DNA from: Tidjanibacter massiliensis
Lineage (GTDB): Bacteria > Bacteroidota > Bacteroidia > Bacteroidales > Rikenellaceae
Assembly (NCBI RefSeq): GCF_900104605.1
Contig: NZ_LT629960.1
Location: forward strand, 1,612,001 to 1,676,000
DNA: 64,000 bases
Direction: 5' to 3'
The translations under genes and the position numbers were made by a program. Position 1 is the stretch's first letter. Every line of letters starts with the position of its first letter. This document shows positions 1 to 64,000 of the stretch, piece after piece. The notes beneath the pieces were generated by a model that worked only from the letters and a program-made list of their open reading frames with translations, ran no database searches and was not told the DNA's origin.

Positions 1-1113
1 TGGGGCATCGCCCTGCTGGCCTGCATGATAATCCTCTTTTTCGTCCAGTTCTGGTATTGGGTGGGGTACTACGGACGCATCCCCTCCTACCGGAACGCCC
101 GCGCAGGCGACGCCCGCCCGCCGGTCTCCGTCGCCCTGGTGGTGCACGAACCCGACTACGATTTTCTGGAAAACGGACTTCCGGTACTTTTGGGACAGGA
201 GTACGACGACTTTGAAATTATCGTGACCGACCTCTCCGGGGATGTGGAGTTCGGAGAGGCGCTCGCGGTTATCGCCGAACACAACCCCCGTTTCAACGTC
301 ACCCGCATGGTACGCGACGCCCGTTTTCCGATAAGCGACAAGATGGCGTTCAACGTGGCCATCAAGGCGGCACGCTACGACAACATCCTGCTGACCACGG
401 TAGACAGCCGCCCGGCATCGCTCCAGTGGATAGCCCGCATGGCACGCGGATTCGACGGTGCGGGTATCGTGATAGGTTACTGCGGCATGGAAGGAGCCTC
501 CGCCTTCTCCTCCCGCCTGATAAGGCTGGACAATGCGGCCCGGGCCATCCGCTGGCTGAGTGCGGCCATGCACGGGAAACCCTACCGGGGTACGCTCCAG
601 AACATCGGCTTCACCAAGGCACTTTACTTCGGCAACGGAGGATTCAATTACCTCAACATGAATATCGGCGAGGACGACCTCTTCATCCAGAAACTGCTGG
701 AAACGGGTACCGCCGCAGCAGTCATCGTCTCATCCAATTCGACCGTCCGGCAGAAGATATGGGGCGGAACGGGCTGGTGGTATGCCGACCGCTGCATGCG
801 CAGCAACGCATTCCGCCACTATCCGGCGAAGGTGAAGACTTTTGTTGCCGCCGAGCTCTGGAGCCGGGCGCTCTTTTTCGCCGCGGCGGCCGCGGCCGTC
901 GTCCTGTTTCCACCGGAACTAAAACTCTTCGCGGCAGGATTGCTGCTGATACGTTTCGGCCTGATTTTCTTCGAGATGCGGCGCATCACGCGCCGGCTTT
1001 CCGAGAAGGGATTGATGAGGGCCGTTCCCCTCTACGACCTCTGCTCGCCGCTGTACGAGGCATGGATGGCCGCAGACCGTAAATTCAGACGTTCGCCGGG
1101 ACTATGGAGATAA
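1..1113 (+). CDS. Family 2 glycosyltransferase, 5' end outside window
   Basis: Membrane-associated glycosyltransferase that probably transfers a sugar from a nucleotide donor to a cell-envelope acceptor. The frame is open from base 1, so the true N-terminus lies upstream. A hydrophobic segment (IILFFVQFWYWVGYY) precedes a GT-A type domain starting PPVSVALVVHEPDYDFLENG, with acidic motifs such as TTVDSRP, GNGGFN and NIGEDD where donor and metal binding are expected. A C-terminal hydrophobic stretch (about residues 280-320, Ala-rich then FGLIFFEM) suggests membrane anchoring at both ends. The stop overlaps the start of the following sigma factor gene by 10 bases, which implies translational coupling. 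The substrate cannot be told from sequence. Confidence 0.85.
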   Translation, partial: WGIALLACMIILFFVQFWYWVGYYGRIPSYRNARAGDARPPVSVALVVHEPDYDFLENGLPVLLGQEYDDFEIIVTDLSGDVEFGEALAVIAEHNPRFNVTRMVRDARFPISDKMAFNVAIKAARYDNILLTTVDSRPASLQWIARMARGFDGAGIVIGYCGMEGASAFSSRLIRLDNAARAIRWLSAAMHGKPYRGTLQNIGFTKALYFGNGGFNYLNMNIGEDDLFIQKLLETGTAAAVIVSSNSTVRQKIWGGTGWWYADRCMRSNAFRHYPAKVKTFVAAELWSRALFFAAAAAAVVLFPPELKLFAAGLLLIRFGLIFFEMRRITRRLSEKGLMRAVPLYDLCSPLYEAWMAADRKFRRSPGLWR

Positions 1114-1688
1114 GCAACTACATCATACTCACCGACCAGCAGCTCGTCACCCTTGCCCACGACGGGGATGCCGTAGCTTTCGAGACGCTTTTCAACCGCT
1201 ATCGGGACGGCATCTACAAACTCTACCTCAACCGGACGGGAGGCAACCGCGACGATGCCGACGACCTGCTGCAGGAGACTTTCATCAAGGTCTTCCTCAA
1301 CCTCGGCAAATACGATACGGCCTTCACTTTCGGCCAGTGGATATATACCATCGCGCGGAACACCTTCATCGACTTCATGCGCAAAAGGCGCGACGACCTG
1401 CAGATAGACACCTCCCCGGCAGGCGGGACGGCTTACATCAATCCCCCTTCGCACGAGGCTACGCCCGAAGAGCGCGTCATCAACAACCAGAACGGCAAAC
1501 AGCTCGAGAATCACCTCTCGCACATGACGCCGCGTTACCGGCGGCTGATAGAACTGCGTTTCTTCAAGGAGTACTCCTACGAGGAGATAGCCGCCGAACT
1601 CGACATCCCGCTCGGAACGGTCAAAACGCAGATACACCGCGCCCGTACCCAACTCTGCAAACTCATCGTGGAGAGCGGCATTCTGTAA
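1104..1688 (+). CDS. ECF-type RNA polymerase sigma-70 factor
   Basis: Alternative sigma factor of 194 residues that would direct RNA polymerase to a specific promoter set. Region 2 is visible around residues 50-95 (DDADDLLQETFIKVF, then GQWIYTIARNTFIDFMRKRR), the part that binds core enzyme and the -10 element. Region 4 lies near residues 140-190 (RYRRLIELRFFKEYSYEEIA followed by IPLGTVKTQIHRARTQL), a helix-turn-helix that binds the -35 element. The length is normal for the family. The start overlaps the end of the upstream glycosyltransferase. No anti-sigma factor gene follows, since the next gene (rpsU) is convergent. Its regulon is unknown. Confidence 0.93.
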   Translation: MEISNYIILTDQQLVTLAHDGDAVAFETLFNRYRDGIYKLYLNRTGGNRDDADDLLQETFIKVFLNLGKYDTAFTFGQWIYTIARNTFIDFMRKRRDDLQIDTSPAGGTAYINPPSHEATPEERVINNQNGKQLENHLSHMTPRYRRLIELRFFKEYSYEEIAAELDIPLGTVKTQIHRARTQLCKLIVESGIL

Positions 1689-1880
1689 GAACGCCGGCCG
1701 AATTTTCCGTCCGCGCGACAGCGGGCCGCACACACGTTCCCCCCTCTGTGCAGCCCCCTCCCCGAAACTCCTCCGCGGCCTTCCTACCCACAAATCTCCG
1801 CCTTCCGGCCGTTCGCTTCGGCCGAACGAGAAAAATGCCGAAAAGCGCACGTTCTTTTCCGCCAGCTACTCAGGTAGGAG

Positions 1881-1916
1881 ATACAAAACGGGGCGGCGGA
1901 AAACCCGTCGCCCCGT
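1881..1916 (-). terminator. Hairpin terminator between sigma factor and rpsU
   Basis: A GC-rich inverted repeat (1888-1899 with 1904-1916, one G-T wobble, A-rich loop) lies in the 306-base gap between the convergent sigma factor and rpsU genes. Read on the minus strand the stem is followed by TTTTGTAT, as expected for an intrinsic terminator of rpsU. It may also stop transcripts from the plus-strand sigma gene. I see nothing else in this gap. Confidence 0.7.
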
Positions 1917-1994
1917 CCTCATTTCCATTCCCGCCCCCAGCCTTCGTACCGTACGGTACGAATAACCTGCGGGGAGCGGCAGCCGGCCGGAACG

Positions 1995-2189
1995 CTACTC
2001 CTCTTCGTTGCGGTGGAGCTGCTCTACGTAAATGGCATGTATTTTCTGCTCGCGCTTCACCACCGAAGGTTTGGTAAAGTACTGGCGGCGACGGAGCTCC
2101 TTGAGAACTCCCGTCCTTTCGTATTTACGTTTGAACTTCTTGAGGGCCCTCTCGATGTTTTCACCCTCCTTGATAGGCATGATAATCAT
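1995..2189 (-). CDS. rpsU: Small ribosomal subunit protein bS21
   Basis: 30S ribosomal protein of 64 residues located near the 3' end of 16S rRNA. The basic core (MIIMPIKEGENIERALKKFK, then KYERTGVLKELRRRQYFTKP) matches Bacteroidota bS21, which begins with a short hydrophobic stretch and PxKEGEN. An internal Met at residue 4 is an alternative start, but the longer form matches relatives. It sits about 100 bases downstream of the helix-hairpin-helix gene on the same strand and could be cotranscribed with it. A hairpin terminator follows its stop. Confidence 0.96.
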   Translation of the reverse strand: MIIMPIKEGENIERALKKFKRKYERTGVLKELRRRQYFTKPSVVKREQKIHAIYVEQLHRNEEE

Positions 2190-2287
2190 TGTCGTAACTA
2201 TTTTTGGTTATTGAAATTCGGTTGCATGTCCCTGCGGACACCTTCCGCATCCGCTGCGGTACCGGAACCTCCGGCGCGGCCCGTCCC

Positions 2288-3520
2288 TCACAGGGGGACG
2301 GTGCCGAAATGAAGATACGGGGCCAGTCTTCCGGCCTCCTCGTTCGTCAACGTATTGTCTTCGACCATATCCTCAATCGTACTCCAACCTCCTTTCAATT
2401 GCCTGTTGCGAAGTATCTTCCGCAGGGTCCGCGGCGTAATGTAGGGATGCCTTGCAACAGCGTTCGGGGCTGCAAAGTTAATATCAATTTTCCGAATTGC
2501 GCAACTGTCCGCCCAAATTTGTTCCTTCATCCGCTCCCAATTGCGTTCCGTCACCACCCCGGTCTCCACCACCTGTCTCCGATTGCAGAATCCGCCCAGA
2601 CGCTCCCGATAGGCGAGGATGGCCGATGCGGTCGCGGGCCCTATCCCGCTTACGGCCACCAGCGCTGCGGAATCGGCACGGTTCAGTTCCACCGGCAGGG
2701 AGGCCGCCGCACCGCCGTTCCCTGCCGCCTGTCCGCTCTCTTTCCCGGCTGACTCTTCCTCAGGCGGAGCGATGACGATATAAGGTTTCAACCGGACAAA
2801 CATCTCCTCGGATACCGCATAGGAACGGGCAAAATCGGCCGCTGTGCGGAAACCGCCGCAGGCTTCACGGAAGTTGATGATTGTCCGGGCCTGACGAGGC
2901 GTAAAACCGAGTCCGACGAATCCCTCCTCGCCGAGCGCATTCGGGTCGAACGGTACCAGCCCATTTTCGGCACCTGAAGCCGCAGCGGAAACGCCCTCCC
3001 CGGTGCGCGCCATCGCGGTCCGCCCGTTTCCCTCCGGCGTCACGGAAAACAGACAACGCCGCTCCGCCGTCCGAGGCTCCCGTATCCGCATCCGGTAGGC
3101 TTCTCCTATATCAATATAAGGTTTCAGTACGGCATACGCCGAATCGGTGATGCCGTAACAGGCGGCGAAATCTTCCGGGATGGCGAACACCTTGCCCGCT
3201 GTCCGGTACTTGACGATACCCGCGGCGGTACGCGGAGCAATCCCCAGCAGGCGCAACTCCTCATACGTTACGGTATTGGGGTCGAAACGGAACAACCGGA
3301 GCCTGCGCACTCCAGCCGTATCGGCACCGCCGGCCGGGTGTTTCTCCTCCTCGGCAAGCGTATCGCCCAGCAGCGGGGCACTGTCGCCGAACCGGGGCCG
3401 GAGCGTCTCCGACACGAGCCACACGAGCGCACCGAGCAACGGGAGCAGCAACAATACCGCCCTGCGCTCACGGGCCGGGAACTCCCAGCACCGCCGGGTA
3501 CGATTCCTGTCGGAAGCCAT
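2288..3520 (-). CDS. Membrane-anchored protein with four helix-hairpin-helix repeats (ComEA-like)
   Basis: A 410-residue protein with one N-terminal transmembrane segment (about residues 21-36, VLLLLPLLGALVWLVS) and a long extracytoplasmic part. Four ComEA-type units can be seen, at about 74-135, 188-250, 277-338 and 342-405. Each has an FDPN- or LNRAD-like start followed by a GI/GF-P-x-x-A hairpin (LGIAPRTAAGIVKYR, LGFTPRQARTIINFR, SGIGPATASAILAYR, a more diverged PYITPRTLRKILRNR). This fold binds DNA non-specifically. In Bacteroidota such proteins are common and their role is not established; DNA uptake is known only for true ComEA. The third unit has the most canonical GIGPATA hairpin. Confidence 0.85.
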   Translation of the reverse strand: MASDRNRTRRCWEFPARERRAVLLLLPLLGALVWLVSETLRPRFGDSAPLLGDTLAEEEKHPAGGADTAGVRRLRLFRFDPNTVTYEELRLLGIAPRTAAGIVKYRTAGKVFAIPEDFAACYGITDSAYAVLKPYIDIGEAYRMRIREPRTAERRCLFSVTPEGNGRTAMARTGEGVSAAASGAENGLVPFDPNALGEEGFVGLGFTPRQARTIINFREACGGFRTAADFARSYAVSEEMFVRLKPYIVIAPPEEESAGKESGQAAGNGGAAASLPVELNRADSAALVAVSGIGPATASAILAYRERLGGFCNRRQVVETGVVTERNWERMKEQIWADSCAIRKIDINFAAPNAVARHPYITPRTLRKILRNRQLKGGWSTIEDMVEDNTLTNEEAGRLAPYLHFGTVPL

Positions 3521-3611
3521 ATATTATATTTATACTGTCTCTGTTTGTACTGCAAACATGCAAGGTCACGCCTCACGAACGGCACGCAACCGTTCGGATA
3601 CCCCGCCGCTC

Positions 3612-5447
3612 CTACGAAATCTCCGCCCCTCCGCCGCGCAGCAGCCGACAGTAACGGTCCGAAGGAGAGGGCAGAAACTCGCCTATGTCATACTCCTTCC
3701 ACCGTGCATCCACAAGCGCAATCGTGGCTTCGGAAGCGGCGACCACATTCGGGAAACGCGGAGGATAGTCCGTCCCGCTCCCCGGCAGCTTCGTCCGCGC
3801 ATCGGCCAGCAGCGTACCGCCGCTGAAACGGATATCGCGCCCGGCATCGGTATCGGCCGTGGCCAGCCACAGCAGGTCGCCGCCGTCCAACCCCTGCGCA
3901 GCGGTATCGAAGAGCACGGCGATGCGGGCCTCCGGACAGTTCTCCCGGACGAAAGCGGCAATGTCCGCCTCGGCACCGGGCTCGGCATAAAGCGCCACGA
4001 TACCCCACTCCGCATAGAATGCCATGCTCCACGCCGCGATACCCCCCGCAGGAACGATTCGCTCCGGCACGGCCAGGAGGGGTACCTCTCCCTCCGGAAC
4101 ACCGGTCAGGTCGAGTGCGAGCTTGCCTCCGTAACCGGTCTCGGCCGCAGCGTGGTCGAGCACGTCGAGTGCCCCTTCGCCGCGAATGGCCGCCCGTTCC
4201 GGCTCCACGCCGCGCAGCAGCCGGGCCAACTCCTGCGGAGTACGCACGTCGCTGCCCGCCGGTGCGACGAGCATGTATTTGTTAAACATCATCTGCCCCG
4301 CTCCCCACAGCGAAGAGACGGCCTGTCGCACATGCCCCGGATAACGGACATGCAGTCCCACGACGGCGAGGTTGTGCGCCACCCCCGGGGCAGGCATATA
4401 CATCTCCTCCATATCGGGCTGCAGGGCGAGCCGGATGGGGGCGAGGAATATCTTCTCCGTCGCCTGCGCCATATAATAGTCCTCCTGCACCGGAATACCC
4501 ACCACCGTGGCGGGCCACACAGCGTCACGGCGGTGCGTCACCGCCGTAACATGAAAGAGCGGATAACGGTCTTCGAGGGAGTAGAAACCGGTATGGTCGC
4601 CGAAGGGGCCCTCCACCGCCTTCTCTTCGGCCGGGTCCACGTACCCCTCTATTACGAAATCACAGTCGGCCGGGACATAGAGGTCGTTCGTCACGCACCT
4701 GACCAGCCGCACGGGCCGACCCCGCAGGAATCCCGCCAGCAGATACTCGTCGATGCCGTCCGGCACGGGCGCAGTGGCGGCGTAGGTGTAGGCCGGATCG
4801 CCGCCGAGGCAGACACTCACGGGCATCCGCCGTCCCGCACGCCGATAGGCTTCGTAATGTTTCGCGCCGGTCTTGTGCATGTGCCAGTGCATCCCCGTGG
4901 TGCGGCCGTCGAACACCTGCATGCGGTACATGCCCACATTGACCGCTCCGGTCGCCGGGTCTGCCGTATTCACCATGGGCAGCGTCACGAAGCGCCCGCC
5001 GTCGGCGGGCCAGCACTTAAGCACCGGAAGCAGGTCAAGCGAGGCATCGCCGCCCATCCGGACGACCTGCTGACACGCACCGCGACCGCGCATCCGTTTC
5101 GGGAACCAGCGGGCCGCTTCGCCCAGCAACGGCAAGGCCCCTATTTTCTGGACGAACGAACCTTTGGGCGACATGACTTCGCCGACCAGCCGCTCTATCC
5201 GGGTCGGAAGTTCATCCAGCGAAGCGACGCCGAGGGCCAGCGCCATCCGACGGTCGGAACCGAAGAGGTTCATCGCCACCGGAAACGCCGTCCCCGTATT
5301 CTCGAAAAGCAGCGCCCGCCCGCCATGTTTCACCACCCGGTCGGCTATCTCCGCCATCTCCTCCACAGGATTCACGCATGCCTTTATCCGTACCAACTCG
5401 CCCTCCCGTTCGAGCAGGTCGATATATTCCCGCAAACTGCCGTACAT
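3612..5447 (-). CDS. UbiD family decarboxylase
   Basis: Prenylated-FMN-dependent decarboxylase of 611 residues. Such enzymes remove a carboxyl group from aromatic or unsaturated acids, and the long UbiD proteins of this phylum are usually assigned to menaquinone biosynthesis. The N-terminus (MYGSLREYIDLLEREGELVR) and the motif EGPFGDHTGFYS at residues 279-290 are typical; that motif carries the glutamates that act with the cofactor. I use the start at 5447 rather than an in-frame ATG at 5483, because a perfect TACTTTTG promoter box at 5471-5478 would otherwise fall inside the gene and because family members begin here. No UbiX flavin prenyltransferase gene is nearby. The exact substrate is inferred. 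Confidence 0.88.
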   Translation of the reverse strand: MYGSLREYIDLLEREGELVRIKACVNPVEEMAEIADRVVKHGGRALLFENTGTAFPVAMNLFGSDRRMALALGVASLDELPTRIERLVGEVMSPKGSFVQKIGALPLLGEAARWFPKRMRGRGACQQVVRMGGDASLDLLPVLKCWPADGGRFVTLPMVNTADPATGAVNVGMYRMQVFDGRTTGMHWHMHKTGAKHYEAYRRAGRRMPVSVCLGGDPAYTYAATAPVPDGIDEYLLAGFLRGRPVRLVRCVTNDLYVPADCDFVIEGYVDPAEEKAVEGPFGDHTGFYSLEDRYPLFHVTAVTHRRDAVWPATVVGIPVQEDYYMAQATEKIFLAPIRLALQPDMEEMYMPAPGVAHNLAVVGLHVRYPGHVRQAVSSLWGAGQMMFNKYMLVAPAGSDVRTPQELARLLRGVEPERAAIRGEGALDVLDHAAAETGYGGKLALDLTGVPEGEVPLLAVPERIVPAGGIAAWSMAFYAEWGIVALYAEPGAEADIAAFVRENCPEARIAVLFDTAAQGLDGGDLLWLATADTDAGRDIRFSGGTLLADARTKLPGSGTDYPPRFPNVVAASEATIALVDARWKEYDIGEFLPSPSDRYCRLLRGGGAEIS

Positions 5448-5470
5448 AAGCAGAATTATTTCTATTTTTA

Positions 5471-5478
5471 CAAAAGTA
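5471..5478 (-). promoter_or_regulatory. Probable -7 promoter box of the UbiD gene
   Basis: On the minus strand the sequence TACTTTTG fits the Bacteroidetes -7 consensus TAnnTTTG exactly. It lies about 24 bases upstream of the chosen start at 5447. No clear TTTG is present 19-21 bases further upstream, so this is a partial match. Its position supports the shorter form of the UbiD protein. Confidence 0.5.
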
Positions 5479-5542
5479 ATCAATTTAGCCGATTCGGGTC
5501 ATAACTTTCGGACGGACATTCCGCCCGGCAAACGACACACGG

Positions 5543-6376
5543 ATGAAATTCGCATCGCTTCTCTGCTTTGCCCTCCTGCTGCCGCAGGCATGGAGCACGG
5601 TTTCCGGACAGACCGTACACGGTACCGTCACCGACCGCACGACCGGAGAGCCGGTCGGCTACGCGAACATCTGGTTCAACGGCACGGGCCGCGGTACGGT
5701 GGCCGACGGGCACGGCATCTATTCGATCGACGCAGGTACCGTCACCCCCGACCATACGCTTAGCTTCAACTGTATCGGTTACGACACATGCACCGTCCGT
5801 CTGCGGGACATCCCGCAGGACGGCACGTTCGACGCCTTCCTCGCCCCCGTACCCCAGGTCATCGAGGAAGTGACCGTCGTACCGGTGAAAACCCGGCTCA
5901 AACGGCTGGGCAACAATTTCAGGTCGCCGCTGATGGAGGCGGTGCATCAGGATGACCTGACCGGCGTAGAATTCGGTACGATAATCAAAATCAAAAAAAG
6001 GACCTGGCTGGAAGAAGTCCGGATAAACGTCCTGAGCTGTTCGTACGACGACCTGGTCTTCCGGCTCAACATCTACGGCCGGGACGAAACGGGGCGCTTC
6101 GTGAACATCCTCCGGCAGCCCATCTACGCCTCCGTACCGCGAACCGACGAACCGACTACCGTAACGATAAACCTCGCCGACCTCCACATCGTGACCGATG
6201 ACGACCTCATCGTAGCCTACCAGCATATCAGCAGTTCCCTGACCGGGCAAATCCGTTTTCCGATAGGCCTCACGGGCGCCCGGAGCTGCGTCCGATACAA
6301 CCAGGGCGATGCGTGGGAGGATACGGAGTGGTCGTTCCGCTTTCCCATCAGCCTCATTGCACGGGTGGAACGGTAA
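5543..6376 (+). CDS. Secreted carboxypeptidase-regulatory-like domain protein
   Basis: A 277-residue exported protein with a signal peptide (residues 1-24, hydrophobic core FASLLCFALLLPQAW, Ala-Trp-Ser cleavage region). Residues 26-115 resemble the beta-sandwich CarboxypepD_reg-like domain seen at the N-termini of SusC proteins and many Bacteroidota surface proteins (VHGTVTDRTTGEPVGYANI, then GRGTVADGHGIYSID). The remaining 160 residues have alternating beta-strand character and no motif I recognise. It is divergent from the UbiD gene with a 95-base gap. The domain call is firm; the function is unknown, probably an envelope or binding role. Confidence 0.75.
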   Translation: MKFASLLCFALLLPQAWSTVSGQTVHGTVTDRTTGEPVGYANIWFNGTGRGTVADGHGIYSIDAGTVTPDHTLSFNCIGYDTCTVRLRDIPQDGTFDAFLAPVPQVIEEVTVVPVKTRLKRLGNNFRSPLMEAVHQDDLTGVEFGTIIKIKKRTWLEEVRINVLSCSYDDLVFRLNIYGRDETGRFVNILRQPIYASVPRTDEPTTVTINLADLHIVTDDDLIVAYQHISSSLTGQIRFPIGLTGARSCVRYNQGDAWEDTEWSFRFPISLIARVER

Positions 6377-6444
6377 ACGGTCCGGCAACACTGTGAATCC
6401 GCTAACAATTTAATGCCGGCCCCATCGCCTTATCAAAAAATTTA

Positions 6445-6452
6445 TAACTTTG
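6445..6452 (+). promoter_or_regulatory. Probable -7 promoter box of mutA-mutB
   Basis: TAACTTTG matches the TAnnTTTG consensus, within an AT-rich stretch of an otherwise GC-rich region. It stands 60 bases upstream of the mutA start. The upstream -33 element is poor. It is the only such box in the intergenic region. Confidence 0.5.
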
Positions 6453-6512
6453 TAGGTTGAAGCGATTAAGAATCCTAAGTGACGACAAGATATTAACCTT
6501 CATATAAAAGTT

Positions 6513-8357
6513 ATGGCAAATAACACGGAAGAGAAGCTGTTCTCCCAATTCCCGCCGGTGAGCACCGAACAGTGGGAAGCGGCAATAACGGCCGACCTCA
6601 AGGGAGCCGATTACCAGAAAAAACTGGTATGGCGCACGACCGAGGGGTTCAATGTCCGCCCGTACTACCGGGCCGAAGACCTCGAAGGAATCAAGTATTT
6701 AGGTAAAAAAAGCGGCGAATTCCCCTACGTCAGGGGGAACCGGTGCAACAACCGCTGGCGCATCCACGAAACCATCGCGGTGAAAGAGGTGGCCGAGGCC
6801 AACCGTCTCGCCCTGCATGCGGTGGAGGCGGGTGCCGACTCCATCGGTTTCGACCTGTCGGAAAAGCTCTCCGCACAGCAGGTCGCCGACCTCATGGCCG
6901 GCATCGACCTGAACGCCACCGAACTGGCTTTCAGCGGAAAACCGGATGCCGAACTGCCCGACAAGGTGCTGTCGGTGGCCGAAGCCAAAAAGGCGGACCC
7001 GGAGAAATTCCGCGTCTTCTTCGGCTACGACCCGCTCATCCGGCAGCTTTCGCTCACGGGCGCCTTCTGCGACGGCGACGACGGACAGCAGTGTTACAAG
7101 ACCATCGCCGGGTTCGTCCGGGGGGCCAAGGCGTGGCCCAAGGCGAAATTCGTGACCGTCTCGGGCGAAACGTTCCAGAACAGCGGTTCGACCATTACGC
7201 AGGAGTTGGCCTTCACGCTCGCGGCAGGACACGAATACCTCGTAAAACTGACGGAAGCAGGGCTGAGCGCCGAAGAGGCTGCCCGGACCATCCGCTTCTC
7301 GATGGCGGTCAGCTCCAATTACTTCATGGAGATGGCCAAGTTCCGTGCCGGACGCATGCTGTGGGCCAACATCGTAAACGCCTACACGGGCGGTTGCGCC
7401 CGCAAAATGTTCACCCACGCCGTGACATCGGGCTGGAACATCACCGCCTACGACCCCTACGTGAACATGCTGCGCGGTACGACCGAGGCGATGAGCGCCT
7501 CGCTGGCCGGAGTACACTCGCTGGAAGTGCTCCCGTTCGATACGGCCTACGAAAGCCCCACGGAGTTCTCCTCGCGCATCGCCCGCAATGTGCAGCTGCT
7601 GCTCAAGAACGAGTCCCATTTCGATAACGTGGTAGACCCCGCCGGCGGTTCCTATTACATCGAAAACCTCACGCAGAGCATCGCCGAGCAGGCATGGAAG
7701 CTCTTCAAGGAAGTGGAGGAACGGGGCGGTTATACGGCCGCTTTCCGCGACGGTTTCATTCCCGACGCCGTGAAGGCTTCGGCCGAGGCGAAGGACAACG
7801 CCGTGGCCACGCGCCGCATCGTACTCCTCGGCACGAACCAATACCCTAATTTCAACGAAGTGGCCGACAGCGCCATTACCGAAGCGTGCATCACGCCGCA
7901 GGCATGGGACGCCAAGGTACTGCGCCCCTACCGCGGCGGCATGGCCTTCGAACAACTCCGCCTGAAGGTGGACCGCAGCGGCCGCAGTCCGCGGGCCTTC
8001 ATGCTCACCTGCGGCACGCTCGCCATGGCGCGCGCCCGCTCGCAGTTCGCATGCAACTTCTTCGCCTGCGCAGGCATCCGGGTAGTGGACAACACCTTCT
8101 TCCATTCGGTGGAGGAAGGCGCGAAAGCCGCGCTCGACTCCGGAGCCGAAATCGTGGTCATCTGCGCCGCGGACGACGATTACGCAACGCTCGCCCCGAA
8201 AGCGAAAGAACTGCTCGGCGAACGGGCGCTCTTCGTCGTGGCCGGTGCACCGGCATCGCAGCCCGAACTCGAAGCGCAGGGCATCACCCGCTTCATCAGC
8301 GTAAGGAGCAACGTACTCGAAACCCTCAGGGAATACGTTAAGGAACTCGGAATCTAA
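6513..8357 (+). CDS. mutA: Methylmalonyl-CoA mutase small (beta) subunit
   Basis: Non-catalytic subunit (614 residues) of the heterodimeric adenosylcobalamin-dependent mutase that interconverts succinyl-CoA and (R)-methylmalonyl-CoA, a step of the succinate-propionate pathway of gut Bacteroidota. It carries the TIM-barrel region (for example GGCARKMFTHAVTSGWNITA near residues 290-315) and a Rossmann-like C-terminal domain. That C-terminal domain lacks the DxHxxG cobalamin ligand motif found in the large subunit, as is usual for MutA. The start MANNTEEKLFSQFPPVSTEQ agrees with relatives. It precedes mutB by 24 bases, so the two are an operon. Confidence 0.97.
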   Translation: MANNTEEKLFSQFPPVSTEQWEAAITADLKGADYQKKLVWRTTEGFNVRPYYRAEDLEGIKYLGKKSGEFPYVRGNRCNNRWRIHETIAVKEVAEANRLALHAVEAGADSIGFDLSEKLSAQQVADLMAGIDLNATELAFSGKPDAELPDKVLSVAEAKKADPEKFRVFFGYDPLIRQLSLTGAFCDGDDGQQCYKTIAGFVRGAKAWPKAKFVTVSGETFQNSGSTITQELAFTLAAGHEYLVKLTEAGLSAEEAARTIRFSMAVSSNYFMEMAKFRAGRMLWANIVNAYTGGCARKMFTHAVTSGWNITAYDPYVNMLRGTTEAMSASLAGVHSLEVLPFDTAYESPTEFSSRIARNVQLLLKNESHFDNVVDPAGGSYYIENLTQSIAEQAWKLFKEVEERGGYTAAFRDGFIPDAVKASAEAKDNAVATRRIVLLGTNQYPNFNEVADSAITEACITPQAWDAKVLRPYRGGMAFEQLRLKVDRSGRSPRAFMLTCGTLAMARARSQFACNFFACAGIRVVDNTFFHSVEEGAKAALDSGAEIVVICAADDDYATLAPKAKELLGERALFVVAGAPASQPELEAQGITRFISVRSNVLETLREYVKELGI

Positions 8358-8381
8358 CAAGGGGTAACACACGACAGAACG

Positions 8382-10520
8382 ATGAGAGCAAAATTTTCAG
8401 AAATGACATACGAAGGCGGGCCCGCCAAGTGCTGCCACGCCGGAAAGGGCGGCCACGGCGAAAGCGTGTGGATGACCGCCGAACAGATACCCGTCAAGGG
8501 CTCCTATACGGAAAAGGACCTCGAAGGGCTCGAACACCTCAACTATGCGGCCGGCATCGCCCCGTTCCTGCGCGGCCCGTACAGCACGATGTACGTGATG
8601 CGTCCGTGGACCATCCGTCAGTACGCCGGCTTCTCGACCGCCGAAGAGAGCAACGCCTTCTACCGCCGCAACCTCGCATCGGGGCAGAAGGGTCTTTCGG
8701 TGGCGTTCGACCTCGCCACCCACCGCGGCTACGACGCCGACCATCCGCGCGTGGTGGGCGACGTGGGCAAGGCGGGCGTTTCGATATGCTCCGTGGAGGA
8801 CATGAAAGTGCTCTTCGACGGCATTCCGCTCGACCAGATGTCCGTATCGATGACGATGAACGGCGCCGTGCTCCCGGTACTGGCCTTCTACATCGTCTCC
8901 GGGCTCGAACAGGGCGTCCGTCTCGACCAGATGGCCGGCACGATACAGAACGACATCCTCAAGGAGTTCATGGTGCGCAACACCTACATCTACCCACCCG
9001 AATTCTCCATGCGGATTATCGCCGACATCTTCGAATACACGGCCAAGAACATGCCCAAGTTCAACTCCATCTCCATTTCCGGCTACCACATGCAGGAGGC
9101 GGGGGCGACGGCCGACATCGAGCTGGCCTATACGCTGGCCGACGGTCTGGAGTACATCCGCGCCGGTATCAATGCGGGCATGACCGTGGACCAGTTCGCG
9201 CCGCGCCTTTCCTTTTTCTGGGGCGTGGGCATGAACCACTTCATGGAAATCGCCAAGATGCGTGCCGCAAGGCTCCTGTGGGCTAAAATCGTGAGCCAGT
9301 TCAACCCGAAGAACCCGAAATCCATGGCGCTGCGCACGCACTGCCAGACCTCCGGCTGGTCGCTCACCGAGCAGGACCCGTTCAACAACGTGGCCCGCAC
9401 CGCCATCGAGGCCATGGGTGCGGCACTCGGTCACACGCAGTCGCTGCACACCAACGCGCTGGACGAGGCCATCGCGCTGCCGACGGACTTCTCCGCGCGT
9501 ATCGCCCGCAACACGCAGATTTACATCCAGGAAGAGACCTACATCACGAAGGAGGTAGACCCGTGGGCAGGTTCCTATTACGTGGAGGCGCTGACGCACG
9601 AAATCGCCCACAAGGCATGGGAACACATCCAGGAAATCGAAAGCCTCGGCGGCATGGCGAAAGCCATCGAAACGGGTATTCCGAAGATGCGCATCGAGGA
9701 GGCGGCCGCACGCAAGCAGGCCCACATCGATTCCGGCAGCGAAATCATCGTAGGCGTGAACAAATACCGCCTGCCGAAGGAAGACCCCATCGACATCCTC
9801 GCCGTGGACAACACAGCCGTGCGCGAGGCGCAAATCAAGCGGCTGCATGACCTGCGGGCCAACCGCAACGAGGCCGACGTGCAGCGGGCGCTGGCCGCCA
9901 TCACCGAATGCGTCCGCAGCGGAAAGGGCAACCTGCTCGAACTCGCCGTGGAGGCCGCGAAGGTGCGGGCGACGCTCGGCGAGATATCGGATGCCTGCGA
10001 AGTGGTGGTGGGCCGCTACAAAGCCGTAATACGTTCCATATCGGGAGTTTATTCAAGCGAAGTGAAGACAGACGAGAATTTCGCGAAAGCCAAGGCGATG
10101 GCCGAGGAGTTCGCACGGAGGGAGGGGCGCCAGCCGCGCATCATGATTGCCAAACTCGGCCAGGACGGCCACGACCGCGGCGCCAAAGTGGTGGCTACGG
10201 GCTATGCCGACATCGGGTTCGACGTGGACATGGGCCCGCTCTTCCAGACACCGGCCGAAGCGGCCAAACAGGCCGTCGAAAACGACGTGCACGTGGTGGG
10301 CGTATCGTCGCTCGCCGCAGGGCACCTCACCCTCGTCCCGCAGATAATCGCCGAACTCAAAAAGCTGGGCCGCGAGGACATCGTGGTCATCGTGGGCGGC
10401 GTCATCCCTGCGCAGGATTACGAGGAACTCTATGCCGACGGCGCCGCCGCCATCTTCGGCCCCGGCACGCCGATAGCCACGGCAGCTATCAAGATACTCG
10501 AAATTCTCATGCAGGAGTAA
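8382..10520 (+). CDS. mutB: Methylmalonyl-CoA mutase large (alpha) subunit
   Basis: Catalytic subunit (712 residues) of methylmalonyl-CoA mutase. The substrate-binding barrel is visible from residue 70 onward ([20 protein letters not shown], then [20 protein letters not shown]). The C-terminal cobalamin-binding domain carries the DGHDRG motif at residues 595-600, with His597 as the lower cobalt ligand, followed by GVSSLAAGH and VIVGGVIP. The length and both domains are complete. It follows mutA by 24 bases and is followed by a long hairpin. No epimerase or MeaB chaperone gene is adjacent in this window. Confidence 0.98.
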
Positions 10521-10548
10521 TCCCCTCCGCACGGCACGCCATACAATG

Positions 10549-10588
10549 ACGAACGAGGGTGCCCGCTAAAGCGGGCACCCTCGTTCGT
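10549..10588. terminator. Perfect 18-bp hairpin after mutB
   Basis: Bases 10549-10566 and 10571-10588 are perfect inverted copies separated by TAAA. The position, 28 bases after the mutB stop and between convergent genes, fits a bidirectional terminator. Neither side has a strong run of T, so termination would rely on the very stable stem. Confidence 0.75.
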
Positions 10589-10779
10589 ACTCCTACAGCC
10601 GGCAATCCGCACACGGCACGCAGAATCGAATATAAAAACGGGCACCGTTCCCATCACTGCAGCCGCCGTCATGCACCCGATGCACATCCCTTCGCGGCCT
10701 CCAACGCGCAACGAACAGGAGTACCCGCAAAAACGAACGCCCCCGCCGATTCCTACTGACCGTCTTTCCGGTTCGGCCG

Positions 10780-11607
10780 TCAGTCGTAATAGGTAAAAGC
10801 ATACCTGTCGCTGCTTCCGTAACCATAGTTCACCGTCATACGGACAATGCGGCCCGCTGTGTCCGTTTCATACGATATCTCCGCAGCCTCCGTCTCGCCA
10901 TAGGAACTCTCCGCGCATCGGAACGACGAAAGCAGTCCGGCACAAGAGACCCCCTCGAAACGGGGAACCACCGTTGAAAGGGGATTAAAATAACTGCATG
11001 TCAACGCATTCATGTCGATACTGTAGGTATTGGCGTGCGGACTGTAAGTACATGTCAACAACTCGGTCCACACATCCCCCTCCCCCTCGTCATCGTCCGG
11101 GTCCTCGAACGCATACAGCAAATCGGCCGAAACGATATTCCCGGCATCCCATACGATGCCACCGACCCGCGTCACCAGATTGCTGCGATACTCGACGACC
11201 GCGCCGTTCTCATAGGTATATTTCCACCGCACAGCCTCCTCGCCGCCGGTAATCGTCAGTTCCGTTATCCGACCGGAACCGTCCAGCAAGGTACCCCGGA
11301 AGCTCTCTCCATCGCCGTAATCGGTAGTTACCGTGAGCTTTGTCTCCTCCCACGCATATCCGACCGCATAGCTGCCGTCCTCATCGGTAACATCGATACG
11401 CGACAGCCGCCAGGCATCGTCGTAACGAAATACAGCTTTGCTTTCGGAAACGGCCCCAAAGAGTTCGCAAACGCTCTTCACGGATTTCACGTAATGAATC
11501 CCCTCCTGCCACTCCGTTCCGCCGGTGCCGTCCACCGTCTTTCCCTTGCAGGATACGGCCGCCAGCAACACACCGCAAGCGACCGCGCACAAACCATAAA
11601 ATCTCAT
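10780..11607 (-). CDS. Putative lipoprotein of unknown function
   Basis: A 275-residue exported protein with a lipoprotein signal peptide (hydrophobic core YGLCAVACGVLLAAVSC; likely lipidated Cys at residue 20, lipobox AVSC). The mature part has beta-rich repeats of the form W-R-L-S-R-I-D-V-T and G-R-I-V-R-M-T-V-N, resembling the YD-like beta strands of Bacteroidota surface proteins. A family name cannot be given. It converges on mutB and appears to have its own promoter at about 11718-11748. Confidence 0.7.
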   Translation of the reverse strand: MRFYGLCAVACGVLLAAVSCKGKTVDGTGGTEWQEGIHYVKSVKSVCELFGAVSESKAVFRYDDAWRLSRIDVTDEDGSYAVGYAWEETKLTVTTDYGDGESFRGTLLDGSGRITELTITGGEEAVRWKYTYENGAVVEYRSNLVTRVGGIVWDAGNIVSADLLYAFEDPDDDEGEGDVWTELLTCTYSPHANTYSIDMNALTCSYFNPLSTVVPRFEGVSCAGLLSSFRCAESSYGETEAAEISYETDTAGRIVRMTVNYGYGSSDRYAFTYYD

Positions 11608-11717
11608 CGTCCCGTCATTTTAACATGAATGAATCCGGCATCCGGCCTGTCGGTCGGATTACCCAATACGACAACGTCCCCTTCTCCCGCGAATCAAGAA
11701 CACCGCCGAGTCTCCGG

Positions 11718-11748
11718 CGAAGATACGTCGCCCGACGGAAAAATGCAA
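11718..11748 (-). promoter_or_regulatory. Candidate promoter of the lipoprotein gene
   Basis: On the minus strand TTG (11746-11748) is followed after exactly 20 bases by TATCTTCG (11718-11725), one mismatch from the TAnnTTTG consensus. The expected transcript start leaves a leader of about 100 bases before the lipoprotein start. Confidence 0.4.
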
Positions 11749-11783
11749 CGACATAAAAGTCAATTATTTTTGCAGATGCGACG

Positions 11784-11822
11784 AATAAAAAGCGGCAGGC
11801 TTTCCCGCAGGAAAACCGCCGC
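11784..11822 (-). terminator. Intrinsic terminator of the outer-membrane protein gene
   Basis: A 13-bp stem with a single bulge (arms between 11792 and 11822) is followed on the minus strand by TTTTTATT. It lies about 70 bases downstream of the outer-membrane protein stop and upstream of the lipoprotein promoter, so the two neighbouring genes are separate transcription units. Confidence 0.75.
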
Positions 11823-11889
11823 ATACGGCTCCCGACCGGCCGACGGCACGCATCGTACCGGCACCGGACGGAAAACGGTCCTCTATCCG

Positions 11890-12534
11890 TCAGAACTTGA
11901 ACCCGATGCCCAACATGGGTGTTCCCCAATTGACGCCGGCATAATACATCGGAGTATCCATACCGTCCTCACCGCCCAATGCAAGTGCAGCATTCCCTGC
12001 GGAAAGGGTAAGCATCCAACGGTCATTGATGCAATAATTCAGCATGGGCACGACGGAGAGTATTCCGAAATTCGCACAACTGCTACCCTTTTCCTTGTTG
12101 TCACCGACTTTGTACACCGACCACGACGACATCCCGAAATACCCGATGAATCCATTGAAAGACAAATAGAACCTATTGCCGAGAGGTATATAATAATTGA
12201 CGGAAGGCCCTACGAAGTAGCCCAATACCCCGTCTTTATCAATGCTTTCTCCCAACTGTTCGTAGTCCGCCTTGTCTCTCGACCATGCATTCAATATCCC
12301 CGCAGAAAAACCGACCGACAGTCTGTCCGTAGCAAAATATTCAAACTGCGGTGTAAAGGCCACGAGGTTATAAGAGCTTGCGTATTTTCCTCCGAACGGA
12401 CTTTCATACGGCAGTACCCCTGCCGTATTCAACCCCACGCGGCCTTTTATCATGTAATCGCCGGCAGAAATCTGGGCCACAGCCGTCCCACACATCGCCA
12501 GGGCAGCCGCCAAAGTCACAAAACATTTTTTCAT
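11890..12534 (-). CDS. Outer membrane beta-barrel protein
   Basis: A 214-residue protein with a signal peptide (KKCFVTLAAALAMCGTAVAQ, cleavage after Ala-Gln or Val-Ala) followed by amphipathic strands typical of small eight-stranded barrels. Examples are YMIKGRVGLN, FTPQFEYFATDRLSVGFSAG and NYYIPLGNRFYLSFNGF. It ends in GTPMLGIGFKF, a C-terminal aromatic strand as expected for barrel insertion. No enzymatic motif is seen. It is probably a porin-like or structural envelope protein. Confidence 0.75.
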   Translation of the reverse strand: MKKCFVTLAAALAMCGTAVAQISAGDYMIKGRVGLNTAGVLPYESPFGGKYASSYNLVAFTPQFEYFATDRLSVGFSAGILNAWSRDKADYEQLGESIDKDGVLGYFVGPSVNYYIPLGNRFYLSFNGFIGYFGMSSWSVYKVGDNKEKGSSCANFGILSVVPMLNYCINDRWMLTLSAGNAALALGGEDGMDTPMYYAGVNWGTPMLGIGFKF

Positions 12535-12586
12535 GAGTCAGAAAGTTTTTGGTTAACAGATAAATATCAGATACAACAATCTCCGG

Positions 12587-12617
12587 CAATGATAGTACAT
12601 ACGGACAGAATTTGCAA
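12587..12617 (-). promoter_or_regulatory. Candidate promoter of the outer-membrane protein gene
   Basis: On the minus strand TTG (12615-12617), a 20-base spacer and TATCATTG (12587-12594) match the Bacteroidetes consensus with one mismatch. The start codon follows about 55 bases downstream. Confidence 0.45.
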
Positions 12618-12923
12618 CAATATATACACATTTGCACATCCGGACTGCTCAAACCGCAAACGATATCGCCGCCTCCCGAAAGCCTCCTTTCCCATCATGC
12701 CCGTCCCGAACCGCCTTGTCCTCCACCGCAAAGCCTCCGACACGACGGTTTGTGCGGAAAAAAATCGCCCATTATTTTTTATTCTGAAAAACTGTCGTAC
12801 TTTTGCGGGCGAATTTTCCTCTTCGCACGGCCCGGCAAAAAACGCCGGAATCCCGCGGGGACGGAAAGGAAAGAAAACGGTTCTTTGCATTTTGAGATAC
12901 GCGACGTTTTTTTGCGCTTATTT

Positions 12924-12954
12924 TTTGCACATTAAGATTTTATCGCTATTTTTG
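12924..12954 (+). promoter_or_regulatory. Promoter of the tRNA-tuf-rpoBC unit
   Basis: TTTG (12924-12927), a 19-base spacer and TATTTTTG (12947-12954) match the Bacteroidetes primary-sigma promoter perfectly. The predicted start is only about 10 bases before the mature 5' end of tRNA-Thr. This is the likely main promoter of the whole unit running to rpoC. Confidence 0.85.
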
Positions 12955-12970
12955 TCACCCCGAAAGCCAT

Positions 12971-13044
12971 GCCGATGTAGCTCAGTTGGCCAGAGCAGCT
13001 GATTTGTAATCAGCTGGTCGGGGGTTCGAATCCCTCCATCGGCT
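12971..13044 (+). tRNA. tRNA-Thr (anticodon TGT)
   Basis: A complete 74-base cloverleaf without encoded CCA. The acceptor stem GCCGATG pairs with CATCGGC, the D-arm is GCTC..GAGC, the T-arm contains GGTTCGAATCC, and the anticodon loop reads TTTGTAA, giving TGT. It is the first of three tRNAs leading to tuf, an arrangement like the tufB operon of Escherichia coli. Confidence 0.97.
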
Positions 13045-13127
13045 CGAAGGAGGGGCGGAAAAGCCGGACACCGCATCACAAAAGAGGAGAACGGCAAAAG
13101 AGCGCGGAAAACGTTTTAACAAGATAC

Positions 13128-13210
13128 GGGAGAATACCAGAGTGGCCAAATGGGGCAGACTGTAAATCTGCTGGTTTATACCTTCGGTGGTTCGAATCCA
13201 TCTTCTCCCA
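13128..13210 (+). tRNA. tRNA-Tyr (anticodon GTA)
   Basis: An 83-base class II tRNA with a long variable arm. The acceptor stem GGGAGAA pairs with TTCTCCC, the anticodon stem GCAGA/TCTGC encloses CTGTAAA, and the variable arm lies between TGGTTTATACC and the T-arm GGTTCGAATCC. The discriminator is A. No CCA is encoded. Confidence 0.97.
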
Positions 13211-13285
13211 CGAAGCCGAAGTGGCTTTAGTAAAGGCTGATATTCCGGACGGGATTCCCGACGGGATAGCGACCTTTACCAACAA

Positions 13286-13358
13286 GCGGAAGTAGCTCAG
13301 TTGATAGAGCATCAGCCTTCCAAGCTGAGGGTCGCGAGTTTGAGCCTCGTCTTCCGCT
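13286..13358 (+). tRNA. tRNA-Gly (anticodon TCC)
   Basis: A 73-base tRNA with acceptor stem GCGGAAG/CTTCCGC and anticodon stem TCAGC/GCTGA enclosing CTTCCAA, which gives TCC. The T-arm is slightly unusual (GAGTTTGAGCCTC), with TTTGA in place of the common TTCGA. Confidence 0.96.
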
Positions 13359-13682
13359 CAAAAAAGGATGATATGCATGACCGTCCTGCTCGCGCCGGCC
13401 GGCCATGAACGATTCGGGCGAGGTGGTATAAAAATCAGCAGGTTCTTTTGCGGACAGATGTCCGGAGGACGTTTTTTATATCACTGCGTTTTTTGCGAAC
13501 GGAGTGCACGGCGGATTTATCCGTTTTCCGGCCAGGCGGGTAAAATATGCCCTTGCCGCCGGATTTGTCCGTAGAGCGCAGGGACCGGAAAACAGGTCGC
13601 CGAAACGACGAAAACCGGGCCGGAAGTTCCGTAAGAAACGGCAAGAATTTTTTTAAATTAATTCCTAAATAACTATCAAATT
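13359..13682 (+). other. tRNA-Gly to tuf leader, no gene seen
   Basis: A 324-base stretch between tRNA-Gly and tuf. I find no convincing gene or perfect promoter; the short open frames are Cys- and Arg-rich and look like chance. The last 40 bases are AT-rich, as usual ahead of a highly translated Bacteroidota gene. It probably serves as the tuf 5' leader in a transcript processed after tRNA-Gly. Confidence 0.5.
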
Positions 13683-14867
<1,185 letters not shown>

Positions 14868-14882
14868 CCGACGATGATTACG

Positions 14883-14967
14883 ACGGGCGCGGCAGATGCG
14901 CTGTGCCCGTTTACCGATATGCGGCCGGGGGCTGAATATTAAAGGCTTTACGACAATCCGGCCGCAT
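14883..14967 (+). other. Two hairpins between tuf and tRNA-Trp
   Basis: The first stem (14883-14891 with 14899-14910, three-base bulge) ends next to a short TTT and may act as a weak terminator after tuf. The second is a perfect 10-bp inverted repeat (14919-14928 with 14958-14967) ending three bases before tRNA-Trp. It could be a processing stem or a read-through attenuator. Confidence 0.45.
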
Positions 14968-14970
14968 CAT

Positions 14971-15041
14971 AGGAATGTAGTTCAAGGGTAGAATAGCGGT
15001 CTCCAAAACCGTTGATGGGGGTTCGAATCCCTCCATTCCTG
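14971..15041 (+). tRNA. tRNA-Trp (anticodon CCA)
   Basis: A 71-base tRNA. The acceptor stem AGGAATG pairs with CATTCCT, the discriminator is G, the anticodon loop reads CTCCAAA giving CCA, and the T-arm contains GGTTCGAATCC. It lies 20 bases ahead of secE, a common neighbourhood for tRNA-Trp. Confidence 0.97.
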
Positions 15042-15060
15042 CAAACAAGAAAATATAAGT

Positions 15061-15258
15061 ATGAAAAAACTTATACGTTATTTCAAAGAATCCTATTCGG
15101 AGCTGGTTCATAAGGTTTCCTGGACGCCGGTGAAGGAGCTGCAGAGTTTAGCAATTACCGTCATGGTAGCTTCCTTGATATTCGCTGTGGTCGTACTGGC
15201 GATGGACCTCTCTTTCGAGAATATCATGAAAGTAGTCTACAGGTATCTGGCAAGGTAA
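15061..15258 (+). CDS. secE: Preprotein translocase subunit SecE
   Basis: Small membrane subunit (65 residues) of the SecYEG channel. It is the short single-helix type: an amphipathic N-terminal helix (YFKESYSELVHKVSWTPVKE) followed by one transmembrane segment at about residues 31-50. The partner SecY is encoded at 34.1-35.4 kb. It lies between tRNA-Trp and nusG, the classical order. Confidence 0.97.
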   Translation: MKKLIRYFKESYSELVHKVSWTPVKELQSLAITVMVASLIFAVVVLAMDLSFENIMKVVYRYLAR

Positions 15259-15283
15259 TTCATTATTAATCAGGTTACAGATT

Positions 15284-15847
15284 ATGAGTGAAAAAGAGGC
15301 CAGACAGTGGTACGTGATACGCGCCGTCGGCGGAAAGGAAAAAAAGGTCAAGGAGTACATCGAAACGATGGTTCACAACTCCCACCTTGAGGAGTACATT
15401 TCGCAGGTGCTGATTCCGACGGAAAAGGTTTACACCATCCGCAACGGAAAGAAAATCAGCAAGGAGAAGGTGTCGTATCCGGGCTACGTACTTGTCGAAG
15501 CAGCGATGGTAGGAGAAATTCCGTATGTACTTCGCAACACACCCAATGTACTCGGCTTCCTCGGCGACTCCAAGGAGGACAGCAAACGCATGATTGCCAC
15601 GCCGCTCCGTCCACAGGAGGTGGCGCGCATCCTCGGCAGGGTCGACGAATTGAGTCAGGGTGAGGAGGAGAACGAGATTCCTTTCTTTGTCGGCGAGACG
15701 GTCAAGGTTACGGATGGGCCGTTCTCAAGTTTCTCGGGGGTCATAGAGGCCGTCGACAACGACCGCAAGAAGCTCACGGTCTCCGTGAAGATATTCGGAC
15801 GCAAGACTCCTATGGAGTTGAGTTTTATGCAAGTTGAAAAAGAGTAA
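15284..15847 (+). CDS. nusG: Transcription termination/antitermination protein NusG
   Basis: RNA polymerase elongation factor of 187 residues. The NGN domain (WYVIRAVGGKEKKVKEYIET) fills roughly residues 8-120, with the KVSYPGYVLVE segment that contacts the polymerase clamp. The C-terminal KOW domain (VGETVKVTDGPFSSFSGVIE) lies near residues 130-165. It follows secE by 25 bases and precedes rplK by 16. Confidence 0.98.
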   Translation: MSEKEARQWYVIRAVGGKEKKVKEYIETMVHNSHLEEYISQVLIPTEKVYTIRNGKKISKEKVSYPGYVLVEAAMVGEIPYVLRNTPNVLGFLGDSKEDSKRMIATPLRPQEVARILGRVDELSQGEEENEIPFFVGETVKVTDGPFSSFSGVIEAVDNDRKKLTVSVKIFGRKTPMELSFMQVEKE

Positions 15848-15863
15848 TTAACCAAGGAAAACT

Positions 15864-16304
15864 ATGGCAAAAGAGGTTGCTGCATTTATTAAATTGCAGA
15901 TAAAAGGTGGTGCCGCAAATCCTTCACCCCCCGTGGGTCCCGCGCTCGGTTCGAAGGGAGTCAATATCATGGACTTCTGCAAGCAGTTCAATGCGCGTAC
16001 CCAGGACAAGGCGGGGAAGGTCCTGCCGGTTATCATCACCGTGTACAGCGACAAGTCGTTCGACTTCGTCGTTAAACAGCCGCCCGTAGCCGTCCAGATT
16101 AAGGAAGCAGCCAAGATTAGCACTGCGTCAGCCGAGCCGAACCGAAACAAGGTCGGTCAGATTACGTGGGAGCAGGTCGAGGCTATCGCCAAGGATAAGA
16201 TGAGCGATATGAACTGCTTCACGGTCGAGTCTGCAATGCGCATGGTTGCCGGAACGGCCCGCAGCATGGGTGTCAGCGTTGTCGGCGAATTTCCTAAAAA
16301 GTAA
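15864..16304 (+). CDS. rplK: Large ribosomal subunit protein uL11
   Basis: 146-residue protein of the 50S GTPase-associated centre. It shows the Pro-rich N-terminal segment [20 protein letters not shown] and the rRNA-binding C-terminal domain ending [13 protein letters not shown]. It is cotranscribed with nusG and rplA. Confidence 0.99.
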
Positions 16305-16318
16305 TTGAATAGACGAAG

Positions 16319-17017
16319 ATGAGTAAGCTGACCAAGAATCAGAAAGCAATGCTTGCGAAGGTGGAGCCGAACAAGGTTTACAAACTGAGTGAGGCCGCCG
16401 AACTTCTGAAGGAGATTACCTTTACGAAATTCGACGCGTCCGTGGACATGGACGTACGCCTGGGCGTAGACCCCCGCAAGGCAAACCAGATGGTCAGGGG
16501 TGTCGTTACCCTGCCGCATGGTACAGGTAAAACAGTAAGGGTGCTCGTGCTTTGTACTCCCGACAAGGAGAACGAAGCGAAAGAGGCCGGCGCCGATTAC
16601 GTGGGACTCGACGAATACATCGAGAAAATCAAAGGAGGTTGGACCGATGTGGACGTCATCATCACTACTCCCAACGTAATGGCGAAAGTAGGTGCGCTGG
16701 GCCGTATTCTCGGTCCGCGCGGACTCATGCCGAACCCCAAGACCGGTACGGTCACCATGGAGGTGGGCAAAGCGGTCAAAGAGGTCAAGGCCGGTAAAAT
16801 CGACTTCAAGGTCGACAAGTACGGCATCATCCACTCTTCGATAGGCAAGGCTTCGTTCACTGCCGAACAGATAGCCGACAACGCGAAGGAGTTCCTCGGA
16901 ACAATCATCAAGTTGAAACCGTCCGCCGCTAAGGGTTCCTACATCCTCAGCATCTATCTCTCCTCGACAATGAGCTGCGGCTTACAGATAGATCCCAAAT
17001 CTATTGACACGAAATAA
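16319..17017 (+). CDS. rplA: Large ribosomal subunit protein uL1
   Basis: 232-residue L1-stalk protein. The RNA-binding domain includes [20 protein letters not shown] and the [11 protein letters not shown] motif near residues 135-150. In other bacteria L1 also represses its own operon by binding the mRNA leader ahead of rplK. I did not find an obvious L1-site mimic by eye here. Confidence 0.99.
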
Positions 17018-17031
17018 AAATTCCGAAGACA

Positions 17032-17562
17032 ATGAACAGGGAAGAAAAAAGACAGGTAATAGAGTCTCTGGCCGCCAAGCTCAACGAATACCCTCATTTC
17101 TACATAACGGACATAGCCGAACTCAACGCCGAGCAGACTGCGGCACTCCGCCGTCAGTGCTTCGAAAAGGAGGTAAATCTCATGGTCGTGAAGAATACCC
17201 TTTTCGAGAAAGCATTGGAGGCAACCGACAAGGCCGACGAGCAGCTCATCGGAGTGCTCAGCGGCGCGACTTCGATTATGTTCTCCTCCGTAAACAAAGC
17301 TCCGGCACAGGTCATCAAGGAGTTCCGTAAGAAGAACCCGCAGGGGAAACCGGTGCTCAAGGCTGCATACGTAGAGGATTGTATTTATGTCGGCGACCAG
17401 AACCTCGACATGCTCGTAGCCATCAAGAGCCGCGAAGAGCTTATCGGGGATATCATCGGTCTGCTCCAGTCTCCGGCCAAGAACGTTATTTCCGCCCTTG
17501 CCGGCGCTGCGGGACAGAAGGTCGCAGGTATCGTAAAAGCTCTCGAAGAGAGGAACAATTAG
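17032..17562 (+). CDS. rplJ: Large ribosomal subunit protein uL10
   Basis: Base of the L7/L12 stalk, 176 residues. The N-terminal rRNA-binding part (MNREEKRQVIESLAAKLNEY) is followed by the C-terminal helix that binds L12 dimers (ISALAGAAGQKVAGIVKALE). It is 115 bases upstream of rplL. L10-L12 binding to its own mRNA is a known control in other bacteria. Confidence 0.99.
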   Translation: MNREEKRQVIESLAAKLNEYPHFYITDIAELNAEQTAALRRQCFEKEVNLMVVKNTLFEKALEATDKADEQLIGVLSGATSIMFSSVNKAPAQVIKEFRKKNPQGKPVLKAAYVEDCIYVGDQNLDMLVAIKSREELIGDIIGLLQSPAKNVISALAGAAGQKVAGIVKALEERNN

Positions 17563-17677
17563 CGGAAGTCCTACCGGCATCCGTACAGAAAGAAACGGCT
17601 GCGACAGCCGCTTGAAGGTCGCCGGGAGGCAATAAGACATTAACAAAAACATTAAACAAACAATAATCAATACAACA

Positions 17678-18058
17678 ATGGCAGACATCAAGAAATTAGC
17701 TGAAGAGTTGGTAAACCTGACAGTTAAGGAAGTAACCGAATTGGCCGCTATCCTCAAGGACGAGTACGGCATCGAACCTGCAGCCGCAGCAGTTGCAGTT
17801 GCAGCAGCTCCCGCAGCAGGTGCAGCCGAAGGAGGTGCAGCCGAGAAATCCACTTACGACGTTGTCCTCACCAGCGCAGGTCAGGCCAAAGTAGGTGTTA
17901 TCAAGGTCGTTAAGGAAATCACCGGTCTCGGTCTCAAGGAAGCCAAGGACCTCGTTGACGGCGCTCCCAAAGCTATCAAGGAAGGTGTTTCCAAAGAGGA
18001 AGCTGAGTCTATCAAATCTCAACTCGAAGAAGCAGGAGCTGAAGTTGAACTTAAATAG
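17678..18058 (+). CDS. rplL: Large ribosomal subunit protein bL12 (L7/L12)
   Basis: 126-residue stalk protein present in several copies per ribosome, where it recruits translational GTPases. The N-terminal dimerisation domain is followed by an Ala-rich hinge near residues 36-55 and the C-terminal domain ([20 protein letters not shown]). A terminator-like hairpin follows 28 bases after the stop, which would allow L12 to be made in excess over RNA polymerase subunits. Confidence 0.99.
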
Positions 18059-18085
18059 TTTATACTTCTAACTCGGAACATATTC

Positions 18086-18121
18086 AGGTATAGAGTCTGG
18101 CGACAGGCTCTATACCTTTTG
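18086..18121 (+). terminator. Attenuating terminator between rplL and rpoB
   Basis: A 12-bp stem with one G-T wobble (18086-18097 with 18106-18117) is followed by TTTT. Because rpoB and rpoC lie downstream on the same strand with no perfect promoter between, this is most likely a leaky terminator that lowers rpoBC transcription relative to ribosomal proteins, as known in Escherichia coli. Confidence 0.7.
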
Positions 18122-18636
18122 CCGTTTATTTTGTCACAAGGCACGGCAGCAGATGCCGCAGGGCGAAGCAGAGGTGCCGGGAAGCGATGGCGGAGACGTC
18201 ACAGCGGCGGGAGCGACATCCGCCAAAACGAACGGCAAAGAGTTATCCGGAACGACCGCCGCGGGCGGAGGCCGGAGAGACACCGAAACGGGTAAACACC
18301 TTTCGGATACTCCGGAACGGGAACTGCGGCGATATGCGACGGAAAGCGGAGAGGGCTGTACACCGCCCGCATCCGCACGAAGACAGGATGCGGCTACGGC
18401 CGCTTTCTGTGTCGAGAAACGAAAAGGGTGATTAACCGGCGAAGACAAACGGTCCCCCGCACAAGGAAGCACGGCCTGAACGGCTACCGGCCTGCCCACC
18501 GGGGTTCCCCCTACCCTCAACCGACCGGCGACTACTACCTGACAAGCGATAGACGCCAACTTATCTTGGATTAGAATGTGCTACCCGCAACGGCGCCACG
18601 AATGCCGCGGGTTCAACTCAAAAACATATTTGTTAC
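18122..18636 (+). other. Long GC-rich leader ahead of rpoB
   Basis: This 515-base stretch has no convincing gene. The open frames in it are Arg/Pro-rich and low in complexity. A second hairpin (18583-18588 with 18607-18612, an inner GGC/GCC pair) lies 25 bases before the rpoB start. I found no exact TAnnTTTG promoter. It may be a regulatory mRNA leader of rpoB. Confidence 0.45.
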
Positions 18637-21600
18637 ATGTCCTTAAAAGCAAATAACCCGAGAATAAGCTTCTCTTCAGTGAAAAAAAGGATGCACTATC
18701 CCGATTTTCTGGAGATTCAGCTCAAATCATTCCACGACTTTTTCCAGCTCGACACCACCGCAGAGAACCGCAAGAACGAGGGGCTCTACAAAGTGTTCAT
18801 GGAAAATTTCCCGATAACCGATACAAGGAACAACTTCGTTCTGGAATTCATCGATTACTATATCGACCCGCCCCGCTATTCCATAGAGGAGTGCCTCGAA
18901 CGCGGCCTGACCTACAGCGTCCCGCTCAAGGCGAAACTGAAACTCTACTGTACGGACTCGGAACACGAGGACTTCGACACGGTGGTACAGGATGTCTATT
19001 TCGGTACCATCCCCTACATGACGCCGCGCGGCACATTCGTCATCAACGGTGCCGAGAGGGTCATCGTATCGCAGCTCCACCGTTCGCCGGGCGTATTCTT
19101 CGGGCAGAGCGTACACACCAACGGCACCAAACTCTACTCCGCACGTATCATTCCGTTCAAGGGGTCGTGGATAGAGTTCGCCACGGACATCAACAACGTG
19201 ATGTACGCCTACATCGACCGCAAGAAGAAGCTCCCCGTCACGACGCTGCTGCGTGCCATCGGCTACGAGAATGACCAGCAGATACTGGAGATATTCGACC
19301 TGGCGGACGAGGTGAAAGTAAACCGTGCGAACCTTAAAAAGGCCGTAGGCCGCAAGCTGGCCGCAAGGGTACTGAGCACCTGGGTGGAAGACTTCGTTGA
19401 CGAGGACACCGGCGAAGTGGTATCCATCGAGCGTAACGACGTCATCATCGACCGCGAAACGGTGCTCGAAGCCGACGACATAGACCGAATCATCGACAGC
19501 GGCGCCAAAAGCATCCTCCTGCACAAGGAGAATGCGACGGGCAACGACTATTCCATCATATACAACACGTTACAGAAAGACCCCTGCAACTCCGAAAAGG
19601 AAGCGGTGGTTTACATATACAGACAGCTGCGCAATTCCGAACCACCCGACGAGGCGACGGCAAGGGATGTCATCGACAAGCTCTTTTTCTCCGACAAACG
19701 CTACGACCTGGGCGAAGTGGGCCGTTTCCGGATAAACAAGAAGCTCGAACTCGACATCGACCCGCAAATCAGGGTGCTGACGAAAGAGGACATGATAGCC
19801 ATTATCAAATACCTCATCTCGCTCATCAACTCGAAAACCGACGTGGACGACATCGACCACCTGAGCAACCGCCGCGTAAGGACCGTCGGAGAGCAGCTCT
19901 CCAACCAGTTCTCGGTGGGCTTCGTCAGGATGGCGCGTACCATCCGCGAGCGGATGAACGTGCGCGACAACGAAGTCTTCACCCCGATAGACCTCATCAA
20001 CGCCAAGACGCTCTCGAGCGTCATCAACTCGTTCTTCGGCACGAACCAGCTCTCGCAGTTCATGGACCAGATAAACCCGCTGGCCGAAATGACGCACAAG
20101 CGCCGTCTGTCGGCCCTCGGTCCGGGCGGTCTGTCGCGCGACAGGGCCGGTTTCGAAGTACGAGACGTACACTACACGCATTACGGACGCCTCTGCCCCA
20201 TCGAGACGCCGGAAGGCCCGAATATCGGTCTTATCTCCTCGCTTTGCGTCTATGCGAAGATAAGCGACATGGGATTCATCGAGACGCCTTACCGCCGCGT
20301 GGAAAACGGCAAAGTGGACATGAAGGACGAGGACATCGTCTACATGAGCGCCGAAGAGGAGGAGAACCTCATCATCGCGCAGGCCACGGCCGGTATCGAC
20401 GAGGAGGGTAACTTCCTCGAACCGGACCGCATCAAGGCACGCGTGGAGGCCGATTATCCGACAGTGAACGCCCAGCAGGTGAATCTGGTGGACGTGGCAC
20501 CGAATCAGATAGCCTCCATTGCGGCGAGCCTCATCCCGTTCCTCGAACACGACGATGCCAACCGTGCTCTCATGGGCTCGAACATGATGCGCCAGGCCGT
20601 GCCCCTCATCAACCCCGAAGCCCCCATCGTGGGCACAGGTCTCGAATCGGAGATGATGGGCGACAGCCGCATCCATATCGTCGCCGAGAAGGACGGCGAG
20701 GTGGTATTTGCCGACGCCCAGCAGATACAGGTACGCTACGAACGCTCGGAGGACGAAAAGCTCGTCAGCTTCGACCCGGAAGTGACCACCTATATCCTGC
20801 CGCGCTACCGCAAGACCAACCAGAACATGTCCATCACGCTGCGCCCCACCGTCATGCAGGGCGAAAAGGTAACGAAAGGCCAGATACTCACCGAAGGCTA
20901 TTCGACCGACAACGGCGAACTCGCCCTGGGCCGCAACCTCAAGGTGGCGTTCATGCCCTGGAAGGGATACAACTTCGAGGATGCCATCGTGATATCCGAA
21001 CGCCTCGTGCGCGAAGACCTCTTCACGTCAGTGCACGTGGACGAGTACATCATGGAGGTGCGCGAGACCAAGCGCGGTATGGAGGAGCTGACCTCCGACA
21101 TCCCGAACGTCAGCGAGGATGCGACCAAAGACCTCGACGAGAACGGTATCATCCGCATCGGTGCGAACGTCAAGCCGGGCGATATCCTCATCGGCAAGAT
21201 AACCCCGAAGGGAGAGAGCGACCCGAGTCCGGAGGAGAAGCTGCTGCGCGCTATTTTCGGCGACAAAGCCGGCGACGTGAAGGATGCCTCGCTCAAGGCA
21301 CAGCCTTCGCTCTACGGTGTGGTCATCGACAAGAAGCTCTTCAGCCGCGTGAACAAGGACAACAAGAAGGGCAAACAGGCCGAAAAGGTGCAGCTCGACA
21401 AAATCGACGCACAGTTCGCCAAGGAGGCCGCCGCCCTGAAAGCCGTCCTGGTGGATAAGCTGTGGACGATACTGAAGGACAAGACCACGCAGGGTATCAA
21501 GGACTACCTCGGCGCGGAGCTCTACGGCAAGGGCGCGAAGTTCAGCCGCAAGATGCTCGAAGAGATAGACTACCTGAACCTCAATACGGACAAGTGGGTG

Positions 21601-22455
21601 GGCGACGAACGCATAGACCGCCTCGTCGGACAGACCATCAACAACTACATCATCAAGTACAAGGAGCTCGATGCCCGCGTGAAACGCGAGAAGTACAACC
21701 TCACCAACGGCGACGAGCTGCCGGCAGGCATCATCCAGCTCGCCAAGGTTTACATCGCCAAGAAACGCAAACTGAAAGTAGGCGACAAGATGGCGGGCCG
21801 CCACGGTAACAAGGGTATCGTAGCGAAAGTGGTGCGCGACGAGGACATGCCTTTCCTCGACGACGGTTCGATAGTGGATATCGTACTGAACCCGCTGGGC
21901 GTGCCCTCCCGAATGAACCTCGGCCAGATTTACGAAACCGTACTCGGATGGGCGGGCAAGGAACTCGGGCTCAAGTTCGCCACCCCCATCTTCGACGGCG
22001 CCACGCTCGACGAGATAAACGAGTACACGGCCAAGGCGGGCATTCCGCGCAGCGGCCGCACCTATCTGCGCGACGGAGGAACCGGCGAACAGTTCGACCA
22101 GCCGGCTACCGTAGGCGTGATATACATGCTGAAGCTCGGCCACATGATAGACGACAAGATGCACGCGCGTTCCATCGGTCCCTATTCGCTCATCACCCAG
22201 CAGCCGCTCGGCGGTAAGGCGCAGTTCGGCGGCCAGCGATTCGGAGAGATGGAGGTCTGGGCGCTCGAAGCGTTCGGTGCAGCCAACATCCTGCAGGAGA
22301 TACTGACCATCAAGAGCGACGACGTCATGGGGCGTGCGAAGGCCTACGAAGCCATCGTCAAGGGAGACAACCTCCCGCCGGCCGGTATCCCGGAATCGCT
22401 CAACGTGCTCCTGCACGAGCTGAGGGGCCTGGCGCTGAGCGTCAAGCTGGAGTAA
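18637..22455 (+). CDS. rpoB: DNA-directed RNA polymerase subunit beta
   Basis: 1272-residue beta subunit. It has the protrusion and lobe domains, the rifampicin-pocket region ([20 protein letters not shown], then [20 protein letters not shown]) and the catalytic-side motif [14 protein letters not shown]. The C-terminal clamp segment contains [17 protein letters not shown]. The Bacteroidetes-type length and N-terminus ([20 protein letters not shown]) are normal. It is followed by rpoC after 127 bases of GC-rich spacer. Confidence 0.99.
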
Positions 22456-22582
22456 GACGATGCCCCGTCCGCCGTCCCTCTCGGCAGGGACGGCGCCGGC
22501 GGCAGCTTCCGGCGACAGGCCGGAGAGTCCGGGAGGCCGGAAACGGTTTTCCGCATGTCGGATAATTTAGAAAGTAAAAGAT

Positions 22583-26845
<4,263 letters not shown>

Positions 26846-26862
26846 CCGTTGCAAAGAGTGGG

Positions 26863-26895
26863 AAAAAGGGGAGGAACATGGTTCCTCCCCTTTTT
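26863..26895 (+). terminator. Intrinsic terminator of the rpoBC unit
   Basis: A 10-bp GC-containing stem extended by A-T pairs (26863-26877 with 26881-26895) closes a three-base loop and ends in TTTTTCTTTT. It starts 18 bases after the rpoC stop. Confidence 0.92.
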
Positions 26896-27324
26896 CTTTT
26901 CCAGAGATTATGCCGCGGTAAGACACTCTGCATACACGGGGAAAATACAAAAAGGATAAGCGACAGCCCAGGAAGATTTGACGAAAAAATGCAACATCCC
27001 GGTACTTTGAAATTCGGCATGAACTTCGGAGACGGAAGGTTGAATCGATTCGAATTGCGTTTGCAGTTTGCAGGAAGGACGGAACGGATTACACTTTTCC
27101 CTTTTTCTGTATCTGTATGAACCGCTCTCCGATGCGGCAGGAGCGTATGGCACAGGAAATTTCCACCGGGACACCTCCGTTGCAGCTATTTAAACACCCT
27201 CCAATACAAATAAGAAAGCGGGAAAGGAAACACTCCCCTCCCCGCTTCCACACATCGCAGGCCGACTTGCACACAGCCTACCGATGCTCCTGCCTCTCCC
27301 AAAAGGAGAGGGGCAGGATACCGT
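26896..27324. other. Gap between convergent rpoC and eno, no gene seen
   Basis: About 430 bases between two convergent genes. I find no protein with family character. A hairpin at 27289-27317 (two-base bulge) sits right at the eno stop and may serve as its terminator, although the minus strand lacks a clear T-run after it. Confidence 0.5.
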
Positions 27325-29249
<1,925 letters not shown>

Positions 29250-29287
29250 TCAAGAAAACAGAACGGAGTACCATACAGGCACTCCGC
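29250..29287 (-). terminator. Terminator at the end of the alpha operon
   Basis: A stem at 29264-29286 (CGGAGT pairing with ACTCCG, inner CC/GG, one mismatch) is followed on the minus strand by TTCTGTTTTCTTG. It lies about 35 bases beyond the rplQ stop and would end the long ribosomal-protein run. Confidence 0.65.
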
Positions 29288-29320
29288 TCCGCTATCAAAT
29301 ATCTGGCTATTAATGTTCTA

Positions 29321-29950
29321 TCACCCTTTTTTCGTCGCCCCCGTCTTAACAGCGGCACTCTTCGCCCCCGAAGTCTTGGGAGCAGGCTTAGCAACCGGCT
29401 TGGGAGCAGCGGTCTTTGCAGGTGCCTTCTTTGCAGAAGTCTTCTGAACCTCCTCGGTCCCCTCTGCAGGAACATCTGCCTCAGCGCCCACCGTCTCCTC
29501 AGCCACCGGAGCAGCCGCCTTCTTGGCAGCACCGCCACGGCTGCGACGCGTACGGGCTTTCGCCTCGGGAGCCGCACCGGCCTTATAAGTCTCATTGAAA
29601 TCGACAAGCTCGATGATACACATCTCCGAACCGTCACCGAGACGGAAGCCCGTATGCAGGATGCGGGTGTAACCGCCCGGACGGTCGGCTACGCGGGGAG
29701 CCACCTCGCGGAACAGCTCCGTAACCGCATACTTGTCCTTCAGATAACTGAAAACGACGCGGCGCGAATGGGTAGTATCCTCTTTCGATTTGGTTATCAG
29801 CGGCTCTACAAACTTCCTGAGCGCTTTTGCCTTAGCAACGGTCGTCTCTATCCTCTTGTGGAGAATCAGGGAACTTGCCATGTTAGACATCAACGCTTTG
29901 CGGTGACCTGCCTGACGACCAAGATGGTTGATTTTCTTATTGTGTCTCAT
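29321..29950 (-). CDS. rplQ: Large ribosomal subunit protein bL17 with long Ala/Lys-rich tail
   Basis: 209-residue 50S protein. The conserved L17 core ([20 protein letters not shown] through [20 protein letters not shown]) occupies about residues 1-125. The remaining 80 residues are a low-complexity Ala/Lys/Pro tail (for example [19 protein letters not shown]) that looks disordered. L17 is about 127 residues in Escherichia coli, so this is clearly extended. It is the last gene of the run. Confidence 0.98.
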
Positions 29951-30023
29951 AATTACGTATCGGTTAAGAAATTTCCGTCATCCCGCCGTACGGGAGACAA
30001 AAACTGTGAACGGCACTTCGGCC

Positions 30024-31016
30024 CTAATCCTTATCGAGTTTATACGGTGTGACATCCATGCCGAAGTGGAGATTGAGATTGGCCAGCAGGTCGTCCAACT
30101 CCGTGAGCGACTTCTTGCCGAAGTTGCGGAACTTCAGCAGGTCGTTGCGGTTGTAACGAACCAAATCGCCTATCGTATCGACTTCGGCCGCCTTGAGGCA
30201 GTTGAGCGCACGCACGGAAAGGTCCTGGTCGGACAGTTTCGTCTTGAGCAGCTGCCTCATATGGAGAACATCTTCATCGAACTCCTCGGACATGTTATTC
30301 TCTTCCATATTGAGCGTAATCTTCTCGTCGGAGAAGAGCATGAAGTGGTGGATAAGGATTTTAGCCGCCTCTTTCAAAGCATCCTTCGGGTGGATGGAAC
30401 CGTCCGTGGTAATCTCGATGTTGAGTTTCTCATAGTCGGTCTTCTGTTCCACACGGTAGTTCTCCACAGAATATTTTACGTTCTTAATGGGAGTGTGGAT
30501 AGAGTCAATGGCCAGGACACCGAATTCGGCATCCGGCTGACGGTTCTCGTCTGCCGGGACATACCCGCGACCTTTGTTGATGGTAAGCTCCATCTGCAGT
30601 TTGGTCTCAGGAGTCAGGTGGCAGATAACGAGGTCGGGATTGAGCACCTTGAAGTTCGTCATGAAATTCGAGATGTTGCCCGCCGTCAATTCACTCTGTC
30701 CCGCGACATTGATGGTCACGGTTTCCGTGTCCACATTCTCCACCGTCCTGATAAACCGCACCTGCTTGAGATTGAGGATGATATCGATTACGCCCTCCAT
30801 CACTCCGGGGATGGCGGCAAACTCGTGGTCGACACCGGTAATCCTTACGTTCGTTATCGCGTAACCCTCCAGAGAGGACAACAGGATACGGCGCAGGGCA
30901 TTTCCGATAGTCATACCGAATCCCGGCTCCAGAGGACGGAACTCGAATTTCCCGAACTCCGAAGTGGACTCAAGCATGATGACCTTTTCAGGCTTCTGGA
31001 ATGCTAGTATTGCCAT
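30024..31016 (-). CDS. rpoA: DNA-directed RNA polymerase subunit alpha
   Basis: 330-residue alpha subunit. The N-terminal dimerisation and assembly domain contains [19 protein letters not shown]. The C-terminal domain (about residues 255-320, [20 protein letters not shown]) provides the helix-hairpin-helix that contacts DNA and activators. It lies between rpsD and rplQ as in the alpha operon of other bacteria. Confidence 0.99.
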
Positions 31017-31207
31017 AATTTTCGCTCCTTATTTTTCTTTATATTCTTTCAGTGTTCATCATCGCGGCCGAAGTCCTGCGGTTGCCGGCCTCCGCATCGC
31101 CGTTACGGTCATCCCGACCCTCCGGGCCGCGGGGTACCCGGCTCACGCCGCGTACCTCCCGCCGGATATCCGCATGACCGTCGCGGCGTACCGCGACAGA
31201 TCAGGGG

Positions 31208-31813
31208 CTATTTCGAGTAGAGCTCGACTATCAACTGTTCCTTGATATTCTCGGGAATATCCTCACGCTCCGGTTTCTGGAGGAAACGTCCGCTCATCGT
31301 CGCACCGTCCCACTCCAGCCACGGATAACGGTTGCGTTTTCCTGCCAGAGATTCGGTGATGACCTCGAGGCTCTTGGATTTCTCCCTAACGGCCACCACG
31401 TCGCCCACTTTCAGGCTGTACGAAGGAATGTTCACTACGTTGCCGTTCACAGTGATATGACGGTGAGAAACGAGCTGACGCGCAGCCGCACGCGAAGGAG
31501 CGATGCCCAACCTGTATACCACGTTGTCGAGGCGCGATTCGAGCAGCTTGAGCAGGTTCTCGCCCGTGATACCGCCCATACGGGCAGCCTCTTCAAAAGT
31601 CTTGTGGAACTGTTTTTCGAGTACACCGTAGGTATATTTCGCCTTCTGTTTCTCGCTGAGCTGAGTACCGTATTCCGATACTTTCTTGCGTTTACGGTTG
31701 ATGCCGTGCTGTCCGGGAGGATAGTTCTTCTTCTCCAGAGTCTTGTCGACCCCATAGATAGGCTCACCGAACTTACGTACAATCTTGGTTTTTGGTCCTA
31801 TATATCTTGCCAT
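31208..31813 (-). CDS. rpsD: Small ribosomal subunit protein uS4
   Basis: 201-residue primary 16S rRNA-binding protein. It has the N-terminal [19 protein letters not shown] and the S4 RNA-binding domain ([20 protein letters not shown], then [11 protein letters not shown]). No N-terminal zinc-type cysteines are present. S4 represses the alpha operon in other bacteria. Confidence 0.99.
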
Positions 31814-31929
31814 TGTTTTTTAATTTTTGTTTTTAAGCATACCGCGCTTCCCGGAACCCTATGCCGACCGGTCGGCGCCACTTACCTAATTGCAGATTCC
31901 GCTGACGGATGTTCCGTTCCTCCTGCCGC

Positions 31930-32319
31930 TTATACCCTGCGACGGTTAGGAGCACGGCAACCGTTGTGCGGCAGCGGCGTAACGTCGATGATTTCCATCA
32001 CCTCGATGCCCGAACCGTGTATCGTACGGATAGCCGATTCGCGGCCGGCACCCGGACCCTTGACGTAAACCTTCACCTTGCGCAGACCGGCATCGTATGC
32101 CACTTTCGCACAGTCCGCAGCAGCCATCTGGGCAGCGTAGGGGGTGTTTTTCTTGGACCCCCTGAAGCCCATCTTGCCTGCCGAACTCCAACTAATAACC
32201 TCTCCGATGCCGTTGGTAAGGGTGACGATGACGTTGTTGAAGGTAGAATGGACAAACGCCATACCCACGGGCTCAACCTTGACAACCCTTTTCTTAGTCG
32301 TACTTGTTTTCTTTGCCAT
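31930..32319 (-). CDS. rpsK: Small ribosomal subunit protein uS11
   Basis: 129-residue 30S platform protein. Recognisable segments are [20 protein letters not shown], the [12 protein letters not shown] motif and the basic C-terminus [15 protein letters not shown]. It lies 18 bases downstream of rpsM. Confidence 0.99.
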
Positions 32320-32337
32320 ATTAACTCTTCGAAATTA

Positions 32338-32718
<381 letters not shown>

Positions 32719-32739
32719 AAATCTTTTCTTTAATTTTAA

Positions 32740-32856
32740 TTAGCCTTGGCGCATTTTGTACTTGGGAGTTTTCTTGCAGATAACGTAGAGTTTCCCCTTA
32801 CGCCTTACAATCTTGCAGTCCTCGCTTCTTTTCTTAATTGATGCTTTTACTTTCAT
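32740..32856 (-). CDS. rpmJ: Large ribosomal subunit protein bL36
   Basis: A 38-residue gene read directly from the sequence. The product begins [20 protein letters not shown] and ends [11 protein letters not shown]. Cys14 and Cys27 are present, but the usual third Cys and the His of the zinc ribbon are replaced (KYKMRQG), so this is a partly zinc-free form, common in this phylum. The position between infA and rpsM is the standard one. Confidence 0.96.
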
Positions 32857-33020
32857 CTTGAAACATCTTTCTAATTGTCAATAGTAAGGGATTGCATTGC
32901 GAACCTTTTCGCCGTACCGCGCAGACTCCCGCCGTCCCTATTCTTCTGCTCCGACGCGCTCCGCGTCATGCAGAGAGACGACAGGGTTCCATCCGTTACG
33001 GTCCCTCCCGCAACCGTTCC

Positions 33021-33239
33021 CTATTTGTAGCGGAACGATATCCTCCCCTTCGTCAAATCATAGGGGGACATCTCCACTTTTACCTTGTCACCGGGAAGGA
33101 TTTTGATGTAGTGCATCCTCATCTTTCCCGAGATGTGGGCGGTAATGATATGACCGTTGTCGAGTTCCACCCGGAACATCGCATTGGACAACGCTTCGAT
33201 AATCGTTCCGTCCTTTTCAATAGCAGCCTGTTTTGCCAT
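33021..33239 (-). CDS. infA: Translation initiation factor IF-1
   Basis: 72-residue OB-fold protein that blocks the ribosomal A site during initiation. It begins [20 protein letters not shown] and contains [20 protein letters not shown] and the C-terminal [12 protein letters not shown]. It lies between map and rpmJ on the same strand. Confidence 0.99.
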
Positions 33240-33331
33240 AGAGTCTTAAATTTTCTTCCATCCGGAAAACTTTTCTCTTCCTCTGCCGGGAACCGTGTTC
33301 CGCTGCACAGGTAAAAGAAATCCCGCTCCGG

Positions 33332-34102
33332 TCATGAAATCGCTTTCTCGATAATTCCGAAATCGGTCAGTACGTCGGGGCCTCCCTTGCGGATAGCCAC
33401 TGCAAATTCGAAATGGGCCGAAGGTTTGCGGTCTGCGGTACGTACCGTCCATCCGTCCTTCTCGAACACCACCTGCCTGCGCCCCATGTTAATCATGGGT
33501 TCGATGCAGATGACCATTCCCTCCTTGAGCAGCGGGCCGCGTCCGCGGACTCCGTAATTGGGCACCTCCGGGTCTTCATGCATGTCCCTGCCGAGTCCGT
33601 GCCCCACCAGTTCGCGCACCACCGAAAAGCCGTTCGATTCGGCATGTTGCTGCACAGCCGCAGAGATATCTCCGACGCGGTTGCCCGCCTTCGCCTGTGC
33701 GACACCTTTATAAAGAGCTTCTTTGGTCACTTGCAGTAACTTCGCCACCTGCGGGTCGATACTGCCGACCGCGAACGTATAGGCGGAATCGCCATAGAAC
33801 CCCTTCATAACGGTGCCACAGTCTACCGAAACTACATCGCCTTCCCTGAGTGCGTAATCCGACGGAATACCGTGCACCACCTGTTCGTTTACAGAGACGC
33901 AAAGCGTATTCGGGAATCCGCCGTACCCGAGGAAGCCCGGGACTGCTCCGTGCGAACGGATGAACTCCTCGGCAATGCGATCCAGCTCAAGCGTGGTGAC
34001 ACCCGGAGCCACATGCTTTGCCACCTCGGCGAGCGTCGCGCTCACCAGCAGGTTGTTCTCACGAAGCAGCCCTATCTCTTCCTCTGTCTTTATCGTTATC
34101 AT
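33332..34102 (-). CDS. map: Methionine aminopeptidase type I
   Basis: 256-residue dinuclear metalloenzyme that removes the initiator Met from new proteins. Expected metal-ligand motifs are present: VSVDCGTVMKGFYGDSAYTF (two Asp), GHGLGRDMHEDPEV (His), ICIEPMIN (Glu) and the C-terminal SAHFEFAVAI (Glu). No N-terminal SH3-binding extension is present. It lies 36 bases downstream of secY, a typical position. Confidence 0.98.
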   Translation of the reverse strand: MITIKTEEEIGLLRENNLLVSATLAEVAKHVAPGVTTLELDRIAEEFIRSHGAVPGFLGYGGFPNTLCVSVNEQVVHGIPSDYALREGDVVSVDCGTVMKGFYGDSAYTFAVGSIDPQVAKLLQVTKEALYKGVAQAKAGNRVGDISAAVQQHAESNGFSVVRELVGHGLGRDMHEDPEVPNYGVRGRGPLLKEGMVICIEPMINMGRRQVVFEKDGWTVRTADRKPSAHFEFAVAIRKGGPDVLTDFGIIEKAIS

Positions 34103-34138
34103 CAGATACCATTAAAACTCATTAAAGCAGCCGTAGCA

Positions 34139-35449
34139 TCAACCGTTGCGGCCTTTCACACGTCCGGTCTTCATCAGACCGTCGTAATGGCGCAGCAGGA
34201 GGTAGCTTTCGACCTGCTTGAGAGTGTCGAGAATAACTCCGATGAGAATCAGCAGCGAGGTACCTCCGAAAAAGAGGGAGAACTGCTGGCTGATGCCCAG
34301 CTTCGATGCGAACGCCGGCAGAATAGCCACGATAGCAAGGAAGATGGAGCCCGGAAGTGTGATTCTCGTCATGATGGTGTCCAAATAGCGGGAGGTCTCC
34401 TTGCCGGGTTTCACACCGGGAATGAAACCGCCGTTACGCTTCAGTTCATCGGCCATCATGTTGGGGTTCACGATAATCGCTGTATAGAAATAAGTGAACA
34501 GGATTACCAGTATCGCAAATACGAAGTTGTACCAGAAGCCGGTATAGTTGGCCATTGCAGCGCCTACCTTCCCTCCGAAAAGCATCGGGATGAACATAAT
34601 CGCCTGGGCGAAAATGATAGGCATCACGTTGGCAGCATTGAGCTTAAGCGGAATGTACTGACGTACGCCGCCGTACTGCTTGTTGCCCACGATACGCTTG
34701 GCATACTGTACGGGCACCTTTCTCACGGCCTGCAATACGGAAATCGTGGCCATGAAGACGAGGTAGAGAATGACTATCTCGACAACCAGCATCACCATGC
34801 CTCCGACGGCCTCGGCCCAACGCATGTTGAACTCCACCAGAAGCGCCTGGGGCAGGCGGGCGATGATACCCACCATGATGATGAGCGAAATACCGTTACC
34901 AAGACCCTTGTCCGTAATCTTCTCACCGAGCCACATGACGAACATGGTGCCGGCGGTAAGTACCACTATCGTGCTGACCTTGAACAGGAAGTTGTCGGGC
35001 CCGAGGACGAATGCCTCGCTCGGGAGCTTGTGGTAAAGATTGGCGATATAGGCCGAACCTTGCAACAGGAGCACGATGATGGTAAGGTACCTTGTCCACT
35101 GGTTCATTTTGCGGCGTCCACTCTCCCCCTCGCGCTGCATCCGCTGGAAATAGGGTATCACCATACCCACCAGCTGCATGATGATGGAGGCGGAGATGTA
35201 GGGCATCACGCCCAGTGCGAATATCGACGCGTTGGCGAAAGCACCGCCGGAGAAGATATCCAGCAGGCCGAGCAAACCGGTCCCCGACACCTGGTCGGCG
35301 AGCGAAGACAATGCATTGGGATTGATACCGGGAATCACCACAAAACTACCGAACCTATATATAAGAAGAAGGCCCAAAGTATAGAGTATTCTCTTCTTCA
35401 GTTCCTCTATCTTAAATATGTTCTGGAATGTTTGGATAAGTTTCTTCAC
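34139..35449 (-). CDS. secY: Preprotein translocase subunit SecY
   Basis: 436-residue channel of the Sec translocon with about ten transmembrane helices. Visible landmarks are the N-terminal RILYTLGLLLIYRFGSFVVI, the plug region near residue 60, MPYISASIIMQL in helix 2 and the cytoplasmic loop PVQYAKRIVGNKQYGG. It follows rplO and precedes map. Confidence 0.98.
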   Translation of the reverse strand: MKKLIQTFQNIFKIEELKKRILYTLGLLLIYRFGSFVVIPGINPNALSSLADQVSGTGLLGLLDIFSGGAFANASIFALGVMPYISASIIMQLVGMVIPYFQRMQREGESGRRKMNQWTRYLTIIVLLLQGSAYIANLYHKLPSEAFVLGPDNFLFKVSTIVVLTAGTMFVMWLGEKITDKGLGNGISLIIMVGIIARLPQALLVEFNMRWAEAVGGMVMLVVEIVILYLVFMATISVLQAVRKVPVQYAKRIVGNKQYGGVRQYIPLKLNAANVMPIIFAQAIMFIPMLFGGKVGAAMANYTGFWYNFVFAILVILFTYFYTAIIVNPNMMADELKRNGGFIPGVKPGKETSRYLDTIMTRITLPGSIFLAIVAILPAFASKLGISQQFSLFFGGTSLLILIGVILDTLKQVESYLLLRHYDGLMKTGRVKGRNG

Positions 35450-35462
35450 GGTCGTCGAAATA

Positions 35463-35909
35463 TTAGAGTTTTACAACGGAGCCTTCCTTGGCCTCTATGG
35501 CCGCCACGGCACTCTTGCTGAAAGCATGGGCCGTAACCTTGACCGCTTTGCTGAGCGTACCGTTACCGAGGATTTTCACGCGGTCGTTTTTCGAAACGTA
35601 GCCTCCTTCGATAAGCGTCTCGACATTGACTTCGGTAAGGTTGCCCTTGGTCACGAGCGCATCGATGACGCTCAGATTGATAGGCTTGTATTCGATCCTC
35701 TTGAGGTTGGTAAAACCGTACTTGGGCAAGCGCCTCTGCAGAGGCATCTGGCCGCCCTCGAAACCGAGCTTGCGCGAATAGCCCGAACGCGACTGGGCCC
35801 CCTTGTGGCCACGGGTGGAAGTACCGCCGCGCCCGGAACCCTGTCCGCGGCCAATCCGTCTGTCGTGATGGGTCGAGCCTTCTGCGGGTTTAAGATTATT
35901 CAGATTCAT
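35463..35909 (-). CDS. rplO: Large ribosomal subunit protein uL15
   Basis: 148-residue 50S protein. The Gly/Arg-rich N-terminus (RIGRGQGSGRGGTSTRGHKG) and the domain containing LPKYGFTNLKRIEYKPINLS are typical. A longer in-frame reading to 36038 exists, but its extra residues are Cys- and Gly-rich without family similarity; L15 proteins start MNLNNLKPAEGS-like, so I use 35909. Confidence 0.98.
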   Translation of the reverse strand: MNLNNLKPAEGSTHHDRRIGRGQGSGRGGTSTRGHKGAQSRSGYSRKLGFEGGQMPLQRRLPKYGFTNLKRIEYKPINLSVIDALVTKGNLTEVNVETLIEGGYVSKNDRVKILGNGTLSKAVKVTAHAFSKSAVAAIEAKEGSVVKL

Positions 35910-36048
35910 CGTTATGTTGTTTTTTAATTTACAAACCGTTTTGCCGCCTTCCTCCTGTACGGGACAACTTCCTTGCAAGAATCCGGCGCACAATCCGCCG
36001 CAGGCCGGATGCCTGCCTACAGCAAACATCCTCCGCAACGGATACCTC

Positions 36049-36231
36049 CTATTTCGCCGCTTCTACACGGACGAGGTGCTTCACCTTTTCGAGCATCCCC
36101 ATGATGATGGCGGAATCTTCGTGTTCCACGGTCTGGTTCATCTTGTGGAGTCCGAGCGCGTCGAGGTTCCTCTTTTGACGTTCGGTAGCGCCGATACGGC
36201 TGCGTACCTGAGTGATTTTCAATTTTGCCAT
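36049..36231 (-). CDS. rpmD: Large ribosomal subunit protein uL30
   Basis: 60-residue protein with the L30 fold: KLKITQVRSRIGATERQKRN followed by LDALGLHKMNQTVEH and a C-terminal HLVRVEAAK. It lies 12 bases downstream of rpsE. Confidence 0.98.
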   Translation of the reverse strand: MAKLKITQVRSRIGATERQKRNLDALGLHKMNQTVEHEDSAIIMGMLEKVKHLVRVEAAK

Positions 36232-36243
36232 AACGCTTTCGTA

Positions 36244-36762
36244 TTAACCGTTAAACACTTTACTGAGCGAAATGCCGCGGGCCTGTGCCACGGTATGCGC
36301 ATCGCGAAGTTCGGTAAGCGCGCCTATGGTCGCCTTCACGAGGTTGTGGGGGTTGGACGAACCCTTGCTCTTGGCGAGGATGTTCTTGATACCCACGCTC
36401 TCGAACACGGCACGCATGGCACCGCCGGCTATCACTCCCGTACCGGGGGCAGCCGGACGCACGATAACCTGCGAACCGCCGAAACGGTATTCCTGGAAAT
36501 GAGGAATGGTCCCGTTGATTATCGGTATCTTCACGAGGTTTTTCTTGGCATCCTCCACGCCCTTCGCAATGGCGGCGGTAACTTCGCTGGCCTTGCCCAG
36601 CCCGTAGCCTACCACGCCGTTTTCGTTGCCTACCACAACAATCGCGGAAAAGCTGAATGTACGACCGCCCTTCGTCACTTTCGTGACGCGCTGTATGCTC
36701 ACGAGCCTGTCCTTGAGCTCGAGGTCGCTCGTTCTTACTTTCTTTATGTTGGTATTTGACAT
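36244..36762 (-). CDS. rpsE: Small ribosomal subunit protein uS5
   Basis: 172-residue 30S protein that affects decoding accuracy. The N-terminal double-stranded-RNA-like domain ([20 protein letters not shown]) and the [17 protein letters not shown] loop are present, as is the C-terminal domain with [17 protein letters not shown]. It lies 6 bases downstream of rplR. Confidence 0.99.
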
Positions 36763-36768
36763 AATCGC

Positions 36769-37131
36769 TTAAAATTTAAGTCCGCCTTCCCTTGCGGCGT
36801 CGGCCAACTGTTTAACTCGTCCGTGGTAAAGGTAACCGTTGCGGTCAAAAGATACCATCGTGATGCCCTTGGCTGCGGCACGCTCTGCTGCGAGCTTGCC
36901 GACGATGGCCGCCTCCTGACACTTGTTGATGCCCTTCATCTGTTCGGCAACCTCCTTGTCCAGCGAAGATGCCGACGCCAAGGTAACCCCGCGCAGGTCG
37001 TCTATGAACTGAACGTAAATCTGCTTGTTACTCCTGAACACGGTCATACGAGGCCTCTCGGCGGTTCCGCTCACTTTTTTGCGGACACGCATCTTAATCC
37101 TGTTGCGTCTTTCTATCTTATTAATTGACAT
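36769..37131 (-). CDS. rplR: Large ribosomal subunit protein uL18
   Basis: 120-residue 5S rRNA-binding protein. It has the basic N-terminus [19 protein letters not shown], the core [20 protein letters not shown] and the C-terminal [20 protein letters not shown]. It follows rplF by 15 bases. Confidence 0.99.
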
Positions 37132-37146
37132 AGCCTTACGTTTTTA

Positions 37147-37704
37147 CTATTTAGCATTAGCGCTCTTACCAGCCTTGCGGCGGAGCTCTTCACCCACGAA
37201 GCGGATACCCTTGCCCTTGTACGGTTCCGGTTTGCGGAACGAACGTATCTTGGCGGCAACCTGACCAATAAGCTGTTTGTCGCAACTCTTGAGGATTAAA
37301 ATAGGAGCGTTCTTCTTCTCCTGGATAACTTCGGCCTTCACCTCCGGCGGCAGCATGAAGAAGATATCATGCGAGAAGCCGAGGGAGAATTCGATAATCT
37401 GTCCTTTGACCTCGGCCTTGTAACCGACGCCGATGAGCTCCTGCCTTATCTCGTATCCCTTCGATACGCCGACCACCATGTTATGGATAAGCGCACGGTA
37501 GAGACCATGCATGGAGCGGTGGCGGGGCTGGTCCGTAGGACGTGTCACTGTCAATACGTTCCCCTCTACGGCGACCTTGATGTCCGGGTCTACCTTCTGG
37601 CTCAGTTCGCCCAGAGGTCCTTTCACGCTTACCACGTTCTTATCGGATACCGTCACGGTAACCCCGGCGGGCAGGTTTACAGGTAATTTTCCAATCCTTG
37701 ACAT
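37147..37704 (-). CDS. rplF: Large ribosomal subunit protein uL6
   Basis: 185-residue 50S protein made of two similar domains. It begins MSRIGKLPVNLPAGVTVTVS and ends with the conserved KPEPYKGKGIRFVGEELRRK. An upstream in-frame ATG at 37785 would add Cys/Arg-rich residues without family similarity, so the start at 37704 is chosen. Confidence 0.98.
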   Translation of the reverse strand: MSRIGKLPVNLPAGVTVTVSDKNVVSVKGPLGELSQKVDPDIKVAVEGNVLTVTRPTDQPRHRSMHGLYRALIHNMVVGVSKGYEIRQELIGVGYKAEVKGQIIEFSLGFSHDIFFMLPPEVKAEVIQEKKNAPILILKSCDKQLIGQVAAKIRSFRKPEPYKGKGIRFVGEELRRKAGKSANAK

Positions 37705-37827
37705 TGTTCTTTTATTTTGCTTGGTTTGCGAAAGCGCCCGAAGATATCTTCGCTTCTGCGGAGGCACATCCTCCCGGCAGCACACCGGCGGATTCTCCCG
37801 CGGAAAATATCTCGCGGCCCTTCCGTT

Positions 37828-38226
37828 TTAGTAGATATAACACAATACTTCCCCGCCTACGTTCTCCTCGCGGGCACGCTTGTCGGTCATGATGCCCTTC
37901 GGAGTGGAGACGATGGCGATTCCGAGACCGTTGAGCACCTTCGGCATCTCCTTCGCACCCGCATAGCGGCGCAGGCCCGGACGGCTCACCCGCTCCAGTC
38001 CCTTGATTGCATTGACCTTGGTCTGGGGGTTGTACTTGAGGGCTATCTTGATGGTAGCATGCCCCCTCTCGTCTTCCCCGAATTTGTACGCAAGGATATA
38101 CCCCTGATCGTACAGAATCTTGGTAATTTCCTGCTTAATTTTTGAACCGGGAGCTTCAACCACCTTGTGGTTGGCTTTCACCGCGTTTCTAATTCTTGTC
38201 AGAAAATCCGCAATTGGATCTGTCAT
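37828..38226 (-). CDS. rpsH: Small ribosomal subunit protein uS8
   Basis: 132-residue primary 16S rRNA-binding protein. It begins [20 protein letters not shown] and contains the rRNA-binding segment [20 protein letters not shown] and the C-terminal GGEVLCYIY. In Escherichia coli S8 represses its own operon at an mRNA hairpin that mimics its rRNA site. Here a 363-base gap with a hairpin precedes the gene. Confidence 0.99.
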
Positions 38227-38364
38227 AATGATTTAGAAGTTAAAAATTAAAGTTTCATCATTCGGCACCTGCATCGCTACTGCGGAAACAGCACAAGCGG
38301 AGCATTCCGCCCGCCGTACTGCAGATAGACACAAGCCACCTATTTATCATATAATGTGGATTTT

Positions 38365-38404
38365 ACGGATATTCCGGGCGGATGTCCTCCCGGAAAATAT
38401 CCGT
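38365..38404 (-). promoter_or_regulatory. Hairpin in the rpsH leader
   Basis: The arms ACGGATATT/AATATCCGT and CCGGG/CCCGG pair around a loop of about ten bases, with a two-base AA bulge on one side. The bulged purine-rich internal loop in a long stem is reminiscent of ribosomal-protein binding sites. Binding of S8 or another protein is only a hypothesis. Confidence 0.45.
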
Positions 38405-38424
38405 TAGTCCACAAAAAGACCGCA

Positions 38425-38432
38425 CAAAAGTA
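38425..38432 (-). promoter_or_regulatory. Candidate internal promoter box ahead of rpsH
   Basis: On the minus strand TACTTTTG matches the -7 consensus exactly. A TTG is found at a non-standard distance of 14 bases, so the -33 element is weak. The surrounding DNA is AT-rich compared with the genes on either side. Confidence 0.4.
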
Positions 38433-38589
38433 CACTTTTATCGGCACAATTCACTATTCCCGAGCGTAAAAAAAGCGTAAATCCTCCATTTCGGTCCGCT
38501 TCCGTCTCTCCTGCCGAGCGCTCCGGGAACTCCCGGCCACTCCTCCGGCGACGGCTCCGCATTGCGGAAACCGGCCGGTGGCAGCGCTC

Positions 38590-38859
38590 CTACCAGGAAG
38601 CCTTCTTCACTCCGGGGATGAGCCCTTTGGAAGCCATCTCGCGGAACTGGATACGGCTGATACCGAACTGGCGCATGTATCCTTTCGGACGTCCGGTAAT
38701 CATGCAGCGGTTGTGCAGACGGATGGGGTTCGAGTTGCGCGGGAGCTTGCTCAAACCCTCCTGGTCACCGGCCGCCTTGAGGGCAGCGCGCTTCTCAGCA
38801 TACCTGTTCACGAGTTTCTGGCGTTTTACCTCGCGGGCTTTCATCGATTCTTTTGCCAT
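38590..38859 (-). CDS. rpsN: Small ribosomal subunit protein uS14
   Basis: 89-residue protein of the 30S head. It begins [20 protein letters not shown] and ends with the family segment [18 protein letters not shown]. It lacks the two CxxC pairs of the zinc-binding form and is therefore the zinc-independent (C-minus) type. It lies 76 bases downstream of rplE. Confidence 0.99.
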
Positions 38860-38935
38860 ATCGAATGTCTGTTATTTTCATGTGCCCACCCCGGCACCGG
38901 CATCGAGCCGTTCCGGGGAGTGCCCACAATATTCG

Positions 38936-39496
38936 TTAGTTCTTTTTTGCGTTTTTGAACGGCAGGCCGAATTCCCGGAGCAGCGCATAAGCTTCCTCAT
39001 CGCTCTTCGCACTGGTCACGAACGTAATCTCCATACCGAATATCTTGGTAATCTTGTCGATGTCGATTTCCGGGAAGATTATCTGTTCGGCAACACCGAG
39101 GGTATAGTTCCCCTTGCCGTCGAACTTCTCGTTGATGCCCTTGAAGTCGCGGATACGCGGCAGGGCAACGGCGATAAGCCTTTCGAGGAACTCGTACATC
39201 CTGTCCGACCGGAGGGTCACCATCACGCCGATGGGCATGCCCTTACGGAGCTTGAAGTTCGAAATGTCCTTCCTCGACTTGGTGGTAACGGCCTTCTGAC
39301 CGGTGATGAGGGAGAGCTCCTCGGCAGCCACTTCGATGAGCTTCTTGTCGGCAACAGCCTGGCCCATTCCCTGGTTTACCACTATCTTCTGGAGCCTGGG
39401 TACCTGCATGATGCTCTTGTAACCGAACTCCTTCATCAGGGCAGGAACTATCTGCTCCCTGTAATTCGTCTTGAGTGTAGGTGTGTACGTTGCCAT
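38936..39496 (-). CDS. rplE: Large ribosomal subunit protein uL5
   Basis: 186-residue 5S rRNA-binding protein of the central protuberance. The conserved parts are [40 protein letters not shown] and the C-terminal [20 protein letters not shown]. Its start overlaps the rplX stop by one base (TAATG), which couples their translation. Confidence 0.99.
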
Positions 39497-39825
39497 TATT
39501 TAATCTCCTCCCCTGACTTTTTAGCGTAACGAACTAATTTACCTTTCTCACCTGCACGGCGTCCCACACGGGTCGGTGCACCCGTCTTGGGGTCGGCCAG
39601 CATCAGGTTCGATATGTGGATGGGAGCCTCCTGCTCAATGATTCCACCCTGGGGGTGTGCAGAGTTGGGTTTGGTGTGCTTCTTGACCATGTTGAAACCC
39701 TCGACGATAGCCCGCTGGTTCTTCACATCGACCTCAAGCACGCGGCCCGTTTTCTCCTTGCTCTTGCTTTCACCGGCAATCACATAGACGGTGTCCCCTT
39801 TCTTGATATGTAATTTTGCTGACAT
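39496..39825 (-). CDS. rplX: Large ribosomal subunit protein uL24
   Basis: 109-residue 50S assembly-initiator protein with a KOW motif ([20 protein letters not shown]) and the conserved [13 protein letters not shown] segment. An upstream ATG at 39897 is in frame but adds Arg-rich residues unlike the family, so [11 protein letters not shown] at 39825 is taken as the start. Confidence 0.98.
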
Positions 39826-39940
39826 TTTCCTGTTTGTTTCTTGTTCCGCGCCGCTGTACTGCCGTTTCCGCTCCCTGCGCCGAAGCGCCGTTCGCACTTG
39901 TCGGCCGACCGCCGCGCTAAACTAAAATGAATAATCAGTT

Positions 39941-40306
39941 CTACAATACTTCGGGTGCAAGAGAGATAATCTTCATGTACTGGTCGCGGAGTTCGCGTGC
40001 CACCGGCCCGAAGATACGGGTGCCTCTCATTTCTCCCTGGTTGTTCAGAAGTACCACGGCATTGTCGTCGAAACGAATATAAGAGCCGTTCGCGCGCCTT
40101 ATCTCCTTCTTGGTCCTTACGACGACGGCCTTGGAAACCGTCCCCTTCTTGATATCCCCCGAAGGCGTAGCGCTTTTCACGCTAACCACTATCTTGTCGC
40201 CTATCGTGGCGTAACGCTTGCGCGTTCCGCCCAGCACGCGGATGCAAAGAACCTCTTTCGCACCGCTGTTGTCGGCTACTGTAAGTCTGCTTTCCTGTTG
40301 TATCAT
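39941..40306 (-). CDS. rplN: Large ribosomal subunit protein uL14
   Basis: 121-residue 50S interface protein. It begins [20 protein letters not shown] and ends [17 protein letters not shown], both family hallmarks. It is two bases downstream of rpsQ. Confidence 0.99.
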
Positions 40307-40308
40307 GA

Positions 40309-40563
40309 CTATTTAGCTCTTTCTATTATTTCAACCAACCTCCAACGTTTCGTCTTGCTCAGCGGACGGGTTTCCATGATACGGACGGTATCGCCCTCGT
40401 TGCACGTATTGGTATCGTCCTGAGCGGTGAACTTGGTCGTCTTGTTCACGAACTTGCCGTAGATAGGGTGTTTAACCTTCCTCTTAACTGCCACCACAAT
40501 GGATTTGTCCATTTTATTGCTGACAACCACCCCGATTCTTTCTTTTCTGAGATTCCTTTCCAT
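40309..40563 (-). CDS. rpsQ: Small ribosomal subunit protein uS17
   Basis: 84-residue 16S rRNA-binding OB-fold protein. It carries [20 protein letters not shown] and [19 protein letters not shown], followed by [20 protein letters not shown]. It sits between rpmC and rplN. Confidence 0.99.
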
Positions 40564-40574
40564 AGTAGCGGTAA

Positions 40575-40766
40575 TTATTTGTTCATCTTTTCATGCAGAA
40601 TGGTCATCATGCGTGCGATGTCGCGGCGTGCCTTCTTGATGTTCTGCGGATTCTCTATCTGCGAGACTGCATGCGTCACCTTCAACTTGTTCAGATTCGC
40701 CTTTTCAGCCTCAATGCGCTCCTGCAGGTCTGCCACGGAGAGCTCCTTAATCTCTACTGCTTTCAT
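40575..40766 (-). CDS. rpmC: Large ribosomal subunit protein uL29
   Basis: 63-residue helical protein near the polypeptide exit tunnel. It begins [20 protein letters not shown] and carries [20 protein letters not shown], the usual L29 pattern. It lies 10 bases downstream of rplP. Confidence 0.98.
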
Positions 40767-40776
40767 GGTCTATCTG

Positions 40777-41205
40777 TTAGTTTTGGTTTTCGGTATAGTC
40801 CCTTCTTACGACGAACTTGGTTGCGATGGGGAGCTTCTGCGCACCCAGACGGAGTGCCTCCTGAGCGACTTCCAACGGCACCCCTTCGGCCTCTATGAGG
40901 ATACGGCCGGGGGTAACGGGAGCCACGAACCCTTCGGGCGAACCTTTACCCTTACCCATACGTACCTCGGCAGGCTTCTTGGTGATGGGCTTGTCCGGGA
41001 AAATCCTTATCCATATCTGACCTTCACGCTTCATGTAACGCACGATAGCCTGACGGGCCGCCTCAATCTGGCGTCCGGTAATCCAGGTAGAGTCGAGCGC
41101 CTTGATTCCGAAAGAGCCGAACGCAAGCTGGTTACCCCTCTGGGCAAGACCTTTCATGCGCCCCTTCTGCATCCTTCTGTATTTGGTCTTTTTTGGCTGT
41201 AACAT
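40777..41205 (-). CDS. rplP: Large ribosomal subunit protein uL16
   Basis: 142-residue protein near the A site of the 50S subunit. It begins [20 protein letters not shown] and contains [20 protein letters not shown] and the segment [20 protein letters not shown]. It follows rpsC after 121 bases. Confidence 0.99.
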
Positions 41206-41326
41206 TGTTATTTCTGTTTTTTAATTGTTGCATTTAATCGGTTCGGCTCCGCATCGGCCCTCAGCCTTTCCGCTCCGTAGCGCGGAGCGTTCCGCATCGG
41301 ACCCTGCCGGATACCGGCCGGCGACA

Positions 41327-42088
41327 TTAACGTGCCGGACGGTCGCCTCCCCTTCTCTTCCTGTTACCGTCACGCTTGCCGCGCGGACCGCGGTCATCCC
41401 TGCGGCCGCCCTCACCCGTACCGGAGAACGAGCTTGCGCCCGATATCTCGAACAGGTCGCGCTTACCATATACTTCGCCGGTACAAATCCACACCTTCAC
41501 GCCGAGAATACCCACCTTGGTGATGGCTTCGGCCAGTGCGTAATCGACATCGGCACGGAAAGTATGCAACGGGATACGTCCCTCCTTGTAAGTTTCGCTG
41601 CGGGCCATCTCGGCGCCGCCCACACGACCGGATATCTGTATCTTGATGCCCTCGGCTCCCATACGCATGGTCGATGCGATAGCGGTCTTCACGGCACGGC
41701 GGTACGATACGCGGCCTTCGAGCTGGCGGGCGATGTTGTTGGCGACAATCACCGCATCCACCTCCGGACGCTTCACCTCGAAGATGTTTATCTGCACCTC
41801 CTTGCCGGTGAGTTTCTTAAGCTCTTCCTTCAGTTTGTCGACCTCCTGGCCGCCCTTGCCGATGATGATACCGGGGCGTGCGGTCGAGATGGTAACGGTG
41901 ACGAGCTTCAGCGTCCTTTCTATGATAATCTTCGAGATACTTGCCTTGGCCAGACGGGCGTTCAAGTATTCGCGGATTTTAGCATCCTCCACCAGCTTGG
42001 ACGAGAAGTCTTTCCCACCGTACCAGTTGGAGTCCCAGCCGCGGATTACGCCGAGGCGGTTAGCTATCGGATTTACTTTCTGTCCCAT
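41327..42088 (-). CDS. rpsC: Small ribosomal subunit protein uS3 with basic Gly/Arg tail
   Basis: 253-residue protein at the mRNA entry of the 30S subunit. It has the KH domain ([19 protein letters not shown]-like segment; in the sequence [20 protein letters not shown]) and the C-terminal domain ([20 protein letters not shown]). The last 35 or so residues form a Gly/Arg/Asp-rich tail ([20 protein letters not shown]) that is probably disordered. Confidence 0.98.
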
Positions 42089-42089
42089 C

Positions 42090-42503
42090 TTAGTTCGCTT
42101 TTTCTTCGGTTATCTTTTTATCTACTACAATCGTAACGTGGTTGGAACGCTTGCGGATACGGTGTGCGCGCCCCTGAGGAGCGGGTTGTATCCTCTTGAG
42201 AATGCGTGCGCTGTCGACCATAATCTCCTTTACGTAAAGGGTATTGTCTTCAAGTCTTTCGCCCTCGTTCTTCGCTTCCCAGTTTGCAATAGCCGAACGG
42301 AGCAGCTTCTCCAACCTGATGGAAGCCTCTTTCTTGGAGTAACGCAGCAGTGCCAGCGCCCGGTTCACCTCGACGCCGCGGATGGTATCCGCAACGATAC
42401 GCATTTTGCGCGGGGAGGTCGGGCAGTCACGCAGGGAGGCAATGGCTATCTGCTTCTTCTCGGCCTTCATCCTCTCGGCCATTTCATGTTTTCTCGAGCC
42501 CAT
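42090..42503 (-). CDS. rplV: Large ribosomal subunit protein uL22
   Basis: 137-residue protein lining the exit tunnel. The conserved core starts [20 protein letters not shown] and the tip and C-terminus include [21 protein letters not shown] basic N-terminal extension of about 20 residues ([18 protein letters not shown]) is typical of Bacteroidota. Confidence 0.98.
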
Positions 42504-42510
42504 TTCCTAC

Positions 42511-42780
42511 TTATTTTTTTCTGTTACCGGCGTGACCGCGGAAGTTGCGCGTCGGCGCGAACTCACCGAGTTTGTGGCCTACCATATTCTCTGTTACATA
42601 AACCGGGATGAACTTGTTCCCGTTGTGGACGGCGATGGTCTGCCCCACGAAATCGGGGGAAATCATGCTTGCCCTCGACCAGGTCTTGATGACGCTTTTC
42701 TTACCGCCCTCGTTCTGCGCAATGACGCGCTTTTCGAGTTTCGGTTCGATATATGGTCCTTTTTTTAATGAACGACTCAT
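42511..42780 (-). CDS. rpsS: Small ribosomal subunit protein uS19
   Basis: 89-residue protein of the 30S head. It begins [20 protein letters not shown] and ends [20 protein letters not shown]. It lies seven bases upstream of rplV. Confidence 0.99.
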
Positions 42781-42842
42781 TATGCTACTATTTTTTACCT
42801 TTTAAATTTTCCTTTTTGTTCAGGCAAGGCGCTCATGCGGCC

Positions 42843-43664
42843 CTACTTTTTCCTTGAAATAATGAACTTCGAGGTAGTCTTTTTCGGGTTGCGGGTCTTG
42901 TAGCCTTTGGCGAGCAAACCTTTGCGCGAACGCGGGTGCCCACCCGAGGAACGGCCCTCGCCACCACCCATGGGGTGGTCTACCGGGTTCATGGTGACAC
43001 CGCGGTTATGCGGCCTGCGGCCCAGCCAGCGGCGGCGGCCGGCCTTACCGTGCTGTTCGAGGCTGTGGTCGGGGTTCGACACGACGCCTACGGTTGCGCG
43101 GCACGTGGTCAGCACCATGCGGGTTTCACCCGAAGGGAGTTTGATAATAGCATATTTACCTTCGCGGGCGAGAAGCTGCGCGTAAGTACCGGCGCTGCGT
43201 GCCATGGCGGCACCCTGACCGGGATAGAGTTCTATGGCGTGTATCACCGTACCGAGCGGTATCTCGGCCAGCGGAAGCGTGTTGCCCACTTCGGGAGCGA
43301 CACCCGAACCACTCACGATGGTCTGCCCCACCTTGAGGCCGTTCGGAGCGAGGATGTAGCTCTTTTCGCCGTTGGCATAGACGATGAGCGCGATGCGGGC
43401 CGAACGGTTCGGGTCGTACTCGATGGCCTTCACCGTGGCAGGCATTCCGTCGTTGGTCCGCTTGAAGTCGATGATACGGTACATCTGCTTGTGGCCGCCG
43501 CCGCGGTAGCGGACGGTCATCTTGCCGTTGCTGTTGCGGCCGCCGGTGCTCTTTTTCGGTTCGAGCAACGACTTTTCGGGAGCGCTCTTGGTAACCTCCT
43601 CAAACGTTCCGGCGATTTTATGTCTTGTACCCGGAGTAACGGGTTTGAACTTTCTTACTGCCAT
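42843..43664 (-). CDS. rplB: Large ribosomal subunit protein uL2
   Basis: 273-residue protein close to the peptidyl-transferase centre. Family landmarks are [20 protein letters not shown] near residue 45 and the C-terminal catalytic-site loop [20 protein letters not shown]. It lies five bases downstream of rplW. Confidence 0.99.
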
Positions 43665-43669
43665 CTCTC

Positions 43670-43966
43670 TTAGATATTACTGTAAAAATCAATGGTATCT
43701 CCCTCCTTCAGGGTTACAATCGCCTTCTTGAAGTGGTTCGAGCGCCCTTCGAGGAGACCGCTCTTGGTATAACGGCTCTTCTCCTTGCCCATGTAGTTCA
43801 CGGTATTCACATCCGTAACCACGACACCGTACATATCCTCCACGGCCTGGCGAATCTGAATCTTGTTAGCCCTGCGGTCCACTATGAAGGCGAAGCGGTT
43901 GAGCTTCTCGCCCTGCGCGGTCATCTTCTCGGTAAGTACCGGCCTGATAATAATCTGCATTTCCAT
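43670..43966 (-). CDS. rplW: Large ribosomal subunit protein uL23
   Basis: 98-residue protein at the tunnel exit, the docking site for trigger factor and SRP. It begins [20 protein letters not shown] and contains [20 protein letters not shown]. It is seven bases downstream of rplD. Confidence 0.99.
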
Positions 43967-43973
43967 GATTCTC

Positions 43974-44600
43974 CTAAGCTAACATTTCGTTGATTACATT
44001 GACCGCCCCCTCGGCAATCAGTACGCTCGAAGCGTTCATCACGTCGTAGGTATTGAGGTTTGCGGCAGGGATTACCTTTACGTTCTGAAGGTTGCGTGCC
44101 GACAGCAGGATATTCCGGTTCGACTCCGGAAGAACGACCAGTATCTTCTTGTCGCTCACTTTGAGACCGTTCATCATGGCTACGATGGTCTTGGTACGCG
44201 GAGCCTCGATAGCGAAATCCTCCACGACCTTGATGGCTTCGTCCTTCATCTTATAAGAGAGTGCGCTGCGGCGGGCCAGCCTCTTGAGCTTCTTGTTGAG
44301 CTTGAAGCTGTAGTCACGCGGCACGGGACCGAATACGCGGCCTCCGCCGGGGAAGAGCGGCGAAAGGATGCTGCCCGAACGGGCGCCGCCGGTACCTTTC
44401 TGGCGTTTCAGTTTGCGGGTCGAACCTGCGACTTCGTTGCGCTGTTTCGACTTGTGTGTACCCTGGCGTGCATTGGCGAGATATTGCTTCACGTCCAGGT
44501 ATATAGCGTGGTCGTTAGGCTCCACGCCGAAGACCGTATCCTCGAGGACTACTTTCTTGGCGGTCTCCTCTCCTGAGGTCTTGTAAACAGTTAATTCCAT
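43974..44600 (-). CDS. rplD: Large ribosomal subunit protein uL4
   Basis: 208-residue protein whose loop reaches the exit tunnel. The loop segment ([20 protein letters not shown], then [18 protein letters not shown]) is intact. In Escherichia coli L4 controls the S10 operon; whether that holds here is unknown. It lies three bases downstream of rplC. Confidence 0.99.
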
Positions 44601-44603
44601 CTC

Positions 44604-45218
44604 CTACTTCTCGATTAATAAATAAGAACCCTTTGCTCCCGGGATTGAACCCTTCACGAGGATAAGGTTATTTTCGGGAATTACCTTGAGAACCTTCAGG
44701 TTAAGGACTTTAACCTGCGTACCGCCCGCCTGGCCGGGAAGCCTCTTGCCTTTGAACACCCTCGAAGGATACGAAGATGCACCGAGCGAACCCGGTTTGC
44801 GCTGACGGTTGTGCTGACCGTGTGTCTGTCCGCCCACACCTGCAAAGCCATGGCGCTTTACGACGCCCTGATAACCTTTTCCTTTGGAGATGCCCGTCAC
44901 ATCCACCCATTCGCCGTCGGCAATGGAATCCACCGTGATGGTATCACCAAGGTTCACTTCATGGAAATCCCTGAACTCCGCCACCTTGCGTTTGGGAGTC
45001 GTACCTGCTTTCGCGAAGTGTCCTGACAGACTTTTGCTGGTGTGTTTTTCGCTTTTGTCGTCATAGGCAATCTGAACCGCTTCGTAGCCATCCTTCTCCA
45101 CGGTTTTGATTTGCGTAACTACACAGGGACCAGCTTCGATAACAGTGCATGGTATATTCTTACCCTCGGCACTGAAAACGGAAGTCATTCCGATTTTTTT
45201 TCCAATTAGTCCTGACAT
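44604..45218 (-). CDS. rplC: Large ribosomal subunit protein uL3
   Basis: 204-residue 50S assembly protein. It begins [20 protein letters not shown] and contains the conserved loop [20 protein letters not shown], which points to the peptidyl-transferase centre. A 177-base gap separates it from rpsJ. Confidence 0.99.
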
Positions 45219-45395
45219 TTTAGTCGTCTGATTACTTGTTACTTGGTGTTGTTATGAATCTTTTGCGTATATTCTCTCTTCCGGTCTGCGGTTTACCCGG
45301 ACCCGGCACGGCACTCGCGGCGGTTCCGTACGCATGCCGTACGTTTCATGCGAAGCCTCCCGCCAGGCAGGCTCCGCACGTTCCGCCGGCTCCGG

Positions 45396-45701
45396 TCAGA
45401 CCTTAATCTCGACCTCGACACCCGACGGCAGCTCCAGTTTCATGAGCGCGTCGATGGTTTTGGGCGTGGAGCTGTAAATGTCCAATATCCGCTTGAAGGT
45501 GGAGAGCTGGAACTGCTCGCGTGCCTTCTTGTTGACGAACGTCGAACGGTTTACCGTAAAAATCTGCTTCTGGGTAGGCAGCGGTATCGGACCGCTCACC
45601 ACGGCACCCGTACCCTTTACGGTCTTCACAATCTTTTCAGCCGATTTATCGACCAGATTGTGGTCGTAAGATTTAAGCTTTATTCTGATTTTTTGGCTCA
45701 T
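45396..45701 (-). CDS. rpsJ: Small ribosomal subunit protein uS10
   Basis: 101-residue 30S head protein, also the NusE antitermination factor. It begins [20 protein letters not shown] and contains [20 protein letters not shown]. It follows fusA by 48 bases, joining the str and S10 clusters. Confidence 0.99.
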
Positions 45702-45749
45702 ATCGTTAGAACCTTAATTTTAATTGTTATTCAAATTGTCTGTAAAGGG

Positions 45750-47864
45750 TTACTCCACGTCTTTCCGGCGTCCGGCATTCTTCTCGATAATCTCCTTGGC
45801 GATGTTGGCGGGTACCTCCTCGAAGTGCGAGAACTCCATGGAGGACGTCGCACGACCCGAAGAGAGCGTCCTGAGCACGGTCACGTAACCGAACATCTCC
45901 GAGAGGGGCACCTTCGCCTTGATGGCACGGGCATTGCCCTTCTGCTCCATACCGGATACCTGTCCGCGGCGTTTGTTCAGGTCGCCTATGATATCGCCCA
46001 TGTACTCCTCGGGAGTCACCACCTCTACGGACATCACCGGCTCCTTGATGACCGGCCGGGCCTTCACGCCTGCGGCACGGAACGCATTACGGGCAGCGAT
46101 TTCGAAAGAGAGCGAGTCGGAGTCCACCGGGTGGAACGAACCGTCGCGGAGAATCACCTTCATGCTGTCCACGCCGAACCCTGCGAGCGGGCCGTTGGCC
46201 ATGGCAGCCGTAAAGCCCTTCTGCACTGAGGGAATATACTCCTTCGGAATGTTACCGCCCTTCACCTCGTCGATGAACTGGAGTCCGGTAACGCCCTCGT
46301 CGGCCGGACCGAGCTGGAATACGATGTCGGCGAACTTACCGCGGCCGCCCGACTGCTTCTTGAACACTTCGCGGTGTTCCACGGGAGCGGTCAGCGCCTC
46401 CTTGTAATTCACCTGAGGCTGTCCCTGGTTGATTTCCACGCCGAACTCGCGTTTCAGACGGTCCACGATGATATCGAGGTGAAGCTCGCCCATACCGCGT
46501 ATGATGGTCTGGCCGTTCTCCTCGTCGGTCTCCACCGTGAAGGTCGGGTCCTCCTCGGCCAGCTTGCCGAGTGCGACGCCGAGTTTGTCGAGGTCTTTCT
46601 GCGTCTTGGGCTCTACCGCCAGACCGATTACCGGTTCGGGGAAGGTCATGGATTCGAGAATTATCGGAGCCTTCTCATCGCAGAGCGTATCGCCCGTGCG
46701 TACATCCTTGAAACCAACTACGGCACAGATGTCGCCGGCACCCACCGTTTCAAGCGGATTCTGCTTGTTGGAGTGCATCTGGTAGATACGGCTAATACGC
46801 TCCTTCTTGCCCGACCGGGAGTTGAACACGTAGCTTCCCGCATCGAGCTTGCCCGAATAGACGCGCACAAAAGCGAGGCGGCCCACATAGGGGTCGGTGG
46901 CTATCTTGAACGCGAGGGCGCAGAAAGGTTCCGATTCCGACGGATGGCGTACCACCTCTTCGCCGGTAGCGGGATTCACACCCTTGATGGCTTCGATATC
47001 GAGCGGCGAGGGCAGGAACGCCACGACGGAGTCGAGCAACAGCTGCACACCCTTGTTCTTGAACGAGGAGCCGCAGAGCATCGGTACGATGGTCATCTCG
47101 ATGGTCGCCTTGCGGATGGCCGCTTTCAGTTCTTCGGGGGTTATCGAATCCGGGTCCTCGAAGAACTTCTCCATCAGAGCCTCGTCCACGGTAGCGACCT
47201 CTTCGATGAGTTTCGCACGGTATTCCTCCACCTCGGCCTTCATGTTGGCCGGAACCTCCTCGTAGGTATAGTTGACGAGTTCGTTCTTCTTGGCATCGTC
47301 GTATATGAGCGCCCTGTTATATATAAGGTCTATCACGCCGGCGAACTTGTCCTCGGCTCCGATAGGCAGGGCGATGGGCACCGCATTGGCTCCGAGGCGC
47401 TCCTTCACCTGTGCGCATACGGCCAGGAAGTCGGCACCGGTACGGTCCATCTTGTTGACGTAACCGATACGGGGCACATTGTATTTGTCGGCCTGGCGCC
47501 ATACGGTTTCGGACTGGGGTTCCACGCCGCCGACTGCACAGAAGGTAGCCACGGCACCGTCGAGCACACGGAGCGAACGCTCCACCTCCACGGTAAAGTC
47601 CACGTGTCCGGGAGTGTCGATGAGGTTGATTTGATAGGTCTTGTCCTCATAACGCCAGAAAGCGGTGGTGGCGGCGGAGGTAATGGTAATACCCCTCTCC
47701 TGTTCCTGCACCATCCAGTCCATCGTGGCGGCCCCTTCGTGCACCTCGCCGATTTTGTGCGTCTTGCCGGTGTAGAAAAGGATACGTTCGGACGTCGTGG
47801 TTTTGCCGGCATCGATGTGGGCCATGATGCCTATGTTGCGTGTAAATTTAAGGTCTCTTGCCAT
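45750..47864 (-). CDS. fusA: Translation elongation factor G
   Basis: 704-residue translocase GTPase. The G1 motif AHIDAGKTT is at residues 15-23, with [18 protein letters not shown] and the domain IV-V landmarks near the C-terminus ([20 protein letters not shown], then [20 protein letters not shown]). Full length. It lies between rpsG and rpsJ; tuf is absent from this cluster and is encoded at 13.7 kb. Confidence 0.99.
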
Positions 47865-47878
47865 ATGATTGCAGCCTC

Positions 47879-48355
47879 CTAAAATCTAAAGTGAGCAAAC
47901 GCCTTGTTGGCCTCGGCCATACGGTGCATCTCCTCTTTCCGTTTAAAGGCAGCGCCTTCCTGGTTGTAGGCAGCTATTATCTCGGCCGACAGCTTCTCGG
48001 CCATGGATTTCCCGGCGCGTTTACGAGAATAAAGGACAAGATTCTTCATCGAAAGGGAAATCTTGCGCTCGGGCCTCACTTCGGTAGGAACCTGGAACGT
48101 GGCACCACCGATGCGGCGGGATTTCACCTCCACCTGCGGTGTGATATTTTCCAATGCCTGCTTCCAAATCTCCAGAGGAGCCTTGTCCGCGTCCTTCATC
48201 TTCTCGCCGACGATATCCAACGCATCGTAGAATATCGTGTAAGCAATACTCTTCTTACCATCCACCATCAGGTTGTTTACAAACCTTGTCACAAGTACGT
48301 CGTTGAACTTGGGATCCGGAAGTAGAATTCGCTTTTTAGGCTTAGCTTTTCTCAT
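47879..48355 (-). CDS. rpsG: Small ribosomal subunit protein uS7
   Basis: 158-residue primary 16S rRNA-binding protein of the 30S head. It begins [20 protein letters not shown] and contains [20 protein letters not shown] and the C-terminal [16 protein letters not shown]. It lies between rpsL and fusA. Confidence 0.99.
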
Positions 48356-48461
48356 TTTATTTAAAAATTCTTCGTTTGTTTGGCGGCGCCTCGTTTGTCG
48401 ATTCCCTGCGTCACGCGCCCGGCACCGGAAGCCGCGTCCGCATCACGAAAAGTACGGGCCG

Positions 48462-48860
48462 CTATTTCTTCTTGGCGGGAGCAGCGCCTGCCTTGGGCCT
48501 CTTCGCACCGTATTTGGAGCGACGCTGGCGACGGCCGTCCACACCTGCCGAGTCGAGCGCACCGCGCACGAGGTGGTAACGTACACCGGGGAGGTCCTTC
48601 ACACGGCCTCCGCGCACAAGCACGATGGAGTGTTCCTGCAGGTTATGCCCCTCTCCGGGAATATAGGCATTCACCTCTTTCTGGTTGGTCAGCTTCACCC
48701 TGGCGACCTTACGCATTGCAGAGTTAGGCTTCTTGGGTGTGGTGGTGTACACACGCACGCACACGCCGCGCCTCTGCGGACATGCGTCGAGTGCCGGAGC
48801 CTTGCTCTTGTCCTCCATCTGCACCCGTCCTTTCCGAACTAACTGTTGAATAGTTGGCAT
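48462..48860 (-). CDS. rpsL: Small ribosomal subunit protein uS12
   Basis: 132-residue decoding-centre protein. It begins [20 protein letters not shown]. The segment [20 protein letters not shown] contains the lysine associated with streptomycin response, here as KKPNS, and a second such segment is [15 protein letters not shown]. It is the first gene of the 19.5-kb minus-strand ribosomal run. Confidence 0.99.
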
Positions 48861-49430
48861 CTTTAAAACTTTTGTCCTTTAGTTTGAGTAACTTAACTGT
48901 TGTTTTCTCGTAATTCCGCAATCAAAACGGAGTGCAAATATAGGCAAAATTTCCGAAACGGTATATGAAGCGACAACTTTTTTCACCTGTTTCGGCCGGA
49001 TTTACAGCGTTTTTCACGTCTGCCGCCCCTTTGCGCTATTCTTTTTGCTTATCGTTTTTTTAAACGCATAGAAAATACACATTTAAGAAACAGAAACATA
49101 CAACGTAAACACATGATTGAAAACAACATACCTGCACACAGCATGGAATCCGCACCTGAAAACCGCCAGCGTACCGCATGAGCGCGCAATGGCCTGCCGG
49201 ATGTCCGTGTTCGAACGGGGCATAACGTACCGCACTCCTGCGGAATGAACCGATTTCCAAAACGAAAAAAGGATGCAAAAAGAGAGGAGCGACCACCCGC
49301 TGCGAAGCAGACGCTTTCCGAGCCGACACAGACCGGAATAACCATCGGCCGCCGCGTCATGTATGTAAATGCGATTACCTTCCGGTAGCGGAAAGCCGGG
49401 TACCGGGACTTCTCCGGAATACCCGCTGCG
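48861..49430. other. Upstream region of rpsL, no gene seen
   Basis: About 570 bases between rpsL and tRNA-Arg. It contains the str-operon promoter box near the left end. The rest has no protein with family character; open frames on the minus strand are Cys/Phe-rich and look like chance. Confidence 0.5.
48935..48942 (-). promoter_or_regulatory. Probable -7 promoter box of the str operon
   Basis: On the minus strand TATATTTG fits TAnnTTTG exactly, within an AT-rich stretch. It lies about 75 bases upstream of the rpsL start. A good TTTG at 19-21 bases upstream is not seen. Confidence 0.55.
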
Positions 49431-49504
49431 TGATTCCGTTGGGATTCGAACCCAAGACCCACAGCTTAGAAGGCTGTTGCTCTATCCAACTGAGCTACGG
49501 AACC
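49431..49504 (-). tRNA. tRNA-Arg (anticodon TCT)
   Basis: A 74-base tRNA on the minus strand. The acceptor stem GGTTCCG pairs with CGGAATC (one G-T pair), the D-arm is GCTC..GAGC, the anticodon loop CTTCTAA gives TCT, and the T-arm contains GGTTCGAATCC. The discriminator is A and CCA is not encoded. It has its own perfect promoter and a leader of decamer repeats. Confidence 0.97.
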
Positions 49505-49530
49505 TTATCGATAGAACCCCTGCGGCCTCA

Positions 49531-49560
49531 AGGTCCGCAAAGGTCCACAAAGGTCCACAA
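49531..49560. repeat. Three tandem 10-base repeats in the tRNA-Arg leader
   Basis: Three adjoining decamers, AGGTCCGCAA followed by two copies of AGGTCCACAA, lie between the promoter -7 box and the tRNA-Arg gene. The third copy runs into the -7 box itself. Only one base differs among the copies. Confidence 0.8.
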
Positions 49561-49589
49561 AAGTAATGCTTTTCCGCCACTTGTGCAAA
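49558..49589 (-). promoter_or_regulatory. Promoter of tRNA-Arg
   Basis: On the minus strand TTTG (49586-49589), a 20-base spacer and TACTTTTG (49558-49565) match the Bacteroidetes promoter perfectly. Confidence 0.8.
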
Positions 49590-49663
49590 TAGGGCCGTAA
49601 TCGGGGCGATGAAGCAGGACACAAGAATACGAAACGACCCTGCCAAAACAAGTAGGGTATCCG

Positions 49664-50551
49664 TCAAAGCCCCTCTTTCCGGTATTGCCGCGGCGTCATC
49701 CCCGTATGATGCCTGAAATACTGCACGAACACCGAGGGACTCGAAAAATTGAGCTCTTCGGATATCTGAAGAACGGTCCGGTCGGTCGTCTTCAACTGCC
49801 TTTTGATTTCAATCACCACCACCTCGTCAATCCAGTCGGATATCGAACGGCCTGTAATACGCTTCACCGCCCCGGAAAGGTATTTCGGTGTGCGGTTCAT
49901 TCGGGAAGCATAAAACTTCACGCTCCGTTCCCTGCGGTAGTGACGCGACAGGAGGACGAAAAAATCGTCGGTCAGCTGTTCGTTCCGAGGCTTGGCGACA
50001 TGCGAGGCCGTCCCCGCTTCCCGACGGTACACTTCACAGAGTTTCAACATCAGCGCATAGAGCAACGCCTTGGCTATCTCCTCGCGGTAGACGCCCGTTT
50101 CGGAGGCATACTGCTTCTCAAGGAAACGGTAATATACCGTCAATCCATCCATCTCCTCCGCAGAAGCCCGCACCACAGGCATGGTGCGGGCCATACTCAG
50201 TATTTCGATATCGACCGGCGAAGGAAACTCCAATACCAGTTCCAGCGACATCGCTACCGTGTGCCGTTCCAAATCCTCCGAAGCCCCGCCGTGCTCCACC
50301 AACTGATTCGGCGACAGCAGGACGACCGTGCCGGGAACGACGGAATAAGTCTTCCCGTTCACACGGATTTCCTCGCTGCCCCGCAGACAGAGCCCCAGAA
50401 TAAAGCCGTCGAGAATAAACGGTGTCTCGCCGTGGTAAAAATGCTCCGCTCTGTCGTGCAGGGAGAAGCGGACACCTGCCCCGACCGAAACCTCCTTTTC
50501 CTGCGACGGCTCGCCCGCCGCCATTCCGTGCAAATCTCCATCAGGCTCCAT
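49664..50551 (-). CDS. AraC family transcriptional regulator
   Basis: 295-residue regulator. The N-terminal half looks like an AraC cupin sensor domain (EIRVNGKTYSVVPGTVVLLS). The C-terminal double helix-turn-helix covers about residues 190-292, with SVKFYASRMNRTPKYLSGAV and the second helix-turn-helix ELNFSSPSVFVQYFRHHTGM ending PRQYRKEGL. The effector is unknown. It is divergent from a P-type calcium ATPase gene with about 257 bases between starts, so control of that gene or of itself is plausible but not shown. Confidence 0.92.
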   Translation of the reverse strand: MEPDGDLHGMAAGEPSQEKEVSVGAGVRFSLHDRAEHFYHGETPFILDGFILGLCLRGSEEIRVNGKTYSVVPGTVVLLSPNQLVEHGGASEDLERHTVAMSLELVLEFPSPVDIEILSMARTMPVVRASAEEMDGLTVYYRFLEKQYASETGVYREEIAKALLYALMLKLCEVYRREAGTASHVAKPRNEQLTDDFFVLLSRHYRRERSVKFYASRMNRTPKYLSGAVKRITGRSISDWIDEVVVIEIKRQLKTTDRTVLQISEELNFSSPSVFVQYFRHHTGMTPRQYRKEGL

Positions 50552-50808
50552 ATCCGTTCAATCCGACCTTTTACACATTTTTTCTCCCGTAAACATAACG
50601 ATATTTTTCCATATGTACACCATTTTTGCAGCCGACAAGCAGATTCCGGCCGAACGGAACAGCGTTCCCAAAACGACAGGGGCCGATGCCGAAAGGCAAA
50701 ATCCCTACCCGACGGCAATGCACCTGCGGAGCGGTACGACAAGCTATCCCGACTCCGCAGTCTCCCGGGCCCGAAAACTGCAAAACGAACCAAACGCACA
50801 GAAACGAC

Positions 50809-53451
50809 ATGACACAAAACGCGAACGGGCCGCACCTGACCGGCCTGACCGACCGCGAGGTGGAGGAGAGCCGGCGACAGCACGGCCAAAACCTGCTCAC
50901 CCCGCCTAAACGCCCCTCCATGTGGAGGCTCTATCTCGAAAAGTTCAAAGACCCCGTCATCAAGGTACTGCTCGTAGCGGCCTGCTTCTCGCTGGTCATC
51001 TCCGTCATCGAGGGCGAATACGCCGAAACGATAGGCATCTTCTTCGCCATCTTTCTGGCGACGGGCATCGGCTTCTGGTTCGAGTACGACGCCAACCGGA
51101 AATTCGACCTGCTAAACACCGTGGGCGAAGAGACGCCCGTATCGGTCGTCCGCAACGGGAAAATCCGGGAAATTCCCCGCAAGGATATCGTAGTGGGCGA
51201 CATCGTCATCCTCAACACCGGCGAAGAGGTTCCCGCGGACGGCACGCTGCTCGAAGCCGTCTCGCTGCAGATAAACGAATCGAACCTGACAGGGGAACTC
51301 ATGGTAAACAAGACGGTCGAGGAGACGGCCTTCGACGCCGAAGCGACCTATCCCTCCAACGCCGTCATGCGCGGCACGACGGTCACCGACGGCCACGGCG
51401 TCATGCGGGTGGAGCGCGTCGGAGATGCGACCGAAATTGGGAAAGTAGCCCGGCAGGCGACCGAACAGGGAACCGAACGGACACCGCTGAACATCCAGCT
51501 TTCGCGGCTGGCGAAGCTGATTGGGCGGGCGGGTTTCACCATTGCGATACTCACCTTCCTCATCTTTACGGGCAAGGACCTCTACGCCTATCTCTCCGTC
51601 CACACGGTGACGGGCTGGGAGCAGTGGCTCGACATCGCCAACATCGTCCTGAAATACTTCATGATGGCCGTGACGCTCATCGTCGTGGCCGTTCCGGAAG
51701 GGCTGCCCATGAGCGTTACTCTCAGCCTTGCGCTCAACATGCGGCGCATGCTCCGGACAAACAACCTCGTGCGCAAGATGCACGCCTGCGAAACGATGGG
51801 AGCGATTACGGTCATCTGCACCGACAAGACGGGCACCTTGACACAGAACCTGATGCAGGTCTATGAAACGCAGCTCGACGAGACATGCCCCGACATCGTC
51901 GCCGAAAGCATCGCGGCCAACTCGACGGCCTTCCTGGAGGAGAAAGGCGAAGGGGAACGACCCGCGGGGGTCGGAAACCCGACGGAGGTGGCGCTGCTGC
52001 TGTGGCTGCAAGGCCGCGGAAGGGACTACATGGCGCTCCGTTCGCAGGCCCGGGTGCTCGACCAGCTCACCTTCTCCACCGAACGCAAATACATGGCGAC
52101 GCTCGTGGAGTCGCCTGTTGCGGGGAGCCGCGTACTCTACGTCAAGGGGGCGCCCGAAATCGTGATGAGCAGGTGTACGCTGGACGAAGCCCGGAAAAGA
52201 GAGTACGAAGAGGCACTGCTCGCCTACCAGAACAAGGCCATGCGTACCCTCGGACTGGCCTACAAGGTCATTCCAGCCGATGCTCCAACCGACTGTGCGG
52301 AGCTCGTCGCCGCAGGAGGGCTCACCTTCCTGGGCATCTTCGCCATCAGCGACCCGATACGTCCCGATGTCCCCGATGCCGTCCGGCAGTGCCAATCGGC
52401 CGGGATAGCGGTCAAGATAGTGACCGGCGACACACCCGGCACGGCAACCGAAATAGCCCGCCAGATAGGGCTCTGGACACCGGAGGACACCGACCGCAAC
52501 CGCATTACGGGAGCCGAATTCGCCGCGCTGAGCGACGAGGAGGCGCTTGACCGGGTACTCGACCTGAAAGTGATGAGCCGTGCACGCCCCATGGACAAAC
52601 AGCGGCTCGTACAACTGCTCCAGCAAAAGGGAGCGGTGGTAGCCGTTACGGGCGACGGTACGAACGACGCCCCGGCACTCAACCACGCCCAGGTGGGCCT
52701 TTCGATGGGCACGGGTACTTCGGTGGCCAAGGAGGCGAGCGACATCACCCTGCTCGACGACTCGTTCCGCAGCATCGCCACGGCCGTCATGTGGGGGCGT
52801 TCGCTCTACAAGAACATCCAGCGGTTCATCGTCTTCCAGCTCACCATCAACATCGTGGCGCTGTTGAGCGTCCTGCTGGGCGCCTTCTTCGGCACGGCGC
52901 TGCCGCTCACCGTCACGCAGATGCTCTGGGTGAACCTCATCATGGATACTTTCGCCGCCATGGCGCTGGCCTCCATACCTCCGAGCCCGGACGTAATGGC
53001 CGAGAAGCCCCGCAAACAAAGCGACTTCATCATCACGCCCGCCATGCGCAATGCCATCCTCGGCGTCGGCATCGCTTTCATCGTCCTCCTCATGGGGCTG
53101 CTGGCCTGGATGAACACCCTCCCCGGCGGCATGGATACCCACCGGCTGACGGTCTTTTTCACCGTATTCGTCATGCTGCAATTCTGGAACCTCTTCAACG
53201 CAGGCGTCTTCGGCACCGACCACTCCGTCTTCCGGGACGCTTCGCGGGCGAAGGGACTGCTCTGGACCGCCCTGCTGATACTCGCCGGCCAGATAATCAT
53301 CGTCACGTTCGGAGGCGAAGTATTCCGGACGGAACCGCTGCCGCTGCACGAATGGCTCCTCATCACGGCAGGCACCTCGCTCGTGCTGTGGGCAGGAGAG
53401 GCGTGGCGGGCCGTCGCACGGGCACGGCACCGGAAACAGACGGCCCGGTAG
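50809..53451 (+). CDS. P-type calcium-transporting ATPase (P2B/PMCA-like)
   Basis: 880-residue cation pump. The phosphorylated Asp is D339 in the motif DKTGTLTQN; PEGLP in transmembrane segment 4 is at residues 296-300; the hinge TGDGTNDAP begins at residue 614. Transmembrane segment 6 reads WVNLIMDTFAAMALASIPPS, the pattern of plasma-membrane-type calcium pumps rather than SERCA. The chosen start MTQNANGPHLTGLTDREVEE fits the family. A longer reading from 50626 adds Pro/Arg-rich residues without similarity. Calcium export is inferred from the family; a manganese role cannot be excluded. Confidence 0.93.
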   Translation: MTQNANGPHLTGLTDREVEESRRQHGQNLLTPPKRPSMWRLYLEKFKDPVIKVLLVAACFSLVISVIEGEYAETIGIFFAIFLATGIGFWFEYDANRKFDLLNTVGEETPVSVVRNGKIREIPRKDIVVGDIVILNTGEEVPADGTLLEAVSLQINESNLTGELMVNKTVEETAFDAEATYPSNAVMRGTTVTDGHGVMRVERVGDATEIGKVARQATEQGTERTPLNIQLSRLAKLIGRAGFTIAILTFLIFTGKDLYAYLSVHTVTGWEQWLDIANIVLKYFMMAVTLIVVAVPEGLPMSVTLSLALNMRRMLRTNNLVRKMHACETMGAITVICTDKTGTLTQNLMQVYETQLDETCPDIVAESIAANSTAFLEEKGEGERPAGVGNPTEVALLLWLQGRGRDYMALRSQARVLDQLTFSTERKYMATLVESPVAGSRVLYVKGAPEIVMSRCTLDEARKREYEEALLAYQNKAMRTLGLAYKVIPADAPTDCAELVAAGGLTFLGIFAISDPIRPDVPDAVRQCQSAGIAVKIVTGDTPGTATEIARQIGLWTPEDTDRNRITGAEFAALSDEEALDRVLDLKVMSRARPMDKQRLVQLLQQKGAVVAVTGDGTNDAPALNHAQVGLSMGTGTSVAKEASDITLLDDSFRSIATAVMWGRSLYKNIQRFIVFQLTINIVALLSVLLGAFFGTALPLTVTQMLWVNLIMDTFAAMALASIPPSPDVMAEKPRKQSDFIITPAMRNAILGVGIAFIVLLMGLLAWMNTLPGGMDTHRLTVFFTVFVMLQFWNLFNAGVFGTDHSVFRDASRAKGLLWTALLILAGQIIIVTFGGEVFRTEPLPLHEWLLITAGTSLVLWAGEAWRAVARARHRKQTAR

Positions 53452-53496
53452 TCCCTCTCCGCAACCGGTACCGCAGGAAGTTATTCCCCCGGAGCG

Positions 53497-53528
53497 TTTG
53501 GCAGTTCGGCAAAAACTCCTTACATTTG
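53497..53528 (+). promoter_or_regulatory. Promoter of rpsP-rimM
   Basis: TTTG (53497-53500), a 20-base spacer and TACATTTG (53521-53528) match the Bacteroidetes consensus perfectly. The rpsP start follows about 60 bases downstream. Confidence 0.85.
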
Positions 53529-53588
53529 CAGGCCGTTTCGTGAAAACGGCAGGACAACAACGATTGTTAATCTAACACATTCAAACAA

Positions 53589-54122
53589 ATGCCTGTAAAA
53601 ATCAGACTTGCGCGCCACGGTAAGAAAGGCTACGCCTTTTATCATATCGTTGTCGCAGACAGCAGGGCGCCACGCGATGGCAAGTTCATCGAAAAGATTG
53701 GTACCTACAATCCGAACACGAATCCTGCTACCATCGACCTGAATTTCGACAAAGCCCTGGAATGGCTCCAGAAGGGTGCACAGCCCACGGACACCTGCCG
53801 CGCCATCCTCTCCTACAAGGGTGTGATGTACAAGAAGCACCTCCTCGGAGGCGTTGCCAAAGGAGCTTTCGACGAAGCCGCAGCCGATGCCAAGTTCGAA
53901 AAATGGATGAGCGAGAAGGCCGCCAAGATATCCGCCAAGACGCAGAAGCTGACCGGCGAAAAGGAGAAGTCCGAAAAGGCACGCCTCGCAGCGGAGAAAG
54001 AAGCCAACGAAAAGAAGGCGAAGGCTATCGAGGCCAAAAGGGCTGAAGCAGCAGCCGCTGCCGCCGCACAAACCGAGGAAGCGGAGGCTCCTGCCGAAGG
54101 GGAAGCTCCCGCCGCCGAGTAA
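53589..54122 (+). CDS. rpsP: Small ribosomal subunit protein bS16 with long helical tail
   Basis: 177-residue 30S protein. The conserved core ([40 protein letters not shown]) fills about 85 residues. The rest is an unusually long Lys/Glu/Ala-rich stretch ([20 protein letters not shown]) ending in an acidic Ala-rich tail. Escherichia coli S16 is about 82 residues; the extension is common in Bacteroidota. It lies four bases ahead of rimM. Confidence 0.98.
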
Positions 54123-54126
54123 GACG

Positions 54127-54642
54127 ATGAATACGCTGGAAACCGTCGGTAAGGTATCCAAACCGTTTGGCCGCGAAGGCGAACTGATAATCAACCTGTA
54201 CGACACTTTTCCGGAAGAATTCGATAAAAGGGAACCGCTCTTCGCATCTATCGATGCGTTGGCGGTTCCTCTTTTTATCGAGAAATTCGAGCGACGCGGC
54301 CACAGCAGCGCACTCGTTACATTCGCGGATTTCGACACGCAGGAACGGGCCGCGGAACTTGTCGGTCTGGAACTCTCCCTGCGCACGGACGATGAGGAGG
54401 CGGACGACGACATCGTCTATCTGGAGGATTTGGTCGGCTTCCGGGCGACGTTCGACGGTCATCCGCTTCGGGGAGAAATCACGGACTATATCGACAGCGA
54501 ACAGAACCCGCTGTTCGCAATTACGGCCGAAGGGAGGGAAATCCTCGTACCCGCCGCCGAAGAGATGATATCGGCCCTCGACATCGACGCACGGGAGATA
54601 ACCTTTGTGCTCCCGGAAGGGCTCCTCGACCTTTACCTGTAA
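54127..54642 (+). CDS. rimM: 16S rRNA maturation factor RimM
   Basis: 171-residue assembly factor for the 30S head. The N-terminal domain (ETVGKVSKPFGREGELIINL) and the PRC-barrel C-terminal domain (EDLVGFRATF, then ILVPAAEEMISALDIDAREI and LPEGLLDLYL) are recognisable. It is cotranscribed with rpsP; trmD and rplS, which often follow in other bacteria, are absent here. Confidence 0.95.
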   Translation: MNTLETVGKVSKPFGREGELIINLYDTFPEEFDKREPLFASIDALAVPLFIEKFERRGHSSALVTFADFDTQERAAELVGLELSLRTDDEEADDDIVYLEDLVGFRATFDGHPLRGEITDYIDSEQNPLFAITAEGREILVPAAEEMISALDIDAREITFVLPEGLLDLYL

Positions 54643-54922
54643 TTCCGCCGCCACTCTTCTCCCGCTTCAGTCCACGGTCCGGCAAAATCCGCTGTCCGAC
54701 TTTTTCCCGACTGGCCCGCTGCAAGTCTTTCCGCATTCAAACGTCGGCAGCTTCCTATGCGGATACATCCGACGAATCGCTCCTGCCGTGTGCGGCCGCA
54801 TGTCGCTGCGACGGGATACGACTGCACACAGCAGGCGACACCCCGCCCTTCCCGCCATAAAAATTTCTTCGCACCGGTGCAACATTCCCGCTCCCCGGTG
54901 CATCTTACAGAAAAGCAACGGC

Positions 54923-56023
54923 ATGAAACACTCCATTTACGCGCTCCTTTCCGCCATCTGCTGCACTGCGGCTTATGCCTGTACCCCCCAATTCCTCCTC
55001 TACCAACCGCCCGCCCCGCCCGCCTACGATTATGTAGCGGTAGAGACGCCCTGCGACGAAACCGTCCTCCTCGACGGCGACACCCTCCGTTACGGCATGA
55101 CACCGGAGCGGCTGGTCGAACAGCTGCATCTCCAAAGCGACCGGAAGGAACTCGACAAATTCGCCCAGATAATCCACGACCTGAATCCACCACAGACGGT
55201 TTACGGTGTATTTCCGACGACATCCGAAAGGGTAACGGTCGAGATACAGACCCGCGATTCGACCTTCGTCTTCGCCATCGGGCCGAACGAACGGGACAAA
55301 AGGTCACACCGGCAAACAACGGTACAACGTCGGCAGAAGAAGTATTCGCCCGCCCCCGACATCTGCCGCGACGGAGCCGGATACCGCCTCACCCCGAAAA
55401 GGGACTTCTTTCCCACAAGGCATCGGGAACAACTGCGCCGTATGCGTTTCGACGGCACATTCCGACCGGGCAGTCTCAACCTCTCCCTGTCTCTTCCGTG
55501 GACACACTTCTCCTCCTGCCACCCCGCAGCAGCAGGCGGCGGACGGCGCTTCTGCGGTTTCATCGGGGCAGGAGCCGGCATCGAATACCTCTACCGCGAC
55601 AAACAGGGAATAGCCGCCGAGTGGAGCGGGATGCTCTTCTCCTTCATCCCCGTCCTGGCACCGCTCGACATTGTATGGAACAGCCCCCACGAGGGGTATT
55701 CCGTCATGACGGCCGGCATCTCGGCCTACCATCATCTTCGCCGGTTCACATTCGGCTACGGTCTCAACTGCACCCGCTATCTTTGGGCTTACCATTACGA
55801 CATACCGGAAGAGGGCGAAATGCCGCCGGCACCGCTGGGACGCGAAAGCTTCCGCGACCATTACTGGGCGGCGGGCGTTTCGGTCGCCGGATACGTCAAC
55901 ATCACACCCCGAATTCTTTTCGGCATATCGTACAAGCCCACCTTCCTGCGGTTCGGCAATCCCGAACCGTGGCGATACGAACATACGATTGCCATCGAAC
56001 TGAAATTCTACCTGCTGAGATAG
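54923..56023 (+). CDS. Putative lipoprotein, tandem paralogue 1
   Basis: A 366-residue exported protein with a signal peptide (MKHSIYALLSAICCTAAYAC; probable lipidated Cys20). No named family is recognised. It shares with the next gene the pattern YVAVETPCDETVLLDGDTLR-YG, the PPQTVYGVF segment, a GIEYLYRDKQGIA block, YWAAGVSVAGYVNITPRILF and a C-terminal KFYLLR. The second half has amphipathic strands typical of a barrel or beta-sandwich. The gene is a duplication partner of the next one, 151 bases apart. The start at 54923 is set by the signal peptide; an earlier in-frame ATG at 54605 overlaps rimM. Confidence 0.7.
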   Translation: MKHSIYALLSAICCTAAYACTPQFLLYQPPAPPAYDYVAVETPCDETVLLDGDTLRYGMTPERLVEQLHLQSDRKELDKFAQIIHDLNPPQTVYGVFPTTSERVTVEIQTRDSTFVFAIGPNERDKRSHRQTTVQRRQKKYSPAPDICRDGAGYRLTPKRDFFPTRHREQLRRMRFDGTFRPGSLNLSLSLPWTHFSSCHPAAAGGGRRFCGFIGAGAGIEYLYRDKQGIAAEWSGMLFSFIPVLAPLDIVWNSPHEGYSVMTAGISAYHHLRRFTFGYGLNCTRYLWAYHYDIPEEGEMPPAPLGRESFRDHYWAAGVSVAGYVNITPRILFGISYKPTFLRFGNPEPWRYEHTIAIELKFYLLR

Positions 56024-56174
56024 CCTCCGGAGAGAGATGCCGTCCGGATGTTCCGCTACGGGAACGGCAGAGGCGACCCTTCCGGCACCGGAAGAGCGCC
56101 TTTCCGAAAAAACGACCGGCCGTGCAACAAAACGACGGGGAGATGCATCTGTATATTACAAACCCAAAACGCCA

Positions 56175-57299
56175 ATGCCTATGAACCGAACACTCCTCCT
56201 GCCGCTCTCCGCATGTCTTCTATTCGCCTCATGCGTGACGACTTACAGCACCTCCCGGAAATACGTCGCCGTGGACACCCCCGAAGGGGAGACGGTGGTC
56301 ATGAACGGCGACACGCTCCGCTACGGCCTCACGCCCCGCGACATGGCCCTGGAACTCGGAGTGGAACCGTCGGGAAAGAACCTCGCCCGAATGTCCCGGA
56401 TTGTCTATGCAGCCAACTCGCCGCAGACGGCCTACGGCTTTTACGACGCCACCCCGGAACCGCTGTCGGTGGAGATACACGCCGCCGACACCACCTACTC
56501 CTACCGTCTGGCAGCCTACAACAGCGACCTCTTCTGGCTCAATTTCCTCTCGTTGGGGATAGGAATGTTCGAAGACCGCGGCAACGACAACCGCTACGAA
56601 CATCCCGACCTCTATTGGACCGGCGACGGCTACCGTACCTTCCGCAAGAACGACTGGACGCTGGGCGTACGCCCGCGATACCGGTCCGTACTGAAAGCCA
56701 CCGAAAGACGCGGGGGGCGCCGTGCGACACGCTATGCAAACTCGTTCCAGAAAGGACGCGTCAACGTTTCGCTGGCCTTCCCGTGGCTGCAACTCTATTC
56801 GTTTTCTCCCGTTTCGACAGGAATACGCCGAAACAACGGCGGATGTATCGGAATCGCCGCAGGCATCGAATACCTCTACCGCGACAAGCGCGGCATCGCA
56901 CTGGAAGCAAGTGCATTGGCCGGATATGCCACTATCTGGGGACCGGCTGCCAGCATCGACCCGCCGCCCAACGAAGAATGGTCTGCCATACACATCTCCC
57001 TAGCCGAATACTTCCATTTCCGCCGTTTCACCGTAGGGTACGGCCTGAATGCGGCACGGAACAAGTACACCTACAAACCGCCTTACCCCGGTTTCGGAAC
57101 GAACTACCTGGGCGATACGCGCCTCGACGACCGGTACTGGGCGGCAGGCATCATGGTGGCCGCCTACATCAACATCACGCCCAAAATCATGTTCGGAGCC
57201 ACCTATCGTCCCACCTTCTTCCAATTCGGCACTACAAGACCGTGGAGATACGAACACAGCGCCACTCTGGACCTGAAGTTCTACCTCTTCCGGAAATGA
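56175..57299 (+). CDS. Putative lipoprotein, tandem paralogue 2
   Basis: A 374-residue relative of the preceding protein, with a lipoprotein signal peptide ending LLFASC (Cys19 counted from the first Met). It contains YVAVDTPEGETVVMNGDTLR-YG, SPQTAYGFY, AAGIEYLYRDKRGIALEASA, YWAAGIMVAAYINITPKIMF and a C-terminal DLKFYLFRK. Either 56175 or the next ATG at 56181 could be the start. Unknown function; the pattern of a variable insert between conserved N- and C-terminal blocks suggests a surface protein. A strong terminator follows. Confidence 0.7.
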   Translation: MPMNRTLLLPLSACLLFASCVTTYSTSRKYVAVDTPEGETVVMNGDTLRYGLTPRDMALELGVEPSGKNLARMSRIVYAANSPQTAYGFYDATPEPLSVEIHAADTTYSYRLAAYNSDLFWLNFLSLGIGMFEDRGNDNRYEHPDLYWTGDGYRTFRKNDWTLGVRPRYRSVLKATERRGGRRATRYANSFQKGRVNVSLAFPWLQLYSFSPVSTGIRRNNGGCIGIAAGIEYLYRDKRGIALEASALAGYATIWGPAASIDPPPNEEWSAIHISLAEYFHFRRFTVGYGLNAARNKYTYKPPYPGFGTNYLGDTRLDDRYWAAGIMVAAYINITPKIMFGATYRPTFFQFGTTRPWRYEHSATLDLKFYLFRK

Positions 57300-57378
57300 C
57301 ATCGGCCTGCCTCCGCGCTGCGGCGAGGAGAGAACGGCGCAAGCCGGTGACCGCAACTGCTACGCAGCCGAGAAACGA

Positions 57379-57420
57379 CGAAGGCCGGTCGGAAAAGTCT
57401 GTTTTTCCGACCGGCCTTCG
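57379..57420. terminator. Bidirectional terminator between lipoprotein 2 and leuS
   Basis: Perfect 18-bp inverted repeat (57379-57396 with 57403-57420) around a six-base loop. The A4/T4 pairs sit next to the loop, so no T-run follows the stem on either side. It lies between convergent genes. Confidence 0.8.
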
Positions 57421-57480
57421 GTCACGTTCCGGAAGAGCCGCACGCACCGGCACCGCAATGCCGCACGACACCGACGGACG

Positions 57481-60237
57481 TCACACGACGACGTTGATAA
57501 TCTTGCCCGGTACGACGATGACCTTCCGAACTTCCTTCCCGGCAGTGTATTTCTCCATCTGCGGGTCGGCGAGCACGGCGGCTTCGATTTCGCTGACCGC
57601 AGCACCGAGCGGAAATTCCTTCTTGAAGCGCATCTTCCCGTTCACCGAAACCGGATAGTCGAAACTGTTCTCCACGAGGCAGGCGGGGTCGAAGACCGGG
57701 TAGCGCTCGTCGAAAATGGTTCCCTCGTGCCCCAGTTCGTGCCACAGCTCTTCGGCGATGTGGGGAGCGAAAGGCGACAACAGGACAAGGAGCGGTTCGA
57801 GCACGGCACGCTTGCTGCAGTCGCCGAGCTCGTTCAGGCATATCATAAAAGCGCTGACCGACGTATTAAACGAGAAGTTCTCGATATCCTCGCTGACCTT
57901 CTTTATCGTCCTGTGCAACACCTTGAGCTCCTGCGGCGAAGGCGCCTCCTCGTTTACCGAAAGCTCCCCGCCCCCGGCATGGAACAGCCTCCAGAAGCGG
58001 CGCAGGAACTTGTGCACGCCGTCGATGCCGTTCGTATCCCACGGCTTGCTCTGTTCGAGCGGACCGAGGAACATCTCGTACATGCGCAGGGTATCGGCTC
58101 CGTAATGCTCCACGATATAATCGGGATTGACCACGTTGTACATCGACTTGCTCATCTTCTCCACCGCCCAGCCGCAAACGTAGCGGCCTTCTTCCAGGAT
58201 AAACTGCGCGTCGGCGAACTCCGGCCGCCACGCCCGGAATGCCTCCAGGTCGAGGATATCGTTCTTCACGATGTTCACGTCCACATGAATCGGCTGCGTC
58301 TCGTACCCGTCCTTCAGACCGAACGATACGAAGGTATTCGTCCCGGCAACCCGGTAAACGAAATTGGAACGTCCCTGTATCATCCCCTGATTCACCAACT
58401 TGCGGAACGGTTCGTCCTCGACGGCCACACCGATGTCATACAGGAACTTGTTCCAGAAACGGGAATAGATGAGGTGCCCCGTGGCATGTTCGATACCGCC
58501 GATGTAGAGGTCCACGCTGCGCCAGTAGGCGTTCGCCTCGCGGCTCACCAGCTCCCGGTCGTTGTGCGGGTCCATGTAACGCAAATAGTAGGCCGACGAA
58601 CCGGCGAAACCCGGCATGGTGCTCGTCTCATACGGATACCCTTCGGCCGTATGCCACCCCTCGGCACGGGCGAGCGGCGGTTCTCCGGAGCTCGTCGGAC
58701 GGAACTCCGGCACATCGGGCAGCGTAAGCGGCAGCGCATCCTCCGGCAACGGACAGGCCGTATCGTCCTTATAATAAATCGGGAAGGGCTCTCCCCAATA
58801 ACGCTGACGGCTGAAGATGGCGTCGCGCAGGCGGTAATTGACCTTCTTCCGGCCAATGCCCCGCGCCTCTATCTCCGCGAACATCCGCTCGATGGCCTCC
58901 TTCACGTCCAGGCCGTCGAGGAACCCGGAATTCATCATCCGCCCCTCCTTCGCATCGTAACTTGCGACGTCGATATCGCCCCCCTCGACCACCGGCACGA
59001 TGCCGAGTCCAAAATGTTTGGCGAAAGCGTAGTCGCGCGCGTCGTGCGCCGGTACGGCCATGATGGCTCCCGTACCGTACCCCGCCAGCACGTAGTCGCT
59101 GATATAAACCGGCAGTTCCGTGCCGGTGAACGGATTAATCGCATAAGAACCGGTGAAAACGCCGCTGACCCGTTTGGTATCGGCCATCCGTTCGCGCTCG
59201 GAACGCCTCTTCGTCTCTTCGATATAGCGCTCGACCTCCGCCCGTTGTGCGTCGGTCGTCAGTGCGCACACCTGTTCATGTTCCGGCGCGATGACCATGA
59301 ACGTGCATCCGAAAACGGTATCGGGCCGTGTGGTGAATATCTCCAGTTTCCGCCCGCTGCCCCGGATGCCGAAGAACATCTGCGCTCCGGTGCTGCGCCC
59401 TATCCAGTTGCGCTGTATCTCCTTGAGCGATTCGCTCCAGTCAAGCCGTTCCATGCCGTCGAGCAGCCGTTCGGCATAGGCGCTCACCCGCAGCAGCCAC
59501 TGCTTCATGCGCTTCTGCACTACCGGGAAACCGCCCCGCACCGAAAGGCCGTTCACCACCTCGTCGTTGGCAAGCACCGTACCGAGCCCTTCGCACCAGT
59601 TCACCGTCGTGTCGGCCCGGTAAGCCAACCGGTAGTTCAGCAACACCTCCTGCCGCCGTTTCCCGTCCATCGCATTCCATTCGGCGGCGGTGAACTCCAT
59701 CCGCTCGGTACAAGCGACATGCAGCCCCTCCGTTCCCCGGAGGGCGAACGCCTCGGTCAGTTCGGCGATGGGGCGCGCCTGCTGCCGGTCGTAACAGTAA
59801 TAGCTGTCGAACATCTTCAGGAACGCCCACTGCGTCCACCGGTAATATGCGGGGTCGCTGGTCACCACCTGCCTGTCCCAGTCGTACGAGAATCCGAGCT
59901 TGTCGAGCTGTTCCCGGTAACGCGCCACGTTCTGCGCCGTGGTGACCGCGGGATGCTGCCCCGTCTGGATGGCATACTGCTCGGCCGGAAGCCCGAAAGC
60001 ATCGAACCCCATCGGATGCAGCACGTTGAACCCGCAGAGCCGTTTATAGCGCGTATAGATGTCCGAAGCGATATACCCCAGCGGATGCCCGACGTGGAGG
60101 CCCGCCCCGGACGGATAAGGAAACATGTCGAGCACATAATACTTGGGGCGGGAAGCGTCCGCATCCACCCTGTAAGTCCTGCGCCGCTCCCACTCCTTCT
60201 GCCAGCGCGGCTCTATTTCGCGGAAATTGTACTCCAT
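57481..60237 (-). CDS. leuS: Leucyl-tRNA synthetase
   Basis: 918-residue class I synthetase charging tRNA-Leu. The HVGH signature (HIGH type) is at residues 48-51 and KMSKS at 694-698. The connective-peptide-1 editing domain lies between ([20 protein letters not shown], then [15 protein letters not shown]). The C-terminal anticodon-binding region ends [16 protein letters not shown]. Complete. It has a -7 promoter box about 33 bases upstream of its start. Confidence 0.98.
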
Positions 60238-60608
60238 AAATTCGTCTTCGTATTTTTGTCTTGCATCCGCAAAGATAGGAAATATATCATCGAAATATAA
60301 CGGTACAAGCCGGGGATGCCGAATCGGAACACGGCGGCGGAGCCAATGCCGCCAAGCGAAACGGACGGATTATCCCGATACACGGAAACAGCAGGGAGCA
60401 GACGAAACCCCGGAACGCGGCGGCCATTCGGCAAACCGGCCTCGCGGCGGCTCCCGACCTTCCGTTTTCCGCTCCATCCGGAGTCCGAAACCGACTGCCG
60501 CAGCACCGCTCCGCGACAGGTCTGCGAATGCGACCTTGACCGGAACACCCGGACGGAACCGTTTCAAAAGCCGTTTTCTGTATAGTTTCCCACTTTTTCA
60601 AAAATATG
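60238..60608. other. Divergent gap between leuS and the sulfur operon promoter
   Basis: About 370 bases. It holds the leuS promoter box next to the leuS start. The rest has no gene with recognisable features; several overlapping open frames are Arg/Pro-rich on both strands. Confidence 0.5.
60270..60277 (-). promoter_or_regulatory. Probable -7 promoter box of leuS
   Basis: On the minus strand TATCTTTG matches TAnnTTTG exactly; the leader would be only about 25 bases. The -33 element is poor. Confidence 0.55.
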
Positions 60609-60639
60609 TTTGGTTTTAATGAAAATTTGCATACCTTTG
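60609..60639 (+). promoter_or_regulatory. Promoter of the SAM-riboswitch sulfur operon
   Basis: TTTG (60609-60612), a 19-base spacer and TACCTTTG (60632-60639) match the Bacteroidetes promoter perfectly. The predicted start lies about 25 bases before the riboswitch. Confidence 0.88.
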
Positions 60640-60668
60640 TGGCAACACTATGAGTGAAAGTAGTGCCG

Positions 60669-60771
60669 AATTATAACGAGAAGCGGAGAGAACGGGCTCT
60701 ATGAAACTTCGGCAACCTATCGCAACGATAAGGTGCCACGTCCCGACCTGCCAAGGACAGGAAATATAATT
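60669..60771 (+). ncRNA. SAM riboswitch (S-box, SAM-I type)
   Basis: Aptamer expected to bind S-adenosylmethionine and shut the operon down when it is abundant. The P1 helix is AATTATA (60669-60675) with TATAATT (60765-60771). The core contains ATGAAACTTCGGCAACC at 60701-60717, then a hairpin CCTATCG/CGATAAGG (one bulged A) that leads into AAGGTGCCACGTCC, and a small P4 with GTCC/GGAC. These are the conserved SAM-I elements. It lies downstream of a perfect promoter and upstream of genes for homocysteine synthesis and metF, as expected of its ligand. No clear terminator follows P1, so the expression platform is probably translational or acts through the upstream ORF. Confidence 0.87.
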
Positions 60772-60775
60772 AACC

Positions 60776-60889
60776 ATGAAGGCTATGAAAACGACTATTT
60801 CAGGAGAAGCTTTTTCAACGACATGTTACTGCGGCGGTTCGTCGCGCAGTCTTTTCTCCATGGATATGCGTATGCGCCAAGCGCGCTAA
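60776..60889 (+). CDS. Upstream ORF, 37-residue Cys/Met leader peptide (candidate)
   Basis: An open frame of 37 codons starts four bases after the riboswitch P1 helix (ATGAAGGCTATGAAAACG) and ends in TAA. The product contains Cys17-Tyr18-Cys19 followed by Gly-Gly-Ser-Ser-Arg, and Met29-Asp-Met31-Arg-Met33-Arg. For so short a peptide in a sulfur-amino-acid operon this is striking. The Cys codons (60824-60826, 60830-60832) overlap the base of a hairpin with a UUCG tetraloop (60829-60849). A second small hairpin (GCGC-CAA-GCGC, 60874-60884) follows the last Met codon. I infer a regulatory leader peptide; no such family is known to me, and translation is not proven. Confidence 0.55.
   Translation: MKAMKTTISGEAFSTTCYCGGSSRSLFSMDMRMRQAR
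60829..60849 (+). promoter_or_regulatory. UUCG-tetraloop hairpin inside the upstream ORF
   Basis: CTGCG (60829-60833) pairs with CGCAG (60845-60849) and CGG with TCG around the tetraloop TTCG, with one bulged G. The helix covers the second Cys codon of the upstream ORF. A ribosome paused at these codons would open it. Confidence 0.5.
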
Positions 60890-61002
60890 TCTTATCTTAT
60901 TCCCGGAACATACTATCGACAGACCTGTAAGACAGGCCGTGCATAGTTCGCCGTATCCTTACGGCATCATGTAATCAAACACGCATATTATTAACAATCA
61001 AC

Positions 61003-61020
61003 GCATAGCATTAGCTATGC
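61003..61020 (+). promoter_or_regulatory. Hairpin just upstream of the DUF39 gene
   Basis: GCATAGC (61003-61009) and GCTATGC (61014-61020) form a perfect 7-bp stem with an ATTA loop, 17 bases ahead of the ATG at 61038. It may regulate initiation of the first enzyme gene. The 5' arm is also similar to GCATAG at 60941-60946, so an alternative pairing is possible. Confidence 0.45.
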
Positions 61021-61037
61021 CCTGTAATTTCATTACC

Positions 61038-62198
61038 ATGGCGAAAACATATCAACAGATAAACGAACGGATTAAGAACGGCGAAGCGGTCGTACTGACT
61101 GCCGAGGAGGTGTCGCAACTCGCCCTCACGATGTCGCCGGAAGAGATAGCCGACAAGGTGGACGTCGTAACCACCGGTACTTTCGGCGCCATGTGCTCTT
61201 CGGGCGCCTTCATCAACTTCGGACACTCCGACCCGCCCATCCGCATGGAACGCATCGAACTCAACGGTGTGGGCGTAAGCGGCGGACTCGCTGCCGTGGA
61301 TACCTACATAGGAGCCACCGACTGCAACCCGGCCAATCCCGAATACGGCGGAGCGCATATCATCGAAGACTTCATCAACGGCAAGGACATTCTGCTGGAG
61401 GCCTGGGGCAAAGGGACCGACTGCTATCCCCGCCGCCACATCCGCACCTACATCAACCGGGATACGGTGAACGAAGCCTATCTCTACAATCCGCGCAACG
61501 CCTACCAGAACTACAATGTGGCGACCAACACCTCCGACCGCACCATCCATACCTACATGGGTACGCTCCTACCGAAGATGAAGAACGCCAGCTACTCCAC
61601 CTCCGGCGAGCTGTCGCCCCTGCTGAACGACCCGGAGTGCCGCACGATAGGACTCGGTACGCGCATCTTTCTCGCCGGTGCGGAAGGGTATGTGGCGTGG
61701 AACGGGACGCAGTTCAACACCTCCAAGGAGACGAACGAATACGGTATCCCGACAAGCAATGCCCGCACCATCGCCGTCATAGGCGACCTGCGTGAGATGA
61801 GTACCGAATACCTGCGGGGCATGTATTACGAGAAGTACGGATGCAGTCTCTTCGTCGGCATCGGTATTCCGATACCGATACTCGACGCCGACCTGGCCCG
61901 CCGCGTATCCATCCGCAACGAACAGATTGAAACGACCGTGGTGGATTACGGCAACGGCAACAGAGTGCTCGGCAAAACCAACTACGCTGCCCTGCGGAGC
62001 GGCGAGATAGAGGTCGGCGGCCACCGGATAAGAACAGCCCCCGTGTCGAGCCTCGCCAAAGCCCGCGAGATAGCGGAACTGCTCAGGGAGCGCATCCGGA
62101 GCGGCAAATTCCTGCTGAGCGAGCCGGTACGCCCCATGCCTACGGGTACTACGACCAAGAAACTGCAAATACGCGAAGAACCCGGAAGAAACCATTGA
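61038..62198 (+). CDS. DUF39 homocysteine biosynthesis protein (COG1900)
   Basis: A 386-residue protein of the DUF39 family. Members such as MA1821 of Methanosarcina acetivorans act with a NIL-ferredoxin to make homocysteine from aspartate semialdehyde and sulfide. The segment VVTTGTFGAMCSSGAFINFG carries Cys53, and GKGTDCYPRR carries Cys129; these match in spacing the two catalytic-type cysteines reported in the archaeal enzyme (alignment not run). The archaeal protein has CBS domains at its C-terminus; here the chain ends soon after the family core. Start 61038 (MAKTYQQINER) is preferred over an in-frame ATG at 61017, which lies in the hairpin. First enzyme of the operon. Confidence 0.85.
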   Translation: MAKTYQQINERIKNGEAVVLTAEEVSQLALTMSPEEIADKVDVVTTGTFGAMCSSGAFINFGHSDPPIRMERIELNGVGVSGGLAAVDTYIGATDCNPANPEYGGAHIIEDFINGKDILLEAWGKGTDCYPRRHIRTYINRDTVNEAYLYNPRNAYQNYNVATNTSDRTIHTYMGTLLPKMKNASYSTSGELSPLLNDPECRTIGLGTRIFLAGAEGYVAWNGTQFNTSKETNEYGIPTSNARTIAVIGDLREMSTEYLRGMYYEKYGCSLFVGIGIPIPILDADLARRVSIRNEQIETTVVDYGNGNRVLGKTNYAALRSGEIEVGGHRIRTAPVSSLAKAREIAELLRERIRSGKFLLSEPVRPMPTGTTTKKLQIREEPGRNH

Positions 62199-62211
62199 AA
62201 TACGAAAAAAC

Positions 62212-62619
62212 ATGAAAAGGAAATATATGCTGTCGTTCTCGGAGAGCACGGGCGACAAACCGATAATACACGACCTGATAAAACGTTTCGACATATGCAT
62301 CAATATCATCAAGGCGGAGATGGCACCGGGACTGGCCGGGTCCATGCTCGCGGAGTTCAGCGCTCCTGAAGGGGACATCGCACAGGCACTTGAATTCCTT
62401 GCCGCCCAAGGGGTAGGAACAGCCCTCGTCACGGACAAAATCATCTTCCGTGAGGAGCGGTGCGTACAGTGCGGCAGTTGTGCGCTGGCCTGCTTCTCCA
62501 AAGCACTGACCATCGGGCCGCCCGACTGGAAACTCTCCTTCCAGCGGGAAAACTGCATATTGTGCAAACTGTGCCTGACGGCATGCCCGCAACATTTATT
62601 CACCATAGCAAACGACTAA
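62212..62619 (+). CDS. NIL domain protein with two 4Fe-4S clusters
   Basis: A 135-residue protein, 13 bases after DUF39. The N-terminal 75 residues have the NIL fold found in substrate-binding parts of methionine transporters (KYMLSFSESTGDKPIIHDL, then GDIAQALEFLAAQGVGTAL). Two ferredoxin motifs follow: Cys84, 87, 90, 94 and Cys115, 118, 121, 125, both CxxCxxCxxxC. In methanogens the matching protein (MA1822) works with DUF39. It probably delivers electrons or sulfur to the reaction. The stop is two bases before the next start. Confidence 0.85.
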   Translation: MKRKYMLSFSESTGDKPIIHDLIKRFDICINIIKAEMAPGLAGSMLAEFSAPEGDIAQALEFLAAQGVGTALVTDKIIFREERCVQCGSCALACFSKALTIGPPDWKLSFQRENCILCKLCLTACPQHLFTIAND

Positions 62620-62621
62620 CG

Positions 62622-63386
62622 ATGAAAGAGTACAAAATTCGGATATACCGCGACAATTTCAACCGCGACCGTTGGCAAACCTTCACGATAAGCTACAAGG
62701 AGAGCGACCTCTGCATCGGCATCGACACTGCATCGTACGTCCCCGAAATGAATCTCTTCGCCGGACAGATTCTCCGTGAACTACGGCTCGAAATGGACGC
62801 ATACATTACGAACGACCCGACCTACGCGGTCATCCTCTCCCCCTATTTCCCGGCCGCCGGTGCGCCCGGGATACTGGTACGGATGGCAGAAGCCGCAGCA
62901 ACGGCGGGCGTCGGCCCCATGGCCGCCGTTGCAGGAGCGATAGCGGAGTACATCGGCCGACGCCTCAAGACGGAGTACGACTGCCGGGAAGTCATCGTCG
63001 AAAACGGCGGCGACATCTACGCCGACATTGTCGAGGGGATGGACATACCCGTATTCGCGGGACAGTCGCCGCTCTCGGAGAAGGTCGGCATCTTCATTCC
63101 GGAGGGAGGAAGAATCAGCATCTGCACATCTTCCGGCACGGTCGGGCCATCACTCAGTTTCGGAATGGCCGATGCCGTGATGATAGTCTGCAGCGACGCA
63201 GCACTGGCCGACAGCTACGCGACCGCCTTCGCCAACAAGATACACACCAAACAGGACATCAACAACGTAATCGCCGAGATACGGAAAATCCCCGCCATTT
63301 CGGGAGCCATCTGCATCAAGGACGACATGTTCGGCATCTGCGGCGAATACGGACTCAAAATATGGAAACAACCCCTGATACGATAA
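62622..63386 (+). CDS. UPF0280 / COG2122 (ApbE-like) family protein
   Basis: A 254-residue protein of the UPF0280 family, distantly related to the FAD-transfer protein ApbE. It starts MKEYKIRIYRDNFNRDRWQT and contains AEAAATAGVGPMAAVAGAIA, VIVENGGDIYAD and ISICTSSGTVGPSLSFGMAD, the family signatures. A COG2122 protein (MA1715) takes part in sulfur-linked homocysteine and cysteine synthesis in Methanosarcina. Its place next to the DUF39 and NIL-ferredoxin genes supports a sulfur-transfer role. An in-frame ATG at 62460 would overlap the ferredoxin gene, so 62622 is used. Confidence 0.82.
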   Translation: MKEYKIRIYRDNFNRDRWQTFTISYKESDLCIGIDTASYVPEMNLFAGQILRELRLEMDAYITNDPTYAVILSPYFPAAGAPGILVRMAEAAATAGVGPMAAVAGAIAEYIGRRLKTEYDCREVIVENGGDIYADIVEGMDIPVFAGQSPLSEKVGIFIPEGGRISICTSSGTVGPSLSFGMADAVMIVCSDAALADSYATAFANKIHTKQDINNVIAEIRKIPAISGAICIKDDMFGICGEYGLKIWKQPLIR

Positions 63387-63503
63387 GATAAGGGAACCGT
63401 TCCGAAAGCGAACGCAGGACAGAAGGATACGGAAACCGGCCGCGGTTTCCGGCGAATATCCCTGTACCTGCGCTCGCACGGAACGGCACGCAAACACGGC
63501 ACA

Positions 63504-64000
63504 ATGAAAGTAAAAGAGATATTGGCAGCATCGGACAGGACGCTCATCTCGTTCGAGCTCCTGCCGCCGCTGAAGGGCGGCGACATCGGGAAGGTCTACA
63601 ACGCCATTGAACCGCTCATGGAGTTCTCGCCCTCCTTCATCAATCTTACCTACCACCGCGACGAGGAGGTGATACGCCAGCGGCCGGACGGAACACTGGA
63701 GCGCATCACGGTCACGAAACGCCCCGGAACGGTGGCACTGGCGGCGGCCATCATGAAACGTTACGACGTGGAGGTGGTTCCCCATCTGGTCTGCGGCGGC
63801 CTCGACCGCCATACGATAGAGAATATCCTGATAGACCTCAACTTCCTCGACATCGACAACGTGATGGCGCTGCGGGGCGACCCCGCTCCGGGCGAACGCT
63901 TCTTCACCCCCACCAGAGGAGGACACGCCTACTGTTCCGACCTCGTGCGGCAAATCAGCGACATGAACCGGGGCGTCTACCTCGACGAACTCCAGCAGAA
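63504..64000 (+). CDS. metF: Methylenetetrahydrofolate reductase, 3' end outside window
   Basis: The first 165 codons of metF. The product reduces 5,10-methylenetetrahydrofolate to 5-methyltetrahydrofolate, the methyl donor for methionine synthesis. It begins MKVKEILAASDRTLISFELL with the family motif FELLPPLKGGDI, followed by FINLTYHRDEE, RPGTVALAAAI, VVPHLVCGG and NVMALRGDPAPGE, the FAD and folate site segments. The frame is open at the window end. The gene lies 117 bases after UPF0280 on the same strand and is likely in the same SAM-controlled unit. Confidence 0.95.
   Translation, partial: MKVKEILAASDRTLISFELLPPLKGGDIGKVYNAIEPLMEFSPSFINLTYHRDEEVIRQRPDGTLERITVTKRPGTVALAAAIMKRYDVEVVPHLVCGGLDRHTIENILIDLNFLDIDNVMALRGDPAPGERFFTPTRGGHAYCSDLVRQISDMNRGVYLDELQQ

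Follow-up and report, generated by a model that had tools for sequence, protein, structure and literature searches.

In attenuation of the trp/his/ilv type, codons for the regulated amino acid are clustered towards the end of a short upstream open reading frame (uORF), RNA structure lies at the same place and a biosynthetic gene follows downstream, and the leader described here is alike in all of these respects. It is unlike these systems in that a SAM-I aptamer precedes the uORF and would set its initiation, and in that a terminator/antiterminator pair is not demonstrated for it. With the SAM-I (S-box) family, RF00162, the leader shares an aptamer above the gathering score, but in most of the long Bacteroidales leaders surveyed the first ATG past it belongs to a leader peptide rather than to the gene. 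Mycobacteria reportedly possess leaderless polycysteine short ORFs, which are resembled here by three loci with clustered Cys codons (L105, L134, L138), whereas the uORF under study and most others of the set use Met and are not leaderless.

The uORFC-8-2 motif ahead of cysS in Rhodobacterales, as outlined in the available passages of its report, holds two tandem Cys codons of a uORF within a stem, and ribosome-mediated attenuation was proposed for it (PMC8632094). The present leader resembles it in the placement of uORF amino-acid codons inside a stem and in the attenuation idea, but belongs to another phylum; in those passages no riboswitch is described and a U run for a terminator is present (PMC8632094). 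The Xanthomonas SAM-I riboswitch, according to the accessible text, also binds uncharged initiator tRNA, so that a single leader integrates SAM and Met-tRNA charging as is suggested here; there the expression platform binds tRNA directly, whereas here a translated Met cluster is proposed (PMC7270179). Excerpts of a Bacteroides thetaiotaomicron transcriptome study describe 5′ UTR sORFs that recall leader peptides (PMC7366714). SAM-I was reported from Bacteroidetes in a 2007 survey whose consulted passages mention no leader peptide (PMC2258182), and a 2010 survey, in the part available, states that leader peptide systems had until then been known only from Proteobacteria and Actinobacteria (PMC2965389). 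Among the matches listed in the open-licence literature (titles and openings of abstracts), no report combines SAM-I with a Met leader peptide.

Organisation of the leader

The window, a 64,000-nucleotide stretch of Tidjanibacter massiliensis contig NZ_LT629960.1, contains the following elements.

60609–60639, + strand: Bacteroidetes-type promoter, called from sequence; TTTG (60609–60612), 19 nt, TACCTTTG (60632–60639)
60668–60772, + strand: SAM-I riboswitch aptamer, RF00162, 68.5 bits (gathering score 44.4), E 7.1e-14
60776–60889, + strand: Met-coded leader peptide uORF, 37 codons, or 34 codons from the likely start at 60785
60860–60874, + strand: Met codon cluster Met29, Met31, Met33 (within SMDMRMR), identical in G000, G010 and L203; Met33 is Val in L283
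61038–62198, + strand: homocysteine biosynthesis enzyme HcyBio, first gene, PF01837 E 4.1e-146; frame open from ATG 61017
62212–62619, + strand: NIL-domain/4Fe-4S ferredoxin-type protein, PF09383 and PF00037
62622–63386, + strand: PRK04334-type protein, NF003323 E 8.3e-69, 231.7 bits with the cut-off of 271 not reached; no Pfam match
63504–63998, + strand: methylenetetrahydrofolate reductase, truncated by the window end, PF02219 E 5.9e-19

The promoter at 60609–60639 was called with the −33/−7 Bacteroidetes consensus. RF00162 gave a single match in the whole genome search at E ≤ 0.001, and a T-box or second riboswitch in the leader was rejected, the Rfam gathering scan of the window returning one SAM and five tRNA matches. 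In the initial annotation a SAM riboswitch and a homocysteine operon flanked an amino-acid-coded uORF, and this arrangement holds, with RF00162 before the uORF and HcyBio (PF01837) after it. As an observation the ORF at 60776–60889 is confirmed: its translation, MKAMKTTISGEAFSTTCYCGGSSRSLFSMDMRMRQAR, comprises 37 residues with Cys17, Cys19, Met29, Met31 and Met33 all at the positions originally given, and its start, described there as lying four bases past the SAM P1 stem, is the fourth base after the aptamer end at 60772. The second in-frame ATG, 60785, is the likely start, since it lies 13 nt past P1, the median of the relatives, and is the sole start common to L203.

Within the genus, RF00162 was found among 23 genomes in G000 and G010 alone. 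A single copy of the pattern ATGGAYATGCGY-N(3-13)-GCGCTRA was present in each of 4 Rikenellaceae genomes out of 200 searched (reversed control, 0), and all four copies lie ahead of HcyBio; G000 and G010 carry the aptamer, while G001 and G002 have none in the genome search, an absence that the Rfam scan also returned for L203, the G001 locus. The heptapeptide SMDMRMR is identical in G000, G010 and G001 and reads SMDMRFVR in G002. HcyBio itself is present in 8 genus genomes, of which L284, L285 and L287 are without aptamer and uORF, and L286, also without an aptamer, offers just 92 nt of readable upstream DNA. A Met uORF without a detectable SAM aptamer was found in L203 and L283 (genus), L206 (Odoribacter MAG), L207 (Culturomica MAG) and L263, the final Met of the cluster being missing in L207 and L283. 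Its occurrence in L206, L207 and L263 without a SAM match indicates that the peptide module is separable from the aptamer. At L203:1050-1123 (Tidjanibacter MAG, G001), the aptamer's place is occupied by a stretch that GCGTATC/GATACGC closes and that no Rfam family matches, which may be either a decayed aptamer or another RNA.

Leader ORFs behind SAM-I aptamers across Bacteroidales

Among the 463 ATG ORFs of 8–70 aa in the window, 3 have at least three Met in their last 12 residues and 32 pass a looser Met/Cys-tail rule, so that composition alone is weak and the case rests on comparison with relatives. RF00162 was detected at E ≤ 0.001 in 314/395 sampled genomes of the phylum, 114/393 of the order and 210/295 of the class. 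The first ORFs past P1 were read in 130 Bacteroidales SAM-I loci, comprising L001, L009 and 128 order loci (L002-L008, L010-L012, L043-L070, L100-L189; two order matches under the family cut-off, G699 and G710, were left out), and in 69 loci outside the order, mostly the best-scoring among the matches listed in the phylum and class surveys. The fixed rule demanded a short ORF starting ≤20 nt from P1 with at least two Met or at least three Cys in its last 12 residues.

A short ORF ≤20 nt from P1 is present in 90 of the 130 Bacteroidales leaders, against 30.5 in shuffles, and the fixed rule holds in 59/130, against a mean of 0.9 and a maximum of 4 in 200 shuffled sets; 56 leaders have at least two Met and 5 at least three Cys. 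Outside Bacteroidales the rule holds in 1 of the 69 SAM-I leaders, a Cys-tailed one, and no Met/Cys-tailed uORF was found in the best-scoring 30 Bacteroidales TPP loci, which served as a further comparison set. A relaxed version of this rule (ATG ≤60 nt, last 14 residues) admits 63/130, of which L119 is probably a chance case. Of the 48 GTDB families with SAM leaders in the set, 27 contain one or more Met/Cys-tailed uORFs. Such tails increase in frequency with leader length, from 0/12 below 60 nt through 4/35 at 60–139 nt and 12/24 at 140–199 nt to 47/59 at ≥200 nt, and the last value speaks against the leader being the rarity initially supposed. In leaders ≥140 nt, the two-Met/three-Cys rule is missed by 24/83, and 75/83 have at least one Met or three Cys in the tail.

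By similarity, the first genes of the 130 leaders encode OAH/OAS sulfhydrylase (48), MetH (48), aspartokinase (19), HcyBio (7), MetX (5) and three singletons, the family labels having been assigned from ten representatives plus similarity. The uORF accompanies HcyBio in 6/7, aspartokinase in 15/19, OAH/OAS sulfhydrylase in 28/48, MetX in 2/5 and MetH in 10/48. In other classes of the phylum, nine loci (L014-L017, L019-L021, L026, L027) carry a 4-residue ORF (MHTC, MHSC or MHPR) from the first base past the SAM P1.

The Bacteroidales tails include MPLMPMCMR, SMDMRCMR, TMPRMR and HMFMRGMRSML, and a few are poly-Cys (CCCFCCC, CCCCCCC). Specific tails kept in some groups (MPLMPMCMR, FMHFSNMCMR, HGANMCMHQRF) would suit nascent-peptide arrest, in which the C-terminal peptide stalls the ribosome on SAM, Met or another ligand rather than through hunger for Met-tRNA; this explanation is nonetheless unlikely, given that tails vary greatly among families with little in common but Met or Cys, and that poly-Cys tails occupy the same place in L105, L134 and L138.

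Cys residues call for separate treatment, sensing through Cys17 and Cys19 having been part of the original proposal. Where the window has CYC at residues 17-18-19, L009 has FRR and L203 has SYC, with SMDMRMR unchanged, so that L009 has lost both Cys and L203 has lost Cys17; sensing at Cys17/19 was rejected on this variation, and the conserved Cys cluster of a polycysteine uORF attenuator was not found in the window. That the operon is sensed through these residues is highly improbable: Cys19 is kept in L203 and poly-Cys tails exist in family f114 ahead of OAH/OAS sulfhydrylases and a PBP-like protein, but against it stand the losses just described and the position of the Cys19 codon inside a hairpin, H0, that covaries in three sequences. 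The idea of a Cys-coded uORF is sound in kind, given the poly-Cys tails of L105, L134 and L138, the clearest of their kind, which lie ahead of OAH/OAS sulfhydrylases (L134, L138) and the PBP-like protein (L105). As far as sequence comparison reaches, the Met part of the uORF is common to much of Bacteroidales and the Cys part is not conserved; conservation of the original reading frame and its residues accordingly divides, with frame and Met residues kept (27/48 families) and Cys17/Cys19 varying in relatives. Genome G681 has three SAM leaders, L070, L105 and L134, no two of which share a tail: the first has Cys plus Met, the second seven Cys and the third CCCFCCC. By eye, the poly-Cys uORF-end hairpin CTAATC..GATTAG of L134 and L138 could alternatively pair with a distal leader segment.

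Coding selection and RNA structure at the uORF end

Across 90 uORFs, picked regardless of Met, the ATGs of the final 36 nt fall in frames 0/1/2 as 168/6/11, and frame 0 is ahead in 30 of 32 families and behind in none. Cys triplets in uORF tails are distributed as 70/174/21, where the frame-1 excess is taken to reflect UGC formed by AUG preceding C, and in-frame Cys is therefore not a general signal. Among single-nucleotide codon differences, 671 of 1397 are synonymous against 349 expected (about twofold), and in Tidjanibacter 20 of 34 against 9.8; the groups were picked by tail likeness and the pairwise counts are not independent. The synonymous share ranges from 0.20 to 0.80 across groups, with the excess small or absent in the f114 poly-Cys pair (2/10, 2.3 expected) and in f148 (5/15, 3.9 expected). 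As leader-peptide attenuation requires, frame bias and synonymous excess identify an ORF that lies between promoter and operon and is under coding selection, and Met tails ahead of Met-pathway genes supply a codon cluster for the amino acid of the regulated pathway. A chance ORF with the aptamer as sole regulator has in its favour the 32 of 463 small window ORFs with loose Met/Cys tails, but is almost certainly the wrong explanation in view of the survey against shuffles and outside the order, the TPP leaders, the frame bias with synonymous excess, and the Rikenellaceae pattern search.

Four hairpins were delineated downstream of the aptamer.

60829–60849, + strand: hairpin H0, with the Cys19 codon inside; two pairs changed on both sides in 3 sequences, with one open pair in the window
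60874–60886, + strand: hairpin H1, GCGC-CAAGC-GCGC, spanning the final Met codon up to the stop, then a U-rich tract; arms invariant in 3 sequences
60912–60947, + strand: hairpin H2, inner stem 60924–60936 with AAG loop, two pairs changed on both sides in 3 sequences; outer stem 60912–60916/60943–60947 by eye
61003–61020, + strand: hairpin H3, just 5′ of the gene start; terminator-like scan match, with an equivalent in L009 by eye

The Cys codons had been assigned to the base of the hairpin at 60829–60849, which is correct for the Cys19 codon (60830–60832), located in the 5′ arm, but not for the Cys17 codon, which lies just outside and upstream. The small stem reported after the last Met codon at 60874–60884 likewise exists, although it is best read as 60874–60886, directly before the stop. 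Changes on both sides affect four pairs in the three genus sequences (two in H0, two in H2), a count reached by 9 of 500 shuffles. Covariation in these three sequences accordingly supports the first of the two originally described hairpins, H0, and speaks neither for nor against H1, which is invariant; in H1 the codons between the arms differ among the three sequences though the arms are identical.

Folding was further assessed in 92 leaders, namely 63 looser-rule leaders and 29 HcyBio loci, with L180 and L273 belonging to one contig and each counted. Over the final 20 nt of the uORF, pairing probability is 0.61–0.71 against 0.52–0.54 in shuffles, too-short leaders being omitted from these folds. 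Relative to synonymous recodings of the last nine codons, native uORF ends fold better (family-weighted z −1.0, SE 0.15, 92 leaders, 30 groups), with 81% of the weight under zero. Codon choice that favours folding, together with Arg codons in the last 8 positions that are mostly CGC and the double role of AUG as a start codon, would also fit decoy or reinitiation AUGs collecting ribosomes on one stop codon, or an RNA hairpin with an incidental reading frame. Such an origin is very unlikely, however, since the synonymous excess spans the whole uORF, the uORF ATG keeps a steady distance from P1 and the poly-Cys tails are not start codons. In Prolixibacteraceae, the stop codon lies inside a hairpin, GCGGU-UUUA-ACCGC; by eye, L262 shows one compensating change and L180 one break. 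At the L004 uORF end, a GCCC-GTT-GGGC hairpin has the last Met codon at its base and TATAATTTTTT directly behind it, an arrangement that is terminator-like.

Terminator-like sites number 3 on both strands of 60560–61060, against 0.4 in shuffles, and those on the + strand are H0 and H3. H0 with its U-rich tail was considered as a terminator and set aside; it is terminator-like in the window, and by eye the tail is absent in L009. No strong intrinsic terminator was seen right after H1 in the window, the H1 stem having 4 pairs. The capacity of the uORF tail to pair with the gene start and with the mid leader, judged by ranks alone with some pairs forming no duplex, ranked 0.51 (82 leaders) and 0.46 (71 leaders) against a null of 0.5; with ranks this near the null, there is no support for a general alternative fold, whether anti-start or long-range. 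A window fold pairing the Met segment with the pre-gene region (z −2.28; equalled by 4 of 200 shuffles) is by eye not kept in L009 and L203 and is therefore not claimed. Sequence comparison thus far establishes the uORF, its frame, the Met cluster, the association with Met-pathway genes and a structured RNA where the uORF ends.

A candidate two-input leader

The leader probably takes two inputs, with the SAM-I aptamer responding to SAM and the Met-coded uORF reading the charging of Met-tRNA. SAM gating of uORF initiation, pausing on the Met codons and the sign of the response are what we infer. The main ground for SAM gating is that the uORF ATG and the gene ATG of short leaders stand equally far from P1: the uORF ATG lies at a median of 13 nt (IQR 12–14, 63 loci), and in uORF-less leaders with a gene ATG ≤60 nt away that ATG lies 12–16 nt past P1 in 8 of 12, the other four being at 21, 21, 60 and 60 nt. 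Under this arrangement, SAM binding would close P1 and hinder initiation on the uORF, just as in short leaders it would hinder initiation on the gene. At low SAM the uORF would be translated, and the progress of the ribosome over the Met codons would be set by charged Met-tRNA. Pausing at the last Met codons would place the ribosome over H1, which otherwise may form from the last Met codon to the stop; with H1 held open, the homocysteine operon would be expressed, the candidate output being either transcription termination or translation of HcyBio.

For the order as a whole, the balance tips slightly towards a composite regulator in which the start of a tRNA-sensing leader peptide serves as the riboswitch expression platform. 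Reading of the uORF would be under the control of SAM, and the charging of Met-tRNA (or Cys-tRNA) would decide where the ribosome stops, with detachable parts in the form of the peptide without a detectable aptamer and the aptamer alone in short leaders.

If this is true, the end product (SAM) and the precursor (charged Met-tRNA) would be sensed in series within one leader. The arrangement would span an order that includes gut bacteria, for which the literature covered here offers little on leader-peptide attenuation. Long SAM leaders would thereby gain a role, and small unannotated ORFs would become a testable class.
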